Shown here: piece by piece, positions 1 to 51,773 of the stretch
How the letters are laid out: the number at the start of each line of letters is the position of its first letter
Position numbering within the stretch: the stretch's first letter is position 1
DNA from: Sandaracinus sp.
GTDB lineage: Bacteria; Myxococcota_A; Polyangia; Polyangiales; Houyiibacteriaceae
Length of the DNA: 51,773 nt
Reading direction: 5' to 3'
NCBI GenBank assembly: GCA_002699025.1
Contig: PABA01000233.1
Coordinates: forward strand, 1 to 51,773
Translations under genes and position numbers: made by a program
Notes under the pieces: model-generated
What the model was told of the DNA's origin: nothing
The model's database searches: none
Seen by the model: only the letters and a program-made list of their open reading frames with translations

Positions 1-85
1 CGGGGAGCGCGCGCCGCTTCGCGTCGCCCGCCCCCGCGACCGCCTCCGCCTCGCCGTCGACTATCGCGACGACGAGGCTGCTCGG

Positions 86-257
86 CGCGTCCCGTCTCGG
101 GGCGCGGGACGAGGTCGGCTCCGCCTCCCTCGCCCGCTCTTCGGGCGCGATCAGCGAGGGCGCGTCCGACCTCCGTCGGGCGCGGCGTCGCGTGCTTCGC
201 CGCGTCCCGTCTCGGGGCGCGGGACGAGGTCGGCGTTGCCTCCCTCGCCCGCTCTTC
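86..257. repeat. Direct repeat, two 57-bp copies 115 bp apart
   Basis: The segment 86-142 (starting CGCGTCCCGTCTCGGGGCGC) recurs almost unchanged at 201-257, and both copies end in CTCGCCCGCTCTTC. The internal difference is a 3-base change after GAGGTCGGC. The period is 115 bp. It lies in non-coding DNA, so it is a tandem duplication rather than a protein repeat. Confidence 0.75.
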
Positions 258-330
258 CGCCACCTGGGAGTCTCGCGCCGTCGTCTGCTCCGCGACGACG
301 ACCGCTCCCATTCCTTCTCCGCGTGGCCAC

Positions 331-357
331 GGGCTCGGGCTCGGGCTCGGGCTCGGG
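331..357. repeat. GGGCTC hexanucleotide microsatellite
   Basis: Four perfect GGGCTC units plus a trailing GGG, followed by degenerate copies to about position 500. The same hexamer on the other strand (GAGCCC) forms a second short array at 44078-44101, also between genes. Confidence 0.8.
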
Positions 358-760
358 CCGCGGCTCAAGTTCGCGCTCACGCTCGGGCTTCCGCTTGGGC
401 TGGGGCTCGGGCTCGTGCGCGAGCTCGGGCTCGGGCTGGGGCCTCCGGCTCGTGCTTGGGCTTCCGCTCGGGGGCTTCGGCTCGTGCGCGAGGTTGCGAC
501 TCTGGCATTTGCTCGAGCTCGGGCCTCCCCTTCGCGTCCCCGGAGCTCCCCGGCTTACGGCCACGACGCTCCCCCTCCTCACCGACTCCCCACCGCGGCC
601 ACGATGGTCCCCCTGCGAGCAACAGCGAGCGCACCCAGCGAGCGCAGGGCGCGCCCGACGAGCCCCACGCGGCCCCCCATCACTCCCCTGGCCCCAGTTC
701 CCCGTCCCCGAAAGCGAGCGAGAGCGAGCGCTCCCCCAGCGAGCGATAGCGAGCGCTCCC

Positions 761-802
761 GCTCGATCCACCCGCGCGCCCCAGCGCGCGGGTGGATCGA
801 GC
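761..802. promoter_or_regulatory. Perfect 19-bp inverted repeat upstream of the kinase gene
   Basis: GCTCGATCCACCCGCGCGC (761-779) is followed by the 4-nt loop CCCA and its exact reverse complement (784-802). It ends 44 bp before the proposed GTG start at 847. No T-run follows on either side, so it is not a textbook intrinsic terminator. It could be a leader hairpin, an attenuator or a protein binding site. Confidence 0.75.
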
Positions 803-846
803 ACGCGCGGTGCACATGCCCCCCGTTTCGGGTGTACGCTGGGGTC

Positions 847-3800
847 GTGAACGACGCCGTCGTCGGGGGGCGCTTCCTGGTCCGCGAGCGCGCGGGCGAG
901 GGGGCGTTCTCGATCGTCGACCGGGCGGAGGAGCGAGGCTCCGGGCGCTCGGTCGCTCTGAAACGGCTGCGGAGCGCCGACCCGAACGCAGCGGAGCGGC
1001 TCCGCCGGGAGGCCCGGCTCCTGGCCGAGCTCGAGCACCCGCACCTGGTGAGGCACGTGGCCCACGGCGAGGACGAGGGCCAGCCTTGGCTCGCCCTCGA
1101 GTGGCTCGACGGCGAGGACCTCGCGAGCCGTCAGCAGCGCGCGCCGCTCCGCCCCGCCGAAGCGCTCCGGGCCGCGCGGCAGGCCCTCGGCGCGCTGGCC
1201 GCGCTCCACGACGCCGGTGTGGTCCACCGGGACGTCAAGCCGGGGAACTTCGTCGTCCACGGCGAGGGGGACGCCCTCCGGCTCACGCTCCTCGACCTCG
1301 GCGTGGCGCGCAGCTTCGACGAAGACGAGGGCCAAGACCTCGTGCGCGTGGGGACGCCGGCCTACATGGCGCCCGAGCAGGCCGCCGGCGATCTCCGCAG
1401 CGGCCCGGGCGCGGACGTCTACGCGGTGGCGGTCTGGCTCTTCGAGGCGCTCACGGGAGAGCGCCCGCACGGCGACGAGGAGGACGAGGTCGCGCTCCTC
1501 ACGCGCATCGTCGCCGAGCCCCCCCGCCAGCTCCTCGCCCTGCGCCCGGAGCTCCCCGAAGCCCTCGGCGCGCTCCTCGACGCGGCGCTCCGCAAGAGCC
1601 CCAACGCGCGCCCCTCGGCGCGGCGCCTGGCGGACGGCCTCGCGGAGCTCGACCTCGGCGAGCTGCCGGCGCCGGAGCTGAAGGATCGCGCCTCGCACCC
1701 GACCTCCGAGGAGCGCCCGTCGAACCGGCCCCTCCGCCGGGCCCGGGTCATCACCGCCCTCTTCGTCGAGGGCGCGCCGGCCGGGGAGGTGGACGCGCTC
1801 GCCGGCGCCCACGGCGGGGAGCCGACCCCCTCGGTCCCGCCCGCGCTGGTCTTCGGCGCCCGGCGCTCGCGCGGCGACGAGAGCCTTCGCGCGGCGCGGG
1901 CCGCCCTCGCCCTCCGGGAGCGCATGCCGGACGCCCGCGTCGCGCTCGTCCGCGGACGCAGCTGGACCGACGAGAAGCTCGAGGGCCTCCGGGACCGGGC
2001 GCCGGCCATGCTCGCGCGGGCGACCGACGGCCCGCGGGTCGACCCGGCCACGGCCCGCGCGCTCGGCGCCCGCTTCGTGCTCGAGGCGGACCCGGCGGAG
2101 GCCGGCGAGCACGTGCTCCGCGCGGAGCGCACCCACGCGACCGCCGCCGAGCCGCGGCTCCTCGGGAAGGAGACGCCCTTCGTCGACCGGGAGCGCGAGC
2201 TCGCCCGGCTCCTCGACGAGGTGGAGGGCGTGAGCGAGGCGCGGCGGGCGAGCGCGTCCGTGGTCCTCGGGGAGGCGGGCATCGGCAAGAGCCGGCTCCG
2301 CTTCGAGCTCCTCCAACACCTCGAGGCGTCGCACGTGCCCCCGCGGGTGCTCTTCCTGCGCGGCGACCCGATGCTCGCGGGTGTGCCCCTCGGCGCCCTG
2401 GCCCAGGCGCTCCGGTTGCGGGTCGGCTTCACGCCCGAGCAGGACGACGCGGCGCGGCGCGCGGCCTTCGACGGCTTCGTGCGCGCCCACGGGGTGGAGG
2501 CGCATGCGGAAGCGCTCGGTGAGCTCGTCGGCGTCGGCGGCGAAGCGAGCGCGCTCCTGCGCTCGCTCCGGAGCGACGCGGCGGGCATGGCCGCGGCCCT
2601 CCGGGACGCCGCGCTCGCCGTGCTCTCCCGCTGGGTCGAGGACCGGCCGCTCCTCGTGGTGGTCGACGACCTCCAGTGGCTCGACGGGCGGACCGTCGAC
2701 GTGCTCGGCGTGGCCCTCGAGCGGCTCCCCTTCGCGCTGGTCGCCTTCGGCCGGCCGAGCGCGCGCGAGCGCTTCCCGGCGATCTGGGACGCGCGCCGCC
2801 CGGCCCGCTTCGAGCTGAAGCCGCTCGGCGACGAGGCCGCGACGCGGCTCGTCCGACACGTCATGGACGAGGCGCCGGACGCCCTGGTCGCGTCGATCGT
2901 GGAGCGCGCGCAGGGCAACCCGCTCTTCATCGAGGAGCTCGTGCGGGCCGCCGCCCAAGGGGACGCCGCCGAGCTCCCCCTCGCCATCCACGCCGCCTTC
3001 CAGGTGCGCATCGACGCCCTGCCGGCGCCCGCGCGACGCACGCTCCTCGCCGCCAGCGTCGCCGGGCGCGTGCTCTGGAGCGACGCCCTGAGCGCTCTGC
3101 TCGCCGACGAGCGCGTGGACGTGGAGCAGAGCCTCGAGGCGCTCCTCCAGAGCGAGACCCTGCTCGAGCGGCCGCGCTCGCGCTTCGCCGGCACGCGCGA
3201 GCTCGTCTTCCGCCACGCGCTCCTCCGGGACGCCGCCTACGCGATGCTCCCCGACGAGGAGCGCGCGGCGCTGCACGGCGCCTTGGCCGGCTGGTTGAAG
3301 GCCCGCGGGCGAGCCGACGCCGCGGAGCTCGCCCACCACCTCGAAGAGGCCGGCGACACCCACGGCGCGACGCTGGCGTACATGCGCGCCTCCGCCCGGA
3401 GCCTGCGAGAGGGCGCCGCCGGGCTCGCGCGCGAGCAGGCCGAGCGAGGGCTCCGCTGGGCCGAGGGGCCGGCGCGGGCCGCGCTCGCCGAGATCGCCGC
3501 GGGGGCCTGCCACCGGCTGGGGCTCTACGAGGAAGGGCTCGCGCACTCGAGCGAAGGGCTCGCGGCGCGGCCGGCGCCGGACGTCACGCTGCGCCTCGCG
3601 GCGGACCGCGCCCTGACGCTCCGGCGCCTCGGACGGCTCGAGGAGGCGGAGGCCGCCATCGCCGCGGGGCTCGAGCAGGCGCGGGGCGCGAGCGCCGCGG
3701 CGCGCGCCGTGCTGCGCGTCGAGCGGGCCTGGACCCACTACAACGCGGGGCGCCCGGAGCCGGCGCTCCAGGACGCGCGCGCCGTGCTCGCGTCGACGCC

Positions 3801-4443
3801 GGACGCCCCCGAGCTCGCCTCCGTGCGGCTCGGCGCGCGTCATGCAGAGGCGCGGGCGCTCCACGATCTCGGCCGGCTCGAGGAGGCGCTCGAGGCGCAT
3901 CGCGAGGTCGTCGAGTCGGCGACCGAGCTCGGTCATCGCTGGCGGGGGGAGGGCGCGCGGCATGGGCTCGGGCTGGTCCTGCTCGCGCTCGGGCGCGACG
4001 AAGAGGCCGCCCGGGAGCTCGAGCGGGCGCGAGCGAACGGGCGGGAGCTCGGCCTCCCGAGCACGGCGGGCTACGCGGCGCTCTTCCTCGGCTTCGTGCA
4101 CGCGCGGGCCGATCGCTGGGAGGCCTGCGCGGAGGCGGCGCGGGAGGCCGCGGCCCTCGGCGAGGAGCTCGGCGCAGCGCCGCTCCTCGCCGGCGCGCGC
4201 GTGCTCCTCGGCGTGGTCGCGGCGCTCGGCCCGCGGGACCCGGAGGCGCTCCTCGCGGCGCTCGAGGAGGCCGACGACGACGCCGCGCCGCTCTCCTGGC
4301 GGCGCGCGGCCCGGGCCCTCGAGCTGCGCGAGCGTGGCGCGCTGGCCGAGCGCGAGGCCGAGGCGCTCCGGGCCGCCATCGCCCGCGCCCCCGGCGATCT
4401 TCGGGAAGCGGACGCCCTCGCCCTCCGGCTGCTCGAACGCTGA
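847..4443 (+). CDS. Ser/Thr protein kinase with AAA ATPase and TPR-like region
   Basis: A 1198-residue cytoplasmic regulator. An N-terminal Hanks-type kinase domain (about residues 8-270) carries the HRDVKPGN catalytic loop (Asp129), DLG instead of DFG, and YMAPEQ. Residues 298-430 look like a decayed class III nucleotide cyclase domain (see findings). An AAA/NACHT-like ATPase follows from about 439, with Walker A GEAGIGKS (about 475-482) and Walker B LLVVVDD (602-608) followed by LQWLD. The last 450 residues are helical, Ala/Leu/Glu-rich and TPR-like. This kinase-ATPase-TPR order is common in myxobacteria and resembles PknK-type regulators. I chose GTG 847 because it begins the conserved kinase fold; the upstream frame is low complexity. 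It probably integrates a signal through the ATPase/TPR part and phosphorylates unknown targets. Confidence 0.9.
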   Translation: MNDAVVGGRFLVRERAGEGAFSIVDRAEERGSGRSVALKRLRSADPNAAERLRREARLLAELEHPHLVRHVAHGEDEGQPWLALEWLDGEDLASRQQRAPLRPAEALRAARQALGALAALHDAGVVHRDVKPGNFVVHGEGDALRLTLLDLGVARSFDEDEGQDLVRVGTPAYMAPEQAAGDLRSGPGADVYAVAVWLFEALTGERPHGDEEDEVALLTRIVAEPPRQLLALRPELPEALGALLDAALRKSPNARPSARRLADGLAELDLGELPAPELKDRASHPTSEERPSNRPLRRARVITALFVEGAPAGEVDALAGAHGGEPTPSVPPALVFGARRSRGDESLRAARAALALRERMPDARVALVRGRSWTDEKLEGLRDRAPAMLARATDGPRVDPATARALGARFVLEADPAEAGEHVLRAERTHATAAEPRLLGKETPFVDRERELARLLDEVEGVSEARRASASVVLGEAGIGKSRLRFELLQHLEASHVPPRVLFLRGDPMLAGVPLGALAQALRLRVGFTPEQDDAARRAAFDGFVRAHGVEAHAEALGELVGVGGEASALLRSLRSDAAGMAAALRDAALAVLSRWVEDRPLLVVVDDLQWLDGRTVDVLGVALERLPFALVAFGRPSARERFPAIWDARRPARFELKPLGDEAATRLVRHVMDEAPDALVASIVERAQGNPLFIEELVRAAAQGDAAELPLAIHAAFQVRIDALPAPARRTLLAASVAGRVLWSDALSALLADERVDVEQSLEALLQSETLLERPRSRFAGTRELVFRHALLRDAAYAMLPDEERAALHGALAGWLKARGRADAAELAHHLEEAGDTHGATLAYMRASARSLREGAAGLAREQAERGLRWAEGPARAALAEIAAGACHRLGLYEEGLAHSSEGLAARPAPDVTLRLAADRALTLRRLGRLEEAEAAIAAGLEQARGASAAARAVLRVERAWTHYNAGRPEPALQDARAVLASTPDAPELASVRLGARHAEARALHDLGRLEEALEAHREVVESATELGHRWRGEGARHGLGLVLLALGRDEEAARELERARANGRELGLPSTAGYAALFLGFVHARADRWEACAEAAREAAALGEELGAAPLLAGARVLLGVVAALGPRDPEALLAALEEADDDAAPLSWRRAARALELRERGALAEREAEALRAAIARAPGDLREADALALRLLER

Positions 4444-4522
4444 GCGCGCGACCGGCGCCGCTCCGCGCCGCACGCCGACGCTCGGTCGCGCAACCGGGGC
4501 CGGCGCCGGTCGAGAGGCGGCC

Positions 4523-5209
4523 ATGCCCACCTACCGCGGCCAGCGCACGGCCGATGCCCTCGTCGTCTTCCTCTGGCTCACCGCGCTCGCCGGCGTCGCG
4601 GTGCTCGCCTACCTCGGCGCCGATCTCGTCTCGATGCTGAGCAGCGGCGCGCCCTTCCTGGAGGGCGACTCGTCCGTCTCGCGCTACCTCACCGTCATCG
4701 GCGCCTACCTCGGCTTCGGCGTCGCCCACTTCGTCACCGCGGTGCTCTTTCTGACCTGGTTCTACCGGGCCCACGCCGCCGTCCGCGCCCTGCCCGGCGC
4801 GACGCTCCGCACGAGCCCCGGCATGAGCGTCCTCTGGTGGTTCGTGCCCCTGGCCAACCTCTGGGTGCCCCTGAGCATGACCAAGGCGCTCTGGCAGAAC
4901 GCCGAGCCGGATCCGGGGGCCCGCCCGAGCGCCACCGCGCCCGGCTTCCTGAGCACCTGGTGGACGCTCTGGATCATGAGCTGGCTCTTCGCCCGCGCCA
5001 GCGCCTTCGCGCCCGAGACCGTCGAGCGGGCGGTCCAGAGCCTCTTCGCCGACATCGCGAGCACCGCCACGCTCCTGGGGGCCGCCTTCTGGGCGATGCG
5101 CGTGGTGCGCGCGCTCGACGAGCGGATCAGCGAAGCCTGTGCCGGGGCGAGCCGGCCGCGCGCGGAGGCCCTCCCCGCGGCGCCGCCGGTGGAGGCGCGG
5201 GCCGCCTGA
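4523..5209 (+). CDS. DUF4328 family membrane protein
   Basis: A 228-residue integral membrane protein of unknown function. It has the DUF4328 pattern: an N-terminal hydrophobic segment (about residues 13-37), a second (about 54-75) ending in FLTWFYRAH, then a conserved WWFVPLANLWVPL stretch and two more hydrophobic segments. The tail is Ala/Pro-rich. The ATG at 4523 gives a hydrophilic N-terminus before the first membrane segment. It lies 79 bp downstream of the kinase on the same strand, so co-transcription is possible but not shown, and it converges with the phospholipase-like gene at 5288. Confidence 0.8.
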   Translation: MPTYRGQRTADALVVFLWLTALAGVAVLAYLGADLVSMLSSGAPFLEGDSSVSRYLTVIGAYLGFGVAHFVTAVLFLTWFYRAHAAVRALPGATLRTSPGMSVLWWFVPLANLWVPLSMTKALWQNAEPDPGARPSATAPGFLSTWWTLWIMSWLFARASAFAPETVERAVQSLFADIASTATLLGAAFWAMRVVRALDERISEACAGASRPRAEALPAAPPVEARAA

Positions 5210-5287
5210 GAGCGGCGAGCCCCGGCACGTCGACTCGACGCGCCCTCGACGCCGACGCCGACGAGCCGGCCGCCGCCGCGCCTCTCG

Positions 5288-6667
5288 TCAGCGGCGTCGA
5301 CGAGCGAACGCGAGGAGCGCGAGCCACGCGCCGCCCGCGCCGCCCGCGCCGCCCGCGCTGCAGCCTCCGCCGCCGCCGTCTTCCGCGCCGGCGTCGGGCT
5401 CGTGGGCCGGCCCCGCGTCCACGCCCGCGTCGGCCGGCCCCGCGTCCGGCCGCGGCCGCGTCCCCGCGTCCCGCGGCGGCGGCATCGGATCCTCCGGCCG
5501 CTCCCAGGGCTCGGGCAGCGGTGGGCACTCGTCCAGGGCGTCGGGCGCGCAGCGTGTCCGGAACGCGAAGGAGAACGGCTCCTCGAGGGCGCGCCCATCG
5601 ATGCTCTCGAGCCCCGTCCCCACCTCGATCCGGTACTCCGTGTCGTACGCCAGGTCCCCGTCGGGGCGCACCAGCACCGCGTTCGCGTGCGACGAGCCGT
5701 AGATGAAGCGCGCGCTCGAGGGCACGACCTCGTCCCCGGGCCCGAACAGGCGCACGTTCGCGTCCGTCAGCGTCTCCGCCGCGATGCCGTGCCCGAAGGC
5801 CACCATCGCCCGCGTCTCGATGCGCTCCCGCGTCACCTCGAAGTTCACCGCGCCGTCCTCCGGCCAGGTCCCGAGCACGTGCGCCGCGAGCGTGTCGCGC
5901 CCGTGGAGCCGCTCCCAGAGCGCCTGCCAGTAGGCGCTCACGAAGGTCGCGATGTGCGGCAGGCTCCCGGGCACCTCGTCCGCCTCGTAGTAGTGCGTCG
6001 CGCCCCAGGGCATCTGCACCCAGTAGTCCTCGTAGGCGAAGGTCGCGACGGCGTAGAGCGCGTCGATGGCCTGCACGATGCGCTCGGAGCCGTACACGAG
6101 CTGGTCGGTCGTCGGCGCGTAGTCGATGTAGGCGGAGCCCTCGAAGACGTCGCGGAGGGCGACCTCGTCGACGTAGGGCTCGATCTGGTTGTCGGGATCG
6201 TGCTCGGTGAGCAGCCAGGTCTCGGCGCCCGTGTCGAGGTCGCTCGAGTCCCCGTCGAACTGGTCGACGCGCGCCATGAAGAGCGAGTCGAAGACCTGGT
6301 CGGCGAGCCCGTGGGAGGCCTGGCCCATCAGGAAGGCGACGTGCCGGCGCGCCTCGGGCGAGTCGTAGGGGGGCTCGAAGCTCGCGCGGATCCACTCGAC
6401 GTAGCTCTGCGTGAAGGGCTCCCAGTGGGCGATCTCCCCGTAGTCGTCGTCGGCCGCGTAGCCGCTGTCCGGGAAGACCGAGCCCGCCCGGACGATGTCG
6501 ACGAGCTCCGGGTCCGAGAGCAGCGCGCGCAGCTCCCCCGCGGGGAGGTGCCCGACGGCGAGGTCGCTGATGTGCATGTGGCTGACGACGCCGTTCGCGG
6601 CCGCCGTCGAAGGCGAGAGGGAGACGGCGAGGAGGGCGACGAGCACACCGGCGCGACGCTGCAACAC
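5288..6667 (-). CDS. Secreted zinc-dependent phospholipase C family protein with MYXO-CTERM-like tail
   Basis: About 459 residues. The N-terminus is a signal peptide (hydrophobic VLVALLAVSL, then STAAANG). The mature start, with closely spaced His in SHMHISD and several further His and Asp positions, matches the zinc-dependent phospholipase C/S1-P1 nuclease type of fold. A region near residues 300-370 looks like a bacterial Ig-like domain. The C-terminus has an Asp-Ala-Gly linker and then a Gly-Gly-Cys-Ser, hydrophobic, Arg-Arg-Arg-Arg tail typical of MYXO-CTERM surface sorting. No ATG fits the signal peptide: GTG 6667 is used here, with GTG 6682 as an alternative. It is transcribed divergently from the epimerase gene at 6917. 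Substrate is unknown. Confidence 0.75.
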   Translation of the reverse strand: MLQRRAGVLVALLAVSLSPSTAAANGVVSHMHISDLAVGHLPAGELRALLSDPELVDIVRAGSVFPDSGYAADDDYGEIAHWEPFTQSYVEWIRASFEPPYDSPEARRHVAFLMGQASHGLADQVFDSLFMARVDQFDGDSSDLDTGAETWLLTEHDPDNQIEPYVDEVALRDVFEGSAYIDYAPTTDQLVYGSERIVQAIDALYAVATFAYEDYWVQMPWGATHYYEADEVPGSLPHIATFVSAYWQALWERLHGRDTLAAHVLGTWPEDGAVNFEVTRERIETRAMVAFGHGIAAETLTDANVRLFGPGDEVVPSSARFIYGSSHANAVLVRPDGDLAYDTEYRIEVGTGLESIDGRALEEPFSFAFRTRCAPDALDECPPLPEPWERPEDPMPPPRDAGTRPRPDAGPADAGVDAGPAHEPDAGAEDGGGGGCSAGGAGGAGGAWLALLAFARRRR

Positions 6668-6916
6668 GTTCCACGAATCCACGGGCGCATGATGACGGTC
6701 CCGCCCCAGCGCGCCAAGACCCCTCCGCGACGAAGGTTGCGCGCCCGCTCCTCCTCCGAGGACGGGGACGCGATGAACGCGGCTCGCGGTGCCTCTCGCC
6801 CGCGCCCCGCGCACGAGCTGCCACGAAACGCTCCGGCGCCATCTGCGACGATGGGAGCCCGAGCGCATCGCGAGCGCACCGCGAGCGCCCGTCCCCCCAC
6901 CCGAAGGAAGACCCTC

Positions 6917-7993
6917 ATGAGCGAGCTCGCCACCGAGCAACCCGTCTGCGTCACCGGCGCCTCCGGCTTCATCGGCTCCTGGATCGTCGAGCGCCTCCTC
7001 GCGCGCGGCTACCGCGTCCGCGGCACCGTGCGCGACCCGAAGAAGGCCCGCTCCGTCGACCACCTGAAGGCGCTCCCGGGCGCCGCCGAGCGCCTCGAGC
7101 TGGTCGCCGCCGAGCTCCAGGATCCGGCGAGCCTCGAGGCCGCGGTCGTCGGCTGCGAGGTCGTGATGCACACGGCGAGCCCCTACGTGCTCACCGTCGA
7201 CGACCCGCAGCGCGACCTCGTCGACCCGGCCGTCGAGGGCACGCGCAACGCCCTCGCGGCGTGCCGGAAGGCCGGCAGCGTGAAGCGCGTCGTGCTCACC
7301 TCGTCGATGGCCGCCGTCACGGACGAGCCCGACTCCACGCGCGTGCTCACGGAGGCCGACTGGAACGAGGGCTCCTCGCTCGAGCGCAATCCCTACTACT
7401 ACTCGAAGACCCTCGCCGAGAAGGCGGCCTGGCGCTTCGTCGAGGAGGAGGACGTCGCCTTCGACCTGGTCGTCATCAACCCCTTCATGGTCATCGGCCC
7501 GAGCCTCTCGCCGGGGCTGAACACCTCGAACGGCGTCTTCGTCGGGCTGGTCGGCGGCGAGTACCCGGGCATCGTCAGCCTCACCTGGGGCATGGTGGAC
7601 GTCCGCGACGTGGCCGACGCGCACGTGCGCGCCATGGAGGTGCCGGAGGCGAGCGGCCGCTACCTCTGCGCGAACACGACGATCTCCATGCGCGAGGCGG
7701 TGCGCCTGCTCCGCGAGAAGGGCTGGGGCGAGGGGCGCAAGCTCCCGAAGCTGGGCCTCGACGGGAGCGTCGGCGACATGCTCGTCAAGCTGGGCGCGCA
7801 GTTCCAGCCCAAGGGCGTGCGCAGCTACCTCCGCACCCACATCGGCCGCGTGCCGCGCTTCGACCACGCGAAGATCGTGGACGAGCTCGGCCTCGCCTTC
7901 CGCCCGCTCGAGGAGAGCATCCTCGAGACGATGGACGACCTCGTGAAGTGGGGGCACCTCGACCCGCTCCCGAGTGAGCCGACCTCGGCCTGA
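6917..7993 (+). CDS. NAD-dependent epimerase/dihydroflavonol-4-reductase-like SDR
   Basis: A 358-residue extended short-chain dehydrogenase. The N-terminal Rossmann motif TGASGFIGSW binds NAD(P), the TSSMAAV strand follows, and the active-site YxxxK lies in NPYYYSKTLAEK. The pattern HTASPY followed by DPAVEGTRN is typical of dihydroflavonol reductase/cinnamoyl-CoA reductase-like bacterial enzymes, which reduce a carbonyl group. The natural substrate cannot be told. The start is supported by AAGGAAG seven bases before ATG 6917. It converges with the esterase gene at 8064. Confidence 0.85.
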   Translation: MSELATEQPVCVTGASGFIGSWIVERLLARGYRVRGTVRDPKKARSVDHLKALPGAAERLELVAAELQDPASLEAAVVGCEVVMHTASPYVLTVDDPQRDLVDPAVEGTRNALAACRKAGSVKRVVLTSSMAAVTDEPDSTRVLTEADWNEGSSLERNPYYYSKTLAEKAAWRFVEEEDVAFDLVVINPFMVIGPSLSPGLNTSNGVFVGLVGGEYPGIVSLTWGMVDVRDVADAHVRAMEVPEASGRYLCANTTISMREAVRLLREKGWGEGRKLPKLGLDGSVGDMLVKLGAQFQPKGVRSYLRTHIGRVPRFDHAKIVDELGLAFRPLEESILETMDDLVKWGHLDPLPSEPTSA

Positions 7994-8063
7994 GCCGGCC
8001 CGCGGACCCGGCCCGCGCCGAGCCCGCTGGGGTGAGCGGGTGTTCGGGTGAGCGGGTGAGCGC

Positions 8064-8999
8064 TCAGCGCGACTGGGCGAGGAGCCAGTCGACGACCCGC
8101 TCGATGGCGCCGTCGGCGAGCACGGGGATGTGGCCGCCCGCCTCGAGGGTCCAGAGGCGCACGTCGACCTCGCCGCAGCCCTCGTAGACGCTCTCGACGG
8201 TCTCCGCGCCGTCCACGTCGCTCGTGAAGTCGAAGCGCTCGCCCTCCACGGGCTCCGCGTCGCAGCCGGCCTCCTCGGCGAAGAAGGCGACCGACTCGGC
8301 AGCGCTCGGGTACACGGCGGCGTTGATGATGCCCCCCTCGTACGCGATGGTCTCGTCGGCCGTGCCGTGGATCTGGAGCACGGAGAGCGGGCGCTCAGGC
8401 GTGCAGTTGGCGGGGTCGTTCCAGGTGGCCCCGGCGAGCGTGGCGATGGCGGCGAAGGGGTCCGGCCCCTCGCAGGCGAGGTGGTAGCTCATGAAGCCGC
8501 CGTTGCTGTGCCCGAAGAGGTAGATCCGGTCCGGGTCCACGGCGTAGTGCTCCTGCACCTCACTCACGAGGGAGCGCACGTAGGCCACGTCATCGACCTC
8601 CGTGCCCTCGAAGTCGCAGCAGGCGTCGGTGGCGTTCCAGTAGCGCTGGCCGCTCGGGTTCTCCGTGCCGTCGGGGAGCACGACGATCGTGTTCCGCGTG
8701 CGGGCCGCGCCGGAGAGGCCGAGGTAGGCGTCCTGGACGACGCCCGAGGCGCCGAAGCCGTGGAGCAGCACGATGAGCGCCGCGGGCTCGGCCGGGTCGT
8801 AGTCGATGGGCACGCGCACGGCAGCCGGTCGGTCGCCGCCGATGGTGCGAGGCAAGGTCGGGCCGGCGTCGACGCTCGTGGCGGCGTCCTCTCCGGGCGC
8901 GGCGGCGTCGGGGAGCGCGCCCGCGTCGACGGGGGCGGGGGCGTCGTCGTCACCGCAGGCGAGGGCCAGCGCGAGGAGGGCGAAAGCAAAGCAGCGCAT
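8064..8999 (-). CDS. PHB depolymerase/LpqC-type esterase, lipoprotein
   Basis: A 311-residue alpha/beta hydrolase. The N-terminus is a lipoprotein signal with lipobox LALAC (Cys15), followed by an Asp-Ala-Gly-rich linker (to about residue 48). The catalytic domain has the oxyanion motif LLHGFG (about 78-83), the nucleophile elbow GHSNGG (Ser165), an acid in HGTADET and a final His in AGGHIP. Family members hydrolyse polyhydroxyalkanoate, feruloyl or acetyl-xylan esters; which applies here is open. ATG 8999 is chosen because it sits directly at the signal peptide. It is divergent from the lipoprotein gene at 9119. Confidence 0.87.
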   Translation of the reverse strand: MRCFAFALLALALACGDDDAPAPVDAGALPDAAAPGEDAATSVDAGPTLPRTIGGDRPAAVRVPIDYDPAEPAALIVLLHGFGASGVVQDAYLGLSGAARTRNTIVVLPDGTENPSGQRYWNATDACCDFEGTEVDDVAYVRSLVSEVQEHYAVDPDRIYLFGHSNGGFMSYHLACEGPDPFAAIATLAGATWNDPANCTPERPLSVLQIHGTADETIAYEGGIINAAVYPSAAESVAFFAEEAGCDAEPVEGERFDFTSDVDGAETVESVYEGCGEVDVRLWTLEAGGHIPVLADGAIERVVDWLLAQSR

Positions 9000-9118
9000 G
9001 GGCGCACCGTAGTACCACTCGCGCCGAGCGCCCATCAGGCTCCGGGAGGACCGTCGCGCGCCCGCGGCGACGGCGGCGCTCATTGCGTGGGTCCGGGCGC
9101 CGCGCGAGAGTGCTCCCC

Positions 9119-9625
9119 ATGCGACGCACGGCCCTGGCCCGGATCCTGGCCGGAGCGCTCGCCCTGGTCGCGGCGGGCTGCGCCGAGGAGAGCGCCTCGC
9201 CGCCTCCCGAGGCGAGCGCGGGCGGCGAGCGCTCGGGCGCCGGCGCGTCGGCCGAGGTCACGGCCGGTGCCGTCGCGCCCGACGCCCCGGCGTCCTACGC
9301 GTCCGAGCGCCCGCCGCCGCTCTGGGAGACGCCCGCCGCGCGCACCGAGCGGCGCTCGCCCCTCGCCGACGCGCTCCGCGACGCCGTACGCGCCGCCCGC
9401 CCGGCGTTCCAGGCCTGCTTCGAGGCGGCCGGGCTCGAGGACGGCGCGACCCTGCCCCGGAGCGACATCGCCTTCACCATCGGCGAGGACGGCCGGCTCC
9501 GCGACGTCGACGTGACCTTCGGCTCGGCCCACGAGGCGCTGGCCGAGTGCGTGCGAGAGGCCCTCGAGGGGCGCGAGGTGCTCCCGCCGCCGGGGGGCGG
9601 GATCGTGCGCGTGCGCTACCCATGA
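9119..9625 (+). CDS. Lipoprotein with AgmX/PglI-like C-terminal domain
   Basis: A 168-residue lipoprotein with signal MRRTALARILAGALALVAAGC (lipobox VAAGC). After an acidic/Ala-rich linker, the C-terminal 90 residues match the pattern of the myxobacterial AgmX/PglI C-terminal domain: FQACFEAA, an ITIG-DG-type strand (FTIGEDGRLRDV), a second conserved Cys in ALAECVREAL, and a closing PGGGIVRVRYP. In myxobacteria this domain is linked to gliding and multiprotein envelope machines and is distantly TonB-C-like. The gene overlaps the following methyltransferase by four bases (ATGA), so the two are translationally coupled. Confidence 0.8.
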   Translation: MRRTALARILAGALALVAAGCAEESASPPPEASAGGERSGAGASAEVTAGAVAPDAPASYASERPPPLWETPAARTERRSPLADALRDAVRAARPAFQACFEAAGLEDGATLPRSDIAFTIGEDGRLRDVDVTFGSAHEALAECVREALEGREVLPPPGGGIVRVRYP

Positions 9626-10992
9626 GCGGCGCGCCCCGAGAGACGCTCGAGGCCGCCCTCGACCTGCTCGCGCCGCTGCGCGACGTCGTGCTCGGCCGGG
9701 TCGTCGGCCCGGAGGTGCCCGCCTGGTGCGCGCGCCGCGGCTGGGCGCCGTGGCTCCTCGCGCGCAGCGACGCCGAGCTCGAGGCGCTCGAGGCGACCGG
9801 CCTCGGCCGCGCCGAGCCGCGCCTCCTCGAGGACGCGCCGGAGAGCCTCCGCGCCCTGGTCCGGGCCGTGGCCACGCTCCTCGCTCCCTACTGGTCGCCC
9901 CGCGACGCGGCACCGGACGCTCCGTCGACCGATGCCTCGCCGCGCCTCGACGCAGCGCGCGGCGCGTCCCCGCGACCCGATGCGCCCGCCGCCACTTCGC
10001 GCCTCGACACGGCGCGCCATGCTTCGTCTGGAGCCGCCCCGCGCCGCGACGCATCCCTCGACGAGCGGCCGCCCGAGCCGCCCGCGCGGCAGGGCCGCCG
10101 CGTGAAGGCGCGCAAGCGGCTCCAGGTCGAGGCGCTCCGGGAGGCGGCCGCGCCCCTCGCCGCGGGCGCCCGCCGCGTGATCGACGTCGGCGCCGGGCAC
10201 GGGCACCTCACCCGCGCCCTCCGCGAGCGCCTCGCCCTCCCCGCCCTCGGCCTCGAGCGCGACCCGGCCCGGGTGCGCGTCGCCCGCGAGCTCGCCGGTC
10301 CCGCCGGCCCGCGCTTCGAAGCCACGGACGCCTCCCGCGCGATCCCCGCAGGACCGGGCGACCTCCTCGTCGGCCTCCACGCTTGCGGCGGCCTCGGCGA
10401 CGCCCTCGTCACGCGCGCCGCCGCGACCGGCGCCCACGCCCTGCTCGTCTCCTGCTGCCACCAGAAGATCGACGGCCCGGCCCGCGCGCCCCTCTCTCGG
10501 CTCGCCCGCGACCGCGGCTTCGAGCTCCCCCGCGAGGCGCTCGGCCTCGCCAACCTCGCCTACGGCCTCGAGATCGTCTCCGGCGGCGCCGAGGCCATCC
10601 AGCGCGGCCGCGAGACCCGCCACGCCCTCGCGCTGCTGCTCCGCGAGCGCGGCGTCGACCTCGGCCCGGGCGACGAGGCGCGCGGCATCGGGCGCGATCG
10701 CTTCCGCAAGGGCCTCGCCCACGTCGCCCCGCGCGCCCTCGCCCGCCGCGGCCTGGCCCAGCCCGGGCCGACCGAGCTCGAGACCACCCTCGCGCGCGCC
10801 CGCGAGGAGCACGGCCGCATGCGCCGCCTCGGCCTCCCCCGCGGCCTCCTCGGGCGCCTCCTCGAGCTCGCGCTGGTGCTGGACCGCGCCGTCGCCCTCG
10901 AGGAGGCCGGCCACGCCGTCCGCGTCGAGCCGGCCTTCCCCGCCCAGGTCAGCCCGCGCAACCTCGCCCTCCTCGCCCGCGCCCGAAGCTGA
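9622..10992 (+). CDS. METTL25/RRNAD1-like class I methyltransferase
   Basis: A 456-residue cytoplasmic protein. The SAM-binding motif I is VIDVGAGHGHLTRAL (186-200), preceded by basic VKARKRLQVE. The later GLHACGGLGD and LVSCCHQK motifs are characteristic of the methyltransferase family that includes eukaryotic METTL25/RRNAD1. Residues 93-158 form a low-complexity Ala/Arg/Asp/Ser insertion made of imperfect RLDAAR/RPDAP-type repeats, absent from typical family members. The ATG at 9622 overlaps the upstream stop codon, which fixes the start. The substrate (protein, RNA or small molecule) is unknown. Confidence 0.78.
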   Translation: MSGAPRETLEAALDLLAPLRDVVLGRVVGPEVPAWCARRGWAPWLLARSDAELEALEATGLGRAEPRLLEDAPESLRALVRAVATLLAPYWSPRDAAPDAPSTDASPRLDAARGASPRPDAPAATSRLDTARHASSGAAPRRDASLDERPPEPPARQGRRVKARKRLQVEALREAAAPLAAGARRVIDVGAGHGHLTRALRERLALPALGLERDPARVRVARELAGPAGPRFEATDASRAIPAGPGDLLVGLHACGGLGDALVTRAAATGAHALLVSCCHQKIDGPARAPLSRLARDRGFELPREALGLANLAYGLEIVSGGAEAIQRGRETRHALALLLRERGVDLGPGDEARGIGRDRFRKGLAHVAPRALARRGLAQPGPTELETTLARAREEHGRMRRLGLPRGLLGRLLELALVLDRAVALEEAGHAVRVEPAFPAQVSPRNLALLARARS

Positions 10993-11220
10993 GGGCGGAG
11001 CCGATCGGGGCGCGCGGCTCCGGCAGTGTGGATCCGGCCGCGCAGCTCCGGGCGCGCGGTCCCGCGACAGCCGGGCGCGAGCCGGAGCGGGTCCCGCGGC
11101 CCCATCCCCTGCCCCCGATGGCGGAAGGGGAAGCTCGACGACCTCGGTGGGCCGCGCGGCGCGCAGCTCCCACCGCCGCGCCGTGTTGCGAAGCGCAGAT
11201 CGCGGGGCCATGACCCGGCG

Positions 11221-12153
11221 ATGGCTCCGCGACGCCGCCTCCGCGCCTGGAAGGTGCTCCTCGCGCTCCTGCTCACGCTGGGGGTCGCGGGCTTCGTCGC
11301 CTACTACTTCGCCACCGAGAAGCTCGCCGGCGACCTGGTGAAGCCGCGCAACGCCGGCCGCGACTTCGACACGAGCGTGCCCGACGACGTCTCCCGCCAC
11401 CTCCGCGTCGAGCGCGGCGACGTGGTCCTCGACACCTGGGTCATCGAGCCGCGGAAGGAGCGCCCGCCCGAGAGCGTCGACTGGGTCCTGGTGCTCCACG
11501 GTGTCTCCGATCAGAAGCGCACCATGGTCGGCCTCGGCCGCCGCTTCGCGAACCACGGCGTCGGCGCCATCCTCGTCGACCTGCGTGGCCACGGCCTCTC
11601 GAGCGAGGTGCCGATCACCTACGGCGCCGAGGAGGTCCCGGACCTCTCCGCCGTGCTGGACGCCGTGACGGCCGAGGGCTACTCGCTGGGCGAGGTCGGC
11701 GTCTACGGCCCGAGCTACGGCGGCGCCGTCGGCATCCAGCTCGGCGCCACGGACCCGCGCGTCACCCGCGCCGTGAGCGTCGCCTCCTTCGCCTCCTTCC
11801 GGCGCAACGTCCGCCCGCACCTCGAGGCGCACACGAAGGACTGGTCCTGGATCATCCCGGGCTTCTTCGTCGACTCGATGATCCGCATCGCCAGCATGCG
11901 CGCCGGCTTCGACCCGGACGACGCCTCCCCCGAGGCCGACATCGCGCACACCAACGGGCGCCACCTCCTCGTGCACAGCCGCGACGACGAGATCGTCCCC
12001 TACCAGCAGGCCGTCGACATGAAGGACGCCTGCGGCGAGCGCTGCGAGCTGCTCACGCTCGAGGGCATGGACCACCTCGGCTCCCTCTCGAACCAGCCCC
12101 TCCGCGAGCGCCTCCACACCTTCCTCACGGGCGAGCCCCTCTCCTCGCTGTGA
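11221..12153 (+). CDS. Membrane-anchored alpha/beta hydrolase
   Basis: A 310-residue serine hydrolase-like protein with one N-terminal transmembrane anchor (residues 11-30, WKVLLALLLTLGVAGFVAYY) preceded by Arg-rich residues, so the catalytic domain faces the periplasm. The fold shows WVLVLHGVSD, DLRGHGLS, the nucleophile elbow GPSYGG, the acid in HSRDDEIVP and the catalytic His in GMDHLG. It resembles the BEM46/YqkD group of peptidase S9-like hydrolases. ATG 11221 is used; a GTG/ATG earlier in the frame would only add low-complexity sequence. The 228 bp before it hold nothing I can name. It converges with the Cys-rich lipoprotein gene at 12240. Confidence 0.82.
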   Translation: MAPRRRLRAWKVLLALLLTLGVAGFVAYYFATEKLAGDLVKPRNAGRDFDTSVPDDVSRHLRVERGDVVLDTWVIEPRKERPPESVDWVLVLHGVSDQKRTMVGLGRRFANHGVGAILVDLRGHGLSSEVPITYGAEEVPDLSAVLDAVTAEGYSLGEVGVYGPSYGGAVGIQLGATDPRVTRAVSVASFASFRRNVRPHLEAHTKDWSWIIPGFFVDSMIRIASMRAGFDPDDASPEADIAHTNGRHLLVHSRDDEIVPYQQAVDMKDACGERCELLTLEGMDHLGSLSNQPLRERLHTFLTGEPLSSL

Positions 12154-12166
12154 AGGCCCGCACCCC

Positions 12167-12222
12167 GGGCCCGCCGCCCAGGCCACGCGGGCGACGGGCG
12201 ACGGACGGCGGGCGGCGGGCCC
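12167..12222. terminator. Bidirectional hairpin between convergent genes
   Basis: GGGCCCGCCGCCC (12167-12179) pairs perfectly with its reverse complement at 12210-12222, leaving a 30-nt loop. It sits between the stop codons of the hydrolase (12153) and the Cys-rich lipoprotein (12240), where a shared terminator is expected. No T-run follows. Confidence 0.6.
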
Positions 12223-12239
12223 TCCCTTCCATCCGGTGA

Positions 12240-14000
12240 TCAATCCCGGCAGCAGAGCACGCCGCCGTCCGCCGGCCCGCTCTTCACCGCCGCGCTCGCC
12301 TCGGAGGAGCTCCCGCCCCCGAGGTCCCAGGGTGCCGCGTCGTTCGAGGAGCTGAGGAAGCGGTTCAGCGAGTTGCAGCTCCCGATGCTCGTCGGATCAC
12401 CGAGCGTTCCGCAGCCGAAGATGTCGTTGCTCCCCCCGCCGCAGCGCCCGGAGCCCGGCCCGCTCACCGCCGCCGTGAAGAAGTAGTCCCCGGAGGCCCC
12501 CTCCACGACGCCCGCGCACCCGTCGGGGCTGCTCGCACCGAAGTCCGCCGGCGAGTCGCAGACGTGCCACCCCGGCGCGCAGAGATCCTCGACGTTGCAC
12601 CCCGTGCCGTCGGGGTTCGCGCCGCCGTCGCCCGCGAAGCGATCGCAGGCCGGCGCCGCCTGGCGGATGCCCGGCACGTCCCAGCCGCCGGCGCAGGAGG
12701 CCACGTCGGGGTAGGTCGCGAGGTCGGCGAAGCCCTCGCGCGACCCGTCCGCGCAGCCCACGGCCGCCAGGTCGACGCAGCAGAGCACGCCGCCCTGCTC
12801 GGCGTTCGGCTTGGTCACGTTCAGCGCCTCCGAGACCGACGAGCCCCCGAGGTCCCAGCCCGTCAGCCCGCCCGTCGAGCTGGTCAGGAAGCGCTCGAGC
12901 GGCGCGCAGCTCGCGGCGTTGGCGGCCTGGCCCAGATCACCGCACCCGAAGACGTCGTTCGAGCCCGTGGGCCCGCAGAGCGCCGAGCCGGGCCCGGTGG
13001 CCCGCGCCGCGAAGAACAGGTCCGACGCACCGCCGAGCGCGTCGCCACAGCTCCCCGCCGTGCGCCGCTCGAGGGCACCGCCGTCGGCGCAGATCGCCCA
13101 GCCAGGGGCGCAGAGGTCCGCCGCGGCGCAGCCCATGCCGCTCGGATCATCGGCGTCGTTCCCCGCGTCGTGATCGCAGAGCGGCGCGGTCGCGAGGCGC
13201 GTCCCCGGCTGCGAGAACCCACCCGAGCAGGCCGCGACGGCGGGGTAGCTCGCTTCGCCGACGAAGCCCTCGCGCGTTCCGTCCGCGCAGCCACTTTCGC
13301 GGGCGACGCAGCTCCCCCCGGCGCAGACCTCGCCCGCGCCGCACGCGACTCCGCAAGCGCCGCAGCTCGCTTCGTCGACCGCGAGGTCCACGCAGGCCCC
13401 GTCGCAGAAGCTCAGCCCGGCGTCGCAGGCGCAGCTCCCGGCGACGCAGCTCGCGCCGTCGACGCAGGCCACGCCGCAAGCGCCGCAGTTCGCCGCGTCG
13501 CGCTGGAGGTCGACGCACGCCGGGTCGCAGAAGGTCGTCGGCGCGTCACAGGCGCAGCTCCCGGCGACGCAGCTCGCGCCGTCGACGCAGGCCACGCCGC
13601 AGGCGCCGCAGTTCGCCGCGTCGCTCATCGGGTCCGCGCAGACCTCGCCGCAGAGGAGCTCGCCCGGGTCGCAGGGGCCGCCGTCCACGCCGCCGCCGTC
13701 CACGCCGCCGTCGCCGCTCGCCCCCGCGTCTTCCTCCGTCGCAGCGTCCGCGCCCACCGCAGCGTCCGCGCCCATCGCAGCGTCCGCGCCCACCGCCGCG
13801 TCCATGGCCACCGCCGCGTCCATGGCCACCGCCGCGTCCGTTCGCGTCGCCGCGTCCAGGCGCCCGCCGGCGTCCTCGCCCGCTCGGCCCGCGTCTTCCG
13901 CCGGCGAAGAGTCGTCCCCACAGCCCGCGCCGAGCCCCCCCAAGAGCACCAGCAGCCCCACCCCGAGGAGCCCGCGGCTCCGCACACGTCGACGATCCAT
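12240..14000 (-). CDS. Cys-rich lipoprotein with duplicated C-terminal module
   Basis: A 586-residue lipoprotein (lipobox LGAGC, Cys27). Residues 30-109 are Asp/Ala/Gly-rich and include repeated DAAVAM/DAAVGA units. Residues 110-237 hold three Cys-rich repeats of the NCGACGVACVDGASC type seen in many myxobacterial surface proteins. Residues 238-410 and 416-586 are two copies of a module of about 170 residues: it begins GCADG(T/S)REGF, continues with DLCAPGW and FGCG, and ends WDLGG then GVLCC(V/R)D. I cannot name this module. The start at 14000 is preceded by GGGAGGGAATCGAAG. The gene is divergent from the winged-helix gene at 14138, and is probably exposed at the outer membrane. Confidence 0.85.
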   Translation of the reverse strand: MDRRRVRSRGLLGVGLLVLLGGLGAGCGDDSSPAEDAGRAGEDAGGRLDAATRTDAAVAMDAAVAMDAAVGADAAMGADAAVGADAATEEDAGASGDGGVDGGGVDGGPCDPGELLCGEVCADPMSDAANCGACGVACVDGASCVAGSCACDAPTTFCDPACVDLQRDAANCGACGVACVDGASCVAGSCACDAGLSFCDGACVDLAVDEASCGACGVACGAGEVCAGGSCVARESGCADGTREGFVGEASYPAVAACSGGFSQPGTRLATAPLCDHDAGNDADDPSGMGCAAADLCAPGWAICADGGALERRTAGSCGDALGGASDLFFAARATGPGSALCGPTGSNDVFGCGDLGQAANAASCAPLERFLTSSTGGLTGWDLGGSSVSEALNVTKPNAEQGGVLCCVDLAAVGCADGSREGFADLATYPDVASCAGGWDVPGIRQAAPACDRFAGDGGANPDGTGCNVEDLCAPGWHVCDSPADFGASSPDGCAGVVEGASGDYFFTAAVSGPGSGRCGGGSNDIFGCGTLGDPTSIGSCNSLNRFLSSSNDAAPWDLGGGSSSEASAAVKSGPADGGVLCCRD

Positions 14001-14137
14001 CTTCGATTCCCTCCCGGACGCCGCCCTGGGCGCCACCCCCACACCCTTCGAAATCGAGGGAATCGCTCGCTAGTGAACTTTCGTTCGCCCCCGGGGGGGA
14101 TAGGCTCCCCGCAGCGCCCGACCGGCGTCCTTCACCG

Positions 14138-15118
14138 ATGCACACGCGCCACCTCATCGACGCGCTCGTCCAGCAGACGACCATCTTGATCGCGCAGCTC
14201 GCGACCGCCGCCGGCATCCGCGCGCCCCTCGCCCACGTCGCCGACCAGGTCTTCCTCCACCTCTCGCGCGAGATCGAGTCCCAGGGCGTCCGCCGCAAGG
14301 TCGCCGCCGACATGTTCGGCCTGGCGCTGCGCTCCTATCAGAAGAAGGTCCGCCGGCTCCTCGAGTCCGAGTCCGCGCCCGATCGCACGCTCTGGGAGGC
14401 CGTGGCGACCTTCGTCGCCGAGCGCGGCGAGGTGAGCCGCCCCGAGGTGCTCGACGCCTTCCGCCGGGACGACCCGATGACCGTCGCCGCCATCCTGAAC
14501 GACCTCGCGCGCTCCGGCCTGGTCGAGGCCGAGGGCCGCGGCGACGACGCGCGGTTCCGCTCCGTCGACGTCGCGCGCCTCCCGGCGGACACCGCCGAGC
14601 CGGGCCGGGATCTCGTCGCCTCGCGCCTCTGGATGTCCGTCGACGACGCGCCCGCCCCCCGCGAGGAGGTCGTCGCGCGCTTCGACTTCGATCCGGTGAC
14701 GACGCGCCGCGCCCTCGACGCGCTGCTCGCCGAGGGGCGGCTCCAGGTCGACGCGGAGGGCCGGCTCCGCAGCGGCCGCTTCGTGGTCCCCGTGGGCGCC
14801 GAGGCCGGCTGGGAGGCCGCCGTCTTCGACCACTTCCGGGCGCTGGCCAAGGCCGTCGCCGCCAAGGTCCGCTCCCCTCGCTCACGCGCCGACGATCGCA
14901 TCGGGGGCGCCACGCTGAGCTTCGACCTCCACCCCGACCACCCGCACCGGGAGGAGGTCGAAACGCTCCTCGCCCGCGTACGAGAGGACGTGAACGCGCT
15001 CTGGGAGCGGGTCGCGGAGTACAACCGGGCGCACCCCTTCGAGGGCGAGGGGCGCCGCAAGGTCTTCTTCTACTTCGGCCAGAACGTGGAAGACGCCGGT
15101 ACGGAGGAGCCGAAGTGA
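14138..15118 (+). CDS. Hypothetical protein with two winged-helix-like segments
   Basis: A 326-residue soluble protein of no family I can name. The N-terminus (residues 1-75) is helical and resembles a DNA-binding head (GVRRKVAADMFGLALRSYQKKV). Residues 85-150 and 165-220 each look like a winged helix (for example SRPEVLDAF...VAAILNDLARSGLVEAEG, and PVTTRRALDALLAEGRLQVDAEG). The C-terminal third is helical and charged and ends in VFFYFGQNVEDA. Two winged helices suggest a transcriptional regulator or a nucleic-acid-associated factor, but this is inference. It is transcribed away from the Cys-rich lipoprotein gene with 137 bp between them. Confidence 0.7.
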   Translation: MHTRHLIDALVQQTTILIAQLATAAGIRAPLAHVADQVFLHLSREIESQGVRRKVAADMFGLALRSYQKKVRRLLESESAPDRTLWEAVATFVAERGEVSRPEVLDAFRRDDPMTVAAILNDLARSGLVEAEGRGDDARFRSVDVARLPADTAEPGRDLVASRLWMSVDDAPAPREEVVARFDFDPVTTRRALDALLAEGRLQVDAEGRLRSGRFVVPVGAEAGWEAAVFDHFRALAKAVAAKVRSPRSRADDRIGGATLSFDLHPDHPHREEVETLLARVREDVNALWERVAEYNRAHPFEGEGRRKVFFYFGQNVEDAGTEEPK

Positions 15119-15272
15119 CGCCCGCCCTCGGCCTCTCGCTCGCGCCCCCCTCCTCCCCCTCGGGTCCCAGCACCGGCAACGGGAGCGAGCCGAAGTGATG
15201 CGCCCCCTCGCCCTCGCCCTCGGCTTCCTGCTCGCGTCCTGCTCCTCCCCCGCGGGCCCGAGCACGGGCGAC
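15107..15272. repeat. Imperfect tandem duplication of a lipoprotein leader
   Basis: The sequence GAGCCGAAGTGA occurs at 15107-15118 and again at 15187-15198. The bases that follow (15125-15180) match 15217-15272 at roughly four positions in five. The downstream copy encodes the signal peptide of the next lipoprotein. The upstream copy encodes a similar peptide (PALGLSLAPPSSPSGPSTG) but lacks the ATG and the lipobox Cys, and ends at the second TGA. The second copy carries 12 extra bases. Confidence 0.75.
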
Positions 15273-15830
15273 AGCAACACGAACTGGCTCGACTTCTGCG
15301 CCAGCGACGTGGACTGCCCGACCGGCGGCCGCTGCCTCTGCGGCGTGTGCACCCGCCCGTGCGAAGGCGACGGCGACTGCGTGGCCGTCCCCGGCGCGCG
15401 CGCCCTCTGCGTCCCGACGGCGAAGGAGTACGTCGCCCCCCGCTGCGGGGTGGAGGTCGGGCCCGAGGAGGCCATCTGCCTGAGCGAGTGCGAGACCGAC
15501 CTGGCGCCGTGCAAGGACGGCTTTCTCTGCGTCGAAGGGGCCTGCGCGCCGGGCCCCGAGGTGGGCGACGCGGGGCTCTGTGCCTGCCCCGGCTGCGCCG
15601 CGGACGCCAGCCGCTGCGCGGGCCTCCCGGGCTGCGAGGAGATGGCGCGCTGCGCCCTCGAGAGCGGGTGCAGCGGCGACGGCTGTGTCGATCGCGCGGA
15701 CGCCCCCTGCATCGACGTCGCCCATGAGATCGGCCGGACGACCGAGGCCGCCACGACCGGCCTCGGCCTCGCCGAGTGCATCCGCGACGGAGGCTGCGAC
15801 CTCGAGAGCGCCCTCCGCACGTGCCGCTGA
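15198..15830 (+). CDS. Small Cys-rich lipoprotein
   Basis: A 210-residue lipoprotein with signal MRPLALALGFLLASC (lipobox LLASC). The mature part is rich in paired cysteines (CASDVDCPTGGRCLCGVC, PCEGDGDC, CLSECETDLAPCKDGFLC), a spacing common in myxobacterial surface proteins, where they probably form disulfides. The C-terminal 60 residues are helical with four more Cys. Function is unknown. ATG 15198 directly follows a GTG at 15195; ATG is preferred. Its leader is preceded by a decayed copy of itself. It converges with the porin gene, with only nine bases between stops. Confidence 0.75.
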   Translation: MRPLALALGFLLASCSSPAGPSTGDSNTNWLDFCASDVDCPTGGRCLCGVCTRPCEGDGDCVAVPGARALCVPTAKEYVAPRCGVEVGPEEAICLSECETDLAPCKDGFLCVEGACAPGPEVGDAGLCACPGCAADASRCAGLPGCEEMARCALESGCSGDGCVDRADAPCIDVAHEIGRTTEAATTGLGLAECIRDGGCDLESALRTCR

Positions 15831-15839
15831 GCAAGGGTA

Positions 15840-17033
15840 CTAGGGAGCGAGGGCGTCCAGGCGCACCTCGAGCTGGAGGCGCAGGCGCTGCTCGCCCGCG
15901 TCGAGGAGCCGGCCCTCGGCGACGTGGAAGGCGTCGAGGTGCAGCGAGAGGTCGTGGCCGTCGAGGTACCAGGCGAGCCCCGCGCCGAGCTCGCTCCGCC
16001 GCGCGAGCCCCGTCGCCGGCGCCCCGGCCCGCCGCGGCCAGAGCGCCCCGACGCGCGCCACGAGCTCGAGGTCGACGCCGGGCACGAGCGCGCCGATCTG
16101 CAGGAAGGCGCCCACGCCGTTCCGCGGCGCGTCCGGCGCGACGGCCGCGTCCCCCGCATCGCGCCGCCCGCGCCGCCAGATCAGGTCCGCCTCGAGCGTC
16201 CAACCACGCCAGAGCGCCAGCACGTCGAAGGCCGCCGCGTGGATGTCCGTGGTGCCCCCGTCCACCGGCCGCGGCCCCTCGAGCCCGTCGAGCCCGCGCG
16301 CCCGATCGAGGAAGGCGTAGGCCGCGCCGAGGGCGAGCCGCGGCCGGGTGGAGCGCTCGAGATCGGCCTGCGTCCCGTCGTCGAAGAGGCCGAAGGGGAG
16401 CAGCTCGACGCGCCCGAACCAGGCGAGCCCGCCGTCCTCGCCGAAGCCCCCCTCGCGCCCCTCCCCCGTGCCGACGCCGACGGCGTAGCGCAGCCGCCCG
16501 AGGCCCAGGAAGTCGCGCGAGCGGAGCATCACGCCGAGGTCCCGGTCGAGCCCGAGGGCCCCGTCCACGATGCTCCGGTCGACGAGCGCGAGCTCGGCCG
16601 AGCTGATGATCCGCTCGCGAGCGAAGGGCCGCTTCGACTGGCCGATCACCAGCGCGACGTCCCGGTGGAAGGCGAGCTCGAGCGTGGCGTCGAGGAGCGG
16701 CGTGTAGCGGAGGCCGTCCTCGTCGAGGCCGAGGTCCGCCGGGGAGAGCGCGAGCTGCACGTCGAAGCGGACGGCGGGGTGGAAGGCGAAGCCCTCGAGG
16801 TCGACGCGGGCCCGGCGGATGGCGGGCGTGAAGGGGTCGCCGCCCTCCTCCCCCCAGCGTCCCGTGAGCCGCGCCTGGAAGCGGCCCCCGACCTCGAGCG
16901 CGAAGCGCGGCCCGGTCTCGCCCCCGGCCTCGATGCGTGCGCCGCCGCTCCTCGATTCGTCCGGCTGCGCGCGCGCCTCGGCCGCGATCACGCCGAGGAG
17001 CAGCGCCGCGAGGGGCCCACCGAGCCGGACCAT
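15840..17033 (-). CDS. Phosphate-selective porin O/P-like outer-membrane protein
   Basis: A 397-residue predicted outer-membrane beta-barrel. A signal peptide (LAALLLGVIAAEARAQ) is followed by a porin-like body with alternating hydrophobic strands, beginning FALEVGGRFQARLTG and including RRARVDLEGFAFHPAVRFDVQLAL and IGQSKRPFARERI, the pattern of porin O/P family proteins. The last residues (LRLQLEVRLDALAP) are strand-like but do not end in Phe. Phosphate selectivity is a family name and should not be assumed. ATG 17033 is the first start before the signal. Two TGACGC boxes lie in the divergent region toward yhbH. Confidence 0.8.
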   Translation of the reverse strand: MVRLGGPLAALLLGVIAAEARAQPDESRSGGARIEAGGETGPRFALEVGGRFQARLTGRWGEEGGDPFTPAIRRARVDLEGFAFHPAVRFDVQLALSPADLGLDEDGLRYTPLLDATLELAFHRDVALVIGQSKRPFARERIISSAELALVDRSIVDGALGLDRDLGVMLRSRDFLGLGRLRYAVGVGTGEGREGGFGEDGGLAWFGRVELLPFGLFDDGTQADLERSTRPRLALGAAYAFLDRARGLDGLEGPRPVDGGTTDIHAAAFDVLALWRGWTLEADLIWRRGRRDAGDAAVAPDAPRNGVGAFLQIGALVPGVDLELVARVGALWPRRAGAPATGLARRSELGAGLAWYLDGHDLSLHLDAFHVAEGRLLDAGEQRLRLQLEVRLDALAP

Positions 17034-17240
17034 GGACGCACGCCCGATGCGGGCGGGCGCGCGCGAATCGGAGCGCGGAGGTCGTCGGCCGGGAGCGGCC
17101 CCGGCAGAGCGTGGGGGCGACGAAAGCAACACGGAGGTGACGCCAACGTGACGCGAGGATGGCGCGCGCACCAGCCCGGGCGGCCCCCCGAACGCGCTCT
17201 CCCTTCGGGGGGGAGGCCCGGGAGCTGATAGACTGTCGCC

Positions 17241-18353
17241 GTGTCCCTCAAGATCGACCAGGACCACGGCCGCTTCCGCGCCATCGTCCGGGGGAAGATC
17301 CGCGAGAACCTCCGCCGCTACGTCTCCAAGGGCGAGCTGATGGGGAAGCAGGGGAAGGAGCGCGTCTCCATCCCCATCCCGCAGATCGACATCCCCCGCT
17401 TCCGCTTCGCCGACAAGCAGCAAGGCGGCGTCGGCCAGGGCGACGGCGAGCCCGGTGACGGCGTCGGGCAGGGCCAGGGCAAGCCCGGCGAGGGCGCCGG
17501 CGAGGCCGGTCAGGGCGAGGGGGAGCACGCCCTCGAGGTCGAGGTCACGCTCGACGAGCTCGCCGACATCCTCGGCGAGGAGCTCGCGCTCCCGAACATC
17601 GAGAGCAAGGGCAAGAGCACGATCGTCGACAAGAAGGACCGCTACGTCGGCATCCGCAACGTGGGCCCGAACTCGCTCCGTCACTTCAAGCGCACCTACA
17701 AGACCGCCCTCAAGCGGCAGATCGCCCTCGGCAGCTACGACGCGAAGAAGCCCATCGTCATCCCCACGAAGGACGACCTCCGCTTCCGCTCCTGGAAGAC
17801 CGACGAGGAGCCCGTCGCCAACGCGGTCATCATCTACATGATGGACGTCTCCGGCTCGATGGGAGACGAGCAGAAGGAGATCGTGCGCATCGAGTCCTTC
17901 TGGATCGACACCTGGCTCCGCCGCCAATACGAGGGCATCGAGACGCGCTTCATCATCCACGACGCCGTCGCCCGCGAGGTCGACCGGGACACCTTCTTCC
18001 GGACCCGCGAGTCCGGCGGCACGATGATCTCCAGCGCTTACAAGATCTGCGCGAAGATGATCGAGGACGAGTACCCGCCGGGCCAGTGGAACATCTACCC
18101 CTTCCACTTCTCCGACGGCGACAACTGGTCCGTCGACGACACGCTCCTCTGCGTCGAGCTCCTCCGGAACCAGATCCTCCCGGCCGCCAACGTCTTCTGT
18201 TACGGCCAGGTCGAGAGCCCCTACGGCTCGGGCCAGTTCATCAAGGATCTGAAGGAGCACTTCGGCGACGACGAGCAGCTCATCACCAGCGAGATCCGCG
18301 ACCGCGACGCCATCCTGGGCTCCATCGGCGAGTTCCTCGGCAAGGGCAAGTAG
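17241..18353 (+). CDS. yhbH: YhbH/YeaH family protein (DUF444) with VWA domain
   Basis: A 370-residue protein of the DUF444 family. Residues 1-60 contain the conserved [17 protein letters not shown] start. Residues 65-97 are a Gly/Gln/Glu-rich linker, and the rest carries a von Willebrand A fold with MIDAS sequence [12 protein letters not shown]. In Bacillus yhbH is a sporulation gene; in enterobacteria the homologue yeaH is in a nitrogen-starvation and stress operon with the kinase gene yeaG (prkA). The start is GTG 17241. SpoVR follows 16 bp downstream, so the two form an operon. No prkA is adjacent. Confidence 0.93.
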
Positions 18354-18369
18354 AGAGGAAGACTGAGCG

Positions 18370-19917
18370 ATGCCCTCCTTCGCGATGACGCGCCCGCTGC
18401 CCGCCTACCTCCGCGACTGGCAGCGCGAGATCGAAGGCCACGCCCGCGCCTACGGCCTCGACTTCTTCCCCACGATCTTCGAGATCCTGCCCTACGACCG
18501 GATCAACGAGATCGCGGCCTACGGCGGCTTCCCGACGCGCTACCCGCACTGGCGCTTCGGCATGGAGTACGAGCAGCTCAGCAAGAGCCACGAGTACGGG
18601 CTCTCGAAGATCTACGAGCTGGTCATCAACAACAACCCGGCCATCGCCTACCTGCTCGAGGGCAACTCGATGGTCGATCAGAAGCTCGTCATGTGCCACG
18701 TGCTCGGGCACGTCGACTTCTTCAAGAACAACTTCGCCTTCGCGACGACGGATCAGGGCAAGGACCCGCGTGACGGGGGCGCGGTGCGCAAGTGGATCGA
18801 CACGATGGCCAACCACGGCGCCATCGTGCGGCGCTGGTCGAACCGGGTGGGCATCGAGCGCGTCGAGGAGTTCATCGACGTCTGCCTCAGCCTCGAGAAC
18901 CTGGTCGACCCGCAGAAGCCCTACCTGCCGCCGCCCGAGCGGCGCGGGCCCCTGAGCCAGCTCGAGGAGGAGGAGGCGGTCCCGGAGGAGCTCCGCCTGA
19001 TCAAGGTCGAGCGGGACTACATGGAGTCCTTCATCAACCCGGAGGAGTTCGTCCAGGCCCAGCGGCAGAAGCTCGAGGACGAGAAGGAGCAAGCCAAGCG
19101 CTTCCCCGAGGCGCCGCGGCGTGACGTGCTCGCCTTCCTGATCGAGCACGCGCCCCTCGAGCGCTGGGAGCGCGACGTGCTCAACGTGGTGCGGCGCGAG
19201 GCCTACTACTTCCTGCCGCAGATGCAGACGAAGATCATGAACGAGGGCTGGGCGAGCTACTGGCACTCGAAGCTCATGACGACGCGCGTCGCGGACGCCT
19301 CGGAGATCGTCGACTACGCGGACCGGAACGCCGGCGTGATGGCGACGGCGCCGGGGAAGCTGAACCCCTACAAGCTCGGCGTGGAGCTCTTCCGCTACAT
19401 CGAGGAGCGCTGGGACAAGGGGCAGTTCGGCAAGGAGTGGGAGGAGTGCGAGAGCTGGGAGGCGAAGCGCCACTGGGATCGGCGCACGGGCCTCGGGCGC
19501 GAGAAGATCTTCCAGGTGCGGAAGCTCTACACGGACGTGACCTTCATCGACGAGTTCCTCACGCCGGAGTTCGTCTACGACCAGAAGCTCTACACCTTCG
19601 GCTTCAACCAGCGGAACGATCGCTGGGAGATCGAGAGCCGGCAGTTCCACGACGTGAAGCAGAAGCTGCTCACGCGGCTGACGAACGCGGGCAACCCGAT
19701 CATCCGCGTGGTGGACGCGAACCACGGCAACCGCGGGGAGCTGTTGCTGCAGCACGACCACATGGGCGTGGACCTGCGGCTCGACTGGGCGCGAGAGGTG
19801 CTGGCGGCGCTGGTGCGCATCTGGCGGCGGCCGGTGGAGCTGCACACGATGGTGGAGGAGAAGGACACCTCGCTCCGCTTCGACGGCACGGACCACACGC
19901 AGCGCCCCTTGAAGTAG
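18370..19917 (+). CDS. spoVR: SpoVR family protein
   Basis: A 515-residue member of the SpoVR family (usual length about 500). It begins with the conserved [24 protein letters not shown] and shows the family signatures [57 protein letters not shown]-type (here [21 protein letters not shown]) and NPYKLG. In Bacillus it affects spore cortex formation; in other bacteria its role is unclear but linked to stress and development. GGAAG nine bases before ATG 18370 is the ribosome binding site. It is the second gene of the yhbH-spoVR pair. Confidence 0.93.
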
Positions 19918-20062
19918 GCGCCTCTCGAGCGGCGCGTCGGGCGAGGGGTGCGCCTGACACCGGTTCGATCCGCCGGCGGCGGTGCTGTACGATTCGTGCA
20001 CGATTCCCCCCGAGCGCCCGCGGAGGGCCGGTGGGGTGCGCACCCATGGATCCTTTCGGCGC

Positions 20063-22504
20063 ATGATCCCCGGCGACCCCGCGACCGGCGATACGGAGGT
20101 GAGCGTCCGCTACCCGCTGGCGGACGTGGCGCCGATGCTCGCGGCGCGCCGGGCCTTCCTCTCGCTCGAGGTCGGCGCGATGCTGGGCATGGAGCTCGCC
20201 GAGCGCGCCCTCGAGGGGGCGCACCTGAACCCGGAGCGCATCTGGCTCGACATCGTCGGCCACCTCCACGTGAGCCGCCGCCGCACGGGCGACGGGGGCC
20301 TGCGCATGGCGCTCGGGCTGCTCGAGGACGCCCTCCACCCGGCCGCCCGGGGCCCCTTCCGCCAGACCGTCGCGAGCCTCGGCGGCCAGGCCACGGCGGA
20401 GGACCTCCGGGAGCGCTTCGCCTCCATCCTCTACCCGATCGATCGGGCGAGCGCGCGCTTCACGCTCGCCCAATGCCTCGAGCGCGCGAGCCGCCGCGGC
20501 GGCACGGAGTCCGGTCCGCGGCTCAGCGGCGACGGGACCGCGCCGCTCCGCCCGGACTCGCTCGAGGTCGTGCTCTCGGGCCTCGACGACACCGTGCTCG
20601 TCAGCCGGCGCGGGCTCGCGGAGATCGTCGGCTCCCTCTCGGGCGAGCGCACCCGCCTCGGCCCGGCCCCCACGGAGACCGCGCCCCACCAGCTCGACCG
20701 CTTCGACGTCTTCGGCGAGATCGCCCGCGGCGGCATGGCGCAGGTCCTCCTCGCCCGGGACCCGCGCGACGAGAGCGCCCGCCCCTGCGTGCTCAAGCGC
20801 ATGCTCCCCGAGCTCGCCGGGCAGGAGGCCTTCCGCCAGATGTTCAAGGACGAGGCGCGGCTCGGCCTCTGCCTCGACCACCCGCACATCTGCCGCACGC
20901 TCGCCTTCCTCGAGGACGTCGGCGACGAGCCCTGCATCCAGATGGAGTGGGCTGCCGGGCTGACCGTGAGCGAGCTGCTCGCGCGGGCGTCGCGAAAGAA
21001 GCAGCCGCTGCCGGTCGAGCTCGTGCTCGCCCTCGGCGAGGCGCTGGCCTCGGCGCTCCACTACGCGCACGAGCAGGCCAAGGGGCCGGACGGGCGCGCC
21101 CTGCGGGTCGTGCACCGCGACGTGAGCCCGCAGAACGTGGTCGTGCAGTTCGACGGGCAGATCAAGCTGCTCGACTTCGGCGTCGCGCGGAGCGCCGTCC
21201 AGACCGAGCTCTCCGTCGGCGGGCAGATCAAGGGCAAATTCGCCTACATGTCGCCGGAGCAGTCGCTCGGGCTGCCCCTCGACGATCGCTCCGACGTCTT
21301 CTGCGTGGGCATCTGCCTCTACGAGGCGCTCACGTGCCGGCCGCTCTTCGATCGGGAAGACCGGCTCGCCACCGTGCGCGCGCTCGCCCGGGGCGAGGTC
21401 GAGGAGATCCAGAACGTCCGCGGGGACGTGCCGAGGGACGTGGCGTCGATCCTGCGGCGCGCGCTCGCGTCGAACGTCGAGGCGCGGCCGCACATGGAGG
21501 AGCTGCGCGAGCTCGTCGGGCGGGCGCGGCGGGAGCACGGCACGACCCTGGCGAAGAAGACGGTGCGGGCGCTCGAGCCGAGCTGGCGCGACTGGCGGCG
21601 GCACCTCGACCCCTTCGTGCGCGAGCTCCCGGAGTCGCAGGCGCCGGGCCCGACGCGAAAGTGGAAGGCGCTGACCCAGGTCGCGACGGGCGAGGAGGAG
21701 GTCGCGGAGGATCCGACCGTCGTGGCGGGGCCGAGCGCGTCGCTGCGGGAGGCGATCGCGGCGCACTCGCCCGAGCCGGTCGAGCTCGCGGAGGAAGACG
21801 AGGGCGCCCCCCCCGCGCCGATCATGGACCGGAGCGCGCTCGGCGACCTCGAGCCGAAGCCCTCGCTCGCCCGGGGGCCGCTGCTGGCGGGCGCGGCGGT
21901 GGCCCTGGCCGTCTTCCTGGCCATCGTGCTCTGGCCCGCGGAGGAGCCGGAGGCGTCCGGGAGCGCGAGCCCGCCCGAGACGGCCGCGCCGCCCAGCGGG
22001 GAGGAGCGCGCGACGGAGCGGGGCCCGCGCGTCGAGCCGCTCGTCCTGCCGGACGGGCCGGACGAGGCGGTGACGGAGGCCGGCGGGAGCACCGAGGCCG
22101 GCGGGAACACCGAGGAGGCGAGCGGCGCCGACGAGGAAGGGCTCGCCGAGGACGGGGGCAGCGCCGGCGATGAAGAGCTCGCCGAGGAGGCGCTCGCCGA
22201 GGAAGGGCCCGAGCGGGACCGGGACGAGGCGGCCGCGGCGCCGGAGGCGCGAACGGAGACCGGAGAGGAGGCGCCGATCCCCGAGGGCGAGGCGGCGCTC
22301 CTCGTGCAGACCCAGCCCGCCGGGGCACGCGTGCTCCTCGACGGAGAGCCGCTCGTCGGGCGCACGCCCCACCGCTTCGAGGACCTGCCGGCCGGGCGCC
22401 ACCAGGTGACGGTGCTGCTCCCCGGGCACCGACCGGTGCGTCGCTGGGTCCGGCTGCGCGACGGGCGAGGCGGGCTGCTCCGCTTCCGCCTCCGGCGCCG
22501 CTGA
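20063..22504 (+). CDS. Transmembrane Ser/Thr protein kinase with PEGA domain
   Basis: An 813-residue kinase. Residues 1-150 form an unusual N-terminal region that may be a remnant of a kinase C-lobe (see findings). The active kinase domain spans about 212-480 with a Gly-rich IARGGMAQV, Lys in CVLKRM, HRDVSPQN (Asp353), DFG (Asp371) and YMSPEQ. A transmembrane helix lies at about 605-626 (LLAGAAVALAVFLAIVLW). A long acidic Glu/Ala/Gly linker leads to a C-terminal PEGA domain (about 740-806; VQTQPAGARVLLDGEPL). The PEGA part would be outside the inner membrane, as a possible envelope sensor. ATG 20063 is used; GTG 19982 would add 27 unconserved residues. Confidence 0.9.
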   Translation: MIPGDPATGDTEVSVRYPLADVAPMLAARRAFLSLEVGAMLGMELAERALEGAHLNPERIWLDIVGHLHVSRRRTGDGGLRMALGLLEDALHPAARGPFRQTVASLGGQATAEDLRERFASILYPIDRASARFTLAQCLERASRRGGTESGPRLSGDGTAPLRPDSLEVVLSGLDDTVLVSRRGLAEIVGSLSGERTRLGPAPTETAPHQLDRFDVFGEIARGGMAQVLLARDPRDESARPCVLKRMLPELAGQEAFRQMFKDEARLGLCLDHPHICRTLAFLEDVGDEPCIQMEWAAGLTVSELLARASRKKQPLPVELVLALGEALASALHYAHEQAKGPDGRALRVVHRDVSPQNVVVQFDGQIKLLDFGVARSAVQTELSVGGQIKGKFAYMSPEQSLGLPLDDRSDVFCVGICLYEALTCRPLFDREDRLATVRALARGEVEEIQNVRGDVPRDVASILRRALASNVEARPHMEELRELVGRARREHGTTLAKKTVRALEPSWRDWRRHLDPFVRELPESQAPGPTRKWKALTQVATGEEEVAEDPTVVAGPSASLREAIAAHSPEPVELAEEDEGAPPAPIMDRSALGDLEPKPSLARGPLLAGAAVALAVFLAIVLWPAEEPEASGSASPPETAAPPSGEERATERGPRVEPLVLPDGPDEAVTEAGGSTEAGGNTEEASGADEEGLAEDGGSAGDEELAEEALAEEGPERDRDEAAAAPEARTETGEEAPIPEGEAALLVQTQPAGARVLLDGEPLVGRTPHRFEDLPAGRHQVTVLLPGHRPVRRWVRLRDGRGGLLRFRLRRR

Positions 22505-22828
22505 GCCGCCCGCTTCCCCGCCTCCCTCCGTCGGCCCCGACGAGCGACTCGCCGGGACGCCCCGCATCGACCGGCACGACGAGGGAAGCGAGGGCAGCCG
22601 CGCGGACCGCCCTCGGCTTCAGGCGGCCTTCCGGGCCGCCGCCTCGAGCACGCTCAGCCGGACATCCGCGCCGCCGCCTTCGACACGTTCAGGCGGCCTT
22701 CCAGGCCGCCGCCTTCGACACGTTCAGGCGGCCTTCCGGGCCGCCGCCTTCGACACGTTCAGGCGGCCTTCCGGGCCGCCGCCTTCGACACGCTCAGGCG
22801 GCCTTCCGGGCCGCCGCCTTCGACACGT
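22505..22828. other. Convergent intergenic region with repeat array
   Basis: Between the kinase stop and the phasin-like stop there is no gene. The first 114 bases show nothing I can name. The rest is the 35-bp repeat array described separately. Confidence 0.7.
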
Positions 22829-22863
22829 TCAGGCGGCCTTCCGGGCCGCCGCCTTCAACACCG
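22619..22863. repeat. Seven tandem 35-bp units, each with a hairpin
   Basis: Units begin at 22619, 22654, 22689, 22724, 22759, 22794 and 22829, exactly 35 bp apart. Six of the seven contain GGCGGCC, a 5-nt loop and GGCCGCC. The loop of the third unit differs (TTCCA for TTCCG) while the stem is intact. The second unit is degenerate. The last unit is the 3' end of the phasin-like gene including its stop codon (C-terminal KAAARKAA on the minus strand), so the array looks like copies of that gene's end. The hairpins could also terminate both convergent genes. Confidence 0.9.
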
Positions 22864-23464
22864 TGCGGCGGTTCTTGTGCGCCTTCTCGTAGGCCACGAC
22901 CGCGTCCACCTGCGCCGGCGCGAGCTCGGCGAGCTGGGCCACGACCTCCTTGGCCGTGAGCTCGTCGTAGCCGCTGAGCGGCGCCTTCGCGCTCTTCTTC
23001 GCCGGCGCGCTCTTCTTCGCGCTCGCCTTCTTCGCCTTCTTCGCCGGGGCCTTCTTCGACCCGGTCGGCCCGAGCGCGTCCAGCCGCTCCGCGACCTTGC
23101 GGTCCATCGTGCCGAGCGCCTCCTTGAGGCTCGACAGCAGCCGCACCTGCAGCTGCGTCGTCGTGTCACCGACCTCGCCCTTGAGCTCGCTCGGCGCCGG
23201 GAGCTGCGGCACGGAGGGCAGCAGCAGCTCCCGCAGCGTGCTCGCCTCGTCGCCGAACGCCCGCACGAGCTCGAGCCCGGCCTCGCGCGTCTCGGCCAGC
23301 AGGGCCGCGCCCGCGTCGCGCGTCTCGTCGAAGAAGGCCGCCCGGGCGCTGCGGGTGCGCGTCAAAAAGCTCTCGAACCCCTCGCCCGACTTCGTCAGCG
23401 CGTCGGTGGTGAGCGCGCCCAGGCGGGCCCCGCTCTGCTTCAGCTTCTCGGTGATCTCGGTCAC
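22829..23464 (-). CDS. Phasin-like protein with Lys/Ala-rich linker
   Basis: A 211-residue protein. Residues 1-115 are an amphipathic helical region (EKLKQSGARLGALTTDALTKSGEGFESFLTR and following) of the phasin/apolipoprotein-like sort, lacking aromatic core motifs. Residues 116-150 are Lys/Ala-rich (KKAPAKKAKKASAKK). The C-terminal 50 residues (YDELTAKEVVAQLAEL then YEKAHKNRRTVL) match a short helical domain often found at the end of such proteins in actinobacteria and myxobacteria. Phasins coat polyhydroxyalkanoate granules; a DNA- or polyphosphate-binding role through the Lys-rich part is also possible. GTG 23464 is preceded by GAGGAAG. The gene end is tandemly duplicated in the array downstream. 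Confidence 0.65.
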   Translation of the reverse strand: MTEITEKLKQSGARLGALTTDALTKSGEGFESFLTRTRSARAAFFDETRDAGAALLAETREAGLELVRAFGDEASTLRELLLPSVPQLPAPSELKGEVGDTTTQLQVRLLSSLKEALGTMDRKVAERLDALGPTGSKKAPAKKAKKASAKKSAPAKKSAKAPLSGYDELTAKEVVAQLAELAPAQVDAVVAYEKAHKNRRTVLKAAARKAA

Positions 23465-23508
23465 GGCTCTTCCTCCTCGGCGTCGTCTCCGCCGCCGACC
23501 CCGGCGCG

Positions 23509-23700
23509 AATGACGCGACGTGTCGACGCGCTGCGTCGCACCCATGCGGAGTAACGCGATGCGTCATACGCGTCAAGAAGATGACGCCCGCCGCCCGGTA
23601 AAATCAGCGTATCCACCGTGTTTCGGGGGCGCTTCGGACGAGGAAGGACCCTGACGCACCCTTGACGCACCGCGTCATGCGACTCACCGTCTGCGTCATG
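23509..23700. promoter_or_regulatory. Cluster of TGACGC/GCGTCA boxes in a divergent control region
   Basis: Eight exact TGACGC or GCGTCA hexamers lie in under 200 bp: TGACGC at 23511, 23582, 23652 and 23663, and GCGTCA at 23561, 23570, 23672 and 23693. A ninth (GCGTCA at 23756) is inside the next small ORF. Several extend to TGACGCA/TGCGTCA. The region separates the phasin-like gene (minus) from the small ORFs (plus). A rare AT-rich TAAAAT at 23599 could be a -10 element. Confidence 0.6.
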
Positions 23701-23711
23701 GAGGTCGCACC

Positions 23712-23912
23712 ATGCGTCCATTCGATACGGAAACCCCCTTGGCCGATGGCGCGCTGCGTCATCGCCTGCATCCCCTGCTGGATCGCTCCCGGGCCCGCCT
23801 GAGCGCGCTCCGGCGCCAGCTCCTCCTCGACTACGGCGACTTCGAGATCCGTCTGGCCGCGGCCGAGGATCTCGGCGCCGAGACCGAGCCCCTCGCCGGA
23901 AAGGACGGGTGA
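23712..23912 (+). CDS. Small hypothetical protein (66 residues)
   Basis: A short charged, helical protein (RHRLHPLLDRSRARLSALRRQLLL). It has a strong ribosome binding site: GGAGGT at 23700-23705, six bases before ATG 23712. No family is recognised. It is followed after five bases by a second small frame, which suggests a two-gene transcript, and lies directly downstream of the TGACGC box cluster. Confidence 0.55.
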   Translation: MRPFDTETPLADGALRHRLHPLLDRSRARLSALRRQLLLDYGDFEIRLAAAEDLGAETEPLAGKDG

Positions 23913-23917
23913 GCGCC

Positions 23918-24040
23918 ATGGATCTCCTCGAGATGAGCTTCGTCGCCTGGGGCCTCGCCCTCGTCGGCGCCGGCGGCGCCGCCCTCGTCGTACAGGGCGT
24001 CGACGCCGTGCTCCGCCACTGGCTCGAGACCCCCGAGTGA
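23918..24040 (+). CDS. Small predicted membrane protein (40 residues)
   Basis: A 40-residue frame (ATG 23918, TGA 24038-24040) with one likely membrane helix (VAWGLALVGAGGAALVVQGV) flanked by acidic N-terminal residues and a His/Trp/Glu-containing tail. It begins five bases after the stop codon of the preceding 66-residue frame, with GGTGAG as a possible ribosome binding site. No family is recognised. The tight spacing after a frame with a strong Shine-Dalgarno supports it being real, but this is inference. Confidence 0.45.
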   Translation: MDLLEMSFVAWGLALVGAGGAALVVQGVDAVLRHWLETPE

Positions 24041-24146
24041 TCGCGGGGTGAATAGAGCACCGCGGGCCCGGGTCCCACTCCCGACCCGCGGCGCTCGCCG
24101 CTCCCCGCGCTGCTTTCGACGGCGCTTCCCCACCCAGGAGGACCCG

Positions 24147-24881
24147 ATGACCCTTCACCGAGCCCTCAGCCCCCGCCTCGGCGCGCTCCTCGCGCTCTCC
24201 ACCGCGCTCTCGCTCGGCGCCGGCCTCGCCGCCGCGCAGCCCGCCGCCGAGCGCGCCGACGCCCTCGACGCGCCGCGCCAGGACAGCCCCGTCCGCCGCG
24301 TCGCCGCGCAGGTCCAGGCGTTCTACGACCAGACCGACACGCTCCAGGCGCGCTTCCGCCAGCTCCACTACCACCGCCTCTACGACCGCCGGCAGAGCGC
24401 CTCCGGCCGGCTGGTGCTCGACAAGCCCGGCCGCCTCCGCTTCGACTACGAGGGCGGCAAGGTCTTCGTGAGCGACGGCCGCTTCCTCACCGCCTACGAG
24501 CCCGGCGAAGAGGGCGCCCCGGGTCAGTACGTGAAGAGCCCCGTGGGCGAGGACGCCATCCCCGGCGCCTTCGCGTTCCTCACGGGCGAGGGCCGCCTCG
24601 ACCGCGACTACACGCTCCGCCTGCTCGACGCGGACGCCTGGCGCTGGGACGGCGCCGTCCTCGAGCTCCGCCCGCGCCGGCCCGATCCGCAGGTGCGCCG
24701 CGTCGTGCTCTACGTCGACGGTGACCCGCGCCGCGCCGGCGTCGTGCACCGCATCTTCGTGCAGGACCACGAGGGCAACCGGAACCTCTTCGCCTTCCAC
24801 CGCATGCGCTTCAACCGGGACGTGAGCGAGGGGCGCTTCGCCTTCCAGCCGCCCCGGGGCGCCCGGCGCATCCAGCGCTGA
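24147..24881 (+). CDS. lolA: LolA-like outer-membrane lipoprotein carrier
   Basis: A 244-residue periplasmic protein. The signal peptide (LLALSTALSLGAGLAAAQ) is followed by the LolA-type fold: VQAFYDQTDTLQARFRQ, SASGRLVLDKPGRLRFDYE, VFVSDGRFLTAYEP, and a later GNRNLFAFHRMRFN strand. LolA carries lipoproteins from the LolCDE complex to the outer membrane, which suits the many lipoproteins in this window. AGGAGG lies six bases before ATG 24147. The gene has no LolB or LolCDE partner nearby. Confidence 0.85.
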   Translation: MTLHRALSPRLGALLALSTALSLGAGLAAAQPAAERADALDAPRQDSPVRRVAAQVQAFYDQTDTLQARFRQLHYHRLYDRRQSASGRLVLDKPGRLRFDYEGGKVFVSDGRFLTAYEPGEEGAPGQYVKSPVGEDAIPGAFAFLTGEGRLDRDYTLRLLDADAWRWDGAVLELRPRRPDPQVRRVVLYVDGDPRRAGVVHRIFVQDHEGNRNLFAFHRMRFNRDVSEGRFAFQPPRGARRIQR

Positions 24882-24916
24882 GACCTTCGCGACGCGCTCT
24901 CTCCGTGCATCGCCGG

Positions 24917-24942
24917 CGCGGGCCCTCGCGAGGGGGCCCGCG
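24917..24942 (+). terminator. Hairpin after lolA
   Basis: CGCGGGCCC (24917-24925) and its reverse complement GGGCCCGCG (24934-24942) form a 9-bp stem with an 8-nt loop. It begins 36 bases after the lolA stop and is followed by a short T-containing stretch (TCACTCTTTCG), consistent with a terminator. Confidence 0.65.
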
Positions 24943-25027
24943 TCACTCTTTCGGGCGTCCTAGGCAGGCGAAGGCAGGCGGAGGCAGCGGGGGCGCCGCC
25001 CTACCCGACGGCGTCCCCCGAGAAGAC

Positions 25028-25058
25028 GAAGCCCCGGTCGCCGAGCGGCCGGGGCTTC
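25028..25058. terminator. Second hairpin, 10-bp perfect stem
   Basis: GAAGCCCCGG (25028-25037) pairs with CCGGGGCTTC (25049-25058) across an 11-nt loop. The AA/TT ends make it look like an intrinsic terminator readable in both directions. It lies about 85 bp beyond the first hairpin, before the next gene. Confidence 0.6.
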
Positions 25059-25225
25059 GCGCGACGAGCCCGCGCGGGAGGCGACGAGTGGGAGGGGAGA
25101 GGCTTCCGCCTCGCTCACGCGGCGCTCGCGGTGCCGTACGCCGCGGCGAATTCCCGGTTACGTCGCGCGAGCGCGATGATCTTCTTCCCCCGTCACTGTA
25201 TGGTTGCACCATCGGAGGCGGCGAC

Positions 25226-30241
<5,016 letters not shown>

Positions 30242-30674
30242 CGGCGGCCGACGCCGTCTCGGTCCGGACGCCGACCCCTGGAGCGTGAGCGGATCCACGC
30301 GGAGCGACGGGACGCCTCCCGCGCCATCGGGCCCGAGCGCTTCGACCGCGACCCCCTGGGGGCGGCGCCCCGGTCGGGCGCCGCGAGGCGCGCCCGGCGA
30401 TCCCCGACGACGGCTCGCCGGAACCGTGAAGCCGCTGAGTCACGCGTGAGCGCGCGTTGACGCTCCCTCGCCACCCGGTTGGCGCGGGAGGCTCCGCTTC
30501 CCTCGGTGAGCGAAAGGGCGAGACGGGCCACGCGCCGAGGGCGGCGGTGTGGCCCGGTCGTTGCTCGGGGCTCGGGCTCATCCGCGGGCCCCGAAAGGTG
30601 GGGCTCGCCACGGGCCCCCAGAACGGGGGGCTCGGGACCTCGGCGCCCCGCGCGCCGCGAAAGGAGACCTGACT
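30242..30674. other. Intergenic region with GGGGCTCG repeats
   Basis: No gene is supported; the frames crossing it are low complexity. GGGGCTCG occurs at 30567, 30600 and 30627, alternating with CGGGCCCC-type blocks, so several short GC hairpins can form in the leader of the lipoprotein gene at 30675. No clear promoter is visible. Confidence 0.55.
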
Positions 30675-31250
30675 TTGCTCGATTCCCTTCTTCCTCGCCG
30701 CGCCTCCGCGGCCCTCGCCCTCGCCGCGCCGCTCTGCCTCGCGCTCGCCTGCGGCGACGACGGCGGCTCGTTCGACACGGGCCTGGACCGCGATCGCGCC
30801 CTCTCCTCGCTCAGCGACGACGAGGTGCGGAGCGCCTGCGAGGCCACCGTCGACTCCGGCCCCGAGCCGACGCGCCGCGAGTCCTGCACCCTCGCCGGCC
30901 TGATCTTCGCCGAGGACCCGGCGAGCTGCGAGGCCACGCGCGACGCCTGCCTCGCGACGGATCCGGAGCCCGAGCCCGAAGAGGACGAGTGCGCCGACGC
31001 CAGCGCCGCCGAGCTCGCCGGCTGTGACGCCACCGTCGGTCAGCTCGAGGACTGCTGGGCCGCGCAGAACGCCCAGACCGAGGCCTTTCTCGCGGACCTC
31101 AGCTGCTCGCTCGCCGGCACGGAGATCGAGGAGCCGGCCACGCCCGCCGAGTGCGCCGCCCTCGAGGAGCGCTGCCCGGACGCCTTCGGCAGCAGCGACG
31201 ACGGCGCCTCCAGCGAGGGCTCCGGCGGCGCAGGCGACCCCGAGCTCTGA
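30675..31250 (+). CDS. Hypothetical lipoprotein with conserved Cys pairs
   Basis: A 191-residue lipoprotein: signal ending LCLALAC, then GDDGGSFD. The mature part has spaced cysteines (SACEATVD, ESCTLAGL, ASCEATRDACL, AGCDATVGQLEDCW, LSCSLAG) of a sort seen in small secreted myxobacterial proteins of unknown function, and a Ser/Gly/Glu-rich tail. TTG 30675 is chosen as start because GGAG lies nine bases upstream and the signal peptide begins there; an upstream GTG at 30549 would place low-complexity sequence before the signal. A strong hairpin follows the stop codon. Confidence 0.7.
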   Translation: MLDSLLPRRASAALALAAPLCLALACGDDGGSFDTGLDRDRALSSLSDDEVRSACEATVDSGPEPTRRESCTLAGLIFAEDPASCEATRDACLATDPEPEPEEDECADASAAELAGCDATVGQLEDCWAAQNAQTEAFLADLSCSLAGTEIEEPATPAECAALEERCPDAFGSSDDGASSEGSGGAGDPEL

Positions 31251-31256
31251 GCCCCG

Positions 31257-31291
31257 GCCGGCTCCCGCCTCTCCGGAGGTCGGGAGCCGGC
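31257..31291 (+). terminator. Hairpin after the lipoprotein gene
   Basis: GCCGGCTCCCG (31257-31267) and CGGGAGCCGGC (31281-31291) form an 11-bp perfect stem. The 13-nt loop can itself pair (CCTC/GAGG). It starts six bases after the stop at 31250. No T-run follows. Confidence 0.7.
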
Positions 31292-31507
31292 GCCCGCTCC
31301 CCGCGACCTCGACGTCCACCCCCGACCGCTCCACCGGCGGGTCCTCCGGGCGGGAATCGGGGACGTTGTGAGGATTCCTGCGTGACGGCGCCGTCCTTCG
31401 GCCGTAGGAGAGGGTTCGCACGCCAGCCGATCCGCGGCCCGGCGATTCGAGTATGCTCGGCGCGCCGCCCGGCCCGGCGGCAGCGTACGGGGGAGCAAAG
31501 GACGATC

Positions 31508-32806
31508 ATGGCCGACGAGACGAAGGACACCCTCACCGTCACCGACAACCGCACCGGCGAGCGCTACGAGCTGCCGATCACCGATGGAACGATCCGCGCG
31601 ATGGACCTGCGCGGCATCAAGGTCGACGAGGACGACTTCGGCCTCATGGCCTACGACCCGGCCTACAAGAACACGGCCGCGACGCGCAGCGCGATCACGC
31701 TCATCGACGGCGAGAAGGGCGTCCTCCGCTACCGCGGCTACCCGATCGAGCAGCTCGCCGAGCAGTCGAGCTTCCTCGAGGTCGCCTACCTCCTCTGGCA
31801 TGGCGAGCTCCCGAGCCGCGACGCGCTGGCGACGTTCCAGCACGACATCACGCACCACACGATGGTGCACGAGAACATCCGCGAGTTCATCGAGGCCTTC
31901 CGCTACGACGCGCACCCGATGGGCATCCTCGTCGGGACGGTCGGCGCGCTCAGCACCTTCTACCCGGACGCGAAGGAGCTCGACGATCCGGAGGTGCGCC
32001 GCCTGCAGATGCACCGGCTCATCGCGAAGATGCCGACCCTCGCCGCCTACGCCTACCGGCACCGGCGCGGCCTGCCCGTCGTGCGCCCGGACAACGAGCT
32101 CAGCTACGCCGGCAACTTCCTGAGCATGCTCTTCAAGATGACCGAGGTCCGGTACCAGCCGAACCCGGTGATCGAGAAGGCCCTCGACGTGCTCTTCATC
32201 CTGCACGCGGACCACGAGCAGAACTGCTCGACGACCACGATGCGCGGCGTCGGCTCGTCCCACGCGGACCCCTTCAGCGCCACGGCCTCGGCCTGCGCGG
32301 CGCTCTACGGGCCGCTCCACGGCGGCGCCAACGAGGCGGTCGTGCGCATGCTCCGGCACATCGGCTCGCCGAAGAACATCGCGGGCTTCATCGAGTCCGT
32401 GAAGCAGGGCGAGCAGCGGCTGATGGGCTTCGGCCACCGCGTCTACAAGAACTACGACCCGCGCGCGAAGGTCATCAAGAAGCTCGCGTACCAGGTCTTC
32501 GACGAGGTCGGGAAGAACCCGCTGATCGACATCGCCGTCGAGCTCGAGAAGATCGCGCTCGAGGACGAGTACTTCGTGCAGCGCAAGCTCTACCCGAACG
32601 TCGACTTCTACTCGGGCCTCATCTACGAGTCGATGGGCCTCCCCATGGATCTCTTCCCCGTGCTCTTCGCCATCGGCCGCACGCCCGGCTGGCTCGCGCA
32701 GTGGGAGGAGATGATCAACGACGACGAGCAGAAGATCGCGCGCCCGCGGCAGGTCTACGTCGGCGCCGGCAAGCGCGACTACGTGCCGCTGAGCGAGCGC
32801 GACTGA
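31508..32806 (+). CDS. gltA: Citrate synthase
   Basis: A 432-residue type II (hexameric, Gram-negative type) citrate synthase, which condenses acetyl-CoA and oxaloacetate to citrate in the TCA cycle. The catalytic residues line up with E. coli GltA: His271 in GPLHGGANE, His310 in GFGHRVYK and Asp366 in VDFYSG. HADHEQN carries the further conserved His236. The length matches the family. AAAGGA lies a few bases before ATG 31508. A possible -10 element TATGCT is at 31452. It stands alone: no other TCA gene is adjacent. Confidence 0.97.
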   Translation: MADETKDTLTVTDNRTGERYELPITDGTIRAMDLRGIKVDEDDFGLMAYDPAYKNTAATRSAITLIDGEKGVLRYRGYPIEQLAEQSSFLEVAYLLWHGELPSRDALATFQHDITHHTMVHENIREFIEAFRYDAHPMGILVGTVGALSTFYPDAKELDDPEVRRLQMHRLIAKMPTLAAYAYRHRRGLPVVRPDNELSYAGNFLSMLFKMTEVRYQPNPVIEKALDVLFILHADHEQNCSTTTMRGVGSSHADPFSATASACAALYGPLHGGANEAVVRMLRHIGSPKNIAGFIESVKQGEQRLMGFGHRVYKNYDPRAKVIKKLAYQVFDEVGKNPLIDIAVELEKIALEDEYFVQRKLYPNVDFYSGLIYESMGLPMDLFPVLFAIGRTPGWLAQWEEMINDDEQKIARPRQVYVGAGKRDYVPLSERD

Positions 32807-32833
32807 GCGTCCGCCCTCCGGTCGGGCGCCGAG

Positions 32834-32858
32834 CCGGGATTCCTTCGCGGAGTCCCGG
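32834..32858 (+). terminator. Hairpin after gltA
   Basis: CCGGGATTCC (32834-32843) pairs with GGAGTCCCGG (32849-32858), with one T-G wobble and a 5-nt loop (TTCGC). It lies 28 bases past the citrate synthase stop. Confidence 0.65.
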
Positions 32859-32950
32859 CGAGGCCCCGGGTGGGAACGAGCCACGCGACCCGGGTCATGG
32901 CGCGGTCACGCCGCTGCGCAGGGCCCCGTTCCACCATCGAGCAGACGGCC

Positions 32951-32989
32951 CGAGCGGACAGCCCGAGCGGACAGCCCGAGCGGACAGCC
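32951..32989. repeat. Three 13-bp tandem repeats
   Basis: CGAGCGGACAGCC is repeated three times without change (32951, 32964, 32977), followed by a truncated copy. It lies between the gltA terminator and the end of the carotenoid oxygenase gene, outside any gene. Confidence 0.85.
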
Positions 32990-33016
32990 CGAGCCCCAGC
33001 GAGCGGAGAGGACGCG

Positions 33017-34483
33017 CTACCGAGGGCGGAAGGCGCCGTGGAGGCGCGGCGGGAGGTGGTCCCGGAAGCGGCAGCGCGCGACGGTCTCGAGGCTCCGGGC
33101 GTCGAGCACGAAGCAGCTCCCGCGCCGCTCGCGGACGTCGGTGGCGAAGAGGAGCAGCCAGCCGTCGTCCTCCCGGGACGCGCCCGGGCGTGGCACGAAG
33201 AGCGCCTCGCCCGGGTAGACGCCGCCGCCGAGGCTCCGATGCGTCGCGGCGCCGGTCTCGGCGTCGAGGCGCGCGACCCGATCCTGCGGCCCGCGCCGCA
33301 TGGCGCCGACGTCCGCGTGGGCCGTCGACCAGACCACGCGGTGCGGCCGGGTCCGGGCGGCCGGCGCGATCCGTGGTAGCTCGACGGGCAGCGCGGCGCG
33401 CTCCTCGAGCTGGCAGCGGGTGGAGGCGGGCGTGAGGATCGCGCGGGTCAGCCTCCCCGGCGCCTCCGGGAGCGGCCGCCCCTGCCAGAGGCGCTGGAGC
33501 CACTCGCCGACGCGGAAGTCGTCGTAGCGCACGAGGTCGACGACGATGTCCGCGCCGCGCTCCCAGGCGTTGACGAAGTGCCACTGGTAGAAGGCCTCCG
33601 TCCGCCAGCGGACGACGCGCTCGGGGTCGTCGAGGGGGACGACGAGGATCTCGGTGCCGCGGGCCGGCTCCCAGACGAGGTTCTCCGCGTAGCCGCCGAA
33701 GCCGAAGAGGAGCCGGCCGAGGCGCACGCGGAGTGGGGAGACGAAGAAGACGAGGTGCCGCTCGGTCGCGATGAAGTCGTGGACCATCGGCAGGAAGGGG
33801 AGCGGCACGACGCCGAGGCGACGGGTTCGGCCGGCGGCGTCGGTCGCGAAGAGGTCGAGCAGGGGCTTCGGCCCGCGGCCCGTGGCGACGCGCACGCCGA
33901 AGCCGAAGACGGTGTCGAGGGAGGGCACGGCGTGGGGATGCGCCGCGTAGGCGAGGCGCACGGCGCCGCCGAGGTCGCGGGTGCCGAGGGTCTCGAGCGT
34001 GTCCGGGTCGATCTCGGTCGGGCGCCCGCCCTCCCAGAGCGCGAAGAGGCGCCCGGCGTGCGCGAGCATGGCCGTGTTGGCGGTGTTCTTCGCGCGGGAG
34101 AAGACCGGGCGCAGGTGGAGCGGCCAGTCGAAGGCGCGCGCGAAGCCCGCGTAGCGGAGGCCGCCGTGGCGCCGCTCGTCGCGGAGGCCCGCCGACTGGA
34201 CGAGGCGCACGGCCCCCTCGGCGCGCCCGCCGGCGAAGCGCACGGCGGAGACCGCGCCGTCTCCATCGAACCAGTGCGGGTAGCGCTCCCCGAAGAGGCC
34301 CGAGAGCGCCGGGCCGGTCGCGTAGAAGGTGCCGCTGAGGGCGTCCGGGAGCGCGCCCTCCACCTCGAGGGGCTCGAAGCCGTGCTCGCGCGGGAGGTCG
34401 TCGAAGGCCGCGAGGTAGGCGGGCGACGCCGCGCCCGGCGGGGCGAGGCGGCGCCTCGGGAGGCCGGGGAGGCTCAGTCCCAC
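33017..34483 (-). CDS. Carotenoid oxygenase family protein
   Basis: A 488-residue member of the carotenoid cleavage dioxygenase (RPE65/CCD) family, nonheme-iron enzymes that cleave polyene double bonds. The four iron-binding histidines fit AAHPHAVPS, MVHDFIAT, FYQWHFVNAWE and the final RLHGAFRP. GTYYATGP-type (here GTFYATGPAL) and WFDGDGAVSAVRF near the N-terminus also fit. GTG 34483 overlaps the end of the upstream gene by 10 bases, so they are translationally coupled. No carotenoid biosynthesis genes are nearby, so the substrate (carotenoid, retinal or lignin-derived stilbene) cannot be told. Confidence 0.9.
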   Translation of the reverse strand: MGLSLPGLPRRRLAPPGAASPAYLAAFDDLPREHGFEPLEVEGALPDALSGTFYATGPALSGLFGERYPHWFDGDGAVSAVRFAGGRAEGAVRLVQSAGLRDERRHGGLRYAGFARAFDWPLHLRPVFSRAKNTANTAMLAHAGRLFALWEGGRPTEIDPDTLETLGTRDLGGAVRLAYAAHPHAVPSLDTVFGFGVRVATGRGPKPLLDLFATDAAGRTRRLGVVPLPFLPMVHDFIATERHLVFFVSPLRVRLGRLLFGFGGYAENLVWEPARGTEILVVPLDDPERVVRWRTEAFYQWHFVNAWERGADIVVDLVRYDDFRVGEWLQRLWQGRPLPEAPGRLTRAILTPASTRCQLEERAALPVELPRIAPAARTRPHRVVWSTAHADVGAMRRGPQDRVARLDAETGAATHRSLGGGVYPGEALFVPRPGASREDDGWLLLFATDVRERRGSCFVLDARSLETVARCRFRDHLPPRLHGAFRPR

Positions 34484-36144
34484 GCCGCCTCGTCGCCGCC
34501 CTCGAAGGAGACCCCGACGAACCAGAGGCGAGCGCTGGGGGGCGCGGTCTGGGCCGCTTCGCCGTGCTCGCTGGCGCGGAAGCCGAGGTAGCGGCGGTAC
34601 GCCCGCTCGATCGAGCGCCGGAGCGGGAGCGGATCGGGCATGTCGATGATGAGCTCGTCCACGTACCAGGTGCCGCCCGCTTCGGCGGGGTCGGCGACGT
34701 AGACGCCCCGGGCGCCGGCGCTGCGGGCGTCCGCGACGAAGCGCTGAAGCGCGGACACGGAGCCGCCGGGCACGCTCACGCCCGGCCGCTCGAGGAAGGC
34801 CCCCGCCTCCGGCGCGACCTGGCTCCCGAGGCCCTCCGTGATGGCGCGGAGCCGCTCGGCCGCGAGCTCCTCGGGGCTCGCCTGGAGCAGCACGTTCAGG
34901 CCGAAGGCGGCGGCGATGCCGAGGGCGGTGGCGATGGCGCCGGGCTGGAACTCGACGGAGACGCGCTCGGGCCCGAGCGCGAGGACGGCGAGCAGGACGA
35001 AGGCGCCGAAGCCGAAGGCGCCGAGGCCGACGCCCTCGAAGGCCACGCCGAAGAGGCTCGCGTTGCCGAGGAAGACCGACTTGCCCATCACCAGCCCGAC
35101 GATGCTCGGGAGGGCGCCGCCGACGAGGAGCCCCGCGGCCTTCGTGAGCAGCTGGCGTCGCTCGTCGTCCTCGCCGCCTTCCTCGACGACGCGACCCGGC
35201 GCCTGCGACGCCGTGCGCGCGTCGGCGCGGGGGAGCATCTCGCGCTCGAGCTGCGCGTCGCGGTGGGGGGCGCGCCGGCCCTCGCCGGGATCGCTCGCCA
35301 GGTCGAGCTCCTCCGGGGAGAAGGCGCCGCGCGCGGGGGCCTCCTCGCCGGGTGGGCCATCCGGCGTCCCATCGAGCGCCGGGAGCTCGCCGTAGGCGCC
35401 CGGATCGGCGGGCGCGGGGCCATCGTCGAGCGTCGGCAGATCGGCGGGGTCGGCGGGGCCGTCGCCCGCGAGCTCGAGCGGTGGCCCGGCCAGGGCCGGC
35501 TCCTCGAGGTCGAGGGTGCGCTGGTCGAGCTGGGCGAACGAGACTCCATCGGCCGCGGGCGCTCCGTCGGTGGCGAGCTCGAGCTCCGGGCCGGGGGCGG
35601 GGCCGAGCTCGAGGGCCTGTGCGTCGTAGGCCGCCGCGGGATGGGGCGCGGACGCCGGCGCGCCCTCGTCGAGCTCGAGGGGCGGGAGGTCGCCCACCTC
35701 CCCGAGGTCCAGGGCCCGGTGGTCGAGGCCCACGCCCGGCGGCGCCGGGGCGGGCTCGGGCGGCGCCTCGGGCTCCGCGTCGAGCGCCAGCTCTCCCCAG
35801 GCGCCCAGCTCGTCGGCGGAGCCGGGCTCGGAGATCGCGTCGGCGCTCGGAGGGCGCGCCTCCCCCGGGGAGGAGGGCCGGAGCGAGCCCCGCCCGAAGG
35901 TGGCCCGGGGCGGCCCCGGAGCCGGTGACCCGGCGGGCCGCAGCGCGACCTCCGCGCCGAGCTCCTCGAGCACGGCGATCCAGGGCGCGGCCGCGGCGCG
36001 GCCGAGGCTGCGCTTGACCACGCTCGGCGCGCCCTCCACCAGGCGCGCCGCGGCGTCGGCGTCCAGGCCGAAGGATGCCTGGAGCCCCGCGACCGGGTCC
36101 CGGTCCGGGTCGAAGCGGAGCACCCAGAGGTCGAGCTCCTCCAT
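34474..36144 (-). CDS. Membrane protein with L7/L12-like N-terminal domain
   Basis: A 556-residue protein of no named family. Residues 5-68 resemble the C-terminal domain of ribosomal protein L7/L12: GLDADAAARLVEGAPSVVKR then LEELGAEVALRP. Residues 70-320 are an acidic, low-complexity Pro/Glu/Asp/Ala linker with repeated LDLEE/LELD motifs. Residues about 350-450 hold two or three hydrophobic helices (VGGALPSIVGLVMG, GAFGFGAFVLLAVLAL, ATALGIAAAFGLNVLL). The C-terminal 110 residues are a soluble domain (VYVADPAEAGGTWYVDELIIDMPD). ATG 36144 starts at the conserved domain. It sits between the carotenoid oxygenase (overlap) and a second L7/L12-like membrane protein 57 bp upstream. Confidence 0.7.
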   Translation of the reverse strand: MEELDLWVLRFDPDRDPVAGLQASFGLDADAAARLVEGAPSVVKRSLGRAAAAPWIAVLEELGAEVALRPAGSPAPGPPRATFGRGSLRPSSPGEARPPSADAISEPGSADELGAWGELALDAEPEAPPEPAPAPPGVGLDHRALDLGEVGDLPPLELDEGAPASAPHPAAAYDAQALELGPAPGPELELATDGAPAADGVSFAQLDQRTLDLEEPALAGPPLELAGDGPADPADLPTLDDGPAPADPGAYGELPALDGTPDGPPGEEAPARGAFSPEELDLASDPGEGRRAPHRDAQLEREMLPRADARTASQAPGRVVEEGGEDDERRQLLTKAAGLLVGGALPSIVGLVMGKSVFLGNASLFGVAFEGVGLGAFGFGAFVLLAVLALGPERVSVEFQPGAIATALGIAAAFGLNVLLQASPEELAAERLRAITEGLGSQVAPEAGAFLERPGVSVPGGSVSALQRFVADARSAGARGVYVADPAEAGGTWYVDELIIDMPDPLPLRRSIERAYRRYLGFRASEHGEAAQTAPPSARLWFVGVSFEGGDEAAWD

Positions 36145-36200
36145 TCGCGCCAGCTTATGTCGAAACGTCGACCCCCCGAAACGTTCGACGACGCGCCACC

Positions 36201-37256
36201 TCAACGACCGAGGTCGAGCGGCACCATCCACCAGCGCTCGCCGAGGTCCCGCGCGGCGCGTCGATCCTCTTCGGGCAAGGCCGTGGCGCGGGAGCCGAGC
36301 CAGCCCAGGTACGCCTCGAGGACGCGCTCACGCTCGGCTGCCCCGGGAGGCATGCGCACGCCGAAGGTGTCGGGGGGGCGGCCGGCCCGCGGCGCCACGA
36401 CGCGCACGTCGAGCGCCCCCGCCTCCCGGAGCGCCCGGTCCAGCGCGGCGAGCCGGGGAGCCCCCGCCGTCGCCTCGCGCGCCTCGGGCCAGGCCGGCTC
36501 CTCGGCGACGCGCTCCCCTTCGCGCGCGGCGCTCGGCGCGCTCCCCCCGACGGCCAGAGGCTCCCGCTGGCGGAGCGCGCGCACGCCGCCGCCGACGAGC
36601 GCGCCGAGGAGGAGCAGCGCCCCCAGGCTGCGGCCATCCGCGCCCGGGAGGCCCCGCCGCGCGACCAGCCGCCCGAGCTCGAGGAGCCCCCAGAGCGCGA
36701 GGCCGAGGGCGGCGCCGTCGACAAGCGCCTCCACGAGCGACACGTCGGGGCGCCACGCCGGGCGGGGGCGACCCGCGAGCCCCCAGGCGACCAGGGCCCC
36801 GCCGAGCAGCGACGCGCCGGCCCCCGCGAGCGCCTGAGCGCGACGCCGGGCCCGGTCGGGATCCGGCGCGGGCGGGGCGGGCCGCGCGCTCGGTCGGCGC
36901 CGCGGCGTGGGCGCGAGCTCGAGCGGCCCACCCCAGCTCGGCAGGCCCTCCTCGCCGGGCTCGGCGCTCGCCGGCCCGGTCGCGATCACCCAGTCCGGCC
37001 GGCCGTCTTCCCGGCCCGCCGGCGGGACGTCCGGCCGCGGCGCGCCCGTCGGCAGCATGCGGGTGCGCACACCCGCCGCGCCGAGCACCAAGACCAGGTC
37101 CCGCGCGTCGTCCACGGGCACGTCCTCGCAGACCTTGGCGGGGGGCGCGGCCAGGGCGTGCGCCGTCTCCGCCTCGGTCCACCCGAGGGCCTCGCGGAGA
37201 GCCGCCGTGCCGCCCTTCGGCGCCTCGAGGATCCAGACGTCGACCCGCTCGCTCAC
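36201..37256 (-). CDS. Second membrane protein with L7/L12-like N-terminal domain
   Basis: A 351-residue protein similar in architecture to its downstream neighbour. Residues 4-68 have the same helix pattern (LREALGWTEAETAHALAAPPAK, then LVLGAAGVRTRML). A Pro-rich linker, three or four hydrophobic helices (about 140-260) and a C-terminal soluble domain of about 100 residues (LDRALREAGALDVRVVAPRAG and following) come after. The two genes look like diverged paralogues. GTG 37256 is chosen because VSERVDVW begins the domain; earlier starts in the frame add basic low-complexity sequence. Function unknown. Confidence 0.65.
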   Translation of the reverse strand: MSERVDVWILEAPKGGTAALREALGWTEAETAHALAAPPAKVCEDVPVDDARDLVLVLGAAGVRTRMLPTGAPRPDVPPAGREDGRPDWVIATGPASAEPGEEGLPSWGGPLELAPTPRRRPSARPAPPAPDPDRARRRAQALAGAGASLLGGALVAWGLAGRPRPAWRPDVSLVEALVDGAALGLALWGLLELGRLVARRGLPGADGRSLGALLLLGALVGGGVRALRQREPLAVGGSAPSAAREGERVAEEPAWPEAREATAGAPRLAALDRALREAGALDVRVVAPRAGRPPDTFGVRMPPGAAERERVLEAYLGWLGSRATALPEEDRRAARDLGERWWMVPLDLGR

Positions 37257-37523
37257 CCGCGGCGTTCTACTCCCGGTGCTCGCGACCTGCCAGAACGCGC
37301 GACCCTGCTCGCGGAGCTCGGTCGACGTCCGCTTCCCCAGCCGACGAGGCGCTCGCGGGGCGGTCGCGCGCCCGGTCCGGGCTCGCGGTCGACCGGAGTC
37401 CAGGCCCTCCATTCCGGTCTCGGCGCACCGACTGGATTCCAGTCATGCTGTGAACGAGGTGGCTGTACGAAACTCGCACAAAACTGTGGCGAGAGGTCCG
37501 TTCGCGTGCCAAAAACCGGGGCG

Positions 37524-38810
37524 ATGCGGTATGTGGTCTCGTGTGTGATGTTGGGTTTCGGGCTCGTCTCGGTGGGGTGTGGAGAGTCGACCGAGGCGCC
37601 GACGGACTCGGATGGCGGTACCCCGATCGAGGGAGCCGACTCCGGGACGCCGGTGATGGTGGACGACGCGGGCGGCGGCGGTGAGCCCGGCGTCTGCGAG
37701 GGCGACGAACGCCGGGCGCCGCTCGTCTACTACGGCACCCCGGAGCCGACGGCGATGCCCCTGACCCCCGGCCAGATCCTCGCCATCGGCAGCTGGAACG
37801 GCTGCACGGGCACCTTCATCACCGACGAGTGGGTGCTCACGGCCGAGCACTGCGGCATCCGCCCCGGCCGGCGCTTCTGCGTGGGCGAGGACCCGGCCGA
37901 CCCGAACGTCTGCTTCACGGCCGAGCAGGTCCAGGAGCACCCCGACCTCGACATGGCCGTGGTCCGCATGGACGCGCCCGCGAGCAGTCGCATGCCGGCG
38001 CTCGAGCCCATCCCCATCAACACCGAGATGCTGGACGACTCGCGCATCGGCGAGACGCTCGAGGCCGCCGGTTACGGGCAGCAGGAGGACGGCCGGAGCG
38101 GCGAGCGCGAGTTCACGGCCGAGCCCCTCGTCGCCTACGAGCGCGGCGGCTTCCTCGTCATCGACGGCATGGGCGAGCGCGGGGTCTGCTTCGGCGACTC
38201 CGGCGGTCCCGTGATGATCATCGCCTCCGACGGCAGCGTGCGCGTCGCCGGCGACCTCAGCTACGGCGACCCGAGCTGCGTCGGGCGCGACCGCTACTCG
38301 CGGACCGACCTCGCCGTCGACTGGATCGAGGGCTTCGTCGGCCCGACCGTCGTCGAGGGGGGCGGCTGCGGGAGCGTCGACGCGGCCGGGCGCTGCGTCG
38401 GCGACCGCGCCGTGTACTGCGACGGCGAGACGCTCGCGAGCGAGCGCTGCGAGGGCGCCTGCGGCTGGGACGCGGACGCCGAGGGCTTCCGCTGCATCAC
38501 GGGCGAGGATCCCTGCGCGGGCCTCGACTTCGTCGGCACCTGCGAGGGGCAGGTCGCGCGCTGGTGCGAGCGCGGCGAGATCCGCGAGCGCGACTGCGGC
38601 GCCTGCGACCAGGTCTGCGGCGAGGTCGCGGAGCTCGGCGGCGTCTACTGCCAGGACGATCCCTGCGAGGGGCTCGACTACCTCGGGCGCTGCGACGGCG
38701 ACGTGGCCGTGTGGTGCGACGAGGGCGAGGTCCGGCGGCGCGACTGCGGCGAGCGCGGCCTGAGCTGCGGCTACGTCGACGACCGCATCGGCTACTTCTG
38801 TCAGCGCTAG
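37524..38810 (+). CDS. Trypsin-like serine protease lipoprotein with three Cys-rich modules
   Basis: A 428-residue lipoprotein (lipobox SVGC). An Asp/Gly-rich linker precedes a chymotrypsin-fold protease (about 65-275) with catalytic His109 (LTAEHCG), Asp143 (DLDMAVVRM) and Ser226 (GDSGGPV). The C-terminal 150 residues are three tandem Cys-rich modules of about 46 residues with the pattern G-x-C-x-G-x-(V)A-x-WC-x-x-GE, then DC, CG and a final C; the first is the most diverged. They probably bind substrate or surface. The catalytic triad is intact, so it should be an active surface protease. ATG 37524 begins the signal. Confidence 0.9.
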   Translation: MRYVVSCVMLGFGLVSVGCGESTEAPTDSDGGTPIEGADSGTPVMVDDAGGGGEPGVCEGDERRAPLVYYGTPEPTAMPLTPGQILAIGSWNGCTGTFITDEWVLTAEHCGIRPGRRFCVGEDPADPNVCFTAEQVQEHPDLDMAVVRMDAPASSRMPALEPIPINTEMLDDSRIGETLEAAGYGQQEDGRSGEREFTAEPLVAYERGGFLVIDGMGERGVCFGDSGGPVMIIASDGSVRVAGDLSYGDPSCVGRDRYSRTDLAVDWIEGFVGPTVVEGGGCGSVDAAGRCVGDRAVYCDGETLASERCEGACGWDADAEGFRCITGEDPCAGLDFVGTCEGQVARWCERGEIRERDCGACDQVCGEVAELGGVYCQDDPCEGLDYLGRCDGDVAVWCDEGEVRRRDCGERGLSCGYVDDRIGYFCQR

Positions 38811-38819
38811 GAGCGCGTC

Positions 38820-38839
38820 AGGAGCGCGTACGCTCTCCT
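38820..38839. terminator. Near-perfect palindrome between convergent genes
   Basis: AGGAGCGCGTACGCTCTCCT is a 20-bp palindrome with one mismatched pair. It lies nine bases beyond the protease stop and overlaps the stop codon of the methyltransferase on the other strand. Its position suits a shared terminator. Confidence 0.5.
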
Positions 38840-39662
38840 AGCCGGGGCGGCGCGCGCGGAGCGAGAGCATCAGCGGGATCCGGTCGGCGCCGGCTTCCAG
38901 GCGCCACATGCCGTCCTCGCCCTGCGCCATCCGTCCGGGGAGCGCGTTCCAGTCGCAGGCGCGATGCTCGCCGAGGTGCTCGAGGACGAGGCCCTCGTCG
39001 AGGAGCGCCTGCACCAGCTGACCCACGCCGTGGTTCCAGCAGTGCTGCCGCCCGTGCGCGACCACACCCGGCCCATCGGGGCCGTCGTTCGCGTAGGTGT
39101 CGGGCGAGTCCTCGGTGAACGGGGCGTCGGTCTCGAAGTAGGGGTAGCGCACGCGCAGGGCTTCGGGGTCCTGCTCGTCGATCGTGTAGAGCATCGGGTG
39201 CATCTCGCGGACCCAGACGAGACCGCCCGGGGCGAGGCAGCCCGCGACCACGCGCGCCCAGGGGCGGATCGCCGGTAGCCAGACGAGCGCGCCCACGCCG
39301 GTGAAGACGACGTCGAAGCCTCCGCCGGTCGCCGCGAGCGCGTCGTGCACCTCGGCCTCCACGAAGCGGGCGGCGAGCTCCGCGCGGGCGGCGAGATCGC
39401 GAGCAGCGGCGATGGCGGGAGCGCTGAAGTCGAGGCCCGTGACCCGCGCGCCGCGCCGCGCCCAGGAGAGCGTGTCGAGGCCGAAGTGGCACTGGAGGTG
39501 GAGGAGCGACTTCCCCTCGACGGGACCGACGCCGTCCACGTCGACCTGCGGCAGCGTGTCGCGGCCCGCGAGGAAGCCGGGGACGTCGTAGAAGGCGCTC
39601 GCGAGGTGGAGCGGGACCCGGTCGTCCCAGTTGGCGCGGTTGTCGGCGATCTCGGGGCGCAT
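38838..39662 (-). CDS. Class I SAM-dependent methyltransferase
   Basis: A 274-residue protein. Motif I is LLHLQCHFGLDTLSWARRGARVTGLDFS-type, seen as LHLQCHFGLDTLSWA; motif II FDVVFTGVGALVWLP and motif III GGLVWVREMHPM follow. HFGLDTLSWARRGA is characteristic of a group of bacterial small-molecule methyltransferases (UbiE/ubiquinone-like). The C-terminal third has conserved His and Trp residues (HCWNHGVG) near the probable substrate site. ATG 39662 opens with RPEIADNRANWD, which is conserved in this group. It converges with the protease gene and is divergent from the glycosyltransferase-like gene. Confidence 0.85.
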   Translation of the reverse strand: MRPEIADNRANWDDRVPLHLASAFYDVPGFLAGRDTLPQVDVDGVGPVEGKSLLHLQCHFGLDTLSWARRGARVTGLDFSAPAIAAARDLAARAELAARFVEAEVHDALAATGGGFDVVFTGVGALVWLPAIRPWARVVAGCLAPGGLVWVREMHPMLYTIDEQDPEALRVRYPYFETDAPFTEDSPDTYANDGPDGPGVVAHGRQHCWNHGVGQLVQALLDEGLVLEHLGEHRACDWNALPGRMAQGEDGMWRLEAGADRIPLMLSLRARRPG

Positions 39663-39832
39663 GGCCGCGAGAGAGTGGGTCCGGCCGGACCCGGCGCAAG
39701 GGGCGAGGCGCGAGGGGCGAGGCTCCTGGCGCGCGGCCCCCGCCGATCCCAGGGCGCATGGCCGCGAGAGAGTTCGTCCCGCCGGCCCCGGATCGAGGGG
39801 CGAGGCTCCTGGCGCGCGGCCCCCGCCGACCT
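39655..39832. repeat. Imperfect tandem duplication upstream of the GT-C gene
   Basis: GGGCGCATGGCCGCGAGAGA (39655) recurs at 39752, and the block beginning GGGGCGAGGCTCCTGGCGCG at 39714 recurs at 39797. The copies differ by a 14-bp indel. The first copy overlaps the start codon of the methyltransferase on the minus strand, so the duplication carried that gene's 5' end. Confidence 0.8.
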
Positions 39833-39848
39833 GCTATGCCTCGCGGCC

Positions 39849-41915
39849 ATGCGCGGACGGACCATCGCCCAGCTCGCGCTCGCTCTGGCGGCGGGCGGGG
39901 CGCTGGTCAGCGTCTTCGTCGCGTCCGCCCTGGACCACACGGGCGGCCTCCCGGTCGCGCCGCTCGACGACACGTTCATCCACCTGCAGTACGCCCGCTC
40001 GATCGCCGAGGGGCATGCCTTCGCCTATCACCCGGGGGAGCCGCCGTCCTCGGGCGCGTCCTCCATCGCCTGGGCGACGCTCCTCGCCCTGCCGCACCTC
40101 TTCGGCGCGCGCGGCCTCGACCTCCTCTGGGCCGACTGGATCCTCTCGGCGCTCTTCGTCGCGCTCCTCCTCTTCGCCGCGGCGCGCGTCGCGCGGACCC
40201 TCGGCGCGCCGATCGAAGGGGGCGGCCGGGACGTGGCCCCGCTCCCGCCCCTCGCGGCGCCGCTCGGCCTGCTCGCCTGGGGGTGGCTCGGCTGGCACCT
40301 CGCGAGCGGCATGGAGGTCGCCCTCGCGGCGGCGCTCGTGATGGGTAGCTGGTGGGCGCTCCTCGCCTGGGAGGCGCGCCCCGCCGACGCACGCACGCCC
40401 CGCGCCGCGCTCGGGCTCGGGGCGCTCGGCGCGCTCCTCCCGCTCGTCCGGCCGGAGGCCGCGCCGCTCGCGGGCGCCCTCGCGCTCGGGCTCTTCTTCT
40501 GGCCGGCGCGCGGCGCCCATCGCTGGCGCGCCCTCGGGGCCCTCCCCGTGCTCGGCGGGCTCTTCGTCCCGTTCTTCTGGTGGCTCGTCACCGGCACGGC
40601 GCGCTCGAACGGCGCCCGCAACAAGTGGATCTTCTCGCTCCCGTACTTCGACGAGGAGCGCCTCCGCCACTGGACGACGCTGAACCTCGAGAAGGCCTGG
40701 GGCTTCTTCTCGGGCACGGGCGGCGAAGGCACGGAGGGCTACTTCCCGCCCTACCTCTTCGTGCTGCTCTTCGCGCTCGGCCTCCTCGTGCCGCTCCTCC
40801 ATCGGCGCCGCCGCGCGCTCGTGCTCCTCGTCGGCGGCACGCTCGCCTGCGCGCTCGCCACGCTCAGCTCGACCCACTTCGACAGCCACCGCTTCCGCTA
40901 CCTGATGCCCTTCCTCCCGCCGTTGCTCCTCTTGGCGTTGCGCGCCGCGCATGCGCTCGGCGGGGCCTTCGCGCGCGGCGCCGGGAGCGCGGTGCGGGGG
41001 CGAGCCGGCGCGCTGAGCTGGAGCTTGGCCGCCGGCGCGCTCGCGTGGACGAGCTGGCCGGAGGCGCTGCCGCACTACGGGGCGGCGGCGAGCGAGATCG
41101 CGCAGCAGCACGTGGTGATCGCGCGGGCGATCCGGGGGCTGCCCGCGAACGCGCGCGTGGCGATCAACGACGCGGGCGTGCTCGCCTACCTCGGGGAGCG
41201 GCCGACCCTCGACGTGGTCGGGCTGACGACGAACCACTCGGTGACCTACTACCTGGCGGGCGTCGGCTCCGAGCACGAGCTCTTCGAGGCGCTCCCGCCG
41301 GCGCGGCGGCCGACCCACTTCGCCGTCTACCCGCGCTGGTGGCGCGCGCGGCACTTCCTCGGGCGGGCGGTCGCGTCGGCGAGCGTGCCCGGGCCGCGGA
41401 CGGCGATCGTCGGGGGCACGCGCATGGTGCTGCACGAGGCGCGGCTCGAGGGCCTCGATCGGGGCGAGGAGCCGCTGCGGGCCGAGGTGCGGGGGGAGCG
41501 CGTGGACGCGCTCGACGTCGCGGACACGCTCGACGAGCGGGCGCATGGGTACGAGGCCGAGCCGTGGCGCTGGATCGACGACACGCTCGAGGCCTTCCCG
41601 ATCGACGGGGAGCTCGTGCGCGAGGGCGGGCGCGTCGTCGGGCGGGTGGAGCGCTTCGAGCTCGCGGGGCGGCCGGGGCGCGCGCTCACGCTGGTGCTGA
41701 GGGCGCACGCCGAGGAGGCGAGCGAGCTCCGCGTGCGGGTGAACGGCGCGGAGGTCGGCGCGCTCCCGATCGCGGGCGAAGCGGGGTGGGAGGAGCCGAG
41801 CCTGCGCGTGCCGGCGGAGCACGTCCGAGAGCGGAACGCGATCGAGGTGCGGCGGAGCGGCTGGCCCGTCGGCAGCTTCCACTGGTGGGCCTTCGCTACC
41901 GACGAGGTCCGCTGA
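39849..41915 (+). CDS. GT-C glycosyltransferase-like polytopic membrane protein
   Basis: A 688-residue protein with an N-terminal membrane helix, then PLDDTFIHLQYAR, whose acidic pair in the first periplasmic loop is typical of GT-C enzymes (PMT/ArnT-like) that use polyprenyl-phosphate sugars. About ten further hydrophobic segments follow to residue about 400 (for example PYLFVLLFALGLLVPLL and YLMPFLPPLLLLAL). The soluble part from about 420 contains a segment NDAGVLAYLG typical of this group, and the last 110 residues look like a beta-sandwich (LRVRVNGAEVGALPI). It probably transfers a sugar to an envelope component. ATG 39849 lies after a duplicated leader. Confidence 0.8.
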   Translation: MRGRTIAQLALALAAGGALVSVFVASALDHTGGLPVAPLDDTFIHLQYARSIAEGHAFAYHPGEPPSSGASSIAWATLLALPHLFGARGLDLLWADWILSALFVALLLFAAARVARTLGAPIEGGGRDVAPLPPLAAPLGLLAWGWLGWHLASGMEVALAAALVMGSWWALLAWEARPADARTPRAALGLGALGALLPLVRPEAAPLAGALALGLFFWPARGAHRWRALGALPVLGGLFVPFFWWLVTGTARSNGARNKWIFSLPYFDEERLRHWTTLNLEKAWGFFSGTGGEGTEGYFPPYLFVLLFALGLLVPLLHRRRRALVLLVGGTLACALATLSSTHFDSHRFRYLMPFLPPLLLLALRAAHALGGAFARGAGSAVRGRAGALSWSLAAGALAWTSWPEALPHYGAAASEIAQQHVVIARAIRGLPANARVAINDAGVLAYLGERPTLDVVGLTTNHSVTYYLAGVGSEHELFEALPPARRPTHFAVYPRWWRARHFLGRAVASASVPGPRTAIVGGTRMVLHEARLEGLDRGEEPLRAEVRGERVDALDVADTLDERAHGYEAEPWRWIDDTLEAFPIDGELVREGGRVVGRVERFELAGRPGRALTLVLRAHAEEASELRVRVNGAEVGALPIAGEAGWEEPSLRVPAEHVRERNAIEVRRSGWPVGSFHWWAFATDEVR

Positions 41916-41988
41916 GCGCGGGTCCGCCGTCCTCGTCCAGGCGGCGCGCCGGCGGCCCATGGCGCGCCGCGGCGTCCGGGCTACCCTC

Positions 41989-42030
41989 GCCGCATGTCCG
42001 CTCGCCGCATGTCCGCTCGCCGCATGTCCG
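41989..42030. repeat. 15-bp tandem repeat carrying three in-frame ATG codons
   Basis: CTCGCCGCATGTCCG is present nearly three times, placing ATG at 41994, 42009 and 42024, all in the same frame. Each adds the peptide MSARR to the N-terminus of the next lipoprotein. Confidence 0.85.
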
Positions 42031-42521
42031 CTCGCGCCCCGCTGCTCTCGCTCGCGCTGCTCGGCCTGCTCGCCTCCTGCGGCGACGACGCCCCCGCGGA
42101 CGTCGCCGGGAGCTACACGGTCACGGTCACGAACGGCGACAACGGCTGCATGGTCGACGGCTGGGACGAAGGCGAGAGCACGGCCAACATCCCGCTCACC
42201 GTCACCCAGAGCGACGCGAGCGCGGTCGCCGAGGTCGGCGGCCTGACGGGGACCTTCCTCTCCGGCTGGATCGGCTCGAACCGCTTCCAGGGCGCCGTCT
42301 CCGGCCGCACGCTCGACCTGGTCCTCGTCGGCACGCGGGAGGGCTCCATCCCGGGCTGCACCTACACGGTCGACGCCGCCCTGGAGGCCACCGTCGACGG
42401 GAGCTTCCTCGACGGCACGGTCACCTACACGCCACGCACCGACGGCGCCGCCGGCTGTGGCCTCCTCGACGCCTGCGCGAACGTGCAGACCCTCGTGGGC
42501 ACGCGCCCGCCCGCCGAGTGA
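42024..42521 (+). CDS. Small lipoprotein of unknown function
   Basis: A 165-residue lipoprotein (signal MSARAPLLSLALLGLLASC). The mature part, from residue 30, is beta-rich (SYTVTVTNGDNGC, GTFLSGWIGSNRFQGAVSGRTLDLVL) with a few Cys that may pair, and resembles single-domain secreted proteins common in myxobacteria. No function is known. The last of three tandem in-frame ATGs is chosen because it gives a normal-length signal n-region; 41994 or 42009 would add 10 or 5 residues. It lies between the GT-C gene and the P450 gene on the same strand, with 40 bp before the P450. Confidence 0.65.
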   Translation: MSARAPLLSLALLGLLASCGDDAPADVAGSYTVTVTNGDNGCMVDGWDEGESTANIPLTVTQSDASAVAEVGGLTGTFLSGWIGSNRFQGAVSGRTLDLVLVGTREGSIPGCTYTVDAALEATVDGSFLDGTVTYTPRTDGAAGCGLLDACANVQTLVGTRPPAE

Positions 42522-42561
42522 GCCCCCGAGCCCCCACCGCGACGCCGCGCCTCGCGGCCCC

Positions 42562-44031
42562 ATGACGACGCCCCCTGCCGGCCCCGCCCGCCACGGCGAC
42601 CCCACCGCCCCGACGAAAGCCGCGATGCTCCTCGACGCGCTCCGCTCCGCCCGCCTCCCCCTCGATCCGTTGCCCCTCCGCGGAGCGCCGCCGTCCTATC
42701 CGCTGCTCGGTCACGCGCTCGCCATGCGGCGCGACCCGCTGCGCTTTCTGACCCGCCTCGCCGCCGAGCGCGGCCCCATGGCCCCGCTCCACCTCGGTCC
42801 GGTGCGTGGCTACCTCATCACGGGCCCGACCGAGCTCGAGGCCGTCTTCCGCTCGAAGGCCAAGCTCTACACGCGCCGCACGCGCGTCTACGACGCGATG
42901 GCGCTCTTCCTCGGCCACGGCATCCTCACGAGCGAGGGAGAGCACTGGCGCAAGCATCGGCGCATCGTCCAGCCGGCCTTCCATCGTCGCCGCCTCGAGA
43001 GCTGGGCCGACACCATGGTCGCGCTCGCCGACGTGCACATGGACCGCTGGCGCGGGGAGCTCGACCTCGCCGACGCGATGATGCGCCTCACGCTCGACAT
43101 CGTCGGGCGCACGCTCTTCGGCGCGGCCACCGCGCAGGACGCCACCGACGTGGGCCGCGCGATGGACGCCGCCCAGCGCTGGACCGAGGACCTCATCAGC
43201 GGCCTCTTCGTGTTCCCGCCCGGCGTGCCGACGGCGCGCAACCGCCGCTTCCAGCGCGCCGTCGCGACCCTCGACCGGGTCGCCTATCGGCTCATCGACG
43301 CCCGCCTCGCCGCGCGCTCCGCCACCCGAACCGCCGCGCCCGAGGAGGACGGCGACGACGTGCTCTCCATGCTCGTGGAGGCCCGCGACGAGGACGGCCA
43401 GCCGCTCCCGCGGAAGCAGATCCGGGACGAGGTGATCACGCTGCTCGCCGCCGGCCACGAGACCACGTCGAACGCGCTGAGCTGGACGCTGATGCTGCTC
43501 AGCAAGCACCCGGAGGCGATGCGCCGGCTGCGCGAGGAGGTCGACGCCGTGCTCGGCGAGCGCCCGCCGACCGCCGCCGACGTGCCGAAGCTGACCTGGG
43601 CGCGCTGGGTGCTCGACGAGAGCATGCGCCTCTACCCGCCGGCCTGGACGACCGGCCGCTTCGTCGCGGAGGCGCACGAGCTCGGCGGCGTCGCGATGAC
43701 GCCGGGCACCTTCACGCTCCTCAGCCCCTGGGTCACGCACCGGGACCCGGAGCTCTGGGACGACCCGGAGGGCTTCGACCCCGCGCGCTGGGAGGCGCTC
43801 TCGAAACCCGGCGCCCTCCCGCCCTTCCAGTTCTACCCCTTCGGCGGCGGACCGCGGAAGTGCGTCGGCGAGGCCTTCGCCTACCTGGAGGCCACGCTGA
43901 TCCTCGCCCGCATCGCCCAGCGCATGCGCCTCGACCTCGTGCCCGGCCACGTCGTCACGCCCGCGCCGCAGATCACGCTCGGCTTCGAGGGCGGCCTGAA
44001 GATGCACGCCGCCCCGCGCGAGCCGAGCTGA
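42562..44031 (+). CDS. Cytochrome P450
   Basis: A 489-residue haem-thiolate monooxygenase without a membrane anchor. The I-helix oxygen-binding motif is AGHETTS (297-303), the K-helix ExxR is in DESMRLYPP, and the haem ligand is Cys434 in FGGGPRKCVGEAFAYLEA. The sequence is of the CYP102/CYP4-like bacterial class rather than a short actinobacterial type. Redox partners are not encoded nearby. The N-terminal 40 residues are Pro/Ala-rich; ATG 42562 is preferred, but ATG 42625 (MLLDALRS) is possible. Substrate unknown. Confidence 0.93.
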   Translation: MTTPPAGPARHGDPTAPTKAAMLLDALRSARLPLDPLPLRGAPPSYPLLGHALAMRRDPLRFLTRLAAERGPMAPLHLGPVRGYLITGPTELEAVFRSKAKLYTRRTRVYDAMALFLGHGILTSEGEHWRKHRRIVQPAFHRRRLESWADTMVALADVHMDRWRGELDLADAMMRLTLDIVGRTLFGAATAQDATDVGRAMDAAQRWTEDLISGLFVFPPGVPTARNRRFQRAVATLDRVAYRLIDARLAARSATRTAAPEEDGDDVLSMLVEARDEDGQPLPRKQIRDEVITLLAAGHETTSNALSWTLMLLSKHPEAMRRLREEVDAVLGERPPTAADVPKLTWARWVLDESMRLYPPAWTTGRFVAEAHELGGVAMTPGTFTLLSPWVTHRDPELWDDPEGFDPARWEALSKPGALPPFQFYPFGGGPRKCVGEAFAYLEATLILARIAQRMRLDLVPGHVVTPAPQITLGFEGGLKMHAAPREPS

Positions 44032-44077
44032 GCCGCGAGACGCGGCGGTCACGGAGCTACGGCCCGAGCCCGTGTTC

Positions 44078-44101
44078 GAGCCCGAGCCCGAGCCCGAGCC
44101 C
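44078..44101. repeat. GAGCCC hexanucleotide array
   Basis: Four perfect GAGCCC units, the complement of the GGGCTC array near position 331. Confidence 0.85.
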
Positions 44102-44110
44102 CAGCAGTTG

Positions 44111-44206
44111 CTGCGAAGGGGACCGACCGGCCGCGATGGCGGCAAAGCCACGCCTCTGCGAAGCGGCGACTGGCCGCGATAGCGGCAAAGCCACGCCTCT
44201 GCGAAG
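44111..44206. repeat. Two copies of a 43-45 bp element
   Basis: CTGCGAAG occurs at 44111, 44156 and 44199. Between them GGCCGCGAT(G/A)GCGGC followed by AAAGCCACGCCTCT is repeated. The segment GGC...GCC makes it hairpin-prone, so it may be a dispersed palindromic element of the genome. Confidence 0.75.
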
Positions 44207-44372
44207 GGGAGCGCGCCCACGTCTGCCCGGCAGCTCGGCCCCACGGAGCCGCGTTCGCGTACCCACGAAGAACCGACCCGTGTGACGCGAGCGCAGCGAG
44301 CGCCGAGGGCCCCACGGGCCCGCTGGTAAGCCGAAACTGGCGAGCGCAGCGAGCGGAAGACGCCGCCTTCTC

Positions 44373-45422
44373 TCAGCCGACGGGGAGGTGCACGCGGCCG
44401 TCGTCGGGCGGCGTGGCCGGCTTCATCGGCACGGGGACGCCGTCCTGGCCGCGCCACTCGTCGAGGCTCGAGGCGCGACGCACGCACGCGATCGTGCAGT
44501 TCGTCTCGCAGCCCTTCGGGCTGTCGTACTCGCGCATCAGGTCGCCGCGCGTGTACTCGAGGATCGGGATCCCCGGCTCGCCGCGCCGCTGCGAGCAGTA
44601 GTTCACGATGCCGTGCTCGTCGACGTAGAGGTAGCGCGCGCCGGCGCGGCACTTCCACGGCGCCTTCCCGTCGCGCAGCATCTTCTGCTCCCAGCCCTCG
44701 CCGAACTGGTGGAAGAAGCTCTTGTTACAGAGCTGCCGCATCTCCTCGTAGAACTCCGGGAGGATGTCCCCGATCAGCCCCGGGTCGATCTGCCCCGTGT
44801 GATCGTGGAGCAGCCCGACCGTCATGTAGAAGCCGAGGCTGCGGATCTCGTCGATCAGCTCGCGCGTCTGCTTGGGCGGCGAGGAGCCGAGCACGGCGTT
44901 GATGTTCACCTTGAACTTCGCGTGCTCCTGGAGCCCCATCAGGCGCTTCTTGATCTTGCTCCAGCTCTTCTGGCTGACCTCGTTCGGCTCGATGTTGTCC
45001 ACCGAGACCTGCAGCAGCGTGAGCCCCGCGTCGTTCATCTGCTCGATGCGCCGCTTCGTCAGCGGGTAGGCGTTCGAGATCGACGTCACGATCATCCCGT
45101 GGTCGACCGCCCGCTTCACGATCTCGTGGAGATCCGGGTGCAGGAAGGGCTCGCCGCCCGTGAGCGTGAGGATCAGGTTGCCGAGCTCGGCGAGGTGATC
45201 GATGCGCTCGAAGAGCACCTCCTTCGGCACCGGATCGGAGTAGTCGTCGTACTCGTTGCAGTAGCCGCAGGTGAGGTTGCAGCGCCGGATGACCACGAGC
45301 TGCGTGAGCAGCGGCGTCTCCTTGCGGGCCATCGCCAGCGCCCCGCGCCGGAGCGTCTTGAGCGGATGCTTGGGCAGCGTGCGGAGCTTGTCGTCGAGGA
45401 GGGAGCGGGTCTGAGCGAGCAT
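44373..45422 (-). CDS. Radical SAM protein with SPASM-like C-terminus
   Basis: A 349-residue enzyme. The [4Fe-4S]-SAM motif CNLTCGYC (Cys48, Cys52, Cys55) is followed by LTGGEPFLHPDL and the TIM-barrel strands ISNAYPL and LLQVSVDNIEPN. The C-terminus has extra Cys residues (WKCRAGARYLYVD, VNYCSQRRG, CETNCTIAC), typical of SPASM/twitch domains that bind auxiliary Fe-S clusters. Such proteins modify peptides or lipids, for example by forming or breaking C-C bonds. ATG 45422 is used. It is divergent from the phosphatidyltransferase gene, which may hint at a lipid role, but this is inference. Confidence 0.88.
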   Translation of the reverse strand: MLAQTRSLLDDKLRTLPKHPLKTLRRGALAMARKETPLLTQLVVIRRCNLTCGYCNEYDDYSDPVPKEVLFERIDHLAELGNLILTLTGGEPFLHPDLHEIVKRAVDHGMIVTSISNAYPLTKRRIEQMNDAGLTLLQVSVDNIEPNEVSQKSWSKIKKRLMGLQEHAKFKVNINAVLGSSPPKQTRELIDEIRSLGFYMTVGLLHDHTGQIDPGLIGDILPEFYEEMRQLCNKSFFHQFGEGWEQKMLRDGKAPWKCRAGARYLYVDEHGIVNYCSQRRGEPGIPILEYTRGDLMREYDSPKGCETNCTIACVRRASSLDEWRGQDGVPVPMKPATPPDDGRVHLPVG

Positions 45423-45809
45423 GGGCGGGCCTCGTGGGGCGCGGAAAGGCAGTCGCAGGTGGCGGTCGCGGACGGCGATTGCGGATGCCGGTCGCAGATG
45501 GCGAACGCGGGAGCGACGCCGGTGATCGGGACCTTGGCGGGCCAGCATCCTTCGTGCCAGCCGCGTGGAGCCTGTCTGCAGGTCGCGGCCCTCCCGGGAA
45601 CGTTACGCATGGGCCCTTCGAGCGTCTGAAGGGGCGGCTCCCCCACGGGCCACTTTCTGGCCCCGAACCGGCTACTCACGTAGCCACCGGGAGAGTCGTC
45701 GCCCCGCGGCGAGACGGCGTGGGGCGGAGGGAGCGAGCCCGTGTCGCCCCCGCCCGCGCCGGTCCAGCTCTTGCTTGAGCCACGAGCGGGAAGCCCCGAG
45801 GAGCCCCTC

Positions 45810-46793
45810 ATGTCCCGAGACCAGACCGCCGCCCCCACCGAGCACCGCCTGCCTCCGTTTCGGTCGCTGCTGAAGTCCACGGAGGTCGAGGACCCGATCA
45901 ACATCATGGTCCACCGGCCGCTCGCCTACGGCTTCGTCTGGTCGATCTTCCGCACGCCGCTCACGCCCAACATGGTCACCGTGATGGCGATGATCGTGGG
46001 CCTCGCCTCCGGCTGGTTCTTCCTGCAGGGCGGCCCGACCGACATGATCGTCGCCGGCGCGCTCCTCTGGGCGGCGGCGATCCTCGACGGCGCCGACGGC
46101 ATCCTCGCGCGCGCCAAGAACATGAGCTCCCAGTTCGGCCGCGCCCTCGACGGCACCGCCGACATCGTCGTCGCCTGCGCGACCGTCTTCCCGGCCTTCT
46201 ACCACCTCTGGACGAAGGAGCAGGACCCGACGCACCTCTACCTGATGGTGCCGGTCATCCTCCTGACCGTCCCCCACCTGCACATCTACGACTACTACAA
46301 GGAGTCGTATCTGCGGGCGACGCGCCTGGATCGCGGCGGCGAGGGCGACGATCCGGAGAAGGTGGCGAAGCTGGCCGAGCAGGCGCGCGAGCGCGGCCCG
46401 GTCGCCTACTTCACGACCAAGTACGTGCTCCTGCCCTTCGTCGAGAGCCAGCACAAGATCATCGGCCTGCTCAACCCGCTCTCGCTCCGCGAGGGCGTGG
46501 AGATCGAGCGCAGCGAGGAGACGGCGGCCGTCTACCGGCGCCACAACCTCTGGCCGATGCGCCTGTGGACGATCATCTCGCTGGCCCCGCACAGCTACCT
46601 GATGGCCATCTGCGCGATGTTCGACCGGCTCGACGTCTACCTCTGGATCCGCCTCGTCGGCATGAACTCCGTGATGCTCGTGGCGACCGTCTGGCAGCGC
46701 CGGGCGACGGAGAAGACGATGGACGAGCTGACGGCCATGGGCGCCGTGCGCGGCTCCGTGCCCTCCCGCGAGGGCGTCGTCGCGACGAACTGA
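45810..46793 (+). CDS. CDP-alcohol phosphatidyltransferase family protein
   Basis: A 327-residue membrane enzyme that transfers a phosphatidyl group from CDP-diacylglycerol or a related donor to an alcohol. The signature DGxxAR(x8)GxxxDxxxD is complete: Asp96, Gly97, Ala100, Arg101, Gly110, Asp114 and Asp118. Hydrophobic segments flank it (MVTVMAMIVGLASGWFFL, LLWAAAILDG, LYLMVPVILLTVPHL, and later ones). The hydrophilic 195-265 region is longer than in PgsA or PssA, so the substrate is not a standard headgroup I can name. GAGGAG precedes ATG 45810. Confidence 0.9.
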   Translation: MSRDQTAAPTEHRLPPFRSLLKSTEVEDPINIMVHRPLAYGFVWSIFRTPLTPNMVTVMAMIVGLASGWFFLQGGPTDMIVAGALLWAAAILDGADGILARAKNMSSQFGRALDGTADIVVACATVFPAFYHLWTKEQDPTHLYLMVPVILLTVPHLHIYDYYKESYLRATRLDRGGEGDDPEKVAKLAEQARERGPVAYFTTKYVLLPFVESQHKIIGLLNPLSLREGVEIERSEETAAVYRRHNLWPMRLWTIISLAPHSYLMAICAMFDRLDVYLWIRLVGMNSVMLVATVWQRRATEKTMDELTAMGAVRGSVPSREGVVATN

Positions 46794-47105
46794 CGCTCCC
46801 GGACGCGCCGACGAGCCGGCTCCCCCGGGGCGTGAACGGCACGCCTCGGTGTGACCGACGCTCACACGTTCGTGGTGCCACGGTCACGGTCCTCGCCCGT
46901 TCGTGGGAGGCGTCTCGCGCCCGATCCGGCGCGACCGGGCCGGTCGTCCAGCAGCCTCGGCCCGTCGTCCGGGGCCATGGCAGGGGGTCTCGGGCTGCGG
47001 GAACTCACGCTCCCTGGCCCTCTGACGCCCCGGAATGGGCCGCATGAGTGATGCGCGCGGCGCGATCGGCTATGTTTCCGGCGCTTTCGCTTCTCAGGAG
47101 CCTTC
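46794..47105. other. Intergenic region, no feature recognised
   Basis: 312 bp between the phosphatidyltransferase and the Cys-rich lipoprotein. I see no gene and no strong hairpin. The promoter of the next gene should be near the end. Confidence 0.5.
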
Positions 47106-48614
47106 ATGCGTCGCGCCCACTGGACCTTCCTTCTCTTCGCTGCCCCGCTCGTCCTCGCCGGATGCGGCCGCTCGACCCTCGTCGTCGACCTCGACGACGC
47201 CGGCACCTCGCGCCCGGACGTGGTGATCCCACCCGACTCGGACACGGAGTTCTGCGGCAACGGCTTCTGCGCCCCGACCGAGAGCTGCGAGCTCTGCGCC
47301 GCGGACTGCGGCGAGTGCCCGGACGTCTGCGGCGACGGCCTCTGCGCGGCGACGGAGGACTGCTCGACCTGCCCGGCCGACTGCGGGTTCTGCCGCGACT
47401 GCGGCGACGGCCTCTGCGAGGAGGACCTCGGCGAGAGCTGCGAGACCTGCCCCGCCGACTGCGGCGCCTGCGCCGGCTGCGGCGACGGCACCTGCGGGCC
47501 CAGCGAGAACTGCGCCTCCTGCGAGGAGGACTGCGGCGCCTGCGAGACTTGCGGCGACGGCACCTGCCAGCCCACCGAGGACTGCGCGAGCTGCGCCGCC
47601 GACTGCGGCTTCTGTGTGACCTGCGGCGACGGCACGTGCAGCGCCGGTGAGACCTGCTCGAGCTGCGCCATCGACTGCGGCCGCTGCGAGACCTGCGGCG
47701 ACGGCCGCTGCGGCGCCGGCGAGGACTGCGCGAGCTGCCCGTCGGACTGCGGCTTCTGCGAGACCTGCGGCGACGGCGCGTGCACGGAGAGCGAGAACTG
47801 CTCGACCTGCCCGGCCGACTGCGGCCGCTGCGAGACCTGCGGCGACGGCGAGTGCACCGACAGCGAGGACTGCGCCACCTGCCCCGAGGACTGCGGCCTC
47901 TGCGAGACCTGCGGCAACGGCCGCTGCGCGCCGAGCGAGGACTGCTCGACCTGCCCGCGCGACTGCGGCCTCTGCGAGTTCTGCGGCGACGGCGATTGCC
48001 AGCCGACCGAGAGCTGCTCGAGCTGCCCGGGCGACTGCGGCGCCTGCCGGACCTGCGGCGACGGCTTCTGCCGGGCCGAGGACGGCGAGGACTGCCTCAC
48101 CTGCGCCGCCGACTGCGACGCCTGCCCCGAGTGCGGAGACGGAACCTGCGACCCGGGCATCGAGAACTGCTCGACCTGCCCCGCCGACTGCGGCGCCTGC
48201 GTGGGCTGCGGGGACGGCCGCTGCCGGCGCCCCGAGGACTGCGCGAGCTGCCCCGCCGACTGCGGCGTGTGCTCGGTCTGCGGCAACGGGGTCTGCGAGG
48301 CCGAGGAGTTCGAGTCCTGCGTGAACTGCCCCGGTGACTGCGGCGCCTGCCCGGGCGTGACCTGCATCGAGGTCGCCACGTGCATCTTCGGCTGCGTGGA
48401 CTTCGAGGGCGACCCGCCCCCCGACTTCTCCTTCACGTGCATCGGCGACTGCTCGGCGCGGGCCTGCGCGGACGTGCGCTTCTTCGTGGACGAGGTCATC
48501 AACTGCGCCGTGGAGCAGGTCTTCACCTGCGGCGACCTCGACTGCGTCATGCGCGAGTGCCGGGAGGAGATCGCGGCCTGCATCGGCGCGCCGCGCTGCC
48601 CGCCCGGCGGCTGA
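47106..48614 (+). CDS. Lipoprotein with 15 six-cysteine repeats
   Basis: A 502-residue lipoprotein (signal ending LVLAGC). From residue about 49 to 418 there are 15 tandem repeats of 24-27 residues, each with six Cys in the order CGDG-x-C-x(3-6)-E-x-C-x-x-C-x-x-DCG-x-C; a few have GN for GD. This gives about 90 Cys in the repeat region, presumably all in disulfides. The last 80 residues form a different Cys-containing domain (IEVATCIFGCVDFE, INCAVEQVFTCGDLDC). Function is unknown; a rigid surface stalk or metal-binding role is possible. CAGGAG precedes ATG 47106. Confidence 0.9.
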   Translation: MRRAHWTFLLFAAPLVLAGCGRSTLVVDLDDAGTSRPDVVIPPDSDTEFCGNGFCAPTESCELCAADCGECPDVCGDGLCAATEDCSTCPADCGFCRDCGDGLCEEDLGESCETCPADCGACAGCGDGTCGPSENCASCEEDCGACETCGDGTCQPTEDCASCAADCGFCVTCGDGTCSAGETCSSCAIDCGRCETCGDGRCGAGEDCASCPSDCGFCETCGDGACTESENCSTCPADCGRCETCGDGECTDSEDCATCPEDCGLCETCGNGRCAPSEDCSTCPRDCGLCEFCGDGDCQPTESCSSCPGDCGACRTCGDGFCRAEDGEDCLTCAADCDACPECGDGTCDPGIENCSTCPADCGACVGCGDGRCRRPEDCASCPADCGVCSVCGNGVCEAEEFESCVNCPGDCGACPGVTCIEVATCIFGCVDFEGDPPPDFSFTCIGDCSARACADVRFFVDEVINCAVEQVFTCGDLDCVMRECREEIAACIGAPRCPPGG

Positions 48615-48636
48615 GCCGCGACCGCGACGACGACGC

Positions 48637-48668
48637 CGACGGCGCGCTCCTCCGGGGGCGCGCCGTCG
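48637..48668 (+). terminator. Hairpin after the 15-repeat lipoprotein
   Basis: CGACGGCGCGC (48637-48647) pairs perfectly with GCGCGCCGTCG (48658-48668) over a 10-nt loop, 22 bases after the stop codon, with TTT shortly after. Confidence 0.7.
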
Positions 48669-48923
48669 CGCGTTTCGGGGCTCCCTGACGGGCCTGGAGC
48701 GCCACCGGACACGCCGGACGCACGCGGGCCCGAGGCGGAGCAGAGCCCCCTGTCCCGGCCCACGGATGTCTCCCGGATCGCTCGGTCCGTCGCCCGGCCC
48801 GGGATTCCCCCGCGCGAGGCTCGCAACGCTGCGTTGCGCGTACGCGACGGCTCTGCCCTCACTCCGAGTGCGGAAAGACCGGGTAAGTCTCGGAGATGAC
48901 GACGCTTTCACCCCGCGGCGACG

Positions 48924-48958
48924 ACACAAATATATCAATCGATATGTTTTATTCGTGT
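48924..48958. promoter_or_regulatory. AT-rich imperfect palindrome
   Basis: ACACAAAT (48924-48931) and ATTCGTGT (48951-48958) are inverted with one mismatch, flanking TATATCAATCGATATGTTT. About three quarters of the 35 bases are A or T, in a genome where most stretches are over 70% GC. It lies roughly 90 bp upstream of the sigma-factor promoter. Confidence 0.5.
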
Positions 48959-49028
48959 GAACCCGATCGTGGAAAGCCCAATGGTTTCGGCTCGAACGGT
49001 CCGGCGCCCCTTGTCGTTCCAGAACACT

Positions 49029-49085
49029 CGGTCTAGAAACCCGGTTGACGCAGGGGGGGCGCGGGCGTAGAAACGTTCTAGACCG
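49029..49085 (+). promoter_or_regulatory. Candidate promoter with flanking TAGAAAC/CGGTCTAGAA operator
   Basis: TTGACG (49045-49050) and TAGAAA (49068-49073) are separated by 17 bp, a good sigma-70-type promoter pointing at the sigma-factor gene (ATG 49120). CGGTCTAGAA (49029-49038) and its exact reverse complement TTCTAGACCG (49076-49085) flank it. TAGAAAC is also repeated directly (49034 and 49068), and TAGAA-ACG-TTCTA (49068-49080) is a small palindrome over the -10. This looks like an operator overlapping a promoter. Confidence 0.6.
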
Positions 49086-49119
49086 ATTGGTCCAAAACGC
49101 CTCGACCCGAAGGGCTGCC

Positions 49120-49644
49120 ATGACCACCGCCACCGCCACCGCCACCCCCGCCACGCTCGACGCCGCGACCATCCGCGAGCTCGAGCCCTCCCTCCTCCGC
49201 TACGCCCGCCAGCGCGTGGGCAAGGACGAGCTGGCCCGCGACCTCGTGCAGGAGACCTGGGTCGCCGCGATGAAGGGCATCTCCTCCTTCGCCGGCCGCT
49301 CGAGCCTGAAGACCTGGCTCGTCAGCATCCTCCGCCGGAAGATCGTGGACATGCACCGCCGGAGCCGCCCGCAGGTGAGCTTCGAGGAGCACCACACGCC
49401 GCCCTTCGAGAGCCCGCGCGAGCGCCTCGACGACCTGGCCGCCGTCGACATGGTGCACAAGGAGCTGGTCCACCTGCCCCGGCGCGAGCGCCAGGCCGTG
49501 CAGCTGGTCGACGTCGAGGGCCTGGACCGCATCGAGGCCGCCGAGCGCATGGGCGTCAACCGGAGCGCGCTCCGCGTCATGCTGCACCGCGGCCGGCACC
49601 GGCTGAAGGCGAAGCTCGAGGCGGCCGACCACGCCATCCGCTGA
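49120..49644 (+). CDS. ECF-like RNA polymerase sigma factor
   Basis: A 174-residue sigma-70 family protein of the ECF type. Region 2 is seen in ARDLVQETWVAAMKGISSF and SSLKTWLVSILRRKIVDMHRR; region 4 in LPRRERQAVQLVDVEGLDRIEAAERMGVNRSALRVMLHRGRHRLKAKL. ATG 49120 is used. There is no anti-sigma factor or zinc-finger gene next to it: the following gene is on the other strand and encodes YjbQ. An unusually structured promoter lies upstream. Its target genes are unknown. Confidence 0.9.
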   Translation: MTTATATATPATLDAATIRELEPSLLRYARQRVGKDELARDLVQETWVAAMKGISSFAGRSSLKTWLVSILRRKIVDMHRRSRPQVSFEEHHTPPFESPRERLDDLAAVDMVHKELVHLPRRERQAVQLVDVEGLDRIEAAERMGVNRSALRVMLHRGRHRLKAKLEAADHAIR

Positions 49645-49690
49645 GGGGCGCGCCGCGGCTCTCGGCCGGGTCTCGCGCTCGGCGGCCTCG

Positions 49691-50101
49691 TCAGCCCTGG
49701 ATCGTGACCGTCACGCGCCGGTGGTGGCGCGCGTGACGGTGCTCCCAGAGGTAGACGCCCTGCCAGGTGCCGAGATCGCAGCGGCCGCCGCTCACGGGGA
49801 TCGTGAGCGAGGTCTGCGTGAGCGCGGTGCGCACGTGCGCCGGCATGTCGTCGGGCCCCTCGGCCGTGTGGACGAAGATCCGGTCGCCGTCCGGCACCAG
49901 GCGCGCGAAGAAGGCGTCGAGGTCGCGCTGCACGTCCGGGTCGGCGTTCTCGTTGATGATCAGCGAGGCGCTCGTGTGGTGCACGAAGACGTGGCAGAGG
50001 CCCGCCTCGATGCCGGCCTCGCGGGCGACGCGCTGCACCTCGCCGGTGATCTCGTAGAGGCCGCGTCCCCCGGTCCGGACCTCGAGCTTCTCCGCGTGCA
50101 T
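49691..50101 (-). CDS. yjbQ: YjbQ family protein (secondary thiamine-phosphate synthase-like)
   Basis: A 136-residue protein of the YjbQ/UPF0047 family (usual length about 140). Conserved motifs are VFVHHTSASLIINENADPDV, HTAEGPDDMPAH, and the C-terminal DLGTWQGVYLWEHR. The family has weak thiamine-phosphate synthase activity in E. coli; its main role is uncertain. ATG 50101 overlaps the upstream stop codon by one base (TGATG), so it is translated together with the hotdog gene. Confidence 0.92.
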   Translation of the reverse strand: MHAEKLEVRTGGRGLYEITGEVQRVAREAGIEAGLCHVFVHHTSASLIINENADPDVQRDLDAFFARLVPDGDRIFVHTAEGPDDMPAHVRTALTQTSLTIPVSGGRCDLGTWQGVYLWEHRHARHHRRVTVTIQG

Positions 50102-50589
50102 CACGCCTCGCTCCCCTCTTCGCCCGTGATGCGCATCCACATCGCGCTCTGATCGCTCTCGTAGACGAGCGTGTCGCCCTGGGTGAAGCGGAAGCGGTAG
50201 CGCGCGAAGCAGCGCTCGGCTCCCTTCCGTTGCTTGGTCGCCTGGCCCTCGAGGATCAGCGGCTCGCCCGGCTCGGCGAGGGCGCGGAAGCGCGCGTCGT
50301 GGATGCGGCCGCCGTAGCCGATCCAGCCATCCGCGTGGCGCAGGTCGAGGACGTAGTAGGCGTGGACGAAGCCCACCATGCCCGTCATGTGCACCATCAG
50401 CCCGCCGCTCACGTGCCGCGGGTGATAGAGCGGGTGGGCGCGCTGCTCGCGGGTGAGCGGCAGCTCGGCGTGGGTGGGCATGCGCACGACGACGCGGCTC
50501 CGGTCGCGGTCGACCTCGAGGAGCTCGTCCAGCAGCAGGCCACCGGGGCCGTAGGGGCAGTCGTCGACGAAGGCGGGGTCGAGCGGCAT
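50101..50589 (-). CDS. Hotdog-fold (FabA/FabZ-like) protein
   Basis: A 162-residue protein. The pattern PYGPGGLLLDELLEVD, then HPLYHPRHVSGGLMVHMTGMVGFVHAYY, then IGYGGRIHDARFRALAEPGEPL, matches the FabZ/FabA-like hotdog fold used by acyl dehydratases and thioesterases. I do not see the exact FabZ catalytic His-Glu pair, so activity is uncertain. It is the first gene of a two-gene unit with yjbQ and is divergent from the potassium channel gene, 93 bp away. Confidence 0.75.
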   Translation of the reverse strand: MPLDPAFVDDCPYGPGGLLLDELLEVDRDRSRVVVRMPTHAELPLTREQRAHPLYHPRHVSGGLMVHMTGMVGFVHAYYVLDLRHADGWIGYGGRIHDARFRALAEPGEPLILEGQATKQRKGAERCFARYRFRFTQGDTLVYESDQSAMWMRITGEEGSEA

Positions 50590-50682
50590 CGCGGGCGCAC
50601 CTTGGCAAAGGCCGCGGCGAGGGCAAGCGCCGGCCGGGGCTGGGGTACCGGTGGGGGTCCACGCGCCCTATGCTCCGCCGCC

Positions 50683-51612
50683 ATGGGCGCCGACCGGACC
50701 CCGTCGAGCTCGAAGAGCAGCGCCCGCTTCATCGGGCGCGATGGGCAGGTCGTAATGATCGAGCGCATCGGGATCGAGCGCGCGCGCTTCAGCGACCTCT
50801 ATCACCGCTTCTTGACGGTCCGCTGGCGCTGGTGGCTGCTCGGCGTGGTGCTCGGCTACGTGCTGCTCAACGCGAGCTTCGCGCTCGCCTACCTCGCGCT
50901 CCCGGAGTGCATCGAGGGCGCGCGGCCCGGCCACTTCGGGGACGCCTTCGCCTTCAGCGTCCAGACCTTCAGCACCATCGGCTACGGCGCCATGTCGCCG
51001 GCGGGCATGTACGCGAACACGATCGTGACCCTCGAGGCGATCGTGGGCCTGCTCTACCAGGCGCTCGTCACGGGCCTCGCCTTCGCGAAGTTCGCCCGGC
51101 CGACGGCGCGGGTGATGTTCACCGACAAGGTCTGCATCACGACGCACGAGGGGAAGCGCGCGCTGATGGTGCGCATGGCGAACGAGCGGGCGAACCAGGT
51201 CGTGGAGGCGACGCTCAGCCTGACGCTCCTCGTGGACACGGTGACCTCCGAGGGCGGGCACATGCGCAAGCTGCGGGAGCTGAAGCTGGTGCGCCCGAGC
51301 ACGCCGGTGTTCTCGCTGAGCTGGACGGCGATCCACCTCATCGACGAGGAGAGCCCGCTCCACGGGGAGACCCGGGAGAGCCTCGAGGCGAAGAGCGCGC
51401 AGCTGCTCGCGACCTTCGTGGGCACGGACGACACGTTCAACCAGGTCGTGCACGCGCGCTCCGCCTGGTCCGTGGACGACTTCGCCTGGGACCACCACTA
51501 CGCCGACATCATCCTCTTCCGTGAGGACGGCGAGCGGGTGGTGGACTACCGGCGCTTCCACCAGCTCGTGCCGGACGACGCCCCGCGCGAGGCGCGGCCG
51601 CGGGCGAGCTGA
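50683..51612 (+). CDS. KirBac-type inward rectifier potassium channel
   Basis: A 309-residue channel subunit. The first membrane helix (WWLLGVVLGYVLLNASFALAYLA) is followed by a pore helix and the selectivity filter TIGYG (98-102), then the second helix (TIVTLEAIVGLLYQALVTGLAFAKF). The conserved FAKFARPTARVMFTDKVCIT leads into a cytoplasmic Ig-like domain of about 160 residues that gates the pore in KirBac proteins, tetramers in the inner membrane. ATG 50683 is in frame with the N-terminal cytoplasmic slide helix. The C-terminus is complete within the window. Confidence 0.93.
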   Translation: MGADRTPSSSKSSARFIGRDGQVVMIERIGIERARFSDLYHRFLTVRWRWWLLGVVLGYVLLNASFALAYLALPECIEGARPGHFGDAFAFSVQTFSTIGYGAMSPAGMYANTIVTLEAIVGLLYQALVTGLAFAKFARPTARVMFTDKVCITTHEGKRALMVRMANERANQVVEATLSLTLLVDTVTSEGGHMRKLRELKLVRPSTPVFSLSWTAIHLIDEESPLHGETRESLEAKSAQLLATFVGTDDTFNQVVHARSAWSVDDFAWDHHYADIILFREDGERVVDYRRFHQLVPDDAPREARPRAS

Positions 51613-51630
51613 GGGCGGGGCGAGCCGAGC

Positions 51631-51751
51631 GCGGGACTCTTCGGGCTCGGTTCGCCCGCGGGCACGGGTCGCGGGGCTTCGTGATGAGCGGGAGGCTCTT
51701 CCGGCTCGTCTTGCCCGCGGGCACGGGCAGGGGCACGGGCAGGGGCACGGG
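51631..51751. repeat. Direct repeat and 12-bp tandem array at the right edge
   Basis: The block 51631-51673 (GCGGGACTCTTCGGGCTCGG onward) is repeated with changes at 51688-51730, and GCACGGGCAGGG follows in about 2.6 copies (51721-51751). TGCCCGCGGGCA (51712-51723) is a perfect palindrome. It continues to the window edge; no gene is seen from 51613 to the end. Confidence 0.65.
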
Positions 51752-51773
51752 TCGCGACGACTGGCGTCGTCGC

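Follow-up and report, generated by a model that had tools for sequence, protein, structure and literature searches.

An orphan ECF sigma factor gene is preceded by a sigma-70-type promoter in which a 16-bp palindromic dyad, kept at the same spot in six orthologs, lies over the expected transcription start site; we predict this dyad to be most likely the operator of a TetR-family repressor. The gene lies in a 51.8-kb stretch of DNA, called here the window as a whole, and the assembly to which the window belongs (9.24 Mb) is labelled G000. A preliminary description of the window had already proposed that the promoter is covered by a specific operator and that the sigma gene is probably controlled by transcriptional repression. 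Both proposals are supported, the former by the conservation of the dyad and the latter by the conserved dyad over the promoter together with the lack of an adjacent anti-sigma gene.

The sigma gene, its neighbours and its promoter

The features of the locus are the following.

47106..48614, + strand: conserved neighbour, 502-aa Cys-rich repeat protein, putative lipoprotein, no Pfam match
49020..49035, no strand: O1, upstream dyad, degenerate in G000 (CAGAACACTCGGTCTA)
49029..49038, + strand: CGGTCTAGAA, left arm of the repeat in the preliminary description, equal to the right half of O1 plus flank
49045..49050, + strand: -35 box TTGACG, with TTGAC invariant in six orthologs
49068..49073, + strand: -10 box TAGAAA after a 17-bp spacer, with the (C/T)A start kept among orthologs
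49076..49085, + strand: TTCTAGACCG, right arm of that repeat, equal to the left half of O2 plus flank
49079..49094, no strand: O2, main predicted operator TAGACCGATTGGTCCA, over the expected transcription start, in 6/6 readable orthologs
49120..49644, + strand: gene of the 174-aa ECF sigma factor, with Sigma70_r2 and Sigma70_r4_2 domains
49691..50101, - strand: YjbQ/UPF0047 family gene, not an anti-sigma gene
50101..50589, - strand: weakly FabZ-like protein gene, likewise no anti-sigma gene

The sigma protein matched PF04542 and PF08281, both past the cut-off, and TIGR02937 with 91.8 bits. Containing regions 2 and 4 only, and with a length inside the range of about 170-200 aa, it is an ECF (group 4) sigma factor. 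A linked anti-sigma factor is encoded by an adjacent gene, usually in the same operon, and none is present here, as the preliminary description had observed: the neighbours are the Cys-rich, YjbQ/UPF0047 and weakly FabZ-like protein genes, all three of which recur next to the sigma gene among the orthologs. The Cys-rich protein is composed of CGDGxCxxxExCxxCxxDCGxC repeats after a lipoprotein-like N-terminal start; any functional tie to the sigma gene would be putative. Considered as a target of the sigma factor, the Cys-rich gene was rejected, the DNA upstream of it having neither the shared operator nor a clear ECF-type promoter.

Other features were observed in the same genome. Positions 50683-51612 of the window encode a potassium channel of the bacterial inward-rectifier (Kir) type (PF17655, PF01007), and an AT-rich island (ACACAAATATATCAATCGATATGTTTTATTCGTGT) with an imperfect inverted repeat lies at 48924-48958, within 74% GC DNA, and is not conserved among the orthologs. 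Another short ECF sigma gene of G000 (L132:284-1752, contig C138) and a TetR gene some 360 bp from it are divergently oriented.

The promoter had been described as TTGACG-17-TAGAAA, flanked by the arms CGGTCTAGAA/TTCTAGACCG, with TAGAAAC present twice and a TAGAA-ACG-TTCTA palindrome over the -10; all these letters and coordinates are right. CTAG is uncommon, as had been stated, with 7 occurrences in the 51.8 kb of the window against about 44 expected, two of the seven being at the sigma promoter. In the genome search that had been proposed for arm pairs, CGGTCTAGAA occurs twice in the 9.24-Mb assembly, once per strand, and nowhere except at the sigma promoter. Perfect 10-bp inverted-repeat pairs with a loop of up to 60 number 59 in the window versus about 32 in Markov shuffles; among the window's pairs, arms of 50% GC or less are found only at the sigma promoter, and the shuffles yield none.

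The 10-bp pair is not the operator unit for which it had been taken, as its conserved parts are only the half-sites of 16-bp dyads. A further dyad, O1, is located before the -35 box, and the 10-bp repeat is therefore made up of one half of each dyad, the right one of O1 and, facing it, the left one of O2. The limits of the element had also been misread: O2 runs past the assumed end (49085), and O1 begins before the assumed start (49029). Furthermore, the importance attributed to CTAG is not borne out by the orthologs, which carry TGGACC/GGTCCA, and the palindrome over the -10 is not common to them.

Conservation of the dyad among orthologs

Whole-genome searches identified orthologs 69-79% identical to the sigma protein in G015, G010, G006, G007, G014, and G002, and the matching records in the named genome collection are Myxococcota MAGs. 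The promoter in G002 is unreadable because the gene starts at a contig end; the six readable promoters are thus those of G000, G015, G010, G006, G007, and G014. Only two blocks stand out from the otherwise diverged upstream regions of these six: TTGAC and a 16-bp dyad with the consensus TRGACCRNNYGGTCCA, the two being separated by 17 bp and the -10 hexamer. The spacing is nearly fixed: the dyad begins 5 nt after the -10 hexamer in G000 and G006, 3 nt in G007 and G014, and 1 nt in G015 and G010. As the dyad begins 1-5 nt past the -10, the start site is expected to fall within it.

The upstream dyad is less regular. O1 is perfect in G015 and G006, has one mismatch in G010, is degenerate in G000, and is absent from G007 and G014. 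The promoter had been called "operator-wrapped", which is only partly right because two of the six readable orthologs have no upstream copy, while O2 is present in all six. The G005 copy (52% identical) has TTGACA-17-CATATT followed 1 nt on by TTGACCGACCAGTCAA. In G009, where the genes around the sigma gene are related, no dyad can be recognised; this and the missing O1 copies count against the control proposed below.

Each genome has a few exact dyads, a frequency similar to that of a reversed control pattern, as would be expected if the palindrome stood by chance beside an unregulated promoter. Among the other dyads of these genomes, those retrieved lie inside or border predicted coding frames, except for one before an MraZ-like gene of G000, which is intergenic. 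Against chance, six orthologs belonging to at least four genera share both the dyad and its position. Moreover, a composite pattern (TTGAC-N22-31-TRGACCNNNNGGTCYA) searched in 183 genomes of the order, with reversed patterns as controls, gave 14 matches versus 4 for the controls, and we regard a fortuitous palindrome as very improbable.

The letters TGGACC-N4-GGTCCA could also pair in RNA, as a 6-bp stem with a 4-nt loop, and the palindrome could then act as a hairpin in the mRNA leader. The first half of such a hairpin would be largely untranscribed because the expected start is inside O2; O1 lies upstream of the promoter, and the dyad centre retains R-NN-Y symmetry. These features speak against a hairpin, and a role as an RNA structure is hardly credible.

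The putative regulator

Six of the 14 composite matches are the promoter of the sigma gene itself. The dyad precedes a TetR-family gene by 11-28 bp in G004, G091, and G097, and in G038 a small gene lies between the dyad and a TetR gene; the remaining four matches are inside predicted coding frames, at about the background rate. Since promoter plus dyad is otherwise found mainly beside TetR genes, O2 is most likely a TetR-family operator. In G004, G091, and G097, then, TetR genes are likewise preceded by a GACC-N4-GGTC dyad over a promoter, as would be expected of a TetR operator. The boxes of NemR (TAGACC-N4-GGTCTA) and RutR (TTGACCA-N2-TGGTCAA) have the same core, their letters being unconfirmed in a literature search; the evidence for the TetR type of the dyad is the composite search, independent of these boxes. 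As a separate observation, the dyad of G091 (L329:1534-2611) precedes an AcuR-like TetR gene, and a second dyad lies between this gene and a bacterial-globin gene.

The GACC-N4-GGTC core also appears in the twin boxes of a different, orthologous TetR group (G000 C221:2261 and relatives), whose TTGACCNNNNGGTCAA boxes lie 30 bp apart in five genomes, with weaker forms in G006 and G005. The group is present in all seven genomes (7/7) with an operator-bearing sigma gene, and gave no match in G002, G003, and G009. At the loci L147, L211, L225, L335, and L336 the boxes are upstream of the TetR gene, which is apparently self-regulated. Because the outer half-site differs, the group remains only a candidate regulator of the sigma gene, and a weakened one.

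TetR_N loci were scanned for a matching site in G000 and G006 (every locus that passed the threshold) as well as in G010, G015, and G014 (many loci), and none was found. No sigma-type box was present within about 1.2 kb of the TetR genes of G000 (44) or G006 (21), which counts against a TetR repressor, as many TetR proteins repress their own gene. The best site in the scan, TCGACCGGGTGGTCTA, is 38 bp before a TetR gene of G014 (L219) and is not a match. No high-identity orthologs of the box-bearing TetR genes were found in G000, the comparison of recognition helices gave nothing usable, and the TetR list of G000 has no TetR_N match on contig C6, in the neighbourhood of the sigma gene.

The lack of a box-bearing TetR in the same genome would also agree with O2 being a real operator of another regulator family, such as MarR, or of a protein with a dual role, activating at O1 and repressing at O2. 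Consistent with the MarR version, four paralogs of the sigma gene (G007 C35, G014 C81, G002 C36, and G003 C114) have a MarR-family gene directly upstream. These MarR relatives, however, gave no match in the operator-bearing G006 and G005, the MarR operon promoters of G007 and G014 share a different sequence (GTTGACACGA-N3-TCGTG), and the box found at O2 stands before TetR genes elsewhere; this reading seems unlikely, though it is the strongest of the alternatives considered. The MarR-sigma loci themselves (L061:102-1165, L060:5133-6163, L062:3926-5195, and L311 on G003 C114) could represent an operon type, and the two genes overlap by 4 bp in G014.

Returning to the TetR-type operator, we propose as the probable mechanism that the sigma gene is read from a housekeeping-type (sigma-70) promoter, and that an unlinked TetR-family dimer, bound to the 16-bp O2 across the start site, would block RNA polymerase and keep the gene off. 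Where O1 is present, a second dimer upstream of the -35 box may strengthen or modulate the repression. An inducing ligand, as the presumed signal, would free the repressor from the DNA, and the newly made sigma factor, having no anti-sigma partner nearby and presumably none acting from a distance, would be active immediately.

Related sigma factors, their partners, and known systems

In three other families of the order, homologous sigma factors 45-49% identical (G037, G046, and G041) have an overlapping downstream zf-HC2 anti-sigma gene; they are alike to the window's gene in the sigma factor and unlike it in this partner, which the window's gene does not have. By the preliminary description, a sigma-binding anti-sigma partner encoded elsewhere would speak against its reading; the profile of the zf-HC2 partners found no match in the window's genome. 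The existence of these partners in homologs leaves room for an unlinked anti-sigma factor as the main control, with the operator merely tuning the amount of sigma factor; such unlinked factors may escape a sequence search, and marginal profile matches were obtained in G015 and G006, with values of 1e-6 to 2e-3 in G002. Set against this, the same profile reaches 1e-33 to 1e-37 in genomes with a linked gene versus nothing at E 0.01 in G000, G010, G007, and G014, and we judge control by a distant anti-sigma factor to be quite unlikely.

Another paralog (G002 C472; L075:4849-6507) directly follows a TetR gene that has the same orientation. Repressor control of the orphan sigma gene is therefore supported by the lack of an adjacent anti-sigma gene, the null profile result in G000, the paralogs placed beside MarR and TetR genes, and the conserved dyad. 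It had been suggested that repression replaces control at the protein level: the repression is in agreement with our results, and the replacement is proposed rather than observed because no cognate TetR repressor was found.

A tentative extension of this scheme, which we consider somewhat less probable than its opposite, is that one ECF clade has swapped control modules (zf-HC2 gene, upstream MarR gene, adjacent TetR gene, or bare operator with an unlinked TetR), so that control of synthesis may have taken over from sequestration, perhaps on more than one occasion. The tree groups the partner labels (anti-sigma, MarR, and TetR) without giving their order or the direction of exchange.

Many ECF sigma factors have no anti-sigma partner, and their control is unknown. 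A defined and conserved operator allows a direct test of how one of them is controlled, and comparison with its close relatives, which have an anti-sigma, MarR, or TetR gene next to them, can show how one sigma family shifts between protein-level and transcriptional control. The gene is found in a group of uncultured myxobacteria and encodes a stress-type sigma factor, for which a DNA-binding repressor may do the usual job of an anti-sigma factor.

Compared with the GACC-N4-GGTC operators of TetR regulators (those of NemR and RutR, and the boxes of G004, G091, and G097), the site described here has the same 16-bp dyad, core, and promoter position; it differs in its presumed control of a sigma factor gene and in having no TetR gene next to it. 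Transcriptional control is a described class for ECF factors without an anti-sigma partner, with ECF32 HrpL, ECF39 SigE, and ECF114 SigH as examples, and for ECF203 control by TetR was predicted from the TetR genes in its neighbourhood (PMC8999054). The window's gene is like these transcriptionally regulated factors in having no adjacent anti-sigma gene, in its predicted control at the sigma promoter, and in the proposal of a TetR regulator. Compared by type of control and not by sequence group, it is unlike ECF203, which has TetR genes in its neighbourhood, whereas here a conserved operator is present and no regulator is linked. The class itself is already known; what distinguishes this case is a conserved operator without a linked regulator, along with relatives that have other partners.
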